From the NCBI GenBank assembly GCA_963693305.1, contig OY855906.1:1852501-1916500 (forward strand): a stretch of DNA of 64,000 bases, read 5' to 3'. Of the stretch, positions 1 to 64,000 are shown piece after piece. The notes under the pieces were generated by a model. The model had not been told where the DNA came from. It saw nothing but the letters and a program-made list of their open reading frames with translations, and did not search any database. This DNA comes from Meandrina meandrites (taxonomy: Eukaryota > Cnidaria > Anthozoa > Scleractinia > Meandrinidae). The position numbers and the translations under genes were made by a program. The first letter of the stretch is position 1. Every line of letters begins with the position of its first letter.

Positions 1-292
1 TTTTTAAGTCCCCAGAGGTATCCACTTGCCCACGATTTAGGTTCAGGAATGATGAGGAGACATCTGACCTAGCATTACAATGAGGGCTTGTAGACATCAT
101 AAATCTTTTTGGTATTGTCTTGAATGCATAATTTTTATGAGCTTTCCTGCAGAATTTGAAAGGACAAAAATCTTGCTTAGGTTGAATGAATAATCACATA
201 GGATACTTGCATGTATAGAATACATTAACTCTCAGTGGTGCTTATAATTTAATGGTTTAATATGTATCGTCTCTTATCTGGCTTCTTAACAG

Positions 293-2173
293 GAAACTGT
301 ATGAGTGAGTTTATGGGCTTGATTTATGGAAAATATGAAGCAAAGGTAAGCTTAACATTTCATTACAAACTGAGTTGTGTGCAGGGAAGAAACATTACAG
401 GGAGCTAAACAGCTTTCCATGGCAAATGTTTAAATTTCAAAGAATTATTTGAAATTATTTGTGTCACAGGGTTACTGTTCTAAACTTTTTCATTGGACTC
501 ACTCCTACTTGTCTAGGGTTTTGTTGGAGAGGAGTGAGTCGTGATGGTCCGAAAAAAGAGTCGTCTCCAGCAGAAGTTAGACATAAAGCAGAGTAATGTA
601 CAGGGTTTTCGTTTGAGGCCAGAGGCCGGAGCCCGGGCATATCGTCCAGTCGTTTCCCATCCCACGTGCACGTACTTAGATACCAATATTTGGGAGTTTT
701 TTTATCTATAATTTTTTTTTACAGTTATATTTTTTTACTTAAGTATCTCATGAACTTACTGACTAGAGGATAACAGAATAAGCAATTAAATTCATCAAAA
801 TATTTTATTGGTTTCCATCTTCATTTAAATTATGTTGTTACCATTCTCCCTAGCTCCCCCTCCCCCTACCAACTGTCCATTTACATTCAATATTTTACAT
901 TTTAAAGAGAACTTGAGTGAGCTTCAGCCCTGCCAGGGAAACTGAAAAATGCTGGAAACATCATTTCTGAGTGTTCTATTTTAAAAATTTCCTGGGGAGC
1001 CATCCCCCCAAACCCCCCTAGCTAGGTGCCAAGAAAAATTTCACGTCCAGTGCTTTCACATCTACGTCCGCTACTCTACAAAACTATTGAAAACCCTGAA
1101 TGTGTGCTTGTATCACGAAAATGAAAATCGTTTCTTTTTAACAGTGTCAAAACACAATCTTATCTTGCAGGAAGAAGGATTTGCCCCGGGGGGTGGTAGT
1201 CTGCACAGTATGATGACCCCCCATGGGCCTGATAAGGATTGCTTTGAGAAGGCGTCTCAAGGAGAGTTGAAACCTCAACGAGTAGCAGATGGTACTATGG
1301 TATGTACACTGTGTTACTTTATAAGATTGACGCAGCTCTCTTGAACTGTTATAATAGTTGACCAATACAGTAAGTGATCTGATGTGGAAGGCTTCTTCGC
1401 TAACAACTGGCAAAGTTCTTACAATGTGAACTTCTGTAAGGTGGGTCACTTCGACAACCAAAACCAAACCAGTTTGGGGGGACAGGGGGATCTGAACTTC
1501 CCACTTCCCATACCTCTTACTCCCATCTCCCACCCCTTCTTCAGGTTCAGGTGTTTCCTACCTCTCTTTGCCCCTTCTATTGTGAAATATTACACTGTTG
1601 CAAAGTTGTTTCCAATTTCTCCCGCTTCTTGGCTCTTACAAACTCCCACCTCCCGTACTCCTCCCGCCCCCTATTTTCCTGGGGAGCCCTCCTGCTCCCC
1701 TGCCCCTCCCCCCTAAACTACCTTGCAGAATGGAAACTTAGAATTCAAACATCAGTGTTTGAGCCAATCCTCCATGCTCCTTCAGTGCAATACAACGTTT
1801 TACCTTGCGTTTGGCTTTAGCTGAAATTCTCTATTCTGCTTTACAATGTGCGATTGATTTTCATTGCCTAAATGGACCCGGCTACAATAGTCGCACTGTA
1901 AATTTATTAGCCTGCGAATACAGACACTTGTCATGCCTACGCAAGGCTGTAAGTACTTCAGTAGAAGTTATTGACGAGTTACGCTACCCTGGCGTTTCTC
2001 TCTCTTTCTCTCGTCAGGCATTCATGTTTGAAAGCAGCCTGAGCATGGCTATTACCAAGTGGGGCAACAAGACCTGTCAGAAGGTGGATCATGAATATTA
2101 CAAGGTGTGGCAGCCATTACAGAAGCACTTCAATCCCAACTGGAAACCGGATGATGACAAGAAAACAAGCTGA
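293..2173 (+). CDS. HGD: Homogentisate 1,2-dioxygenase, last three coding exons (5' part outside window)
   Basis: This enzyme opens the ring of homogentisate to maleylacetoacetate in tyrosine and phenylalanine breakdown, using Fe(II), in the cytosol. Three exons join in phase: 293-345, 1171-1299 and 2018-2173 (stop TGA at 2171). The first exon gives the [10 protein letters not shown] block, whose Glu corresponds to the iron ligand E341 of the human enzyme. The second gives [15 protein letters not shown], which holds the iron-ligand His (human H371). The third gives [16 protein letters not shown] and the C-terminal tail. The first exon begins with the last two bases of an Arg codon, so the other iron ligand (human H335) lies just outside the window. 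About 112 C-terminal residues of a protein that is usually near 445 are visible. All junctions have GT/AG. No defect is seen in the visible part, so it looks functional. Confidence 0.95.
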
Positions 2174-2337
2174 AGGAGGTCACGAGTCTGCAGTAGATAC
2201 TCGGCTGCCATCTTGAAGCTCTAGAGAAGAAATGAAAGTGTACATGAACTTTTGAGATTGATTAGTTAATGAAGGGAACAATGAATAATCAATTGCAATT
2301 AATTTGCTTGTAGTTAGTTCCACTCCGGTAGTACAAC

Positions 2338-2680
2338 ACCATAAAATTCCGGTTATAAGCCCCCCCGTTTACAGGCCCATCTACTTGGAAACAAAAAAAA
2401 GACATCCGGTTATAAGCCACCCTGGATGTAAGCCCCCCATCTGCTGGATGACAGTACTGAACAGGGCTAAATATTGCTTTATTATGACTTTTTTAACTTA
2501 AAAACGTAATTTGATCAACACTGTCGTGGCTCGTTTCGAAACGTTTTTTTTTTTTCTATTCCGCTAATACCCCCCCCCCCCCCCCCACCCTCCGAATATA
2601 ATCCCCTCCGTTAATAAGCCCACCCAAAACCTCTTACGAAGTTGTACAAGCCCAGGGCTTCTAACCGGAATTTCACGGTT
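2338..2680. repeat. MITE-like element with about 25-bp inverted termini
   Basis: The left end carries AAATTCCGGTTATAAGCC and the right end carries the near-perfect reverse complement GGCTTCTAACCGGAATTT. Between them are further copies of the TTATAAGCCxCCC motif and a C homopolymer near 2571-2586. No ORF of note is present. The layout fits a non-autonomous DNA transposon lying in or just after the HGD 3' UTR. Confidence 0.6.
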
Positions 2681-2861
2681 TGCAGAAATGGGTTCCAGGC
2701 TCCCCGCAGATTTCTAGTCACCATCCTTACCGGAGGTGCATGTACGTCTACCGGAGGTGTCAGCTAGCCGGGAGGTTCGACTATATTTGGTGTTGATGGA
2801 TGGCGCCAGCAGTCAGTCCCAGCATTTAAGCTTGATTTGTTTCCTGTTTCTGAAAAAAAAA

Positions 2862-2867
2862 AATAAA
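2862..2867 (+). terminator. Candidate poly(A) signal AATAAA for HGD
   Basis: The first plus-strand AATAAA downstream of the HGD stop lies here, about 690 bases after it. A second one is at 3060-3065 and is followed by a GT-rich stretch (TGCGTTGTGTTTTTTG). Either could serve as the cleavage signal. Transcript 3' ends are needed to choose. Confidence 0.35.
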
Positions 2868-3558
2868 AGTGCCTCGCCACAGAATCTTTTGAAGATTGCT
2901 TCAAACTGAGCGGTTCCCGACCCTATACCGACCTAGGGTTATGGCAAGTAACTCAAACTAAGCGAAGTTGCTGGAGTCCAGGCCCCGCTTCTCGGGATAT
3001 AAACGAAAAGGGTGTTATATCTGATGTGTCTTTAACCAAGAGCAATTTTAAGGTATTTGAATAAAGCTGTTCACTGAACAACTGCGTTGTGTTTTTTGTC
3101 TTTGCTTATGAGCAGGAGTTTCTCGGCGGCTTTTTACTATCATGGGGAGTATGTTTTGCACGTTATCTGGCCAGAATGGTAGGATTCAATACAGATGAAG
3201 TAACTTGGAGTGCCTACGGGTTGAAAAGGCAACTTCATCTGAATTTTCCGAAGGTGCATCGACCCCTCGATCAAATACTTTCGCCAGAGCGGAGAGAACA
3301 GGTCTGATCAGCGGATATGGATTTGAACCGAAAATTTCGTAACGATGACGTGTAGCTCTACTTAGCCAGCTCCACGATACTGGTTATCGCAGATTGGTTG
3401 TTTTTGTTAGACTGAAAATCAGTCTTTCCTTTAAATCGCGCTCGCAATGGGCGAAGCGCCAAAAGCGTGGATCCTATCGGTAATGCGTGCCTTACACCCC
3501 TCTCGTTCCAGAGCGTTGTACAACATTCTTCTCCCCAGAAGCCGCGATCCTTCTGGTC

Positions 3559-3740
3559 TGCGCCAGGAATCGAGACCTCTGGCCGCCTCCAAAACAGGAA
3601 AACCGCGATTTACGGACTCATTGTCAAATATGACAAATCTGATTGGTTGAAAAACACATAACGAGTACTCTGCGCATGCTCAGAAATTAGGAGCAGCCTG
3701 AGTAACCTGAGTAAGCCTGAGGTCTCGATTCCTGTCGCAG
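3559..3740. repeat. Inverted repeat about AGGAATCGAGACCTC
   Basis: CTGCGCCAGGAATCGAGACCTC at 3559-3580 is matched by the reverse complement GAGGTCTCGATTCCTG at 3719-3734. The spacing and lack of coding potential suggest a small foldback or MITE remnant. Nothing else was recognised between 3066 and 4030. Confidence 0.4.
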
Positions 3741-4034
3741 ATGTTAAAGTCGCTGTTGTTCCCGCAAAAAGTTAACCGCACAAAGTATGAACGTAAACAA
3801 AAGAGAGACTGTATCAACGCCAGGTTTGTTTCTTAGAGCAATAAATTTCCTTTCTTGTATTTGCTTAAGCGGACTTCTGACACAAATAATTCATTATCTG
3901 ACCACAGTGAAAATTTAAAAAAAACTATCCACAGAAAATTTTCGCGCGAACATCCTTAAGGGTCTTTCATTTAATGAAATACACCTTATTCGAAAATGGT
4001 GGAAAATACATTAATCTTTTGCCAATATGTTACT

Positions 4035-4110
4035 AGCCCTCATTGCCTCGTTCTAAGCTAAAGATTCTTTTTAATTCTAGAGATGCGATATGCATCGAGG
4101 CAATGAGGGC
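4035..4110. repeat. Short palindromic element, CCCTCATTGCCTCG stem
   Basis: CCCTCATTGCCTCG near 4037 is matched by CGAGGCAATGAGGG near 4096. This makes a hairpin of about 75 bases just upstream of the duplicated block that starts near 4126. Confidence 0.45.
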
Positions 4111-4125
4111 CAATTAACAAGAAGA

Positions 4126-5560
4126 CAAAGAATAAAATGTATTTTCCGCCATTTGGAATGAACGATTTACTTAATTTTTATCTTTCCTCCAGGGCATTTT
4201 ATATATTATGCACAATATTTTTAGTTTTCGTAAAAAGTAAACAGTCAGGCTAGCTTTCACTCCTGTTACCTGGGAACAAAAGCAAAAGCGGACGAGCGAT
4301 CGCACTCGCTCGCTTTCGCGTTTGTCAGTCCAAAGCTTCGAAAGCAAAACATTGACTGTACTGCTCGTAGTTTAAATTCTTGGTGGGGGAGCTTAAAGGT
4401 GAACGTGTCATCGTTAGCTAGCAACAGTGTATAGATACAAACGTTCAGCGCTTAATGCGCAATGTTTTTACAACTACAACTAAAATACAATTCCTTTCCC
4501 CGAGAAGTATTGCCAGACCCAACGCAGTCATCTACCTCATTTCAACTGATAACTTTGAAGAAAGCAACAACAGCAGACGATGAGGCAAACACGATAATGA
4601 TACTACAGACTACCAATGCTTCCCTTCTAGCTCACAAAGAATAAAATGTATTTTCCGCCATTTGGAATAAGATGTATTCATACTTTGAAATGAACGATTT
4701 ACTTGATTTTTAAAGCGACAAGTTCACATGCGAGTTAAAAATAGTGAAAATTATATTGTAGAGCCTCATTTGTAGTTTGGAGTTGAAGACGTATTTTGCC
4801 TCCTTGATTTTTATCTTTCCTCCAGGGCATTGTTTTTATATTATGCACAATATTTTAAGTTTTCGTAGACAGTAAACAGTCAGGCTCCCTTTTACTCCTG
4901 TTACGTGGGATTAACAAAAGCGAAAGCGGACAAGCGATTACACTCGCTCGCTTTCGTGTTTGTCATTCCACAGCTTCAAAAGCAAAAGATTGACTGTACT
5001 GCTCGTAGTTTAAATTTTGGGAAGATTGTTGCGGGCTCAAGAGGAGCCCGCAATTTATTTTGCACGCCATATCTCGATTTTGGAGCAAAATTGTTCTGCC
5101 AAAATCGATCGATAAATCCTCGAAACCAATCAGAATTCATTTCCACTCGAACAAGAATAATTTAAAAGATGGCTGCCGCGTTGGCCAGTGTACTCAATTT
5201 TAAACATGAACGTGTCATCGTTAGCCAGGAAACAGTGTGTAGATACAAACGTTCAGCGCTTAATGCGCAATGTTTTGAAATAGCAAGGGACCACAAACAA
5301 CAATGCTGCTAATCAGGAAGCCCCGAGTCCTGGCACCATTACATTTGACTAGCTTCCCTGGCTTAATAAAACACTGATAATGATGGCAGCGAAATTTCTT
5401 ACACCACAGCTAAAATACAATGCCTTTTTCCCAAGAAGGCCCAAAGTAGCCATCTATCTCATTTCAATTGTTAACATTGAAGTAAAAGAAAGCAATAACA
5501 GCAGACGATAAGACAAACACCATAATGATACTACAGACTACCAGTGCTTCCCTTCTAGCT
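4126..5560. repeat. Tandem segmental duplication of the sulfotransferase 3' flank
   Basis: Two diverged copies of the same unit follow each other. AAAGAATAAAATGTATTTTC occurs at about 4129 and 4637. TTTATCTTTCCTCCAGGGCA occurs near 4180 and 4808. ACTCGCTCGCTTTCG occurs near 4304 and 4943. The block ACGTTCAGCGCTTAATGCGC occurs near 4441 and 5250. The second unit continues into the full-length minus-strand sulfotransferase-like gene. The first unit keeps only its last codons, so the first unit looks like a truncated copy of the second. Confidence 0.75.
4542..4636 (-). pseudogene. Truncated sulfotransferase-like 3' end (C-terminal tail only)
   Basis: Read on the minus strand, this stretch encodes about 30 residues ending in a stop. 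They match the last residues of the intact gene at 5464-6201: an ARREALVVCSII-type segment and the hydrophobic tail. The match breaks abruptly near 4634, at the junction of the tandem duplication, so no catalytic part remains. It is best read as a fragment carried along by the segmental duplication, not as a small gene. Confidence 0.7.
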
Positions 5561-6201
5561 CGTTCAAGTTTTTTAGCCATAGTTTTCTTGGTATCAGAAT
5601 GACCAACATTTGCGCGAGGGAACTGAGTAGAAGGAACATCACAGCCCAAAAATTCACACAATGGCTTCCACCCTTCCTTGACGTTGTAAATTAGAAGCTT
5701 CTCTGAAGGAATTACAGCCTGAACTCTTGCGTTGTGATGGCGATATTTCGCTCGATAGAGGGCGCCAGCTTCGGGATTGACGCTTCCACAAATCGCGTGG
5801 TGCATGACAGTAAAATAATGACGCGTTTTTCTCCTCCAAGGTGCGATCTCCAAAAGAACTTTCATGTAGAACGGCAACATGTTTCTTGCCATTCGAAGGT
5901 GCCCTTGCCAGCTCTTCAGCCAAACTTCTTCGGAATCTCGCACTGTTAGAATGACCTTGGCTTCTGGGAAGGCGTTGAAAATCTCCTCGATCCAAAATGC
6001 TGCTGGATGGTCAGTGACTGCGTCAACATCCTTGAAAACCTTTCTAAAGTTAGGGAGGCGGTCAGTTTCGAAACTATCCAACCACTGTTGTAAATTAAAA
6101 TGCTTTGAGGACTGATAGTACACTTCACATCCAAGAACCTCTAACGCTCTCGCTAGAGTACAAGTTCCTGTTTTCATCAAACCTGCACAGATGACCTTCA
6201 T
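5464..6201 (-). CDS. Sulfotransferase-like P-loop protein with C-terminal membrane anchor (copy 1)
   Basis: This is a single-exon gene of 245 residues. The N-terminus has VICAGLMKTGT, where KTGT (residues 10-13) resembles the PAPS 5'-phosphosulfate loop of sulfotransferases. VILTVRDSEEVWLKSW (about 83-98) resembles the 3'-phosphate-binding segment. The overall pattern fits the Sulfotransfer_4 type family found in many animals; substrates are unknown to me. The last 25 residues are hydrophobic, which suggests a tail anchor preceded by a basic stretch (KKLERARREA). The start is supported by the AGTCAGAATGA context, which is shared with the paralogue at 7738-8466. The two genes are divergent with 1.5 kb between them, so an inverted duplication is likely. 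Enzyme activity is inferred and has not been shown. Confidence 0.82.
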   Translation of the reverse strand: MKVICAGLMKTGTCTLARALEVLGCEVYYQSSKHFNLQQWLDSFETDRLPNFRKVFKDVDAVTDHPAAFWIEEIFNAFPEAKVILTVRDSEEVWLKSWQGHLRMARNMLPFYMKVLLEIAPWRRKTRHYFTVMHHAICGSVNPEAGALYRAKYRHHNARVQAVIPSEKLLIYNVKEGWKPLCEFLGCDVPSTQFPRANVGHSDTKKTMAKKLERARREALVVCSIIMVFVLSSAVIAFFYFNVNN

Positions 6202-7737
6202 TCTGACTTTTTGCTGACTGAAAAAGGCTACAGCGTGTTATTTTGTGAGGGTTTGTTCTTCTTGAAGCTTTCATATGATAATCTATAGTATCGTTTGCAT
6301 TGCACTGCCACTTTAAGTGTTTCCGTGGAAGCCATTCTCAAGCGTCTTTTAACCTGAAACGTTGTTAAACAACAAAAATGCAAATAAGATATAAATTCGC
6401 ACTAGCGCTCAAATTTTGTAACAATCGGTAGATTTCATTATTTATGTGTCACTTGTCACAGAAACCTAGAACTTATGAGACCTAGAACTTATCAAACAAT
6501 TCAGGAAAACAAAGAGGCAGCTGTCTTATGATTGGTCCACGTTGCACGCGCGATACATTTTGTCAAACAATCGCAAAAACAAGTGCGAACGACTTGTTGG
6601 ACAAGTGCAAATTTTGTCAAAACGGACAAATCTTCAAAGGGGCCGATGTCCTGCCTCAAGGCAGGGCAAGTCATGACAAGTTGCATCCCAACGCCCCTCG
6701 TAATGCCAGGTAACAATACGTTGTTGATTGGCTATTGTGTTTGGTCTGGATTGTACTAAAAAACAACACTCGAAATTTTTCCGCGATAGGCGGCAAAACA
6801 TGTTTGTGTGCCGAGGTGAGGTCGTGGAAGGATGGTAATACCAGGGTTGGAACAAATGAATGCGGAGGGAACCAGTTTGTGCCGGTAAATGGAGGGGAAA
6901 AGAAATAGTTTACTTGCCCGCAGGTCAGCACAAAAACATCACTACACGGCGCACTTCAAATGCAAATCGTTTTAAAATTTTTCACCGCGTGGACCTGCCT
7001 GATTATTTGATATTTGCACAAGACGACCGTGCCGAGAAATGTACCAGGATGCCAGAAGCACGTGCAGAGCTATTGTAATAATAATTACACCTTTGGTTTT
7101 CTTCAAAATGTCTCTGACTTGTCGCGACAATTTTGTTTTTGTCAAAAATGTTATGACATTTAAAACTTGTCCGCTAGTGCGAATCGGCCCTTATTTCATG
7201 ATTGACACATTTTCCTTTGTTTATTCAACAACCTTTTTGTGGTTTCAGCTTCGGAGAAGCGAAACGTCTTTGTCAACGCTTCTAAACTACATGTAAGCTC
7301 CTTTTGTAAGTAAGTAAGTTACTTTCGGAAAGCCGACGTAATATTAGAGATGTTCCGCATAACCCACTACATATGGTAATTATCCACTGTAGTGGGAAAC
7401 ACCTATTTATGATGCAAATTTGATTGTGGTGTGAAATTTAGAATAGAGGTTTTGCATGGCACGAACAATAGAATATTAGAATAGAATAGACGGAAAAATA
7501 CAGATTCACGAATTATGGAAAAATAAATCTTCATTTACGCTTCACGCAAAGAAAAAATGCCCATTCACGCGTCACGAAAAAAGTATAGGGGACCCTCATA
7601 GACCTCATACACTTGTAAAAAATTCAATAAGAAAGCTGTTTTTGTCATTCATGCCCGTTACCAGAACACATATAAAAGAATTCTTTTTAACAATTCAAAT
7701 TGCTTCGCCATCCGCAGTAAGGCAGTGTAGAGTCAAA
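6202..7737. other. Intergenic region between divergent sulfotransferase-like genes
   Basis: No convincing exon was found here. Both genes start outward from this interval, so it probably contains both promoters. Near 7497-7590 there is a TCACG-rich patch (GATTCACGAATTATGG, CATTCACGCGTCACG) that resembles the repeat families at 10580-10680 and 13263-13669. Short ORFs of 60-86 codons on both strands lack recognisable motifs and overlap each other, so I treat them as chance. Confidence 0.5.
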
Positions 7738-8466
7738 ATGAAGGTCATCTGTGCAGGATTGATGAAAACTGGAACTTCTACTCTAACGAAAGCTTTAGAA
7801 GTTCTTGGATACAACGTGTACCATTATGCCTCCGAGCATTTTAATTTACAAGAATGGCTGGATAGTTTCGAAACTGACCACCTTCCTAACTTTAATGAGA
7901 TCTTCAAAGATGTCGACGCAGTCAACGACCATCCACAAGCATTTTGGTTCGAGGAGATTACGAAAGCCTTCCCAGAAGCCAAGGTCATTCTAACAGTGCG
8001 AGACTCCGAGGAAGCTTGGCTAAAAAGCTGTAAAGAGCACTTTCGAATCGTGAACGAACTGCCGTTCTACATGAAGATTCTATTGGAGATCTCACCTTCG
8101 AGAAGAAAAACGCGGCATTATTTTCACAGCTTGCACAGCGCAATCCATGGGGGCGTCAATCCTGAAGCTGGTGCTCTCTATCGAGCGAAATATCGCCAAC
8201 ACAACGCAAGAGTTCGGGCTGTAATTCCTTCAGAGAAGCTTCTAATTTACAACGTCAAGCAAGGGTGGAAGCCATTGTGTGAATTTTTGGGCTGTGATGT
8301 TCCTTCTACTCAGTTCCCTCGCGCAAATGTTGGTCATTCTGAAACCAAGAATAATGTGACTAAAGAAATTGAACAAGCAAAAAGAGAAGCATCAGTAGCC
8401 TTATTTTTTGTGTTTGCCATATTGTTTCTTTTTGCTGCTTCTCTTCATCTTTATGTTATCGGGTAA
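7738..8466 (+). CDS. Sulfotransferase-like P-loop protein with C-terminal membrane anchor (copy 2)
   Basis: This is a single-exon gene of 242 residues, closely similar to the minus-strand copy along its whole length. The same landmarks appear: VICAGLMKTGT at the N-terminus, VILTVRDSEEAWLKSC in the middle, and a conserved GWKPLCEFLGCDVPSTQFPR block before the end. It also ends in a hydrophobic helix (ALFFVFAILFLFAAS) after a charged segment, so tail anchoring is kept. An in-frame ATG lies 32 codons upstream at 7642. I chose 7738 because it matches the paralogue's start, has an AGTCAAAATGA context, and the upstream 32 codons have no counterpart in copy 1. The role is inferred from family resemblance. 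Confidence 0.85.
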   Translation: MKVICAGLMKTGTSTLTKALEVLGYNVYHYASEHFNLQEWLDSFETDHLPNFNEIFKDVDAVNDHPQAFWFEEITKAFPEAKVILTVRDSEEAWLKSCKEHFRIVNELPFYMKILLEISPSRRKTRHYFHSLHSAIHGGVNPEAGALYRAKYRQHNARVRAVIPSEKLLIYNVKQGWKPLCEFLGCDVPSTQFPRANVGHSETKNNVTKEIEQAKREASVALFFVFAILFLFAASLHLYVIG

Positions 8467-8616
8467 AAATTAATGTTGGCACGAAAACTGATCACTGGGC
8501 TAGACAGCCGCTACCAGGCCCGTAGGGAGGGGGGGGGGGTGCGATGGGTGCGTCCGCGCCCCTCCCCCCCACGAGCCTTGGAAGTCCGCTTATTGTTGGA
8601 AAAATTTATCAAGATA

Positions 8617-8622
8617 AATAAA
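8617..8622 (+). terminator. Candidate poly(A) signal AATAAA for sulfotransferase copy 2
   Basis: AATAAA lies 150 bases after the stop codon in an otherwise non-coding stretch, a typical 3' UTR distance. Confidence 0.5.
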
Positions 8623-9194
8623 GGGAAATGGTATTTCTGTGCTTCGACTATTTGCATTCAACATGGTCCTTTGGGCCGGAAGGTCCATCATTTGTAGATT
8701 CGTGTTGTATATTACGCACGCGACAACGTCGAAAAGAAAATTTGCTCTCTTTATTTCGCAAGGTCTCGAAGACGAAAGATACAGAGTTAATTTGTCCAAG
8801 AACCATTACGAACATATTTACAAATTTGAACGCGATTAACGATAAGCACGACTCAGTCCAAAACCGCGACTTGCCAAATACAAACTACTTGACCGGATAA
8901 TCCCGGGCGGATAAAAGATTCGATCAGTCCTCCGGCATTTACAGTGCGGCTGCTGTTACCGGGGTCACCCAGACAAAGTTAACCAATCATAAAGCAGAAC
9001 GGAAACAATAGATATCAGCATTTTTACAACTTTAGCCAACGAAATGTCGAATACAGAACAATGAAATTTCAACTTGTTCGTTCGCTACAAAAACAGATCG
9101 ATACAAATTTTGACGGTATGTCTTGCGCCCAGTCTTCGTATTTCATTTCCACTACTATATTGCAATGGGTGTCGGCCGGACTAGTCTTGTCGGT

Positions 9195-10065
9195 TTGGGG
9201 CGAGATTGGCCATGGCCAGGTCTCACCATCGTAACCTGGTCCTTCCCCTCACCGTTGAGCCCTCGGAACCTCGCCTTTGTCATGACGAGCGTTACCTAAT
9301 TTGTGGATCAAAGACTTTCCTTTTAACTTTGACCATATGTCGGACTTGCCAAGGTATGTCTTGCCCGGGCATTACCAGACGACCTTCGATGAGAAAAGCG
9401 GTTACCAGCACGTTTATCTCCACCCGTACGTCTTCCCGTACCTTTTTCGGCCTGCAGTGGCAAGTTTTCTACTTTACATTTTGTATGATACCTTTTGGCT
9501 GGAAGGCTAGTAGTTTTCTCTATTACAATTTGGGCCTTGCAGTTTCTGGTGCGACACGTTCGTTCGGTGTTCCACTTTCCCGGTACATCGATGATCGCCA
9601 TGTTGGTGGAGCCTCTAGCCACCAGAACGCTGAGGCCGGGGCGTACATTCTTTGTTATGTACCTGCTAGTGGAGGCCGGCTATTTTGTCAATTTGAGTAA
9701 ATCTCAATGCACTCCGTCCACGTTCGCCAAATTTCTTGGCTTTATCTGTGATTCTGTTCGGCAAGCTTTCTTCGGATTCCATAACAGAATAGAGTCAAAT
9801 TTCAGCTGCTCAGGGAGTACATTTTCGCGTCTAAGACGGTCACGTTAAAAACTCTTCAGAGTTTTAATTTGCTGGCAAGGCCGTTTCCTTCAGCCTGGCT
9901 GTAGCTGGCTGCAAGTTGTACCTTCATGAAATCTTCAAAGCTGTTGCTGGTCTCTTTGGCCGCCGAAGTCCATGTGCTCCGCTACCTCGGAGGATATCGT
10001 TTAAAGATAGAACAGGCAGAACTGTTGTTCACGCTAAGGCATATGATTGGAAAGTTTGTAAATGC
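9195..10065 (+). pseudogene. Decayed DIRS-type retrotransposon reverse transcriptase / RNase H
   Basis: Reading across several frames gives a chain of blocks typical of DIRS-like elements. The blocks are EPSEPRLCHDERYL, then DLPRY and GHYQTTFDEKSGYQHVYLHP, then FFGLQWQVFYF and PFGWKASSFLYYNLGLA, then SRYIDDRH (the YxDD catalytic motif), then VNLSKSQCTPS and KFLGFICDSVRQAFF. A KTLQSFNLLA segment follows near 9850. At least three frameshifts and one stop interrupt it. No tyrosine recombinase, gag or terminal repeats were seen, so this is a dead 5'- and 3'-truncated fragment. It ends close to the GAAA repeat at 10083. Confidence 0.82.
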
Positions 10066-10082
10066 CCCCGCCAAGAGAAAGA

Positions 10083-10106
10083 GAGAAAGAGAGAAAGAGA
10101 GAATGA

Positions 10107-10198
<92 letters not shown>

Positions 10199-10200
10199 AA
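10083..10200 (+). repeat. (GAAA)n microsatellite
   Basis: An almost pure GAAA tetranucleotide run of about 95 bases, preceded by GAGA-rich imperfect units. It yields long Lys-Glu-Arg ORFs in all three plus frames, which are artefacts. Confidence 0.97.
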
Positions 10201-11425
10201 TGGGCCTGGCTGCCCGGATTAACTAGAAAGTTAAAAAAGGTAAGCAGCCTGTTTGAGTACCAGTCGCTTGTCCTGCCCAGTTAGGGTCACGTGATGAAAG
10301 ACCGCCGACCGACGCAGTGACGTCGCCGGAAAGAATTCGCGGTCAGAAGAAAATCACTGCAGGAAGAAACTTCTCACGCCATACACTGGGCCGCAACTTC
10401 GAAAAACGAAGCGAGTTAGTCTTTTAGCGAAGGCCGACTGAGAAAAAGACGTCTGAGATCCTACCGGAAAAATTCCATTCTCAACGTGGCTTTTAATACG
10501 GGGCTTGGAAAAATACTACGCAACCCGCAAAATATCCGCACAACTTACATGTTCAATCATCGAATAAGGTGTATTTAACTTGAAGTTCTTCACGGGTCAC
10601 GCAAAACCCTTGAGTCACGGATCGCGAAAGAGAACTTTTTTAATTCACGTTTCACGGAAAAAAAAATCAGCTAATCACGAATCAAGACTGAATACCCCTG
10701 TACGACCCACTTGATTGACTTGATTTAGCCTTTTGGAATGACATCACACCCGTGATCTAGTTTCAAACTCATCTGAGTTTGACTGCAAATTTTCACTTTT
10801 GACAGTTTTGAACGATCGCACGGCGATTTTATTTTTCCATACAGCCCGTTTCTAACAAAATCAGCGAATAAAGGAAAGAAAAATTCGCTCCTCCTCCTCC
10901 TACAAACTGATTCAATCATTGGAAGAATATGTTTACATTTCACTTGACACACGTACGTACGTACGTACGTACGCAAGTTTTACGACAAAAAAATGTATTT
11001 TTTTATTATGAAAATGGCGAACGCGACAAAAATGTCATCTGCCTTTGCCTTTTCCTTTTTGATACTTCTTTGGATGTTATTTTCTTGCTGTTGTTGTTTT
11101 CTCCCCCTTTTTTTTGCTTCTTTTCTTTTCTTTTTTCAGTTTTACACCGTTGACTAGTTGATTGACTCAGGGCTGGAGCAAGTGAACTAATTTGAATATC
11201 GACATATTATCGATTGGCTCTTGAACGATCGATCGGAAGATATGTCACGTGCTTCAATGTTATGCGCAGTACGTGTTGAATCTGACGTTGACCGAAGCTC
11301 TGTGAAAGTTGGACTGGGAAAACTTCCTTCCTCTTTTATCCTGCTGCATTGCCTTCTAAAATACAAAAGATACGTTAGAGAAGGGAACACAAAAGGCCTT
11401 GTACATGGTGGACGCGAAATATTTT
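10201..11425. other. Gap before the TAB2/3-like gene
   Basis: No exon was recognised. At 10580-10685 there is a TCACG-rich patch (GGGTCACGCAAAACCC, GAGTCACGGATCGCG, AATTCACGTTTCACGG) related to the CGTGA family at 13263-13669. A short ACGT run lies at 10952-10973. The TAB2/3-like promoter should lie at the 3' end of this interval, near 11100-11425. Confidence 0.5.
10952..10973. repeat. (ACGT)n self-complementary microsatellite
   Basis: Five consecutive ACGT units form a perfectly self-complementary run. Confidence 0.9.
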
Positions 11426-14225
11426 ATGGCAACGGAGAGAAACGGCTACAGCGGGCAGATATTCGAGGCCCTGAAGAATCGTTTTCCCGAAATTCCGGAA
11501 CAAGTCATTTCTCAAACGCTGCAAGCACAGGTTGGTCGATTTCTGATCTTTTTAATTTGTTGGTTATTTTTTATTACAGATTCTACAGATGCAAGTTCAG
11601 TTTTTCGTTCAGACGCTTTTGTCTTTCAACAACTTGTTTTCATTCTTTCATAATTTCCGTGGGTTGTACTTGGCTGGAGGTGTTGCCTTGTAAACATAGC
11701 GTGTTCGTGAGTATGCCAACGTGATACTCAGGGGATCTTCGTCGCGCTTTGACGTGATGAAGGCTTCTTTTCGCTCGGACGTATTCTTTGCAACTCTAAA
11801 TTTATCCAAGGAGGCGATATTGATCGAATTTAATCAGCATGGCTTGTAAACAAATGTGAAATCGCCACGGTTATTTGCATCATAGAACTTCGTCGGTTCG
11901 GTCGTTCAGTGCAGGAATTGACAAGCTTATATGAAATATATTTTTACGGAGCAGAAATTTAAGCTGTGGATTTCCGTACCTCTCGAAAGTCTCAAAATAC
12001 TAGACTGAGTTCTTTTGTAAATACTCACGATACACTAAATCAGCGACACCCTGCGTGTCTAACCCGATCAACTAAACTTGCGATCTTGCAAAATCTCCGT
12101 TCTTCATACATTGAAGACAAAATCGAAACTAAAAGCTCTCTGTGGAAGGTTACATCTACAACTCTGATTAGTTGGAAGCTGTCTTCGCTACAATCAGTTT
12201 TATTGGGTGATTGAACGCGGGCATGTAGTATTGAGGCGATCGTATTTTAATTTTTAAATGTTTATTACCGTCAATCATGGCTATAAATTTCTCAGTGAAT
12301 CATTGCTTACGTATAAACCGGATGGTCTGCATAAATCATGTGCTCTTTGATATTATCAACACGTGAATGTAATATTATTGTCGCTTTTAAATGGCTTGAA
12401 AATTTGATGTTTTAAAATAGGTTTTCTTGAAAACCTGACACAATATTCGTGTAATCTATAGTGGGCTTGTTTGCAAAAGGTGCGTGAATGTGTAAATTTA
12501 ACATAGTGGAGTAATAGTACCACGACCCAAGGCATACAGGAACTTTCCTCAGGACAGAGTTCATGCATGTAATGACCATATTGAATGTAAATCAATAGCA
12601 TTTTGTAATTATCTTGATTACTGCTAATGATGAATTTTTTCTGCTTGCCATTAACTTTTCTCTTTTCATTGAATAGTTGGCTAATTGTATAAGCAGTCTA
12701 TTTTTAATAGCATATTAACTTAACCCGCTACTGTTCAAGTTTGACACGCTTTATTTTTAAAACAAATGGGTTTTTTTTAGCAAAGGGGCTAAAAGAACAT
12801 TGTACTACTTAATGGGGAGTACTTTAATGATCAGTTTTTTTTTTTCTTTCAATAAAGCTTAATGTTTTTTATTACTGCTCAAATTGAAAATGACAGAAGT
12901 TGAAAAAAAAATAATCAGCAACTTTGGGGAAAGTACATGTGGCATATGGCCAGTACAGCCTGAAATGTAGTTGTGGTCACTTTAATATACATGTAATAAT
13001 GTATTGTTCCTGAGAATATCCATACATCCCCCATTCAAGGGTTCTTGGTTTGAACTTCCCCCACCCCTCTGGAAATTCCAGTTCAGCTCCTTACTTTCCT
13101 TTAAAAATTTTGGCTTTTGAGGTCCCACCCCACCGCCTGAGAATTTCATTGACCTTACTTGGGGTGAGTATGGATATTTTCTGGGACCACACAATAAGTG
13201 GAAAGCAAAAGTAAAAAGTGGATGGTAAAGGTCAGTACATGGGTAGGATTTGACTGTATATGCTGGGTGGTAAAGGGGTGATGCGTGACACGTGATTTGG
13301 GCAAAAATACATGTAAGTTCTTGACATGTGAAAAGAGCTTGAATCTAGCCGTGATGCGTGAATTGATAGCCTAATGTGACGCATGATCTTCTAATTGTGA
13401 CAACCGTGATTCGTGAATCATGCATAAACGTTCGTGAAAATCGAGAATCTAATAGCTGTTCTAGTGTTATTCAGTCATTCTAAGAAAATACCTTTCTGTC
13501 AAGACAAATCAAAGAAAAAACAACACACCAGGTAATTTGCGACTATCATTTCCTGTGAAAACGTATGAAAATACGTAATTCGTGAAATGCCTTAAAATAC
13601 ATACGTGACTCGTGATTTGAGGAAAAATAGGCTCGTGATTTGTGATTGAGACCCCCCTTTACCACCCTGTATATGTATTACTATTCAAGTTAGTCAAAGC
13701 TTGCGTGATTGATAGTTAACAATCCTAGTAACTTTGACTTTTCTTATCTTCAGCATGGAAATGCAGAACGCTGTTTGAGCATCCTTTCAGCTGAAAGTGA
13801 TAGATTTTTATATGGCGGCAATATTGATATGTTAGACAGTCCAATGCCAGTTCCACCATCATCACAAAATACACCTATAGATGAGCCAATATCAATTTCA
13901 ATTCCCCAAACAAACACATCACCATATCTGCCAAACAGAACAGCACCACCACCACTACAGCCGATGATACGACCGATGACACTCGCACAGCCTAGTCCTG
14001 GAATGGGATATGTTTCGTCTGGTCCAGGAGAGAGACCACCGCCGCCTTCTACAAGCGCATCTTATGATCAAAGTATGTGATATATTACATTCAGTGGCAA
14101 AGTCTGCCACTACCGTTTCATTTTCCACGCTAGCCGTATACAATAAAACAGTTATACCAAGCTGAAGCAGCACAAACAAATTGGAAAATTATGATAAATA
14201 AAAGCGCATATATTAAGCAGAATCG

Positions 14226-14297
<72 letters not shown>

Positions 14298-17200
14298 TTC
14301 TTGAACTTGCAAATTGGTTCCAGAAATCAGGAGTTGGCAAAATCAGGATGAACCTGCAGTGTTCAATATCATTATATGTGAAGCAAATTCAAAGGAAATA
14401 ATTTTTGGGTAAAATGAGTTACACATGTATTAGGAGGTTTGACAGATCAGGTTTCCACCAGCAGTATCTCTTAGCCCCCCTCCTTCCCATCCCCACCAGG
14501 ACCAACCAGCTTCAGTTGTCTTATTTATGTCAGGTATGTCAGGTGTCAGTTCCCACAAGTATGACCAAAATGTACAGTATGACAAAGAAGGCAGCTTATT
14601 GAGCTTAAATAGCCAGATGAACAACTGATTGACAACTTCTTAGGAACCAATTACTATTTTATTATCTATTGACGCAAATTCATATTTAATTTTGTTCTTT
14701 CCTTGTGTGCAGCATTGCTTTGTCATCAACGGCAGAGGATAGACACACTCAAAAAGGTATGATGATTGAAGTGTATGCTAGTGTGCACGTGTATTAGTGG
14801 TTAGTGTGGTGGACACTGGGCAGAGAGGTTTGTCTTTAAGCCCTCCTGGGGTCATTGTGGTGTGTTCTTGGACAAGATACTTTATTCTTGCAGTACATGT
14901 ACCTATATTCGCCCAGGGAGGGGTGCACAAAAGTAATCAAGGGTACTAGAACATTGTTGCTAGGGTAACGTGAGTGATCCTAGCATCTCATAGGCCTGAG
15001 TGAAGTACAATGTAAATGTTGGTCAGAATACTCTGTAGTGGCTTGATGGTATATAGGGTTAGACACTTCTTGGTTTGAAGAGGGTTTGGTACTTTTGTTA
15101 AAGCACTGCAGGCAGGCAAAGTGTAAACAATCATCAATGACCTGCTGTGAGTGAAAGCAAGCAAGCAACCACATTTATGAGTCATGAGGTGCCCCTGGCC
15201 GAAGATGAAACAGCCACATTTTAAATTATCTGTAGTTTAAAATTTTTGAAACCAGTTTGAGTATGATTTCCATTGTCTTGTATTCATTAGATAATCTGAA
15301 ACAAAGGGAAATGAAAATCAAAGTGGTTTGAAAAATTTTTAAGCCAAAAATAAGTTTAAACCACAAAAACTTTACTTTGTTTGTGCTGTTAGCTATTTTT
15401 AGTCTTTCCTCAGAAAATAATTTTAAAATTACATTTTTTGAGGCAACTAACCATCTGACTACTGTAAAGAGCTGATACATCTTTTTTGACTTTAAAGGAA
15501 ATGTTTAATGAGCATCGGAAACTGATGAGATTAAAAAATGAATTGCAAGAAAAAGAGATGGAAATGGTGAACTTAAAATTTCGTGTTGCTGCCAACCCCA
15601 CTGTAAGTGTACTTTGACTAATTTCTTAATTAATTCTTCACACTGTATAATATAGTTATTTATTATTTAGTTACATGTTACTTGTACTCTCTGTTATTTT
15701 TAACAACAAATATTATTAGTAGTAGAGTGTGCCAAATTGTTCACTGCATTCACTGCATGATTGAGCTATCAGTTATCCAAGATGAGCCTGAATCTTAATT
15801 TCAGTCTTGTTACTTTTCAGGAGGATTTTTGTTTAGTTTTTGTCAAAAAATACAGACACCTTTCTATTATAGACAGTTCACTTGTTATGAAAGGGAACAA
15901 AATTCGCATAAACCCTATATGGACACTGCCCTGATACACTTCCCTAGGTCCTTTTGGTGTCTGTATTCAAGGCGTTCCAGTGTATTTAGCATTAACAGGA
16001 CATTGCAACCCTCCAAGTTGATTTTTTTCCTTAGTGGCCATTTGGCCACCGACTGCTCAAGTTTGGTCACCAGTGAAAAATTTTAGTCAGTAAATTAAGC
16101 TCACGGTTTCAATCCTTCTTTTCAATTTTAGTCGCCAGGCTGGTGACTTGGGTTCCAATTTAGTCGCCAGCTCCAAAATTTTAGTCGCCATGGCGACTTA
16201 AATGGTCGTTACTTGGAGGATTGCATTGAACAACCAAAACCCATAGTGGATCTAATCAACCAAATTAACTATCAAATTGTGAATCATTGTTAGTTTATTT
16301 TGTATGTGCAGTTGTGTCTTGGTGAAATTCTGTTCCTGTAGCCAAGAAAGTATCACTCAACATACTGTAAATGGCTACCAACTGAGGAGGTCTATTGGTG
16401 AAACTAAAATGTAGTTGTGTATGTGAATGTGTGTTGAAAGTAAATTCAAATGTGGTTTTCCTTACCAATATGCTGTGTGGAATTTGTGTTTTGTAGTGAA
16501 AATTCATTTTTTAACTACTGATATCTTGTGACTATATAGTCTACAGATGTAAAACACCTCAGAGAGGAAAATCATCATCTAAGAGAGGACATTGAGCAAA
16601 TGACACGTGAAATTGATGAACTCAGTAACGGAAGAGAGGGTAATTTTCGAATTTCTATTAATTACATTACTTTTACAAGTGCTACTTTATCCAGGATTTA
16701 ATACACTTGAGATAGCAGTGGTTCACAAGTATAATGAAATGTAAGAAAAAAAACTTATTCTGGCCTCCTCAAAATGTATTATTTCTTATTAACCCTGCAT
16801 CACGGTTCTTGCTCTGCTGATGTTTTTTCACCAAAAGCTGTTGAAACATTAGTCTATGGAAAATGTTGTGGATATTGTAAGTTTTCTTTATAATGTGTAT
16901 AAAATACATTTTCTTTTGTTTTTATCGAAGCATTTAATTTGAAGGGAATATTAAATACACTGCAAAAAGGTATTAGGTCAGCCATGGAATGCACTGACCT
17001 TGCAGCTTTCACTTTCGCTACGTGACAAAATAAGATCATGCTTACTTTGCAAGTTTATTTCGCCAGAAGCGACTTTCATTAATTTATTTGCAATTTTATG
17101 AGTATTTGGTGTGGGTTTAGGCAATTGAAGTGAATTCTTTGGCTGTTTCATTAAAGCGGGTTCAGAGATTTGAAAGAAAATAACATTTTTTCTAAGGTAA

Positions 17201-20200
17201 ACAAGAGCTTGCCAGAAAAAACCACAATCGTTCTAAAATTAGCTGTGGATGGCGTTCTAAGCCTCGGATTGTGTGACTCATGTGGCTACTTTGCTAAACC
17301 TAAAGTTGTGGTGCGAAGTAATTCATCAGTGACTGCTCTGAAATATGACAGAGTTTTCATTGAAGTGGTTAGATATCGCGTAATGTTTTTGTGAACGCAA
17401 AGTTGTTAAAAAAGGGCAGTTATAATTATGTTGTTTCAACTTCTTGTTTCATTTTGACATCCCTTTGGTGTAGCAGAAGATTGCTATAGCTAAAGACAAA
17501 CTCTCTCCGATCTTGATGGTAAATAATAGACCCTTTGCAGCTTCGGTCACATGACCACATTTTTACTAAAATATTTACATTATGGGCTATCACTTAAAGG
17601 CCAGTAATGCTCTTTTGACAGAGCATGCAAAAAATTGTAAATATGGCCACATTTGAGGCTTCTGGGTTATACATGTACGACAGTTTGAATTTTCAGAAAA
17701 TCAAAGGATTTCCATGGAAAATGTTGCCGGTCTTGCCCTCCAGCAACTTTTTTCCATACAAATCTTTTAAATTTCTCAAAAATTTAAACCGTCATAAAAT
17801 ATCATTCTTTAATACCAGGGGCCTCAAACTTGTCCATTTTGTTATTTTCGACATGCTCTTTCCATTTCTGTCATTCTTTATGTTATAGCCCATAATTCTA
17901 TAAAAAGAAGGTCACATGATGGCCAAGCTGCAAAGGGCCTTTTTATCTCTCTGCAAACAACTCGCTCGTGATGTCATTGAATAAAATGTATTGAAAGCAG
18001 GGTTGCATTACACAATCTTGTACTAATGTCAGCTACAGTGAAGTGTGCAATGTAATGTAGCATTCTGAACAAACATTGTGGCTCACTCCTTGTCATACTA
18101 CAGCTTAAACATAAAATATTCATATTTTTTTTTATCTTTTTCAAGTTGTTATAGGTCATCCCAGTAATAATCCAGGGATACTTCATCCTTATCAGCCTCC
18201 CCCAGGTATGTCAACCGTGCAAGCTCAGCAAAAATTATCTCTGAAAACATTGTTTAACTTAGCTCAACATTTTCATTATTACAAGTCATGATTGTAATTA
18301 TAATAATTTGTCTCGGGAGAAATTGGGACGACTATAAAAGCTTCATAATAAGCAATCTTTCACTACTTTTTTTAACACATCAATGCCTAGACATGTAATA
18401 ATGCTCTCTTCCACCAGGTGGCTTAATGGTAAGTGCAAAAGAAAGTCTAGACATGTTTTTACCAAATCTTTAATTCCCATGACCTGTGTATTAGTTTGAA
18501 TTGTGATAAGAAAAAATCTGGATTAAAGGTTTGATTGATTTTTGGGAGCAGAGTGGTCAAGTGACAAATTCTTGTACAGTTGACCCTTGATTATCCGGAC
18601 CTTCATTATCCAATAATTTCTTAATTATCTAAACTTGCTTCTCAGGTCCCATTTTTTTTTCATGAATGTTAATTACCATATATAACACCTGCAGATAAGC
18701 TGCACCCCGAATTTAGTAACTCAAATTTTGGGGAAAAAAAAATTAAAAATAAATGAAGAAATCTTTTTAATTAAGCTTCCTCTATTGAATGCAAACTTAC
18801 GTGTACTATACTGAAATGGAACATCAAAGTAATGCCCACATTTGTAGAACTTTATTATGATGAACATTGTTTCCAACAACTTTGACATATGATTGATCTT
18901 TTTCTGGTATTTGTTGTTATGCATTTCTTAATTAAAACACAGTTTTTTCATAGATTTTTGCATGATGACAACAATCTGTGTTCATGGAATGTTCGTAGCT
19001 TAGTAACCAGGCATTAGATTAAATGTCTGGCTCATTGATACCGGTACTCATATTTTTGATTATCTGAACTTTTGATTATCCGGACTATTAAGCCCAGTCC
19101 CCATGAGTTTGGATAATCAAGGTTTGACTGAATCGTATTTTTCAATTTCTTGTAACTTTGCAATGTTAAGTGTTTTCCTTTTCATTGCAGTTAGAAGAGT
19201 TGAAAGTTATCCATCAAGTCGACCCCATAGTCATGGAGCAAATGGTAAGTTTAACATTATCTAAAACTACAAATCCACAAACTTTAGACACTATATCATT
19301 TCCCCTGGGGCTTTAAAACAAAGTGAAACCTTAGTTTGATTGAATGAATTTAATAATAAAGAAATAACTTGAAAAGTTCAACTAGGAAATAAAAAGATAC
19401 CGGTAAATGAATTAAATGAATAAAAATTAAATAAATAACTAACTAAATAAATAAATAAATAAATAAATAAATAGAGATTTTACTTATTAAATTCTTATGA
19501 GATGCAAAGAAACAAGACTCATTCGATGTACACATGCTAAACTAATCTGCTATCACAATGTGTCTGATACAAGTTATGTTGGTGATTATCGTATAGTACG
19601 AACAATTATTTTAACCAGTAGGAAAATGCAAAAGAAATATTGAGACACGGTTTCAAAAGATTTGTGACAGTCAAGAATTGAGAATGAAGGTTGAAAAATG
19701 CTTTGTCTTGTTCAGTCTGCACTTGTGATTTTCTTATTGAAGATAAGTCCACAGCTTGATGTACCGGTAATTCTTATACAGTAACAGAGTATAATTACAA
19801 GATGGTTAGGGACACCTTGAATTGCTTCATAAAGTGGTGTTTTATTCATCGTAGGTCCTGTTTCTTCCTTGGAACGATTCTGCTCCATGTTTGCACCCTC
19901 CTCACATGGTACTAGAAATTATTGTCAATAAATTACATTGGATTAACAGGACCTCTTTTAAGCAGCAAAGCTTGCAACTAAATCCGATTTTGTCTCAATG
20001 AACTGAAAGCTACCCTTAATAGCACAATGATATTGGAGAAACATTAATTTTGTTTCGGACACAAGAAAGTGGCTGCTTGAAAAAGGTGGCTGTTGTGGAG
20101 TTTCAGTGTGATATGTAACATTTTTTTGTAAACATATATGAGAGGTAGATAATGTGAGCAATTAGATATTTTGCTTTCAGCCACTCAGTCCCTTGTTCAA

Positions 20201-22578
20201 AATGCTATATCTATTCTAGTCACTGATCTTCATACTTCTCTTTTATAAAATATAAAAAAGTCTGTTTTGAGGATTTGTTGGAACACTTAAACAACGCTTT
20301 CATAATAATTATTGCCGAGTTATTCTTATTAGCTGTCTATGGAAGTTTATCACTTGTCAGGCTTTATAAATCAAAGCAGTTCCAAGTTTGTTTAGGGTTA
20401 TTGGGCAAGGAAGTCCTGGATGATATGTTTTTAAAATATCACAAATATTAGGTTATTTTTTTAACTAACAGAGATCATTTTAAATGTACCCTGGAGCCCT
20501 AAAATCTAAAATTTGATTGCAAGTTACACTGTACTTTGTCACTTGTCCACTTGCACCCAGTAACATGGTTGTTTGGAATGCTGCATTTATTATATTAACA
20601 AAAAATCATTTAACAATGATTATATTAGTCTATTTAAAAAAAATGTACTTGCTCAAAACTACATAAAATTAATACAGCATTTTGGACCCTTCAGGCTAAT
20701 GTTTGACCAATGACCATGTAAACTGGGCAAATATAGTTTCTTAAGGTCATTCCCCCGAAATAGAACTGAACATAGATTTTCAACCAAACTTTGCCTATTG
20801 GTTGATTACCTAAAGAGAACTTAAATTTTGAAATAAAAAAGGGGGGTCGCCACATTTGTTAAGGAGTGGGAAGACCTTGTATTTACCACATAATTCCTTA
20901 TAATTCCATTGCGGATACTGGCAAAGTACACGTTTTCGGTGATAATCTTTTTTTCAAACATAGAAATTGATCTGTATTCATTTTATAGAAAGAGTTTGAT
21001 CGTTACACCCAAAATGCGTGAAAAAATTGATAGGTCCCCATACTCGTTTACGAGAAATCGACGATTTATTTCTCTCGCGGACTAAGTTGCATAGAAAAAA
21101 GTTGCATAGAAAAAAGCCGGCATTTTGTTGATGTGCGCGCGCTAATGCCGCAAGAAATCGTGTGCAGTAAGGATGCGCAATGCAAAACAGAGGAATGACC
21201 TTAAAGTAAATCAAAGATAAATTATGTTAAAACTGCAGGTGAAAAGGAAGGGAAAACAACCAATTGATTCTTGTTCTACTATAGGGGAGTGGAACCTATA
21301 ATCTTTATTAGTTTTTAATTGCAAGCTATAACTTAATGTCTGCAGTTAGTTTTGTCTACATTATTAATTCAAACCTCTTTTTATTTGTTTCAATCGAAAC
21401 AGGAGAAGAAAGTCCTTCCAGTTTAAGTCCCCCACCGGACGGAAGTTTGACGAATGAATGGGTGTTTCTTCCTCCAAATCTTCAGACCACTGTACACAGT
21501 TCAGGTAATATATAGATTAGAATGGGGAAGACCAATTCCATGTCCCACAGTTATCACAATTGTCAAGGCTGAAAAGCTGATGTAGTGGCAGTGGTACTGG
21601 GGGTGTTGGGGTGATGTTGCAAGTGTGAGATTGGGGTGGGGGGGATAGGGGCAGTGTAGCCAGTGTAACCAGTGGAGGTGGGTGGTGCTGATTGGGATGT
21701 TTATCACATCATGTTATCTCCTCTGAGGAAATGAATAATTTTATTGTGTTGCAATTCAATTAATTGCATTTAGGAGTTTTAACGCATTAAGTTCCAAGAG
21801 TGACCAACAAAAAATTTCGCAGCAAAATATCAAGACATCATAAAGAGAAAAATGTTATGAGAATTTCTAACATGATCACCAAAGGGAAATTGCTTTAATC
21901 TTTTAACAACTTCCCCAACTAATACTATAAGAGAATGTGTGGAGACAGTGAGGAGAATTTGTAGTGGATATTGAGAATTAGGGGTAAAATTAGTGTTACA
22001 TGTACATGTAATGTAAATGCCAGTACCTCCCCCCCCCCCCCCCCTCCCTTCCCCAAACTACAAAGCGAGGCAAACATGGTTATCTGCTGTAATAATTGAA
22101 ATATTTCATTTAACAAAAACAACTGAGTTACAGATTCACAAAACTAACTTAACTCTGTGCTATTGGAAGATTGTTGCATTATTGTAATGGGTGCTTACCA
22201 GAAAAGAGGTGTTTATGTGAATATGCTGACCTAGGGGTCAGGTAGCTTGCAAGCCTGCTTGCAGGCTAGGGATCAGGGTGCTATGAAGTGGTAAAAAGAG
22301 CTTCCATCAGCCTTGATATTTGCTGAAGAAAAAGAACAATAATGGCACCTTTTTCTGTTCAAGCATACATGACACCCATTATCATTGACTGGTTATTAAA
22401 ATAATGTGCAAAAAATGAATGTGACGTATGTAATTTTAATGGATCTCATTTCTTTATTTTTGTCTTAGAAGAAACAACCTGGACTTGTTCAGTTTGTACG
22501 TTTGCAAATCATGAAGCTTTGGAAGTTTGCGAAATGTGTGAAATGCCAAGGAACCGGGCCTTAGAGGCTCGAGCGTGA
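11426..22578 (+). CDS. TAB2/TAB3-like: TAB2/TAB3-like adaptor of TAK1 kinase, complete, ten coding exons
   Basis: TAB2/3 bind K63-linked ubiquitin and bring TAK1 (MAP3K7) to activated receptor complexes upstream of NF-kB and JNK in the cytoplasm. Coding exons are 11426-11530, 13754-14072, 14713-14756, 15498-15602, 16540-16639, 18146-18205, 19191-19244, 19855-19908, 21403-21504 and 22469-22578. They total 1,053 bases, which gives 350 residues in one frame with matching phases. The N-terminus is a CUE domain (IFEALKNRFPEIPEQVIS, then HGNAERCLSILSAES). A Pro/Ser-rich linker follows, then a charged coiled coil (exons 3-5). The C-terminus is an NZF finger, TWTCSVCTFAN...CEMC (C-x2-C-x10-C-x2-C), with the TF pair that contacts ubiquitin in known NZFs. 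It is about half the length of human TAB2 (693). The ATG at 11426 was chosen because it precedes the CUE helix directly, as in vertebrate TAB2. Assignment between TAB2 and TAB3 is not meaningful here. Confidence 0.9.
13263..13669. repeat. MITE-like element rich in CGTGA motifs (TAB intron 1)
   Basis: The left end CTGGGTGGTAAAGGGGTG is matched by the right end CCCCCTTTACCACCCTG in inverse orientation. The interior repeats CGTGA/CGTGATTTG/ATGCGTGA many times on the plus strand. It lies 85 bases upstream of the second TAB exon. Confidence 0.65.
14227..14297 (+). repeat. (AATC)n microsatellite
   Basis: A pure CAAT/AATC tetranucleotide run of about 70 bases in TAB intron 2. Confidence 0.97.
14790..14996 (+). 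mobile_element. Diverged tRNA-derived SINE copy
   Basis: TATTAGTGGTTAGTGTGGTGG resembles a tRNA-type A box. TTAAGCCCTCC marks the B-box region. GTGTTCTTGGACAAGATACTTT and GTTGCTAGGGTAACGTGAGTGATCC align with the body of the better preserved copy at 33020-33300. It sits in TAB intron 3. Confidence 0.65.
16001..16228. repeat. MITE-like element, TGCAACCCTCCAAGT termini
   Basis: CATTGCAACCCTCCAAGTTG on the left is the near reverse complement of TTACTTGGAGGATTGCATTG on the right. The interior repeats TTTAGTCGCCA/TGGCGACT. It is in TAB intron 4. Confidence 0.65.
17529..17940. repeat. Foldback element with about 60-bp inverted ends
   Basis: GACCCTTTGCAGCTT...GGTCACATG...TATGGGCTAT at the left recurs inverted as ATAGCCCATA...GGTCACATGATGGCC...AAGCTGCAAAGGGCC at the right. 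It is in TAB intron 5. The 87-codon ORF inside it has no recognisable motif. Confidence 0.72.
18577..19130. mobile_element. Pogo/Tigger-like non-autonomous element
   Basis: Left terminus CAGTTGACCCTTGATTATCC and right terminus GGATAATCAAGGTTTGACTG are inverted copies. The CAGTTGACCCTTGA start is like that of Tigger/pogo elements. Extra TTATCCGGAC motifs lie just inside both ends. A TA precedes the left end, but the right flank is AA, so the target duplication is decayed. No transposase ORF remains. It is in TAB intron 6. Confidence 0.65.
19436..19472 (+). repeat. (AAAT)n microsatellite
   Basis: A TAAA/AAAT run of about 35 bases in TAB intron 7. Confidence 0.85.
20741..21204. mobile_element. 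Small element flanked by TTAA, piggyBac-like MITE
   Basis: The left boundary TTAAGGTCATTCC and right boundary GGAATGACCTTAA are exact inverted copies ending in TTAA on both sides. TTAA is the target duplication of piggyBac-type transposons. There is no transposase inside. It is in TAB intron 8. Confidence 0.6.
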
Positions 22579-22620
22579 CTCATGCGTGACTTGAGCGTGA
22601 CTCGAGCGTGACTATTCGAA
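22569..22620 (+). repeat. Imperfect tandem GAGCGTGACTC units over the TAB stop codon
   Basis: GAGCGTGACTC, ATGCGTGACTT, GAGCGTGACTC and GAGCGTGACTA follow one another. The first unit contains the TGA stop of the TAB2/3-like gene. The array may have moved the stop codon relative to orthologues. Confidence 0.7.
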
Positions 22621-23909
22621 CAGAGAACTTTGACAGGATCAGAGTTTGATACAGCTTTCTCATAAGTTATTAATTTGAAGAAGAAAACAAGACAAGCAGA
22701 AAGTCTTGGAAAATCCAAAAGGCGTTAACATACTAGTTGTTATTGTTACAAACAATAACGGTTTTCTTACATGGCAGTGTTTCTGTAATGTGCTGAGAAA
22801 ATATTGAAAATTAAGTGATTTCTATTTTTCTCTTGGGAAAGCATATTCCCAAGAAAGTTCAATGACTTGTTGGTTTATCACCTTTAAGGATGACAGAGTA
22901 TTGTTAAAAGTAAAACGATTGAAATTTGAGGTTGTTGTTTATGCTGATGTTATTTCTTAGTGGGCTTCTAGATTTAAAAAAAAAATCGGCGAGCCATGGC
23001 AGTCGAGCACGGTAAGGGAGGAAGATCTCATCTCACTCAGCTTTCCAATTTGTCCCCTAGTTAGCCTGTTCACAGATATTATTTTTACAGACCCTCGAAA
23101 AACCCTATTTTTCTCTCTCTGCATTACATCGACGATTTCAGCTTCTTCCACGTTGATGTTTTGGTGCATGGCCGCAATATTGGATATGCTGCGGGGGGAG
23201 AATAGGATTTTTTTCTATTTAGGAGGGTCAGTAATTACATGTGTTTTAAGTGAGGGAGGCAGACCGAGGCATGTATGTTCGTGCATTGGAGTAGTGTTGT
23301 CGTTACTCTATCCTCCCTGGTGTATCAGTGATAACACTGTATGACTGTTGCAAAGGAAAACCTTCGCCATTCTCTGAGGTGGAGCCAAAAGTGAACACAT
23401 GGATTCGGGGTAGAGAAAACTCGCTGTTTCCCACATGACGAATTATTGGTGGTTTGTTGTACCAACAGCATTTTGTATGTGCTCACAAATCTGCCGTGTT
23501 TAAAAGACATTACCTGGGCACGAGTCCAGTGTTTCTCTTTGGAGTTCTTGATTTTTCGTTTGGGGTGGGGGAGGGGGGACTACTTTAAGACGTATCACGT
23601 CATATCCCGAAGTACGAAGTCCAGGCCCAGTATAACTGTCTAGTGTATTGGTATAGAACCGAGGTAAAACGAACCCCCATTCTGACGAACTCATCTTCTC
23701 ATCCCCTTGGCGCTTCATTGTATTGGTCCTCTTTCCGCAGAGGCCTCTTTTATTTTTTCGTACGGGCTGGGTGATGGAGAGAGGTGTAAAGAAAGCGCGC
23801 GGCGGACATATTGGGGTTTCACTGTACATATCAACATTCTAGCGAACTGTTGGCGGGAAATCTGGTAATATGCTTGGGCAGAGGAGGGAGGCCGGCCCAG
23901 TTACTTCCT

Positions 23910-23963
23910 CAACCTCGTTCCCAGGGTCTCTCTCTGAAGAGAGAGACCCTGGGAACGAGGTTG
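23910..23963. repeat. Perfect hairpin, CAACCTCGTTCCCAGGGTCT stem
   Basis: A stem of about 25 bases (CAACCTCGTTCCCAGGGTCT and onward) is followed by a 4-6 base loop and its exact reverse complement. A related but diverged copy (GAGAAAGAGACCCTAGGAAC) lies in a TRPM intron near 58512. This suggests termini of a dispersed element family. Confidence 0.85.
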
Positions 23964-24239
23964 TTACTTCCTGCCACAGAACCTGAGTGAAGTAACCTGC
24001 AAACATTGACGAATTTTCGCCTGCTTTGCGTAGGCGGCGGCACCAAAAAAGGCAGGTTATAATTCATCTGGGTTCGCACGCAAGGAACTAGGATAAGTGC
24101 TACGTGCAGCTTAATTTTCACTGGTTGTTTATGTCGGTGCAAAAAATCCAAACAGAAAAGGTAGAAACAACGCGTCAATTGGCATGCATTTATAATATGC
24201 ACCCCCTTGAGAAACTGGAATTCTTTAGGAGAAAAGGGA

Positions 24240-24261
24240 GGGGGGGGGGGGGGGGGGGGGG
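24240..24261 (+). repeat. G homopolymer
   Basis: A run of about 22 G. Its length may be unreliable in the assembly. Confidence 0.95.
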
Positions 24262-25241
24262 AATACAGGAATTCTTTAGGGGGAAAGCTGAGGAATTCTT
24301 TAGGGATAAAACCCAGACATTTCATGATATTCGTCATGGCCAAACACATCTCAAATTCATTTCTTTAGTGGTTAAGACACTTTCCACGGACGCTATAGGT
24401 AGGAATGAGAGACCTGCCCTTAATATAGGGGTCAGGGGAGGAGTTTTATAGACCAAACCAGTGAATAGGTCTTTTGCTGCTCGATCTCCGGATATCCTTT
24501 CTTAGTAAATTCTCAACCTCGGTTGATTCCACAAACTCTGGCTATTGGCAAAAAACCGCAGCTATTGACGGTTTCTTTTGTCCTTTACTGAGGCCCCTCC
24601 CATGGTAAATTCCGACAAGCGACAAGGGCCAAAAAGAAGCGACAGTACACAGATTGAAATCGCGACATCCCGACAGTAATACCAAGCGACGTAACGTATA
24701 ATAAAACACCAACATGGGACATTTTTAAATTAAAGACAAGCGGAACGGGAAACTCCCCCCCCCACCCCCCTCCTAGGGCCTCTTTACTTTAGTGAACGTG
24801 ATCAGCTCTGTACTGAGTTTCAATTCAAGACAATTTTAATTTGCATAAGACCTTCTTAACTTGTTCGTATTATTTATGTACAACAATTTATTTAAGAAGT
24901 ATGCACGAACTGTGACAACTGAATCCGACAAAAAACGAAATAATTATTCGCGAGAATATATTTAAAGTTCTTTGTAGTTTCTTTAACATTTTCACACCTC
25001 TGAAACTCCAAGATTCAAGAATGTTCTCTAAGGAATATTTTTACTATCTATATTAAGTGGCTAAACGCTTCTATAACAAAGTAATTACATAATCGTAATC
25101 GTTCCAGATTAAACTTGCAGGCCACCGTTGAGTGGCTTCCAGTTCTAACAGAGAGTTCTGAACATAGCGTGGTCAATTTCCGCAACAATGGATCTGAGGA
25201 CTGTTATTGAAAATTCTCGTTCACCGAATGTAAACGTTGAC

Positions 25242-25247
25242 TTTATT
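25242..25247 (-). terminator. Candidate poly(A) signal for the minus-strand ANK-kinase-KEN gene
   Basis: TTTATT on the plus strand reads AATAAA on the minus strand, about 80 bases beyond the stop codon at 25326. Confidence 0.5.
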
Positions 25248-25325
25248 TGCTTACATGCTATTATCAACTAGGAAATGCTCAGTCTACTTCAATAGCCTCT
25301 GTAATTTCGTTATCCCGCAAAGATG

Positions 25326-28300
25326 CTAGTTATCTGACAGCATAACTGATCTTATTTCTTCTCGAGAGTTGTGCCAGTTCCCCCTTTTCACAGCCTTGAA
25401 GACCACCATAAAAAGATTAGGCAACTTTTTAAAAAAGATCCACTCTTTCAGTAGGTCTTTCTGAAAAACGGTTGGCCGAGCTCGATCAGATACATGAGCG
25501 TACGCATTTCGGATGAATCGTACCAGATGCACACCTGATGACGTGTCATAAGGGCGTCCTCTTGCACTTGACGTCATTTCCACGTATATGGCTGGAAAAA
25601 GGGAATCCCAACTGGGATGGAGCAAGTTTTTCTCGATTTCTAGCTCTACGGGACCAGCCACAGTTTTCCCATAAGTCCCAATTTCGCCTTGATTGGCAAC
25701 TGCACGAATGAAGCGCACTTTTTTGTCACTGGACCAAAATAGAGGATGCTTTAAGACATCTGACGCAGTTGGTCGGTTGTTGCTGTTCGAGCTCAAGCAA
25801 TGTGCAAGCAGGTCCTTTCCTTCATCAGAAATATCCACACTTAGTGTTTTATTACCGGTTGTAATGTTCTTTTCGACCTCATTCCAATCGGCAATTGAAC
25901 GGCGGCCATCACTTGTACAGGTTTCTCCTTCAAATGGGTGACGTCTGTCAGCAAGCATACAATGCATAAGAAGGCCGCAAGCAAATACGTCGGAAGCAAA
26001 TGTGTGTTGCAAGTGTCCAGTTGACAACAGCAGTTCTGGCGCCATCCAACATCTGGAACCAGCATTGGTATGGAGAACACTTGATCCCTGACCATTTCCG
26101 AGTTTTTTGCTGAGCCCGAAGTCAGCAATCTTCAGGCATGGCTTGGGCACACTTGAGTACAGGACATTAGAGGGCTTGAGATCCCGGTGTAAGATGTCAT
26201 TATCGTGGAGATATTCAACCCCTAGCATGACATCGTTGCAGAGGTTAGAAAAGGAATCTTGATAGATTCCCTGCTGCAAAAGATCATCCAGAGTACCATC
26301 CATCAGTTCTAAAACAATCCATGTGAAATCTATGTCTCTAGTGATGCTGATGTACTTGACAATCTGAGGGCAATTTGCCAGCTGGAGAAGACAACTTACT
26401 TCTCGTTCGTCCTGCCGTGTTTGTAACCGTTTTTCAGTTCGTTTCAGAGCGACCTCTCGCCCGTCTTTAACATCAATTGCCGCATACACATTGCCATACA
26501 CACCTGAGCCAATTGGTTCAACATTATAGCAATAGTTCTCAATTTTTCGGCAGTTCTGTCCTCTGGCAGCTGCAGAGAGCGGCCTACGATTTTTTTGCGA
26601 TTGTTGAATCCATGGGAAAATTGGACGTGACTCCAGATGGATCACTTCCGTAGTGAGGGCCTTTAGTAACTTCTTGTCCAGCCTGGCAAGATCCTTCACA
26701 GTATTGCCTCTATTGTTTCTCAAGTTACAGGTTGCTCTATAGGAAAGAAGCTTGGGAATGGCTTTCCATTGCACAGAATTGTGTCCCTTTCTCTTAGGGA
26801 GACGGACTATGCTTTGACAGCTGTTATGGAGGGCAGTGTCACCGTTCGTGTTTTGGGCATTCACGTTAGCACCACTTCGAAGTAGAAGATCAATCAAGGG
26901 TAACACCCTGGAGTCGTTGTAATTACACAAATGATGTAAAAGGCTGTTACCCTTACTGTCGGTTTTGAGAATGGCTTCTCTGTCATTTTTAATGCTTGCG
27001 TCAGTGAAAGGTTTCATATCTTCGAAGCTACCTTTTTCCATTAAAACGTGAAAGACGTTTTGGCCTTCATTGTCTTCCTGCCACAAATCCATCCCCGAGT
27101 TCACACCTTCTGACCATTTCCTAAGCGTTTTCAACGCTGGCATTCTTTCAGGGCTGGCCTCTTTTGCTCTGCACAGAAGCGGAGTACAGCTCATGTCATC
27201 AGGGACGTTAGGATTGGCTCCATGCTCCAAAAGAAATTTAGCCATACTCCACGTTTTAGCTAAGTGCAACGGAGTCTTTCCTTGATCGTTTGTCACTTTC
27301 ACCTTACTTCCAACATCGATTAGTGTGTTCGCAATGGCTAGCATCTCATCGGTGCAAGGAGAGTTATGTTCTGCCAGAAGATGGAGGGGCGTGTTACCCA
27401 TACTGTCTCTTGACCTCACTAACTTATCGTTGTGCTTGGAAACAAACTTTATTTGTTGAATACAATGGGCAACAGCACTTTGAGATAAATTCCGAATCCC
27501 TTCGACTGGATTGGAGTTCGGAAGCTGCTCCAGGTACCTTTTGGTTCGGTCCACGACTAGATGCATCAAGGATGTTCGGTCTTGATTCAATGCACCGATT
27601 TCAGCTCCCGACTGAATAAGCAGTTTCCAGATTTCTAAATTACACCCTTGAGACCACATTTTAGCATTGGTAGCACCATAGAGAAGAGCTGTCTGCCCAT
27701 ATTTGTTTTTAGAATTTGCGCAAGCTTTGTATTCCAGCAGAAGTTTTGAAGACTGGACGTATTCATCTGCTGTTTCGACTGTAGCTTCGGAAACGGCATA
27801 AAACAAGGCTGTGTTACCTTCTTCGTCAGTGGCATGGCTCTTTGCTCCAAGATCCAATAACATCTTTACCAACACAGGGCTCGAGACAGCACACATCAGC
27901 GGAGTCTTACCACCAAGATCTTTGATTGGAATATCCGGCGAAAACTCTGATAAAACCAGAGCCTTGAACATCTCGGAAATGGAGTGTTCCGTCCAACACG
28001 TCTTTTCTTTTAGTTCCCTTGGAGATATTCTTTGCAAAACTTTAGCCACTTCAACAGGAAGAGAGGCCCTGTAAGCAAGGCTGTTTCTTTCTATTAACAT
28101 TTTCACAATCTGCAATGGATCACAGCCAATGGAATGATTTGTGTGATGTGGAACTGAGTCATCAGGGTCTTTTGCCACTAACTGCGAGAGGAACCAGAGA
28201 TACACGGGCATGGCAGGGTCAGCATAATGTTTCGTGGAGCAGTTGTTTCACAATAGGTGCATTGTGAAAATGTATCGCTATTTCTAAAGGTATTGGTCTT

Positions 28301-28541
28301 TTCGAACTCGCTAAGTGGGATTTACGACTAACACTTTTCTCCAGAAGCCGGGTCACAAGGTCTACGTCCCAAATAACTGTGGCTGTATGGAGGAGAGACA
28401 AGCCGTTATAGCTGATGTTAGCTGGAATACCTTCCTGAACTAGTTTTTTATTCAGCAGGGAGCATCTGACACGTCACTGGTAATACACGACACGAGGGCA
28501 CGAGGAGCTCTTTCGCCTCACCCTTCGATATTTTCCTCCAT
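25326..28541 (-). CDS. RNase L-like ankyrin / IRE1-type kinase / KEN ribonuclease protein, copy A (apparent frameshift)
   Basis: The main open frame runs 28211-25326 (961 residues). About ten ankyrin-type repeats (GKTPLMCAV, GNTALFYAV, GNTPLHLLAEHN, GKTPLHLAKTW, GDTALHNSC) fill residues 1 to 540. A kinase follows at about 565-835 with GSGVYGNVYA, VALK (K590), HRDLKPSN (H675, D677) and DFGLSKK (D697). A KEN domain at about 840-961 has RNAYAH (R901, N902, H906), the RNxxxH motif of IRE1 and RNase L. Upstream coding on the same strand continues in another frame (28465-28222: GLSLLHTATV, PLEIAIHFHNAPIVKQLL). A 20-base start exon (ATG at 28541, donor at 28521) and a 56-base intron join it in phase. 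Removing one base near 28223-28226 makes 1,052 residues. The plus-strand paralogue aligns through this point. So this is either a mild pseudogene, an assembly error, or a gene starting at 28211. Confidence 0.85.
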
Positions 28542-29433
28542 TTGATTCCCTGCAAAATGGCCTGAAAATGAATAAAAGCAATTACAAATAATCTGCTATT
28601 TGCGTGCATGATGCTATGCCTTAACAAACGAAGCAGAGGGTGAGCTGAGCTAAAGGAGATACAGATCACCTTCTACGAGGGCTTCAAGTTGCTGTGTTAT
28701 GGCCCTGAATGTGATGTACTCATTACGATGAGTGACCTCAATGTGGACAATTTGGTACGATGTTACGTTTACTTTCGCGCATACGCATACATTGCAAAAT
28801 CTATTTTTTTTCTTGCTCCTTTTCCGTCCGTTTTCTCAGCTTTCTTTATTCTCGCTACCTTCAACTCTTTATCTCCTTGCTTGTGGCCAAAAATGTTTTG
28901 ACTAATCAATAACTGCTCTTCCAAATGTCAACAAAAGTCTACTTGGGAAGTGAAAGAGTTAATATTAATAAGCAACCGACTGGAATAAAGACAAAAAAGC
29001 ACATCAAATCTGCCTCATCAAAGCATCTGATGTATTGATGTTCTCAGGGGGACATAAATTTGACATCATTGGCTGCAATCAGAGTGAGGAATTTGACATT
29101 ATATGGAAGGTATGGAGAAGGAATTTTAACAAAATAATTGCCTCAGTTTCATAAGGGGATTAATTACATTCATTAGCAAAATAATATCATTTACATATTG
29201 CTCAGCACAACACAAATTAAATGTTTGGAAGCCTGTCTTCTTAAGTCATGTTACAAAGAACTGGGTTCTCACTCAGTCTTCAAACTTTGACTTCTCAACC
29301 ATGCTATCGATCAATTTATTTAAAGTTAAAGCATGATTTTGAGGGTGTAACTGAGGTTATTTTATGATTGACACATTTTCTTTTAATGTAATGTATATGA
29401 AATGATTCATATATGAACTGCGGATGTAAATGA

Positions 29434-29553
29434 AAGTGATAAATAATCATCACAGTGAATATCCAGTTTAAACGATTGGAATAGAGAAGCCTGAAAAAAA
29501 ATTCAGGACTTTAACGGGATTCGAACCCGTTGGTTGAGCATCGTACCGGTATC

Positions 29554-29587
<34 letters not shown>

Positions 29588-29656
29588 TGATTTTTTTTAG
29601 GCTTCTTTATTCCATTGCTGAAATTGGAAATTCACTGCGATGATCATTTATCACTT
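29434..29656. repeat. Foldback element with a tRNA T-arm-like core
   Basis: The two halves are inverted copies over about 100 bases each. From outside in they share AAGTGATAAAT, GAATAxAGAAGCCT, TTCAGGxCTTxAACGGGATT and CGAACCCGT. The inner right half, GGTCACGGGTTCGAATCCCG, has the GGTTCGAATCC form of a tRNA B box/T arm. No complete acceptor-stem or anticodon cloverleaf could be formed, so I do not call a tRNA gene. Confidence 0.72.
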
Positions 29657-30699
29657 ATATTTTATTTTGTTATTCAACAAACTTTATTTAACTTACAACC
29701 CTGTTTAAAATAACATAAAGTCCGGGGAGGGCTGTTTTGGAGTTCGTTGTAACACTTGGTTATAACAAACTGATGTTATATCAAGAATTTCTGAAATGTC
29801 TGGTTTAGGTACGTTTAAAATTTGTTTTCCGTAGACTAAAATGAAATACACACGAAAATAAGCTTAGTCGTGAAGATAACAAGATAATGTTGTGGCAAGA
29901 GAGTATGAAGTGGGTGTTTGTGGTCATTCCTGCCATTCATCTGTGTGAATGGCCGCTAGCTGATGAATCTAATTAAACTCTTCATTATAATTGTATTCAC
30001 TGAGCAATGACAAGTTAGTTGCGCCAAAAGTAAAAGGATAATTTTTAATGGATGGGCTATAACTATTTCATTAGATTTCATATTGTTATATTTTTTGCGT
30101 GATCACATTTGTAGGAAATATACAGAAACAGCTGTCGGCACACGCGCCAAAATAACCAGGTTTTTGTTTTTACGACTATTTTGCAGAATGCAAAATAGGA
30201 GTGCCCATAACGGTTTTTTTTGTCAGCTGATTCTTCGTAAAAATCTAAAAGTTTTTTCGCAGAAATTCTCGGAATTTCAGTTTTATAAATTTCATTTTTT
30301 TTTCTCAAAGAGAATTAACGAAGTTCTTTTATTATTCATTGGGCCCGGAGATTAGTTTCTAAAGAAACTGTATATGCTGGGCTGCTAAACATGGTTCAGC
30401 CATTGATCAACGGGAAGATGGCTTCTTGATCTTCTTGTAAGTCTTGAATTTTTTCTTTTATATCAGAAAAAAAATTATTACAGTGGGCTTTTGTAGTAAG
30501 TATCAAAGAGCTTCCCGACTTTCTCACGACAGCTTAACATATGACTTAAGATGCAGGTGGTTTTGATCGGTTAGATTGCTTTTATTCGTCAAAAAACACA
30601 CAAGTTGTTTGACAATTTTGGCTTAAGTTTCCACAGATAATTTGTAAAGTCTACAGCTATACACTGTTTATACTCGGTTGTAAATGTACTGAATATGTA

Positions 30700-30893
30700 G
30701 TCCTTGTCACGTCAACGCCAATCGAACCGCGAGCGAGTAGCGTTTGAGCCAGAATTAATAATAATAATTATTCGACTCTTTTTTCAACTGTTTTGGTTTA
30801 ACTGTGCAAGATCTAGAGTATCGTGTCCAATGTTTCCATATGCTAAGACTAAAACCTACGGTGTAAAAAAAATGTACAATGTTGCAATCCAGT
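30700..30893 (+). repeat. Dispersed block, copy 1 (TTGTCACG..AACGCCAATCGAAC)
   Basis: It begins CCTTGTCACGTCAACGCC and shares AACGCCAATCGAAC, TTTTTTCAACTGTTTTG, GTGTCCAATGTTTCCATAT and ACCTACGGTGTAAAAA with 32447-32665. Function is unknown. It could be part of a diverged transposon. Confidence 0.55.
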
Positions 30894-32123
30894 AAATCAG
30901 AGACTCAAAGGGTACGTAGTGCATCAATTGGCAGTACAATTGTTAAGACTTTTAATAAGCCTGCATAGTATTTTTCATACGTAACACAGAAGACTTGCAT
31001 TGCTTAATGTTAGCGATGAAGCAGCTGCTTACCAGCCTCAAAAAAGCATAAAATCTGAACATATTGATTATTCTGAAGCAGTTTTCCTCCTAAATGTCGA
31101 CATGTTTAGAACCTCTATGTTAAAGAAAGATTGCAGTACCGAACAGATCGAAGCAAAGCTTTCGCAGTCGGTCAATTTTGCATGTTTAATCAGTTGCGAT
31201 CGTTAGCTTGAGGCGAAATTTCCTTCTGAACCGTTTTCAACGCATAGTCAGTTTCATGAGCAGAATCCGAAGACTAAAAATAAAAGTAAATTTCTCTTTC
31301 AAGAATAGCAATGTACTACAAAAACCAAGAAGAAAATCAAAGTTCATAAATATGCAAAATTATTTGTCACACTCAAAGGTTTCCATGGTTTCGAGGTCAA
31401 TCAATCGAATACATTTCTGGGGCTGTACTAACTGCATTTTATGTTAGATTGCATTAGTTTTAGGCAGTTAACCACTTCATTTTAAAAAAAATATTTACTA
31501 ATTCTTTTGAATTCTGAGGGTTCACGACATCACACCGACAAACTTTAAACGTTTTGGTCTCATTCTTAAGGCCAAAGAAAGGAAGAAATAAAAAAATTAA
31601 CAGAAGAGAATTAATCAGTCGGAAAACATCAGAAAACAGCATTTGTGGTATATTTCACAAAATACAGTCAACGCGACGGTAACGTAGACCAATCTTCTGC
31701 GCACGCGTTCATGACAAAATTCTTTGTTCTACAAAAAAAAGAACAAATGTTAGTTTTACTTGAGTCTGTCAGATAATCCAGCTGGGAATGAGCTCGGAGA
31801 AAACCCGTTAAATTTTTATATCGCTTATCAGAAACCTCAAAAGATGATTCACATTCTTGGAACACATTACCCGTAAACTGACGGCACAACTAATAGAAGC
31901 TTATTAGTTATTAGCGAGAATAACCAAGACGAAAATTCACGTGTAAAAATACAACAACCTGAATACATACAGTAAGTAACTAAATATGTATCATTCACTA
32001 ATAAGTGGCAGTTCTAACCTGCAGTTGTACAGCTATGATCCAAGAACGCATCATGATCTGCGCGAATCGTTCGAAAACCACATAAAGGGCACAGCAACAA
32101 AGACGCCATGTTTGTTGGTTATG

Positions 32124-32296
32124 GCACTAGTGGGGTCGCCCACTACCTCTCAGAACGAGTTTCTTCATTGGTTCTTAAAACAATAGATAACAGGTCATAA
32201 CAATGCCCATAGCCCTGAAAAACAACATAGAGGTAGTGTTTGCAGCGGGGAAATGAAAACAGAGGTTCCAGTGAGGAAGTGTCTTACTGCACTATA
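32124..32296 (-). repeat. Fragment related to the TTAA-flanked element at 48292-49491, inverted
   Basis: GGTCGCCCACTACCTCTC, TTCATTGGTTCTTAAAACAA, TAGATAACAGG and GAGGTAGTGTTT match the reverse complement of about 49116-49270. It is therefore a second, partial copy of that family in the opposite orientation. Confidence 0.7.
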
Positions 32297-32446
32297 GTGG
32301 GACGAGGCAAATGGTACAGGATTTTTCGATCAATTCGGCAAAAAAGGAGAAAAGAGGAATAACTATGATATGAAGGTATCCCTCTTTTCCGGAAAATTTT
32401 CAGTGGAAAAGTCTGTTCCAGTTGATTCTGCACCGGAACAACCGGT

Positions 32447-32665
32447 TTCTCCTTGTCACGACAACGCCAATCGAACAGGGGGCGAGTGTGGTAAAAATTG
32501 AATGCCCAAACGTACCAGCGTTTGACCGACTTCCGCAAGCTAGAAACGGAATATTCAACTTTTTTCTCAACTGTTTTGTTGCAAAAGTTCAAGAGTTACC
32601 GCGTGCAGTGTTTTCATATCATGAAAAACATGATTAAAAAAAAAAACAAAACATACGGTGTCAAA
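32447..32665 (+). repeat. Dispersed block, copy 2
   Basis: Same family as 30700-30893. It starts CCTTGTCACGACAACGCC and ends with AACATACGGTGTCAAAAA and an A-rich tail. Confidence 0.55.
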
Positions 32666-33019
32666 AAAAAAAAAAAATAATAATAATAATAACCGTACAA
32701 CCAGGGGAGTAGCGTGCATTTTTCGAATCAATTTAAGTATACATATATATAAGCAGGAAAATTATAGCAAATGGTAACTTATACTATGTGTTCTTATAGA
32801 CCCGCGGGGATTACTTGGCAAAGTTTCATATGGCGAAGCTCTGCCCCAAGGTCCAGTGAAACCTGTACCTTTTTATTTGCCATATTTGATAGAAAAAGTT
32901 ACCCTTTCACATACCTTCCATATGAGCATGATCTGTTTTCATGCACGCTAGTTGAAATATTATGGCATCCTGATGCAATCGCATCCCCTTTTATTCAAAC
33001 GTCTTCAATAGAGGGAGTG

Positions 33020-33310
33020 GGAGGCGCGGTGGCCTAATGGTTAGTGCGCTGGACTCCGGATCGGGCGGTCCGGATTTGAGCCCTGGCCGGGGCACTGCGT
33101 TGTGTTCTTGGGCAAGATACTTTACTCTCGTAGTGCCTCTCTCCACCCAGGTGTAGAAATGGGTACCGGCGAATCTGCTGCTGGGGTAACCCTGCGATGG
33201 GCTAGCATCCCATCCAGGGGCGAGTAGCAATACTCCTAGTCGCTTCATGCTACGGAAACCGGCATAAGCTCCGGCATGATGGGCCCCTAGGCTCGTATGC
33301 AGACTAACCT
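33020..33310 (+). mobile_element. tRNA-derived SINE
   Basis: The head has GTGGCCTAATGGTTAGTGCG, which fits a Pol III A box, and CCGGATTTGAGCCC about 40 bases later, which fits a B box. The body has GTTGTGTTCTTGGGCAAGAT, a motif family I associate with V-SINE-like elements. The tail ends in a T run near 33311-33319. It lies about 75 bases before the start codon of the plus-strand ANK-kinase-KEN gene, so it may supply 5' UTR or promoter sequence. Confidence 0.82.
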
Positions 33311-33392
33311 TTTTTTTTTACCTTAAATAGAGGGGTGTAATTATATAAAAGGTATATCAATTTGCCTCCACAGTTATAACAATTCGAGCTTC

Positions 33393-36300
33393 ATGGCAAC
33401 GAGTAAAACAACGGAGCGGCCTCAACCTTATCGTAACTGCCCAGTTGAATCATGTATCATGGGCAAGAGATTTAAACCGCATTTTCACTGCAATAACTGT
33501 ACATTTGTCGCAACTAAGGTAGGTCTCGATCAAGAGAACAATAATTGAAGTTTCAAAAATTCCCGTCAATGCACGGCAGGGTCAGAATCTGATCGTGGGG
33601 TAGATTCCTCGGCGAGTGTGATTGTGTTGTTAGTGGTGGTGTTATCAGCGATTTTTATACGGACACAGCTGACAGTTAACAACTAAATGTGTGATCGTGA
33701 ATGAGAAAGCTGTAACACAGCTTTGGTCCGAAAGTGTGCTAACTCCTTCTACTCTCCATATGTTACTGTAGGAGAAGAAAATTTCTGAACACATCCGATC
33801 TAAACATGGCGACAATCGCCCATTGCCTAACACATCAGAAGGCTCTATGAAAGAACAACACAACGAGGTATAGTTGTCTCATTCCACTGCAGTTATTGTG
33901 AAAGTATCAGACTAAAAAAATGTTTTGTCCCCTCACGTATATGCATTAACCTTCAGACCCGGGCCCCCTTTCCTTGGTCCGCCAATCAGATTAATGTCGA
34001 TGAAAAAGTGATAATGTTAACTTCCTTCAGTAGCAGCGGTAGCAGCAGTACCAGCAGTGATCACTTACATAAGGCTAATTTATTTCTTGACACTGAGTCA
34101 GTAGAAACTGCAGTTTAGCTATCCTTTCCTAACACGAACAACGTGTCTGATTTTAGGAAAAGGACTCGGCGAAAACTACTGTTGGTGAAGATGCATCTAA
34201 CCCCACAGCGAGAAAAAAGAAGAAGAAGAAGAAGAAAAAGAAAAAGAAGAATGTGCAAGCTATCACTGCAGCGAACGACGATGAATTCAAAGGGCCAGTA
34301 AACAGTAAAACTGGCAATACAGCTGTAGGTGTATTGACGCTCAAACTTACGCCATTCACTTTTCAAACTTTTCTTTTGTTTTCTGCTAGCGGAGAGCGAT
34401 TTCTTTACTCGAGATCACAACTTGCCACTAATAATAATGCGTGCGTTCTGGAATGGATGGAGCCATGCTTGGCAAAAATGGGCTAGCAAAGGTGATCTCA
34501 ATGAGCGTTTTAAAAGTATTCACAGCCTGTTTAGGCGATTTAGGTGTGAAATACGGTAACTGATATATCTTAATACCTGTTTGTATTTGTTCAGCTTCTT
34601 TCAGTCTTCAAGTCTGGTGATATATATGCTGTGTTCATTTTTTTTTTAATTGTAGCATGCCATCGATGAAAGTCACCAAAACAGAACTTTTGAGGAAAAT
34701 ACTCGGACAACAAACAATTCAAGAGACGACGATGAGGCGGAAAGAAACAGTGAGTAAACCTAAAATTAATTTGTTTGGGTTAGTTGGCCAGAACTACGAC
34801 AATGATTTAGTGCTTGCACAAATGTATTAAAAACTCTTAAAATCAAGTCACTGTCGTACCAGTGGCGCGTCAAGATCAGACCTGCTTGCATACAAGAACC
34901 AACAAGACGAACTGTCGTTAAAAGGTTCCCAACGGAACACCCCTCCCTTCAACCCCGATCCGCGTCCGATATCGCAGTCCCGTGCTGATAGCGTGTTGAC
35001 CAATTAATAATATGTCGCAGTGCAGTCTTTCTATTAGTCTAAGACGTTTCTCAGAAGTGCTTTTCCTCTACTTTTAGTGAATGGCGATAACGAAGTGGTC
35101 ACCGACACCGAGGGCGATGTCGAATGGTTTCAACCAGAATCAGGTAAAGAGAATCTGATATCTTCATGCATGATTTTAAGCTGCCGATTTCTTATTGTTA
35201 CGGTTGCGTTAGTAATCTTATTTCTAAAATATTCCACTGTTATTGGGAAAGAACATGACCAAAAATGTTGCACTTGTCTGAAGTATTCCACTGTTATTGA
35301 AAGAGTACCCTACTATTTCAGAAATGCTTTTCCTCTTCTTTTAGTGGACGGCGATGGAGAGGTTGTCACCAACATCGAAGGCGACGCTGATTGGTTTCAA
35401 TCAGAATCAGGTGAGAGTCTTCCATGATATTCATTAAACTACAGATGTCAGTAATAAATTACTGTTGCTCCAGTTGTCTCATTCCACTGCAGTTATTGTG
35501 AAAGTATCAGACTAAAAAAACGTTTTGTCCCCTCACGTATATGCATTAACCTTCAGACCCGGGCCCCCTTTCCTTGGTCCGCCATTGTATACGATATTCC
35601 ATTGCTGTAAGATGAAAAATATATCTTACTTTAATTTCTGCCACAAATTTAAGTCGTGTTTTAGAAGTGGTTATCCTCTGCTTTTAGTAGACGGCGATGA
35701 TGAAGAGGTCACTGACATCAAGAGCCAAGTTGACTGGTTTCATCCGGAATCTGGTAAGAATTTAATTTTATAACTCAATGTACGATATTAAACTCTGATT
35801 CGGCAAGTAGAGTAGTGTTGCTTCAAAACCTTATCTCCAGACTCTGCCACTGCTATTGAAAAAGTATTTGCGTTTTACCTGCCCTTCCGGTCTCCTTCCA
35901 TGGATCCACCATTGCCATATGATTGCGTATGATGCCGGAGTTCTGTGTAATTCCTTATAACATGACGTAGTGTTGTTATGCTTTTAAGTGCCCCTGTGAT
36001 CAAATTTTTGACTTTTTTTTTTTTACATTTTCGTTTACTATTAGACTTTCGTACTTAACTTAATAGTTCTGGCAGAGTTTAATTCTTAGTACCTCATTGT
36101 TGTACAAACCAACCAATTTGGCCCTCAATGTCGGTGACCTCTTCTTCCCTGCCATCCACTAAAAGCAGAGAGATGATCAAACCACTTCTCAAACTAATTA
36201 ATAATTCATTAAGTTAACTTCCAATCACGAGATGTATACCACATCACGTGCATGCATTTGGATGTACTATTTCCAAAACGAGAGCGAGTGTTTCATCGGG

Positions 36301-39300
36301 GTATCCAAACACCGAGAGCAACCGATGAAACACGAGCTCGAGTTTGGAAATAACTTCTCAAATGCAACAATAGGAAATGATGCAGTGACATGTTTTGTCA
36401 AATGAAACAATAAGAACGCGATTGCATACATGATTCATTAGCGTCCCAGCCATGAGCGAGGAAGGAGCGGCGTGGTTTAGGAACCGAAAATGGTTTACGA
36501 GGAAGAGAATTAAGTCAAGAAAGCCGTATTCCCCGTCAACAAGGTATAAAAACAAATACGCGTTAACGTTTTTAAACAATGGCGAAGAACTCGCGTGGAG
36601 AAAAATTTCCCTTCTTTCAGGGGGGCCGTTTAGAGATTACAATTTGCATTAGGTTTCGAAGCGTTCGACTCTCTGAATTGTTGGCAAAGCAAATTTGTCA
36701 TTGAAGTAGAGCAAAAAGAACGAAGAGTTATATCCACCAAAAACAATTTATGTAATAGTATTTAGTATCCGACGGTATCTGTATTTAAGGAATTGTTGTT
36801 AGCACTATTTCGGAATTCATGAGTTGTATTGTTAAAAAATTTCAAGGATGCTACGGACAAATAAATATTCATTGATTTTGTGCAAGTTGTCGATGTGCAT
36901 AATTTAGTGGTATATACCACTCTCACTGGAGATTGGTATACTGTTTTTCATTGGGGTTTCTAAAACACGTCTTACACTTTAAGTGCCCCTGTGCTCAATT
37001 TTATGACATTTATTATTTTACATTTTCGTGTGTTATCAGACTTTGTTACTCATCTTGCCAAATTCATCAGAAGTCATTATATTGCATGTCACTTTTTGAA
37101 TACCGGTCACTTCGGTCATCTATGGCATGTTGTTATGATGGTTTTGAATATATAAAATTATTTTTATATAGCCGCTAGCTGAACTAAAAATTTTGGGCTG
37201 TTTGTATCTTCAATTAGATACTTGTTTTGTGTTTACACAGGAGGTGGAGATGATGACGTGGAGAGTTTCTCATCCCTCTTTGAAGTGGAAAGTGATGAGC
37301 CATTTGATGATGAAAGTTTGTTCGACGAATTCGAAATACCAGGTAGGTTTTAGAACCCTTCAATCGGGGATTGAAATCCCGTACCTGAGAATTGCCTAAG
37401 CCCTCGGTTTTTTATTCGACGAGTTTGCTTAGCGATATGAAACATCTTTGTGGAGTACACGTAATTTCTTGGAGTTAAACCAACTATTCAATTGAAATAT
37501 TTTGATTGCAGACGAACAGGAAGTGGCGCTTTACGCCGATAATCGTGACGAAGTGGTAAGTATTAAAGTAATTTTTTAAAGAAGGGCACAGAGGAATGTC
37601 ACAAGTAGAATCTACAGCAATCGCGATCGGCTGGGAGTCCGAAATGTTTTGGCGGAAAATTTATTCTGATTTAATATGCCCTTCCCTTGCGAAAATACAC
37701 TTCTTTTGAACAAAACGAATTATTTCCTCTAAAATGTTCAGCCAAGACGCATTTCACTGATACAACATCTCTAGAAGAGGTATTCTTCAATGTTGTTTTT
37801 ATTTTTTTTTTAGGAAAACAGTTTTCTTTTCATACTTGACGAACTGTTGCTGGATATCTTAAAAGCCTCCGGTCAACAATCTATGTATGTTAAAAGTATG
37901 GAGAAGTTAGTCTTTCAACGAACAGGCCGCAGTTTTAGCGCTTTGCATGACAACGTCCAAAAAACAGAATTTGGATCACATGGCATTCAGGAGTTCATTG
38001 ATAACGACTCCAAGCTTTTTGGTGTAGACGAACTTTCCGTCGTCCGGACAGGTTTTAATATCTCTCCTTATCATTTTTTAAATGAAGTGCAAGACCCCGT
38101 CGAACTCGATCTTTCGCACACTCGCATCACATCTTGTCGAGATCTCGTTACAAAGTGCTTGCGAGCAAGGAATGTTTCCTCCGCCGTTCTTAGAAAGAAT
38201 TCCATCAGCGACGAAACGATAACGTGGCCCTTTGGAGTGCTGGATCTTCTTTTCTGGTTTTGCCCTAAACTTTGCCAGGTAGATTTAACCGGCTGCGTAG
38301 ATTTGTTTGGTAACAATTTCAACAACGTTAGTAATTATCAATCCAGGATTCAGGTAATTGATTATTTAGATCCTCTGTACATATTAAACTGTACAGATGC
38401 TGGTGAAAAAATACGAGAAATGCTGGATAAGAATTCCATTTCACCTAGTACAAATTGTCATGGTTGGACTCCTCTGCATAGCGCCGTACTGCTTGGAGAC
38501 AGAAAACTGGTAAAAGAGCTGCTTGCATACAAAGAAATTGGCGATGACAATAACAATATCTACAATGGCTTTCTTCAAACCTCGCTGGAGTTGGCCACTG
38601 TACTGCACTGCCGTGAGATTATAGAACTTTTTAGAAATGAATGCAACCTTTCCATAACACCCTCAAGGCTGGTTCAATTGTGTTTGCTGCCAGAAAGTGG
38701 TATAAAAAATTTTGACCACCCCGCGGAAGCTTTAACTTCCAATAAAGATGCATTGCAGAAGGCGAGGAGTTCACACAACACAAAAGATTGCAATCCGATT
38801 GCTCTTCTGCAGATGTTTTATGACAACGACGACATACAGCCGAAGAAGGAACTCCTGGAAGGTCTTTTTCAGAAAGTGCAAGAGTGTACTGCACCAGATT
38901 GTCTTTTAGCTTTTTCCTGCTGGGACGAGAAAGCAATTCATGACGCAGTTCAGATTTTGATGGAAGAAACCGGGTGTTCAGCTAACGGAAAAATCGATGG
39001 CTTTCCATATCTCATGTTCTCCATGCCAAGTGTGCAGATGTTGGAATTTTTAATACAAAAGGGAGCCCAAATTGACGAAAAAGATCGGTTAGGATGCACC
39101 GGGCTTTTCCACGCCGTAGAAAAAACGCTAACTAAGGGCTCAGCTCAGAACTGGAACATCGAGTTCCTGCTCCGCAACAAAGCTAACCCCAATGCTAGAA
39201 ACGACCTAGGCGAGACTCCACTTTTATACAGTTTGTCATCGCAATTTCAATCTTGTGAATTTTGTTCCGCAGTGATGTGTCATGATTCAGTTTCTTCAAC

Positions 39301-41635
39301 TCCCAAGATTGCCTTCGGGGTTCAGATTGTAGAGATCTGGGGTCTTCTTTTGGAAGCTGAGGCAAGAGCAAGCGTCAAAGACGAAAAGGACAGATCACTC
39401 CTTCATTTGCTCTTGAGTTATTTGGAAACCGGAGATTCAGTCCATGAGCGCGAATGTCTTGCCGCGGTTTGCAACGGTCTCCATTTGCTACAGAACTGTG
39501 GATTTAAAATCAACTCTAGAGATGGCGAGGGGAACACTCCATTGCATTTATGGGCAGGCTTATCGCACGAGGCAATCAGTTTTGAAACAATTGAAATTGG
39601 AAAAGAAATTATCTTCCGCGGTGGAGCTGTCAATGCAAGAAACGATAAAGGCGAAACTCCACTTCATCTTTCACAGTGTTGGGAACAAGTGAATATCTTA
39701 GTGGAGAGAGGCGCAAAGGTGAATGTGCACGACCTAAACGGAGATACACCCTTTCATAAATTCATAAACAACGATTCTCTAATAGGTAGAGATGATGTGG
39801 AGGGAGATCGATGGAAGAAATGCCTTGCCTTGGAAATGAATCCTTGGAGCACAAACAATAAAGGCAAGTGCCCATTTGAAGTCCTTTTAGAAAAAGAGTG
39901 TTTTAAAAGCGCGTTTAATCTTCTGAAGGTGATTTTCGAAGACGACCAATACGAAACTCTGGCCAAATCTGCAAGGTGTTATAAAAATCGGAAAGGTGAT
40001 TCACTGCTGCATATTCTATGCATTCTAGAGAGCAAAAATGCCACATTGATCTGTGACTATTTGCTTAATAGAGGATTTGACGTTGACTTTCAAAACGAGT
40101 TTGAGCAAACACCACTACATGTTGTATGCAGCATGGCAGGAAGTGTTGGCTCCTTATTTGATGATAATGTTGCTGCAAATTGTATTTGTCTGCTTCGGAA
40201 GTACGGCGCTGATGTGAACATACCTGATGTTCATGGGCACACATGCACGGCGTTGCTCAGTGGAAATGAGTACCTGCTGAAGCTTCTTGAAGAAGACATC
40301 GAAAAGGTCAACATTCCCAACAAAATAAAGTGGATTAAGCGGTCCTTCAAGCATAATGGTGTTTTGTCCCAAGTTGTGCGTGGTAAGAATTCTCGAAAAG
40401 TTGAAAGTTATTACCACCACGAAAACCCAATCGGAAAAGGTTCATTTTCGTTAGTTTTTCCTGCTGTGAATGAAAAAGACGGCAGAGAAGTAGCTCTGAA
40501 ACGTCTGGAGAAGGCACGATTACAGGAAAAGGGTGTTTCCCTTGAAAGAGAGGTAAAGTGTCTCTTAGAACTGTCTAATTGCCCTTTTGTGGTCAATTAC
40601 ATCTCTTGCACTAGTGATTCCAATTTTGAATACATAGTTGTAGAACTTATGGAAGGCTCTTTAGATTCGTATCTCAGTTGTGATAAAGAATGCGAGCACG
40701 CGTTCACCATCTGTTTAAGTGTCGCCTCTGGCATAGCATTTTTACATAAAAGAGATGTTATCCACAGAGATTTGAAACCACAAAACATCTTGTACAGAAC
40801 ACATCCAAATTTTTCTGTGAAAATTAGCGATTTTGGACTCAGTAAGATCTTACAACCAGCCCAAAACAGTGGTGAAAGTGAGTCAGTAATGCACTCAAAG
40901 GCTGGGACAAGGTGTTGGATGGCCCCTGAACTCTTAGGAAAGAAACCTCAGAAACACAGCAAGGCGTCTGATATGTTCAGCTGCGGTCTCCTTTTCCATT
41001 ACGTCTTGTCGAAGAAGAAGCACCCTTTTTGTTGGTCATCTGGTGAGGCCTCTTTGAAACATCCTCAAGAAACAGAAAAGAACATGAAAAAGAACAAACG
41101 ATGTATATGTCCGTCTCTTTCACCAGAGGCTACCCATCTTATAACACACGCCCTTTTAAGAGAGCCATTGAAACGACCGTCTGCGTCCTCCCTACAGCAT
41201 TTTCCTTTCTTTTGGGATGATCGTAGGAAGGTCGAATTCCTCAACGCAGTGGGAAATCAGAAGGAATTCGAAGAGCCCAGGATTCAACGCAAGCACCGAA
41301 TGACCAATGTAGAAAAGCGGCTAGAAAGCTTTTACTCCAAGAAACGTGCGTGGAAGGCCAATGGTTGGAAAGATAAAATCCAGGAAATATACAACGACGT
41401 CACAAGTGGGTATTCAGGACGACACTACGACACAAAATCTGCTGTTGAATTAGTAAGGTTCATCAGAAATTCGCATACCCATGTCCACAACCTTTCCTCC
41501 AGCAACAAGAAACTTTTGCTGGAAAAGTTTGTTTTTCTTCAGCGCTTTCCGTTTTTGGTGACAGAAACGTATAAGGCAGTGATGGCGTCCGAAGATTGGA
41601 AAACAAGAAAAGACTTGAGGCATTTTTTCAGGTGA
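33393..41635 (+). CDS. RNase L-like ankyrin / IRE1-type kinase / KEN ribonuclease protein, copy B, with N-terminal zinc finger
   Basis: Ten coding exons join in phase: 33393-33518, 33772-33867, 34157-34324, 34656-34749, 35078-35143, 35345-35410, 35688-35753, 37241-37342, 37512-37555 and 37814-41635. They total 4,650 bases and 1,549 residues. A C2H2-type finger (C33, C36, H49, H54) spans exons 1 and 2. Exon 3 encodes a run of about 12 basic residues. Exons 5-7 are three acidic 22-residue repeats. A helical block at about 277-350 is unidentified, and a short LRR-like stretch follows. Ankyrin-type repeats (GWTPLHSAV, GNTPLHLWA, GETPLHLSQ) lead into a kinase with GKGSFSLVF, VALK (K1172), HRDLKPQN (H1260, D1262) and DFGLSKI (D1282). 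The KEN domain has RNSHTH (R1494, H1499). Kinase and KEN resemble IRE1; the ankyrin fusion resembles RNase L. The last exon alone is 3.8 kb. Confidence 0.88.
33875..33986 (+). repeat. Intron segment duplicated at 35472-35585
   Basis: TTGTCTCATTCCACTGCAGT and the next 90 bases (including CCTCACGTATATGCATTAAC and CCGGGCCCCCTTTCCTTGG) recur almost identically in intron 7 of the same gene. The near-identity argues for a recent copy event. Confidence 0.9.
35078..35753 (+). other. Three tandem 66-base acidic exons in copy B
   Basis: Exons 35078-35143, 35345-35410 and 35688-35753 are each exactly 66 bases, phase 1 to phase 1. They encode variants of (V/N)DGDxEVVTDxEGDVxWFxPES. Their acceptor tracts (TTTTCCTCTxCTTTTAG) are also alike. 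This is exon duplication within the gene, and any number of copies keeps the frame. Confidence 0.88.
35472..35585 (+). repeat. Second copy of the duplicated intron segment
   Basis: Nearly identical to 33875-33986 of the same gene. It lies between the second and third acidic exons. Confidence 0.9.
35984..36055 (+). repeat. Intron segment with a diverged copy at 36978-37047
   Basis: TTTAAGTGCCCCTGTGATCA and TTTTACATTTTCGTxTxxTATxAGACTTTxGTAC are shared with 36978-37047. Both are in the intron before exon 8 of copy B. Confidence 0.65.
36103..36160 (-). pseudogene. Orphan inverted copy of the 66-base acidic exon
   Basis: Read on the minus strand, this stretch has CTGCTTTTAG followed by TGGATGGCAGGGAAGAAGAG and then GTCACCGACATTGAGGGCC. 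That matches the acceptor and coding sequence of exon 7 (35688-35753), giving VDGREEEVTDIEG. The copy lies in the next intron in the wrong orientation and loses similarity near its end, so it cannot be used by the plus-strand gene. Confidence 0.75.
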
Positions 41636-41931
41636 AAAGGCAGTTAGAAGTGAAGAGACGACCGACCCAATGCTGTCTACCCAGAATACCATTGGGTCAT
41701 ATCGTTCATGGTTAATGCTTGTCACGTGATCAACGTTTCTTCAATCAGGTGGAATAATAGCGTTTGTGACTAAACTAGTCAAAAGACACCAGATTGAAAT
41801 TCGTCTTGAACGGTTGTGAAAAGTCATATGCCGTTCTTAATTCATTTTTAGCTCAATGAAGGACTGATGTTGATTGACCCACAAGAACAACACGTACATA
41901 AACGTACATATATCCGACTTTATTACTTCCG

Positions 41932-42007
41932 TTTATTAGCTCAGTTGACTGCCTGAAAGAAAATTAACATGACTCGTTATTGTTAACAATCAGCATTTAA
42001 CAATAAA
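41932..42007. terminator. Overlapping convergent poly(A) signals
   Basis: AATAAA at 42002-42007 (+) could end the copy B transcript, about 370 bases after its stop. TTTATT at 41932-41937 and 41919-41924 reads AATAAA on the minus strand and could end the aldo-keto reductase transcript, about 95 bases after its stop at 42030. Use of both would make the two 3' UTRs overlap by roughly 60-90 bases. Confidence 0.5.
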
Positions 42008-42029
42008 TTTTAAGTGTCGTTTAGTTGTC

Positions 42030-45000
42030 CTAGTCTTCGCCGTCCCAGACATCGTTTGGAATTTCCTCTGGCTTGTACATCCACGTCTGGGTAAGATATC
42101 GGTGATGTATTCCAATGTTCCCAATCGCCTTCATGTCATCTTCATCTAGGTTTACATGAAGTACTTCTAGATTCTCTTTGATGTGATTTTCAGAGACAGC
42201 TTTTGGAAGGACTGGAGTTCCACGCTTAATACCCCAAGCTAGAGCGATCTGTGATAAGAAAAGAAAAATTCGCTGAAGTTTGGGCCCTATACCAAAATTC
42301 ACTACAGCACTTTTTAGCTAGTTTAGCAAAAGATAATGAGCGTCAAAGCGGGGTTTCTTCTGAACACCAAGAAACAAATGAAATCTCTACGTGGTTCTTT
42401 TTTGTGAATCAACTGTGGTCCCTAATAGTGACACTAAAACTCTTTGTCAGTGTGTTGAGGTCTCGATCCTTACCAAGGCAGTTGAAGTGCTGTGTTTTTC
42501 CGCAACTGTTTTCAGCACTGGATTTTCCAACACGATAGGCTCTGTTGCCTTGTCAGGAAAAAAACTTGCTGGTCTGTCTGGTGATCCCAATGGCGAATAA
42601 GCTGTTACAGCAGTCCCTTAAAATTATTACCACAATGTTCTCAATCAGAAGTCCATAACTTATGGACTTCTGTCTCAATTCATTATTTTCAAAAAGGCAA
42701 AACATTCACACAAAAGTGAAAAAACGAATCAAACAGGATAAACCTTGCTAAAAATTGCAGTGCAACAATTGTATTGTATCTGCTAAACAGTTAACGTTAC
42801 CCCTTAACTCCCCGAGCCGTCACAACTCAGTTAAATTGGCATGTGTTATAACTTAATGCCTTCCAAGTCTGGATTTAACCCCAGTATGTGACCATTGAAA
42901 TGAAAGCTACTGAGCAATGCTTTTCTAAAGTTACCGCTGTTCTTTCATTTTGTACATGGTGGTGATAAGGCCGTGTTCACACTAACGTGAGCACCGGCCC
43001 CGGGCACCGGCAAAAAATAGCGTCGTGTTCAGACACAGAAAACCAAATTAATGTACCCAGGTACTCTTGGCATATACTAAAACCCGAAACAAGTGAAACG
43101 GCCGAAACGAACGAAATGAGACAAAATCACCGAAACAAGTAAAAACCATTACCGTTATTAAGAGCTAACCTGCACGATATTCAGGCTAAACGGAACACCT
43201 CTATCCAGGCTAACCGGAGCGCCATTCTGGCTAACCGCTCGTGTACCTTGCACTCGGGTTATCCTGAATAGCACTCAGGTTAACCTGTTTACGGTTAGCT
43301 CCCGATATATAATGGTTTTGCTTGTTTCGGTGATTTCGTTACGTTTCGCTCGTTTCGGCAGTTTCGCTTCGTTGTTTCGGGTTTTAGTACATGCCAGTAC
43401 TTAGTCTTTAGTGCCGGAGTACAAGGTCGAGACCTTGTACTCAGGTACGGGCATCGTGTGCAAATTATGGTGTGGTACTTGAAAAAATAGTGTGTGCACG
43501 TTAGTGGCCAGCAAGAACCGTACTCGGGCACCACAAGTGCGAACACACATGTTTCATACAAGTGTGAACACAGCCCGACTTTTTAGTCGGGTTTTGAGAT
43601 CATCAGGATCATCAGGCCTGTGCTAACATTTATATCAATTTATATGAAAGCTATTAAGTAGAACTTTCATATGATGCTGTCTACTTTTCAGTAATTTCCA
43701 AAATTTAATCAAAATATGTTGAACGGGTGCTATCCTATGTCCAGCAGGCCCGGACCTTCAAACTTTTGCAGCTAATTCGTATTTTTAAAATGTACAATAA
43801 AAATGCAAATTTTAACCGTATCAGTGCATTATAAATCTCGTAATTACTTTCGCGACTATCTATAGGCTTATCTAGCAAGTGAAAACGTGGGAGCCTCCTA
43901 TGACAGGCAAAGGCATAATGGTTTGTTCCGTTAGGACAAGTGCGTTTATTTTGCCTTGAGTGAACATTGCGTCTCTGTTATGAAATGTTAGAATTTACTT
44001 GTGGTCGAAGTAAGCATAGAATCACCAGAAAGTGAAGGGAAAGCATTTTTGAAGGCCTCTTCACTGGCTTTAGAATTCCTTACCTATACTTTTGGAGAAG
44101 GTTATTAGCTTTTCCTGTGGTAAATACGGATGAAGTTCCACTGTCAAATAAACAACAAACATTAACATCCTATACATATTATACGTCTGTTTCCCTTCCC
44201 AATACCATCAGCTCCTCTCCCCTAGTGGAACAGGCCTTTATTTCGTACAACGAGGAGAGATAGCAGTGAACAAAAACGAGGGCATGCAAGTAGTCTAATT
44301 GTTAAATAAAACCGGCATAGAGAACCATCTTCTATTTGTTAAATGAACAGCGATAATAAATATTATCTAAGACATTCAGACGTAACCCTCCCACGCTCCA
44401 ATACTGTGAAATATGAAAAACAGCTCCTTGCGTATTCTGGGTCCGGACTTTCTTTTCAGGTCAAAGAATAATATATAGATTTAGGCAGGCCTAAAAGCGG
44501 AGCTCCCATTTATTAATTTTATTACTAACTGAGTAGCCACACTATATTTCTAAGCTGATACAGTGGCCCATATAGGTACAAAATAAATTTTAATCGCTCA
44601 TGGTTAAAAACCTCTCATGGTTTTGTTCACGAAAGCGGCGTGAATATATTTCGTGGACCCATCTGAATTTTCTTTCCTGTGACAGCCTGTTACTGACAGG
44701 TTCTAAAATTGAAATTGACGAGTGCATTTTATTGGGTTCCACACGTACGCAACGTCGGCGCAAAACAAATCTTTATAGTTAAACTTTTTATAACATTTTC
44801 TATACACTAATTAATACACCTCCAGGACCTCTATGAGTTTTTCAATGTAAAAAGAATCTTGACCTTGTTTTGATTTACTACAAAATTGTCAGGGCAAGAA
44901 AATCAACTCAAGGCAAAAACAAAATACAGAAAAACAAAGTGAATGAACTTACGCCGTGGCAAACTGAGAAAATCACGGCGGCAAAACAAACTCTGAAAAT

Positions 45001-48000
45001 TGATGGTGCCGTTTCTGGGTTGTAAGTCATTTTAAAGCAGTTTTTGTGTAAGAATTGTGGCAGTTTGTGATTTGGGAAGTAGTTCACGCTAACTAAGAAT
45101 GAGCTTACAATGTTGTTTTGGCTGTTTTGAACCATCTTTTCGTTGCGGTTTAGTGGAATGATTAACTAATTCTGTTTTTTTTTTAATATCGTACGCGTTG
45201 CTAAGTAACTAAGAGAATTTTATGTAGAGAACTGAATGAATTTTCTTCATTTCTTGTAAGTATAAATATGCGGTAGGTAAAGTAAAGCACAGGTAACTCG
45301 CAACGAAACCGGCGAAATATTCGTTTACGTATATGTACGCATCGAAGATATTTCAACACACTCACTGATAAGCAGGGACATGAGAAACAAAACAAATGCA
45401 AGCGATCCGAAATTGTGATTCTGATCCGTGAAGCTAAATAATTTGTTTTCAAAATCCAATAGTGAACATCACAGGTAACTCCACTAACTAAAACAGAAAA
45501 TAGTTAGTCTAAACGAAATATTTAATAAACAATGTCTGTATACTGCGGTATAAAATGTACAAACACGAACAGGTTTGATAAATATTTACGGGACGATCTG
45601 AAAAGCGACACAACTTCAAATTCGTTCATAAATGAAGTAAATTCTCTCAATATAAAATTAGGCTTATGCTTAGTGCATACATTTACGTCTGTTACCTCAT
45701 TATTGGAGAAGGCTTGTAAATTCTGCAGGGCAAAGCTTTCAAACCAGCCCCATAATATCGGAGACGAAAACGGCAATTTCGTTGTAAGCTTTCTCCAACA
45801 CCACCGATACTGTCATATACATTACATGAATTATCAACGAAGGTCGATTTCTCTCTTTCCATCGGTGTAGCCTTTAACAGTCTTTTACACTTCGCTTCAG
45901 TGGACTTGATCGGCTTTGAGTTCACTTTTATTTGAGCTCAATATTCAGTGATTTTCAGCCTTGCTCAGCCGCAGGTCGAACCCTGGACACCGCTCTTTTG
46001 AATTGTAGTCCGATATATCATGTTCAAGTCCGCAATTACTTCGGATCTTCCCGTTACAAGGTTGTCCTAAATGATTTGGAATAGGTTTCCATGATGTAGA
46101 TGCTTAAATAGAGCGAGAAATATCCACGAAGTTCTATGTTCTTCAGCAGCTTTCTTCGCGTCTTTCATTCAGCTTTAAACGTGAACAGCGTGCCAAAGAT
46201 TTTGGCGCCTTTTCATGCAATGGCTTCGTTTAAGTTGATGTGAAATGTCCAGATCATTTTTTTGATGTGAGGAAATATCTCTGAAATGATGGGGTGAAAA
46301 ATAATAACGAAGAAATATTTTCTGCTGCTCACTTTCTTCCCGCGGTTGAGCAACCGGGAAAGATTTTGTCGCCATTTCACGCAATCGATTCGTGTAGGCG
46401 AAATGAAATATCCGTAGTCGATTTTCAACATGATTTAAAAAAAATGTGCAGTGTCCTACAAACTTCTACGATAGGTAAGTTTTAAAGAAAGGTGGATGGT
46501 CAATATCAAACACGTAAGATGCCCAGGTGAAGCTTTTTCTGGAGTATGGCCTCCATTTTGGGCGACGTTGTCGTCGCTAGGCGCACGCGCCCGCGAGCCA
46601 GGCCGCTAGCCACGATGACCATGAAAACTCAAACGCATGGTTTTCCTAATTTCTATCCTCGCACGGTAGTTATGGGGCTCCGCTCTGCGGCCCTTCGGGC
46701 CGCTGGAGAGCTCCGCTATTATGTACTACCGCTATAAATTTAAACGTAGAGTAAGATAAACAAGAGTTAGCGCGGCTGTACTATATTTTATTTACCTTTG
46801 TTCTAATTAATGAGTATGGTTACACTTGTGAAAGGATTTTTATTAATCAACCTTGAATAGCATAATTTCAGTACTTACTGTGGTTTATTAATTTTATGAT
46901 TACCCATAAGTATATTCAAATACTAAAAGGACTTGACACTTAAATAAAGTTTTGTAATTACTTACTTTAGCTTACTTACTTACCTACTGACTGGATGACT
47001 GACTGACCTAACATGCTATTAGAGAGGTTAAGCATGACGTTTACGGCAAACGGCAAACGGCAAAAATCGAACTTTTGGTGTCTGATTTTAGCCGTTTGTA
47101 CAATTTAGGGAAATTGTTTGCATTTACTGCGATTAAGGGATTTTTTTCCTATTTTTCGACTGGCTTTATTTAAGTGCTAAAGAAAAAGTGAGCAAAATCA
47201 GAATTATTTTTGCCGTTTGCCGTTTGCCGTAAACGTCATGCTTAACCTCTCTATTGATTCTAAGGGGACAGACCACGAACACAATAGTAGCTCCTGTAAA
47301 TATCTAATTGTTGTAACCGTTCATCAGTAGGATACCTAAAATGCGTGCATTTCTACAATTGGTTTCGGCGCCATTAAATCCTATACCAATTGCAGAACAT
47401 TTTAGGAGGAGCCACCCACGATGTGAGCACAGTTACTACAAAAAATAATAATAAGGAAAATAACGCAAAATAAACTAAACCGTTAAATTACGAACTAAGC
47501 GCACACGTCAAATGAATTAAGCAAAGCGCGCGGATATAACGAGACAAGCGCGCGCACCTTTATCCAAGTAAAAGGAAGCAGGTGTGAACTGAGGCTAAAC
47601 TTGGATTATTTAGACGACACAAAGACAACAAACAAGCAAAGGATACGTCGGTGGTTTTCAACCATGAACCGCCGATCTTAACTCTCTTAAAGTAGCGTCG
47701 TATTTCCCATTTATTGCGCCGTGGCTTTTGAAGAATTTATTAAACGATTTAAAAAGCGACGTAAGTTTGAAGCCTTGCTGAAGAAGACGTGAAGATAGGC
47801 ATCGATAGGCTGTGATGATTGAGTAAACGCAAAGACTGATGTCACATGTAAAATTCTAAAACACTGCAGAAACTTATTAAACCCTTAAAATCCAGGAAAA
47901 TCCTGGACCATACCTTGATTACAAGCTGGCACGATCTTAGCGGTCTCCAGAAGAGCTTGAGTCTTCTTCACAGTGAAGTTTGAGATTCCAATGGCTTTAC

Positions 48001-51000
48001 AAAGACCCTTGTCAACAAGCTGTTCCATTGCCTTAAATCAGTAAAGAGCAGTTTAAAGAAGACAGAAGAGAGGATACAGTACAACTATAAAAGAGTGCTG
48101 AAACATAAACCACGCCTGCACCACAAACACGATAAAAGTCAACTATTTTTAAAAGTGTGTAATCTGTATATTTTCTCATAGCAGACCATTTTATTTCCAA
48201 AGCGCTGCCAATTGAAAACAAAGAAGGCAGTCAAGGTTAAGTACCACACGCACAGAATGGTAAATTGCAAGCGAGGTTCATGTTTCTTTAAAGGAACCCT
48301 CCACTGTTTTTACAAGTATTGCTTAAAATGTTCCGAATGTGCTCATTAGTAGATCCTATATTAAAAAAATGCCTTACCTAGCGAACTGATTTTTTTTATC
48401 GATTTTCAAAGAAGGGCCTCTCAGCCTCTTCGTAATTCCCGCGGCCGCCATCTTGAATAGCGCGCAATGGACTATGGGCATTGATGACGTAGCGTGGTTG
48501 CTCGCTCCAATCTCTACTGTATGAATTGGTATAAAACATGTCGCAGATTTTGCCATATCAGCCATATATCCCCTGGAGCTACAGTACTCTTTTAACCTGG
48601 AACTCTACTCTTCTTTCTGATGAATTTTAAAAAAATCGGACCACAATGAAGAAACATTTTTAAAGAATCGAGTGGCTTTTATTTACAAACGAGCAAAACA
48701 AAGATCAACAGTTCAGTTCCATTCGTCAAATTTATTTCACTTTTAAAATCATACAAATACTTAACGAAACATAAGTCTCTTTTATAAATAAAACCACAGA
48801 GCATAGATGACCTTTCTGCATCACTGTGTACCTTCATCTTTCGACAAAAATGCCAGCTCTTTGCAAAATTAACACACTGATGACCACTGATGGCTTCTCG
48901 ATCGGCAGTGCAGAACATCGTTCGCATAAGCGGTCTAAAGACGTGTTCGATGGCGATCGACATTTTCTTACTTTAAAATTGAACCTTCCTCCTCCTCTTT
49001 CTTGTTATGATGCATTCTCTTGTCGTTCTTCTTTAGAAGAGTACTCTAGGTTCAGGTGATATGGCAAAATCTGCTACATGTTCACCAAATTATCTCGAAT
49101 ACAGCAGAGATTGGCAGTAAGACACTACCTCTCTGGAACCTCTATTTTCATTCGCTCGCTGTAAACACTACCTCTATTGTTATTCAGGGTTAGAGGCATT
49201 GTTATGGCCTGTTATCTATTGTTTTAAGAACCAATGAAATAGCTCGTTCCGAGAGGTAGTGGGCGACCCGAGATTGGAGAGAGCAACCACGATACGTCAT
49301 CAATGCCCACAGTCCACTGCGCGCTATTCAAGATGGCGGCCGCGGGAATTTCGAAGAGGCTGAAAGGCCCTTCATCGAAAATCGATAAAAAAATCAGTTC
49401 GCTAGGTAAGTCATTTTATTAATATTGGATCTATTAATTAGCACATTTGGAACATTTTTAGCGATACTTGAAAAAACAGTGGAGGGTTCCTTTAATTGGT
49501 GGAACCAATACGGAGATGTCACAATGTTATAAAGTTACAGTGGCTATAAATAAAACTAGCTGGGTTTAAAGTAGGTATATGAAAGGGGTGCCTTTTTTCA
49601 ACAAAACACTTACGAAAGGGGCACCTTTTCTTTCAAAATGATATATAAAACGGAAAGGGATTGGACCTTGGGGATGCGAAGAAGTGCAAGGTTGGACAAG
49701 CGGCAGACCTGATTGGAATGAAACTGAGAAATTATTATCAAATTCTTGATCACTGATTATTTGATTAGTTTTGTTTAATGACTTTTTATTGTAATTATTG
49801 TTATTATAAACAGAATTATACTTCCTTATCCTTTTGCAATACTGTAATGTTTTATGATCATGCAAATAAAGCGCAAGTGTTGTTGTTGTTGAGTACAGTA
49901 AGAAAACGTGAATAAAACATGTAAGAATTTTTATGCAAGCAAGGCACATGCTGTATTGAATAATTAGGATCGGACCTTTTAAGCCAGTGGGTGCAGGTTC
50001 GTACGAGCCAGTCGAATCAACCCGTACCCTCGCAAAAAATGTCACTAAAACCAGACAAGAAATATAAGGTGAACTAAGAAAGAAAGTTAATATGGAATAA
50101 AGAGCTGTTTCTCTCCTGATACTTCCCCCACCTCCGCAAGTGTCTACTACTCCTGAGAGACGGGTGCAAAAATTCTAAGCAATCAACAATGTGTGCTATA
50201 GAGACGTTTTACGTCACCGATTATGGTACAGAGGAGGGAGGGGCGTCCGTAGGGTTTCTAATACAGACGCATGCATGTTTTCTAATCTGATAAGAAATTA
50301 CCTTCCAAGTATTTGCCATCCCTTGAGGTGAGTATCCAATCACGCCATCTGCAATACAGCTTGGCGATGGTGTGTCTTTCTTAAATGCACAAGGTATGTG
50401 TATCTAAACAGAAGAAAGAAGAAATGAGCTCTTTTACTTTAGCTAAATTACAACCCCCGGGGGACCGGGGGAGAGAGGGATGGGGGAAGGGGGACGGGGA
50501 CGGGGACGGGGACCTTGGAGTGAGAAATAGGGGAAAGGGGGATGGGGGCCCGGGGTGAGGGATGGGGGGAAGGGGGGAAGGGGGGGAAGGGGGGGGAAGG
50601 GGGGGAAGGGGGGGGAAGGGGGGCGGGACAAGGGCCCGTGGGTGAGCGATGGGGGAAGGGGGATGGGGCCCGGGGGTGAGAACGAAATGCAAAAACGTGT
50701 CAAATCGGCTGTACGCCCGTAGTGTGGGTTAACCTCACTGCGTTTCTTTTGGTAACAATGCTGAAGTTTTTTTTATAATTCCTTTTTAGGCCCTTTGATC
50801 ATTACAAATGACATGATACAACTCGTATAAATCCTTTTACCAGGTACAAGTCCAGATAGTCCAGCTGCAAATTTTTCAGTGTTTCCTGGCAAGCTGGCAG
50901 CACATCTTCAGGCGCATGGCAGTTACACCTTTGATAAAGATGAAAATAACAGTGCGCATGCGATTACTTGAGCTGGGACAGTTGGAAGGAAGGCCACTTT

Positions 51001-52110
51001 CCACTGTTGTTTGGATTGGTCAATTTTCTTACATGTTGCCCGGCATAACTAGTCGTACTTAAACAAACTGATAGTGAATATCTAGAAACAAACCACCCTC
51101 TTACGAAACGAGCAAATCAGGACTTAACTACAGTCTATAGGTCATCGTAGATCTTTCCTCAAGCCTTATTTCAAAATTTCCCCGGCGCGTATATAGAGCT
51201 CGTAGTACGTTCTCTCCACAGATTTTTACTAAATAATGCGCAGTAACAGACGGCGCACATGGTTTTCCGTTTTCGTAAGACGTTTTACTGAGACAGTTGT
51301 TTATTCAAAGAGTATAGCTTGTTCGACTCCTTTTTGAAACATCTCATTTTATAGTAACAGATTGATAGAAACGAGCACAAATAAAAACAAAAAAACAGCG
51401 TGAAAAGTCAAGCCCAATTTGCAATTGGTTTTGCTCTTCGTCCTTAATGGCTGATACTACGATTTTCAGTTAAGGTTTTGACGTTAAAACTACGTCGTTG
51501 CCAAGAAGCCCGCCAAATCATGGAACGGCCGAAGTTACTATTGGAAACCAATTGCAAGCCAGTTGCCCATGGTAACAACGTAGTTTTAATGTCAAAACTT
51601 TGTCCCTAAACTTCCTTCATGCCTTGTTAAATTGATAATCGTAGTAAAACGACCCGTTTGTTCTTTTTGGCTAAACTAGATTGCAAGATCGTTTTGAATC
51701 AATGACAGAAACTGTTATGTGAGTGTTTTCCATTAGCTACGTGAAACTTACGCTTGTAAAATTTACAGTGACTTAAGTGTATTTTCAATACACACGAAAA
51801 TAACTCTTGAGGGATCGGGGGTTTAGAAATGTGAATGATGCGGAAACTGGGATAAACTCCGGCGGCATGGGCACTTGACCCGAGGCTAATTTACCTAAGT
51901 CCCCTGTTACGTGGCGGCACGTAGACATCAAGTTACATACCACAGTTTTGATGTAATAAAGACATCTTCCCTTTTCAACTTTCCTTCTTTGAAGACCTCG
52001 GTCAATACTTCGCCAATTTCATCTTCGTTATCGTACGCATGCGCACAGTCAATGTGCCTGTATCCATATTGCAGGGCAAGCCGCACAGCGTTACCAACCT
52101 CACCCTTCAT
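42030..52110 (-). CDS. Aldo-keto reductase (AKR1 type), partial model of five exons
   Basis: AKR1 enzymes reduce aldehydes and ketones with NADPH in the cytosol. Minus-strand exons are 52110-51941, 50928-50841, 50403-50302, 48031-47914 and 42248-42030 (stop). The first four join in phase. The catalytic tetrad can be read: Asp and Tyr in [13 protein letters not shown], Lys in ITSKLW, and His in LYLIHIPCAF. Most AKR1 proteins have HWP at the last site; here it is HIP. GISNF follows, and the C-terminal [18 protein letters not shown] is the usual NADPH-binding segment. The first exon (Met to GLGTW) and the block after NQ (usually VECHPY to the YSPLG region, about 60 residues) were not found. By phase, the missing middle block must be 3n+2 bases long. 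The 5' edge of the first listed exon is uncertain. The gene may be damaged, or exons may be too diverged for me to see. Confidence 0.72.
42969..43576. mobile_element. MITE-like element with GCCGTGTTCACAC termini, carrying a nested element
   Basis: The left end GGCCGTGTTCACACTA is matched by AGTGTGAACACAGCCC at the right. GGTAC-containing motifs such as CAGGTAC and ACTCxGGxAC repeat inside. A second inverted-repeat element is inserted at 43077-43387. It lies in the last intron of the aldo-keto reductase gene. Confidence 0.65.
43077..43387. mobile_element. Nested foldback element, CTAAAACCCGAAAC termini, TA flanks
   Basis: CTAAAACCCGAAAC at the left is the exact reverse complement of GTTTCGGGTTTTAG at the right. 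TA flanks both sides, as in Tc1/mariner insertions. The arms repeat GAAACGxxCGAAA motifs and are complementary along most of their length. There is no transposase. Confidence 0.75.
43577..47020. other. Rest of the last aldo-keto reductase intron
   Basis: I searched both strands for the missing AKR block (VECHPY, YSPLG) and found nothing convincing. A plus-strand ORF at 45532-45870 (112 codons) has several Cys and His residues but no known motif. A GC-rich patch lies at 46550-46620. Otherwise I see nothing. Confidence 0.4.
47021..47252. repeat. MITE-like element, AGAGAGGTTAAGCATGACGT termini
   Basis: AGAGAGGTTAAGCATGACGT and the following TTACGGCAAACGGCAAACGG recur inverted at the right end (CCGTTTGCCGTAAACGTCAT, then GCTTAACCTCTCT). 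ATT flanks both sides and could be a 3-bp target duplication. The TIRs are about 42 bases and almost perfect. Confidence 0.8.
48288..49495. mobile_element. 1.2-kb element with about 230-bp inverted termini and TTAA flanks
   Basis: Left TTAAAGGAACCCTCCACTG and right CAGTGGAGGGTTCCTTTAA are exact inverted copies flanked by TTAA. Similarity continues inward for about 230 bases, including GCGGCCGCCATCTTGAATAG and ATCGATTTTC. TTAA targets point to a piggyBac-type, non-autonomous element. The inner ORFs (up to 94 codons) show no transposase motif. It lies in an aldo-keto reductase intron. A partial inverted relative is at 32124-32296. Confidence 0.82.
50455..50690 (+). repeat. G-rich minisatellite
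   Basis: Tandem variants of GGGGGAAGG and GGGGAC fill the stretch, with nearly all purines on the plus strand. Such G-runs can form G-quadruplexes. It is in an aldo-keto reductase intron, so the C-rich strand is in the transcript. Proline-rich ORFs on the minus strand are artefacts. Confidence 0.9.
51474..51605. repeat. Foldback, GTTTTGACGTTAAAACTACG arms
   Basis: AAGGTTTTGACGTTAAAACT and CTACGTCGTTGCCA at the left are matched inverted by GGTAACAACGTAGTTTTAAT and GTCAAAACTTTG at the right. A CAATTGGTTT/AAACCAATTG pair lies in the same area. It is a small non-coding element. Confidence 0.6.
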
Positions 52111-52529
52111 GAATTGAAATTTTCAATGAAGACCAAATTTAGCCATTCTTGCATTGTTCCTATTCAGTTTTTTCTACAATGATATAGGAAATGTAATATG
52201 ATATACTATCTATGTACTTTATCTATAGTTACACATTATTTGTTAATTAGGACTTGTTTGTTTTCCCGTTGGTTTTGTTTCAACGGTATTTTTTTTTAAA
52301 TTTATCTTATTACCTATTGTCTTGGTTGTTTAAATTGTAACGTTTTTTCTTCAGCTGTTCATTCCTTGAAGAAATCAGGCCGTGCCTGAAAAATATATAT
52401 AGTTCAATGCAACCGTACGGTCAGCCTTTCTGTTTTTCAGTTGTCTGTATCCCAAATTTTGCTGATCGGATCCACAGGATCCGGGTCCTTTGCTTTGTCC
52501 GTTGGCCCTTTCTCAAGTTTACAGTTTTC

Positions 52530-53919
52530 ATTTACGACAGACTGATTCAAACGGCGTAGCGACCATAAAAAAACAATTGTGGAAAAAAAAAACTAAACGT
52601 TTCCCGACATTTCGGTTTGCAATACAAACCTTCCTCAGGAGGTGAGCGGAAAAGAAATGTGACAAACGTAAAAATATCGTTAAATTTTTTTTCTACCCAG
52701 CGAGAGGAAGTGGGTACTTCCTATAATGGCCTATACGGAGAGGCTCCACCTAAAAGGGATACCTTTTTCAGGCTGTTAAATTAAAAGGTAGGGATTCAAG
52801 AGTTGAAGTACTGAATTGAATGTGAATTGGAGCGCACAAAATTAAGGCTATTTATTTATCCATTTGGTAGGCTCGAGGAGTGCGGGCTCATCTCCCGAAC
52901 AGCGGCTGGTAATCGAGCCTATCCATTTGGCTGCTGGTTCGCTGCTGGTCATTTTTCAGTAAGGATGTTTATTTATTATACTTATCACATTAAAGGAGCT
53001 GTGTCGCGCTTGACTGTTATTTTTATTACGTTTTGCCAAATACTCGCTGTGAAACTTAAATTACTTCTATGGATCTAACTGACAACACCATAGTTTCATT
53101 TCATCCAGATGTCACCTCCCGGACGTTATAATTTAAAGTTACAAGCAAATGAGATTAACTTTGAAAAATGTTCAGCCCAACAGTATTTCAAAAACCCATA
53201 TCGCAGTCCGTTTCAATCTTCTTCACTCTCGGCAATCCATACTTCCTTTTGTATTTTCTGTCATTGAAATGTTCCTTCTTCGTTTTTAGCGGTTATTTTT
53301 ATATTTTCTTGAATCTTATGGCCATTCCAATGCCTAAATTTGCTTAAAATCCGTGACAAAGCCCCTTTAAGAGGATCAAAAGTCAGTCAAGATTTTAACC
53401 GATTGGACTCTATTATTACCAAACTACGGAGCCTACGGTCAGGGTCAGTGGTATACTAATATACCTGAAAACATGTACCCAGTATCAGGCCAGAATGTCT
53501 CCTCAAAATCATGCAAAATACCAAAATTTGGAAAAAAACAATATACTTTATACCCATGGAGGGCCCAATTTTAGCATGAAAATACAGAATACCCAATTCA
53601 AAACCTCCCTGTATACCGTATAGCTTAAACCCTGGTCGATCCTGGCCGATCCTGGGGTCGAGTCACGCAATAAAAACTGTCAAAAAAAATAAAAAATAAG
53701 GCCAGGAGTAATTGGACGATATTTTAACCGAGCAAAAATCAAGTGATATAAATTTACTGCAGACTGATCTTTCTTAGACTGATCTAAAAAAAACTAAAAT
53801 ATATTAAACAAAATTGCCCGATATTTCGGTTTGCAATACAAAACCTTCCTCAAGGGTTGTTTTCTTTCACAATTGTTTGTTTTGGGTCGCTTCGCCGTTT
53901 GGATCAGTCTGACGTAAAT
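52530..53919. mobile_element. 1.4-kb element with inverted ends (ACTGATTCAAACGGCG)
   Basis: GACAGACTGATTCAAACGGC and GTAGCGACC at the left are matched inverted by GGGTCGCTTCGCCGTTTGGA and TCAGTCTGACG at the right. Just inside each end, the same 35-base block (ACATTTCGGTTTGCAATACA, then AACCTTCCTCA) is present in direct, not inverted, orientation. This mixed structure is unlike a simple TIR element. No long ORF remains. Confidence 0.6.
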
Positions 53920-54138
53920 ATATTATCATTTAAGATAATTTACTGATCCGGGTCTATAAGAGATTCGTCACTGACTCATCGGTTTGTCGCTCAGTGGTCT
54001 TGCGAATTTTATTATAATAAACCTTACCCCACCTTATTAGGACTTACCCCAAACCAATAGAAGGCATCAATGCTCCATTGTTAAGCTTTACTGAAGTGAC
54101 AGCCGCCTGTTTAAATAAATTAAGTCTAATTTTAAGCT

Positions 54139-54373
54139 GGTGGCAAACGAGGACACAATGTTGCGGACACATTGTTGCTCATGATTGTTTCTATGCCGCG
54201 CAAACCGGGAAACATTTGTTGCGGACACAAAATGTTTCTGAAAGAAATCAGAAACATTTTTGTGTCTCGGACACAAATTTTGTGTCCGCAACAAATGTTG
54301 CACGCGCGGGCAAACGGGGAAACATTTGTGTCCGCAGCAATGTGTCCGCAACATTGTGTCCTCGTTTGCCACC
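54139..54373. repeat. Long near-perfect palindrome, GGTGGCAAACGAGGACACAA ends
   Basis: The whole 235-base stretch folds on itself. GGTGGCAAACGAGGACACAA and TGTTGCGGACACATTG at the left recur inverted at the right. The unit TGTCCGCAACA/TGTTGCGGACA repeats several times in both arms. The overlapping ORFs on both strands come from the symmetry. Confidence 0.88.
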
Positions 54374-55431
54374 GCCTTTAGGACGATTTGTCTAAGGTAG
54401 GGTTTGTTTTCAGTGTTTTAGGTCTACAGATACATTAGCAGGCTATCTAACAGGTGCAAAAAATGTTACAAAAGACAGCACATTTTGATTAGATGTATTT
54501 CAATACATTTCCTGTCTCTAGACACCAGGCCAAATTATGCGCGACCTCTAATGACGGTGGTCTTAGCTGTAGTTCCCTCGAGGGCTACTGAGATAAATGA
54601 TGTAGAGCATGATCTTGAGAAAAAAACAAAAACAAAATAACTTTAGCTTGGAATGATGAATTGTTATCAGGACCCTTACCATTTTAAATCAGCTTGTAGC
54701 GCCAGCTACCCGCACAAAAGAACAATTCCAATAAGCGAGTCTGGTATGTCTCGTGATTGCCGAAATCGATACCACAGTAAAAGACTTATGACCTTTGGTT
54801 GTGTAAAATAAAAGTTACGGCAAGGACAAGATTTTTATCACTCGTGATCACCCACAAGAGTGTACACGTAGAGGACCCGGAGTAGGACGCTCGTCTTGCG
54901 CCTTTAGTTTTTTGCCATTTGGCTCATATCAGTATTGGGCCGAAAGGAATTACAGGAACTATTTCGCTAAAGACCATGCCGTTAAATATTGTCAGTCGTT
55001 TACTGTCAGTCTTTTGAAAAATCCGGTGTAACGAATGGAAGGTATTCAAACGTAAAAACTTCCGACCCCTATAAAAATTGTGTAATTGTCATTTAATTAT
55101 GGGTTGTTTTTTTAATAGAATTGGTACCTCTTGAGCATTTATTACAAAATGCTACTTTTTCTCTTCTCCATTTGTTTCCTTTTGGCACAGAGTAACAGTT
55201 TAAATCGTTGCCACGTTTAGCTCTTCTCGTTCCCAGCATTCGTCGGCTTCAGTAGAGAAAGAAACAAGCGCTTGGTAACTAGAATATCCACCAAGATCAA
55301 TATAAGCCGGAAGAAAATCTTACGTTAACTTCACTTGTACTGAAACAAGTTGCTAAATAACAAATTTTAAACTTATTTGGCTTCACTCCGTTGCCAAATA
55401 AATTTATTATATTTGTTGGCGTGGGGGGTGA

Positions 55432-55450
55432 GGGGGGGGGGGGGGGGGGG
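55432..55450 (+). repeat. G homopolymer
   Basis: A run of about 19 G broken at its start by GTGAG. Confidence 0.95.
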
Positions 55451-55753
55451 CGGATTACAGTGAGATCTGGTTAATGCTTGGCTGGTCCCTGTGTATTAAT
55501 ACAATAGAATAATTATTAGTCTAAAACCTTACTCTCTCATTTAACATAATTATCAACCATGACGACGGTTTCATGTAACCGGAATTCAGCTTTAAACTTC
55601 CGTTCCACGAAAAACCGCACAAACTGTCTTTCTCTAATTTTCAAATCCATCAACGTCGCCACAAATGCGCAGTCCACAATGTCAACAGCTTTAAAACGTT
55701 TCGAGGTTTGATTTTGTTGTCAAAATACTTTCAATTAACATTTTTACTGTAAA

Positions 55754-58700
55754 ATGGCATCAAATGGCATGAAAGGCGCAGGTCGCTTCAAGAGCGCTCA
55801 AAATTCCACTAAAGTGGACGGAACTGCACACAACCCAAAACTATTAACTCAGGTAAGTTTCTTTAGATTTGACGTACGTTTAATTCATCGACTGAACAGT
55901 GAAGTGGTTTTAGTATAGTTTATACTCGCGCTGAATATAGTGCGTATATTGCTCTACAGAGAAACATTTTGAAGCTTGAATGTGTGTTTGTTCAGCCGTT
56001 TGCAGGTCATTCAATTGTTTTTAAAAGAGTTGCCAAGCCTTTCGAACGAAGCCCTCCGCACGTTTAAACAAGTTGGCAATAATTCATACATTTATTGCCC
56101 GCTTATCGCGTGACAAGCTAGCTTGAATATAAATGTGCAAACTGCGCGTGTTAAAAGTTCGCGAGAATTTTAAAATTATTTTTGGTCTCATATTGGAGCT
56201 GGACTTCTCTTGACGTTGATTGCACCCCACACAATGTTGATTTGCGGCTATAAGGTAATTATTTCAACTGCAGCCTGTTAAAAGAACAGAAAAAGCTCTT
56301 TATTGAGATATATGAAGTTTTTAAAGTCCTTCTTTGACAGAGAAATCTTTGACGACAATTACCAAAATTTCAGTATCTGACATCAGTATCTTAAGAGCAA
56401 CACGAGGGCCTGCTTGATGCTTTTGTTTCAATTTCTGGTCCAAGAAATGCTCTAGGTTAAGAAAACACTTTATAACTGAAGTTCTTCGAAATAACTGATT
56501 TATCACTAATTTTAACGTATGTAATCTGAAATATTTAAAATACTAACAATTTAACTTAACACACCACTGACCCTGAAAGAATTTGTAAAGTGAATAATAT
56601 GGCTGAGCGGAACAAGGAAAAATAAAATAGACTTTTTTTATACATGCTGGAAAATTAGAGCCTTTCAAAACATTTAACGAGAAGTGAACTAAACGGGGGG
56701 TAACCTCAGCTTGGTTTGCTTGTTGCTGTCGTTTGAAATGCGAATGATTACAATATTAAAACAAAGGACAATTTACGCTCCTGTTAACAATTCAGTCTAC
56801 GCGTTCACGCAAGCACGCAATTCACTTTCACCCAAGACAAATGACTGCGTCACTCAAAGGAATGAAAAAAATTATTCCATCTAACAACAACAACAACAAC
56901 AACCATTTTATTTTGCCAAATTAAATTGAGAGAAAATTACAGCAGAATATAAATTGACTAAAATAGGCAAAAAAACTACCCAGAATAGAAATAAACTAAA
57001 CGAGCTGAGTAGTTACAAAAAAGGAATTTAATTGCTTGACGAGGTTGTACATAAAAGAAGACAAAAATAAATACACCTTTTCAATTAAATCCGTTAAATA
57101 GTCGAATAAAATAAACACCATTCAATTCGTATTGATTGTCAAAATCAATGCAGTTGAACTGATGTTCAGGGAAATGCAAATTGCGCTTTTTGTTTTTCAC
57201 TTTTCCATGAAATTAAAAAAAGTCAGTTTCTAGTTCTATTTCATTTTGAAAATAGGTTAACTGAGAACCGCCGAAATGATAAGAACATGAAAAATATTTT
57301 TTAGTTTTATAGTTCATAAAGCTTACTACTTATTTTTTTCATATAAATTGATCACAATAAATGAAAAGGCTCATTTGAAATGTTTCAAAACAATAAAAGA
57401 TTGATTATATATTTTCAACCCTGATCAGTCCTCACATGGAGAAGATTCATGGATCTACACTACATTCAGGAAAAGAACATGTAATCAGTTCATTCCCTCT
57501 AGAAAAGAGGCGAGACGGTAAGTACCTGAAGTTCATAAACTAGAGGTCTACATGTCCGGTAACGGGCCTAGAGATTTGTCTTTCGCGAGAAGGCTGTTTT
57601 TAGCACGGCTTTTCCGCGAACCGGTAGCCAATCGCGTTGAAGCATTTGCCGTTCGCGGCTTCTGATTGGCTCGTACGCAAGTCGGGAAGCGCTTGCCTTC
57701 CGGTTAGACGTGGTTGATTTTCCTAATTTGTTTCTTCGTCTTGACTGCCCTTTGAAGCGTCGCTATCGACAAACACCTTCTTCGCGCTCATGGTGAAAAT
57801 TTTTTTGCCTGTTTCTTCTATAAAGGGTGTGTGCGATAATTAGCAGGAGGGATGTGTTGTAAAACCAGGGAGTAAGGGAGGGGGGGGGGGGGGGAGGGGA
57901 GGTTTGACGCGTTACTTGAAATTAAAGCAAAAGGCCTGAAGAACCTTAAAGAAAGGGAAATATAACTGTACATCGGATTAAAAAACCCGTACATGCCACT
58001 GTGAGTTATTACCAATTTTTGTTCAGTTGTTGCTGTGGTCGCCTGGACAAAGATCACCAACCAGAAGCCACACGTGTTATCCCAGGGAGTGATGTGACGT
58101 GGAACGTGACCAGGCATACATTAGAGCAACCAACCAATGCTTATGGCGAGCTGGAATTCACTGGAGCTGGGCAGACAAGTAGAGCTAAGGTCAGCATAGC
58201 TCCTAAACAATGTACGAATTTAGCTCTACACTTGCAGGATGTTAATCTTCTTGTTTTTTTAGAAGAAATGCGATTTTAGTCGTGCGGGCTATAATCACGC
58301 GAGTTTATATATCAGAAAATTGTTATTAATACGATAAGCGTTTTGATTGGTCGTGTAGTCTTTTCGCATGATCTAGGGCTGCATGTAATTCGATTTCTCT
58401 CTTTCGAATTCTCCTGTTGGCGCTCCATTTCCTGTTGCTTAATTTATTTTTTAGTATCAACGTCGTTTTCAGGGCCTCTCTCTCCACCTCCTTGCTCTCG
58501 TTCAGGGGACTGGGGAGAAAGAGACCCTAGGAACGAGGTTGCTCTACGGATGAACGCCTGCTGCAACGCAGCTACTGACGAAAAGCCAGATCAGGCCACC
58601 CAACTCAATCATGAGCATAATTATACTTTTGAGATTGAAAACGGCTAAATTCAGTAGAGAGAGAAAACGAATTCTATATCGTGTTTGCCCAATATTTTAT

Positions 58701-61700
58701 TCCTCATCTGCAATATTTAGATATTTTTTTGAAAGCTTTTAGAGAATAGCGTCCGTTGGAAAAACTCCCTTCCGCTTTTGTTGCTAGAAGAGCCGCTCGA
58801 TTCTTTTAGTCGATGTAGCTGCAGTAAGAAATATTGCAATGCAAGTGGCCTCCATGTCTGAGTTGGAGCTCTGGCCGTCCGCGAATGGATGTTCAAATTT
58901 AGGATAGAAAACATAATTTTAAGTAATAACAACACACAACAAGCTATATCATACGACTATATATTTTCTAGGGCATCATGTAGCCCCGAATGATCAGATC
59001 ATTCATTTACGCTGACCCTGACATCCTTGTTTTTACCTGTTTTGTTTTTGCAGTTTATTCGCATTTCCCACGATACTGATCCCGAAAAAGTTCTACGCCT
59101 CTTAAGAGAAGAATGGAGGCTAGATTTACCCAAGCTGCTTATCTCGGTCACCGGTGGTGCAAAAAACTTTGTCCTACATCCCAAGTTGAAACACGTATTA
59201 CGACAGGGGTTGCTAAAGGTATTTCTTTTTTTGCTTCATTTTAATTTTGAATTGAAAACCAACAACCCCCCCCCAAAAAAAAACAACAAGAAAAGAGTAC
59301 ATCGCTCAGGAAAGCTACAAGAAATTTGTTTTAGGGGAGGAAAAGAGTTTTAGTCTCCTTATTATCTATACCATGTTAGCTCAACGAGTTTATTTATTTT
59401 CTGCCAATTTCCATCGTCTGAGAACCCCGAACGGATCAACCGACCAATCCCAAAGCGGCTGCTGAAAAAATATTTAATTTGTTGCTATTCATATGCATGC
59501 ATCTTTAACCCTTAAGCCTTTCGAATATGATCCCTAACCCTCAGAGAAAAGGAATTTGAAAAGTATTCGGGATCACAGTAAACCCAAGAGTATGAACAGC
59601 TAGACTTAATAATGTTCCACAGGCCGCCCAGACAACAGGTGCGTGGATAATCACGGGCGGGACAAACACTGGCGTGATGCGTCACGTGGGTGAAGCTGTC
59701 AAAGGTCACACTGTCATGTCACGTGGAGCGCAACTTTTGAAAGACAAAGCGTCACAGCTGCATTTGATTGGTATCGCTACCTGGGGCATTGTGGATCACA
59801 GGACGGACTTAATCGACAGTAAGGTCAGCGCCATCTTCACGCTCAGAATACAGAGCAGTATAATTATAAATCGTCTTGTCCACCCTTCAATCATTATCAT
59901 TCTTGCATGACTAATCTAGATCATATAAAGGTTAATCTATTCTAAAGAGAATTAATTAGAAGCGTTAGAAAACACCGCTTTAGGAAGTGTGGAACTCTAG
60001 CCAAACTAGCTAACCCTAATCAACTTAAAGTCGGTTAAGGTAAATATTTATGATAAACCCCCGTAGCAAAATTGGAAACCTCACTTTTTGACAGTTAGCC
60101 CGTTGTCAGGACAAGGTCAATTTTTAAAAGGATCGTTTCTAAAAAGGGGTTTTGGGAACCATATATGTTGCTCTGAAATAGGATAAAACGCTACACTCCT
60201 CCCTCTCCTGAGGAGTAGCCCCAAGTGCTAACGAGTATGAAACTAAAGTGATTTTCCACACAGGGAGTTGTTACGTACCACATGACGTCAAGTCTACTGT
60301 CAGAAGGAGCGTGCCTCGATAACAATCATTCACATTTTATTCTGGTGGATGATGGGACGGCCGGAAAGTATGGAGGTGAAATCCCATTTCGCGCCAGCCT
60401 TCAAAACTGCATCACAACAAAAAAGATTGCTAGAAGTGAGTATGGAAATATTAATGGAATTATTAGTTCTTTTGCGAATACGAATTAGAGCCGGGTGCAA
60501 AGCTATCCCTGTGACTTTCACATTAAACCTGAACTACCCAGTTCAACGACATCAGCCAGCTCTGGTTGAGATGAGATCAGGCGCCTAAATTTCAGTGGGA
60601 AAGAAAAGGGGAAAACCAAAAACAGTGATAAGCTATTCTTGTTTCTCAGGCAAGTCTCATGGTATCCCTGTGGTTCTACTTGTCCTTGAGGGAGGCCCAA
60701 ACACAATCCTGACTGTGTTGGAATCTGTAACAAGTAACCCAGCTGTGCCTGTCGTCATTGCTGAGGGCAGCGGAAGGGCGGCTGATATCTTAGCGCATGC
60801 TCATGGACTTGTCACGTCAAATGACGGGTACGTATGTGGAGTTCTATTTTATAGAACCACTTTTTATAGAACCATTTTTTTAAATAAAAGTCTGTAAACA
60901 TTTTCTTTTTTTTTACAGAACCGACATGGAGGACATGTCGGAGGTTGTTGAACACCAACAGCTTCTAATGAGAATTCAAAAAGCTTTCCCAGAATGCAAC
61001 GAAGAGAAATGCTATGCAATTTACCATGACGTGCTTAAATGTGTGGGAAACAAGAGATATGTGAGTTGAGGAAAAGATTGAAATTTATGAATTCCTATTT
61101 AAGAAGACTGACGACCTTGTAATCGTTGATCGAACTATTCGACAGGCCTAATCAGAGAGATTACGTGCCACGTTCCTCGGCAATAGACTAACGCGAAAAA
61201 AAAAATGGGAGGATTCTCACCTTCGGAGCAAGCGTGAAACTACGCTCACGTAAAAACGACAAACGACAAATGTGGCTTTGTCTCTGTGCCACACTATGAC
61301 CACTCCAAAACAACTTTATGTATTTTGGAGTTTATTCTTGTACCTTTACAGCTGTATCTTAGTGATATGCTGTATGACCGTCCGTACCCAAATTCGTTAT
61401 TAGCCAATCAAAAGCTTTGTCTACGTACTGTCCACTGTCTGTCTACTTTACTGTGATATCAGGTTTTTTGAAAAAAAAAATGGGTATTTTGGCTCTACTG
61501 CGTCACGCCAAAATACGGAGCATGGCTCGACCAAACTTGCCTGATACACCACAGAAGCGTACCAATTGGTACGATTAGGTATAAAAAGTTTACTTTCCAG
61601 CTGCGTATAAATTTCTGTTTGTTTTGACTTGTTTCTAGATAACAATATTTAGAATGGATGAGGATGGTATCGATATCGACAGAGCGATACTGAGGGCTCT

Positions 61701-63973
61701 ATTGAAAGGTTTGAAAAGCTTTCACCTTGACTGCGCGTTCATTGTTTACATATCGATCCTCACGCACTAAAATAACCAAGTGTGACTGTTCATTTTAATC
61801 ACTGTTTAATAGTCATACTTGGAAATGAAGGGCAGAAGTAGATCTGACTTATCGGGTGCAATAAGTCTCCGGGTCGAATCAAGCCTCGCCATGTAGCACA
61901 CTTTCGGATCTTCTTGCATTTAAATTTTGAATACACGGCATCCTTGTAAAGCAGGTTTTGTTTGTTTGTTCTTATTAGTAGTTAGTCTCTCTTAGTTAGT
62001 GTAGTTAGTGTTTTTATCCTTTGTTTTTTATTGTCTGTACCTGAATGGATTTTACCGTGTTTTAAAAAAGTTACCTACCTACCTACCTACCTACCTACCT
62101 ACCTACCTACCTACCTACCTACCTACCTACCTACCTACCTACCTACCTACCTACCTACCTACCTACCTACCTACCCACCTACCTGCCCACCTACCTACCT
62201 ACCTACCTACCTACCTACCTACCTACCTACCTACCTACCTACCTACCTACCTACCAGTACAAAAAACATAAACCAATAACAAAACGAATCAACGTATCGT
62301 TACTGGTCCTTTAGTTAAGGTGGGGGTAAAGGTGAATTTACAAGGGATTCATAATCCTGTGGGTACCGACTTTATTGTTGAAGGGAGTTTGGCTTGTTGC
62401 TTGCAGCACAACATGCCTCCGCTGCTGACCAGTTGAGTTTGGCCCTGATATGGAACCGAGCCGACATCGCCAGAACAGAAATCTTCACAGAAGATCAAAA
62501 GTGGGAGGTATGACATGGATATAAGATGTAATTTGAAATCTTCCAAGCACGTCGTGTCATGTCATGTCATGTCACGTCACGTCATGCCAAGCCCTGTCAT
62601 GTCATGTCATGTCACGTCGCACCATGCCATGTCATGTCATGTCACGACAAGCCACATGTCATCGCGTCACATCACGTTACGTCATATGGCATGTTATGTA
62701 AATGACGAAAATAATTTTGTTAAAAAAACAATCCATTTAGATTTTTGTCACCACACTTTAACTATGTCCGAGTACACTGCATTTTTTTTTTGTGTGTTCA
62801 TGCTAATCTGCCCGCCAACCCCAGTCAGCATTTACAAAATACAAAAGAATTTGAGTTCTAAAATGAGGTCTTGCGGGCAATTAACATAAACTTAAAAAAA
62901 ATAATAATAATTAACACCGTGAAAAAGGTCTATGGCGAAAGACGTTCATACATTTGCACTAAGCAAACCTGTTTTTGTGCTAGAACAGACTAAATAACGT
63001 AACGATTGGTGTTTGTTTTTCTTTAACAGATGGACGCTTTGGAAGAAGCGATGATGGATGCCCTAGTCAACAACCGTGTCGAGTTCGCGAATCTTCTTTT
63101 GGAAAATGGTATCAGTATGAGCAAATTTCTGACGACAACTCGATTAGAGGAGCTTTACAAAGCGGTGAGCAGAACATTAAACTTAAGAAATTCCAGCCAG
63201 ATTTATAAATTGCTTATTGCTTCAGCTGGAAATTGTGGCATCAAGACAAGACTTTTAATTTATTTTTCCTGTAGCATGGACAAAAGTTCAAAAGTGGAAA
63301 ACCACTCCTATTTTCGAGTGGAAACGTAATCAACTTTATTCAAAGAGAGCTGCTCATCACAGTTTCTACTGACCTCTGTTACATAGGTGACATATATATA
63401 TTTGTGACAACTTAACTGACTGGTATACCGTGATTGTTAGAGGAACGGTTGCCTGGTAAATTTTCTATCCCAGTGAACAAATTGGATCCTTCTTTTACTA
63501 AAAAAATAAAGTGCCTTCGTAATTTAATTCAGCTAGAAGTTAGGAGTGAAAAGATTTTATATATACCCTTATGTCATACATATACTCCTAACCTTTTTTG
63601 CACTTGGCATCTCTACTGAATATACCAGAGGGTTATTTTACAACAATTAAAACTTGTCCATGTCCATGTATAAAAAAGCCTGGGTAAGTGATGCTCCGTT
63701 AATACATCTTCTGATTTCTCTGCAGAGGAGGAAATCTTCGTCGAGTGCTGTATTCAAACAACTCATCGGGAAAGAAAAGGTAATAAGTCTGGGGAAAGGA
63801 AAAGTCTAGACTTGTTCACACTGTAATTACTGATTAAGAAGCAATGAAGTGCCTTTTTTTTTCTACAGATAGATTCCGGTCATTTTACCCTTTCTGATGT
63901 TAACAATGTCATACGGCGACTATTAGGAAGCACTTTCAAAGGACACGCAGAGGAATATAACACGATAACGAGG
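55754..63973 (+). CDS. TRPM-like: TRPM-family cation channel, first 13 coding exons (3' part outside window)
   Basis: TRPM channels are plasma-membrane cation channels with a large cytosolic N-terminal homology region (MHR). Exons are 55754-55852, 57429-57517, 58027-58189, 59054-59218, 59623-59823, 60264-60435, 60650-60827, 60919-61060, 61639-61708, 62407-62507, 63030-63164, 63726-63779 and 63869-63973. They total 558 codons with every phase matching. Landmarks in order are [116 protein letters not shown] and [13 protein letters not shown]. These match the MHR of TRPM2/TRPM3-type proteins. The transmembrane part, and whether a NUDT9H domain follows, lies outside. The ATG at 55754 begins an exon that joins in phase; its 33 residues are not conserved, so the true start is less sure than the rest. 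Confidence 0.92.
56885..56902 (+). repeat. (AAC)n microsatellite
   Basis: Six AAC units in TRPM intron 1. The intron is otherwise plain AT-rich DNA. Confidence 0.9.
62072..62255 (+). repeat. (TACC)n microsatellite
   Basis: About 45 tetranucleotide units with a few interruptions (CCCACC, TGCCC near 62173-62190), in TRPM intron 9. The Tyr-Leu-Pro-Thr ORFs here are artefacts. Confidence 0.97.
62548..62700 (+). repeat. Imperfect (GTCAT/GTCAC)n pentanucleotide array
   Basis: About 25 units of GTCATGTCAT and GTCACGTCAC type with substitutions, in TRPM intron 10. Many TCACGTCA units are self-complementary and resemble CRE sites. Confidence 0.9.
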
Positions 63974-64000
63974 GTAAATCTTATGTTTGTTTATTTCAGG

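Follow-up and report, generated by a model that had tools for sequence, protein, structure and literature searches.

The locus studied here raises the question of what a coral protein that joins ankyrin repeats, a protein kinase and a KEN ribonuclease has in common with vertebrate RNase L on the one hand and with IRE1 on the other. The gene is located in a 64-kb window, by which we mean the whole stretch of Meandrina meandrites DNA that was analysed, and a first-pass annotation of this DNA had read it as an RNase L-like protein outside the vertebrates. We consider it likely that the locus is functional and encodes a soluble kinase-ribonuclease that is not membrane-bound and combines traits of RNase L and of IRE1, as part of an ankyrin-kinase-KEN family in which the named members come from anthozoans.

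The published record on cnidarian RNase L is divided. RNaseL is given as absent from the lower Metazoa, with reference to Acropora, Nematostella and Orbicella, in the accessible part of one report (PMC6307210), whereas the accessible part of another includes an RNase L homolog and OAS1 among the poly(I:C) response genes of Nematostella (PMC8476169), and the coral gene provides a concrete object for this conflict. In the excerpt available from a third study, OAS1 is named for the immune cells of Nematostella, and mention of RNase L is confined to vertebrate genes (PMC13319465); according to the available text of a fourth, Aplysia lacks the OAS1-RNase L axis (PMC9334734). A table in the accessible portion of PMC3710099 contains fusions of KEN to a kinase that also have ankyrin repeats, with the entry “CCCH in some”, and therefore neither the core fusion nor even a finger is entirely new to print. 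No coral protein of finger-ankyrin-kinase-KEN architecture was described in the accessible parts of the literature searched. The gene makes it testable whether the dead kinase of RNase L is derived, what is bound by the ankyrin part of a protein for which the signal may be something other than 2-5A, and whether regulated RNA decay acts against viruses in corals.

A ten-exon gene on the plus strand

Spliced together, the ten exons give a 4650-nt frame that ends in its single stop codon and encodes a protein of 1549 amino acids. All nine introns have GT...AG ends and the exon phases agree, which bears out the ten-exon, phase-consistent frame of the first-pass annotation. The main gene is a real, conserved and intact coral gene. 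In the following list, P0003 is an NCBI model from Oculina patagonica, P0065 is a database protein of 1403 amino acids and the C2 paralog is another copy in the same genome.

33393..33518, plus strand: exon 1, start codon and first half of the finger (CxxxxC, HFHCxxC); recurs in the C2 paralog and P0065
33772..33867, plus strand: exon 2, second half of the finger (HxxxxH)
34157..34324, plus strand: exon 3, lysine-rich tract with an AAG repeat at 34217-34251; P0003 and P0065 likewise have a lysine-rich stretch
34656..34749, plus strand: exon 4, linker with a match to P0003, DIDESSRNRTFEENTRT
35078..35143, plus strand: exon 5, acidic repeat 1 (66 nt, phase 1-1)
35345..35410, plus strand: exon 6, acidic repeat 2, with 77% nucleotide identity to exon 5
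35688..35753, plus strand: exon 7, acidic repeat 3, with 71-74% nucleotide identity to exons 5 and 6
37241..37342, plus strand: exon 8, acidic linker
37512..37555, plus strand: exon 9, linker with a match to P0003, EQEVEL...DEV
37814..41635, plus strand: exon 10, 1273 amino acids, ankyrin-kinase-KEN, with the stop codon TGA at 41633-41635

The acidic exons 5-7 are all 66 nt long and 71-77% mutually identical, and since each of them has phase 1-1, any one could be skipped with the frame kept. The lysine-rich tract of exon 3 is a candidate NLS or, possibly, an RNA-binding stretch. A 110-base stretch is found twice in the introns of the main gene, at 33877-33986 and 35477-35586, with 108/110 identical bases. 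Rfam, searched at gathering scores, gave no match within the 64-kb window.

Domains encoded by exon 10

The last exon contains the following parts.

37826..38050, plus strand: predicted winged-helix domain (exon-10 residues 5-79; AlphaFold2 element order H-E-H-H-H-E-E)
38102..38359, plus strand: LRR-like strand-helix units (exon-10 residues 97-182; AlphaFold2)
38459..40258, plus strand: ankyrin-repeat region (exon-10 residues about 216-815; Pfam and model)
40412..41212, plus strand: protein kinase domain (exon-10 residues 867-1133; Pfam E 1.1e-52; catalytic motifs intact)
41231..41593, plus strand: KEN ribonuclease domain (exon-10 residues 1140-1260; PF06479 E 7.4e-11; Y1205, R1218, N1219, H1223)

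The ankyrin, kinase and KEN parts are all above the curated Pfam cut-offs, so that the ankyrin repeats and the C-terminal KEN domain with its RNxxxH motif, both proposed in the first-pass annotation, are recovered by profile search. That reading did not include the winged-helix and LRR-like stretch ahead of the ankyrin repeats; both are predicted here. The AlphaFold2 model was made from exon-10 residues 1-530 with 57 sequences and has a mean pLDDT of 84.7. The winged helix is predicted from the topology of this model, and the corresponding sequence matches were all sub-threshold (NFRKB_winged E 0.055, WH_PARP12 E 0.12, RPA32 E 0.31). The predicted LRR-like units are followed by ankyrin helices in the model, and P0003 has an LRR_4 match with an E-value of 0.093. 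A Foldseek search with the N-terminal model found only ankyrin-repeat chains among the best 50 of 951 matches.

Comparison with RNase L and IRE1

The kinase in the window protein contains intact HRD, DFG and APE motifs, in agreement with the earlier statement that all main motifs are present, and for every kinase and KEN catalytic residue examined, at least 117 of the 121 proteins retain it. The kinase is of the active type and probably active, although the presence of these residues is no proof of activity. RNase L (human 4oau/4oav, pig 4o1o) has N-terminal ankyrin repeats, a kinase fold and the R/N/H residues of a C-terminal KEN domain in common with the coral protein, but its kinase is of the inactive type, with HQD, DFD and a missing Glu in APE in both human and pig. 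The full motif set is itself a difference from RNase L. To our knowledge, the domain map of RNase L contains no finger, lysine-rich, acidic, winged-helix or LRR-like part. The available text on RNase L agrees with this difference from the coral protein and describes the RNase L kinase as catalytically inactive (PMC4061530); the first-pass remark that the finger is foreign to RNase L holds to this extent.

IRE1 from human, yeast and the coral itself shares the active-type kinase motifs and the Tyr/Arg/Asn/His residues of KEN with the window protein, in which the IRE1-type order of an active-type kinase followed by KEN is also present. However, IRE1 has a lumenal sensor and a transmembrane segment, whereas the coral protein has an ankyrin front end and no strongly hydrophobic segment. 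No strong hydrophobic stretch was found in a scan of the whole protein (best 19-residue hydropathy 1.36), consistent with the cytosolic or nuclear placement suggested previously.

The best Foldseek match of the predicted model was the complete RNase L, and the closest superposition of its kinase-KEN half was on IRE1. A sequence search of the PDB with the kinase and KEN domains gave IRE1 as the best match (2.5e-36) and no RNase L chain among the best 60 of 2661 matches. The KEN domain as a single-sequence query returned neither IRE1 nor RNase L but two chance matches, and a profile search recovered both, with an ankyrin chain in the top row. Judged from the sequence and the predicted model, the protein combines the shape of RNase L with a kinase signature of the IRE1 type.

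The finger and the front-end exons

In the spliced protein, the finger has the form C33-x2-C36-x12-H49-x4-H54, is split by a phase-0 intron and has an extra C16-x4-C21 pair on its N-terminal side. The CxxC-x12-HxxxxH spacing at residues 33-54 is that of the C2H2-type finger of the first-pass annotation, though it falls below the Pfam cut-off (best zf_C2H2_ZHX, E 0.048). With no significant Pfam family for this finger, the C2H2 name fits the spacing only.

Three lines indicate that the front end belongs to the ankyrin-kinase-KEN gene. P0003 aligns from residue 50, late in exon 2, through the lysine-rich tract, the linkers and exon 9 into exon 10, but exon 1 has no counterpart in this model, and its acidic repeats are less numerous than those of the window protein. 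The C2 paralog has an upstream finger over two exons, again separated by a phase-0 intron, with a spacing of x13 as compared to x12 in the window gene, and weakly matching lysine-rich and acidic VDWFQP pieces are also found upstream. P0065 contains the finger (x12), a lysine-rich tract, ankyrin repeats, the kinase and KEN in a single ORF; it comes from a JGI source and a 5.5-kb contig, the length of which is consistent with a spliced transcript, though P0065 may not be a transcript. It seems very improbable that the gene model is an artefact in which the finger exons represent a gene separate from the ankyrin-kinase-KEN exon. The start of the Oculina model inside exon 2 would suit such an artefact, as would the database searches, in which no protein shared the finger region with the window protein as query and the P0065 finger region retrieved P0065 alone, but the splice signals and phases of the ten exons fit, the C2 paralog carries the same finger exon pair and finger and KEN occur within one P0065 ORF.

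Family members and phylogeny

The family search scored 8000 candidates and gave 417 matches at E <= 0.001. Among the best 120 of the 417, seven are named by organism, all of them anthozoans (Oculina, Acropora, Actinia, Dendronephthya), and the closest named relative among these 120 is P0003, with 79% identity over exon-10 residues 700-1273. The RNase L-like architecture outside the vertebrates claimed for this gene is thus present but not unique to it. The same core is found in Oculina LOC144658843, Acropora muricata, Actinia LOC116303744 and Dendronephthya LOC114530986, whereas the front ends vary: several proteins have additional ankyrin arrays, P0088 has a DED-like domain, and P0065 and the C2 copy have a finger. 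The DED-like domain of P0088 (E 2.5e-08) is just under the Pfam cut-off and occurs together with a weak TRADD-like match before ankyrin-kinase-KEN, which suggests a possible connection with cell-death signalling.

The phylogeny was inferred from 33 rows, comprising 26 of the 121 proteins, two other copies from this genome, three IRE1 and two RNase L. All 28 rows with the ankyrin-kinase-KEN architecture were placed on one side of a branch (99/98). IRE1 of coral, human and yeast clustered together (98/94) and was separated from RNase L and the ankyrin family taken together, and the coral IRE1 paired with its human counterpart (100/97). The groups for the AU tests were chosen with the tree already in view. 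Three of them were weakly rejected, in which RNase L was joined to animal IRE1 (p-AU 0.037), RNase L to human IRE1 (p 0.021) and the ankyrin family to all of animal IRE1 (p-AU 0.038), and a group of the ankyrin family and the IRE1 of this coral was rejected (p-AU 0.002). At 3.26 changes per column the RNase L branch is very long, and the tree program issues a warning about the joining of long branches. The kinase-KEN tree called for in the first-pass annotation sets the family apart from IRE1 and, with RNase L represented by two rows on this long branch, makes a common origin with RNase L no more than possible.

The 2-5A pocket and OAS-like pieces

The residues of RNase L that contact 2-5A, which we take to be W60, K89, F126 and E131 in ankyrin repeats 2-4, were compared by anchors with those ankyrin repeats of the family that are regular, 11 in number. 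In this register, which is uncertain, a Trp is located at the W60 place in the first of the 11 regular repeats only (17/28 members), the commonest residue at the K89 place is Asp or Asn at 11/11 regular repeats, and no triple of these repeats carries the K89, F126 and E131 residues. The 2-5A pocket is not recognised at these regular repeats of the coral protein.

A genome-wide search with human OAS1 gave an E-value of 0.105. Three OAS-like pieces (E 1.8e-6, 4.6e-4 and 0.25) are located in order on one strand within 26 kb.

Contig C11, about 684808-694774, minus strand: OAS-like pieces L011-L013, matches to human OAS1

One piece reads RGNLELDLAVF, with a Glu at the place of the first catalytic Asp; the human OAS1 counterpart is presumably RGRSDADLVVF. 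The best piece reads through stops, perhaps an intron. Pfam OAS1_C gave no match here and none in any of the 14 controls, and this profile therefore says nothing about the presence of OAS.

Proposed mechanism and origin

In the mechanism proposed for this soluble kinase-ribonuclease, which would work partly as RNase L and partly as IRE1, ligand recognition and the gathering of two or more molecules would fall to the front end. This part comprises the finger, the predicted winged helix and the LRR-like and ankyrin units, and appears to be of an unusual nucleic-acid type. The kinase halves would then bind ATP and probably cross-phosphorylate as in IRE1, unlike RNase L, after which the KEN domains would pair and cut single-stranded RNA. 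Such ligand-driven dimerisation, autophosphorylation and RNA cleavage may serve in defence or stress.

That the gene is instead a true RNase L orthologue, in which the nuclease is turned on once 2-5A from a coral OAS has bound to the ankyrin repeats, we regard as improbable. The ankyrin-kinase-KEN order, the top full-length fold match to RNase L, the separation of the three IRE1 rows in the tree, the weak rejection of RNase L with animal IRE1 and the ordered OAS-like pieces on one strand speak for it, but the RNase L branch carries a long-branch warning, the coral kinase is not a pseudokinase, only the W60-like Trp was found at the 11 regular repeats, and the OAS-like pieces include one with Glu at the first catalytic Asp and another with stops. 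An independent cnidarian fusion of ankyrin repeats to an old IRE1-like kinase-KEN, convergent with RNase L and sensing something other than 2-5A, deserves serious consideration, though we lean against it. It agrees with the IRE1-type kinase and KEN motifs, with IRE1 as the best PDB match by both sequence and superposition and with the DED-like domain, rather than a finger, at the front of P0088, but the family does not fall within animal IRE1, as the AU tests reject its grouping with the coral IRE1 and, weakly, with animal IRE1. A doubtful but coherent reading is that RNase L and the anthozoan family go back to a common ankyrin-kinase-KEN ancestor in which the kinase was still active, and that the coral protein would be gated by its finger/winged-helix front end and phosphorylation, not by 2-5A alone, in dsRNA-induced RNA decay. 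If true, the RNase L type of effector would be older than the vertebrates.

Other KEN loci and neighbouring genes

The genome searched (551 Mb, 56 contigs) contains at least four KEN loci: the main gene, a paralog in the window, the C2 paralog and split exons matching IRE1, which is a separate gene in this genome.

25329..28473, minus strand: paralogous ankyrin-kinase-KEN gene, oriented divergently from the main gene, 70% identical to P0093
Contig C2, L008 1006-4791 and L009 4015-5110: C2 paralog, third ankyrin-kinase-KEN copy, with a finger exon pair

The minus-strand gene in the window was absent from the first-pass annotation. It has a frame change between 28228 and 28226, its first 150-220 residues were not found in the search, and it is probably degraded, either as a decaying copy or through an assembly error. 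The C2 paralog has a frame of 1262 amino acids with 57% identity to the main gene over 1245 aligned codons, and groups with P0065 in the tree (99/96). The window also contains two Sulfotransfer_4 genes, at 5467-6237 on the minus strand and 7480-8463 on the plus strand, which face away from each other.
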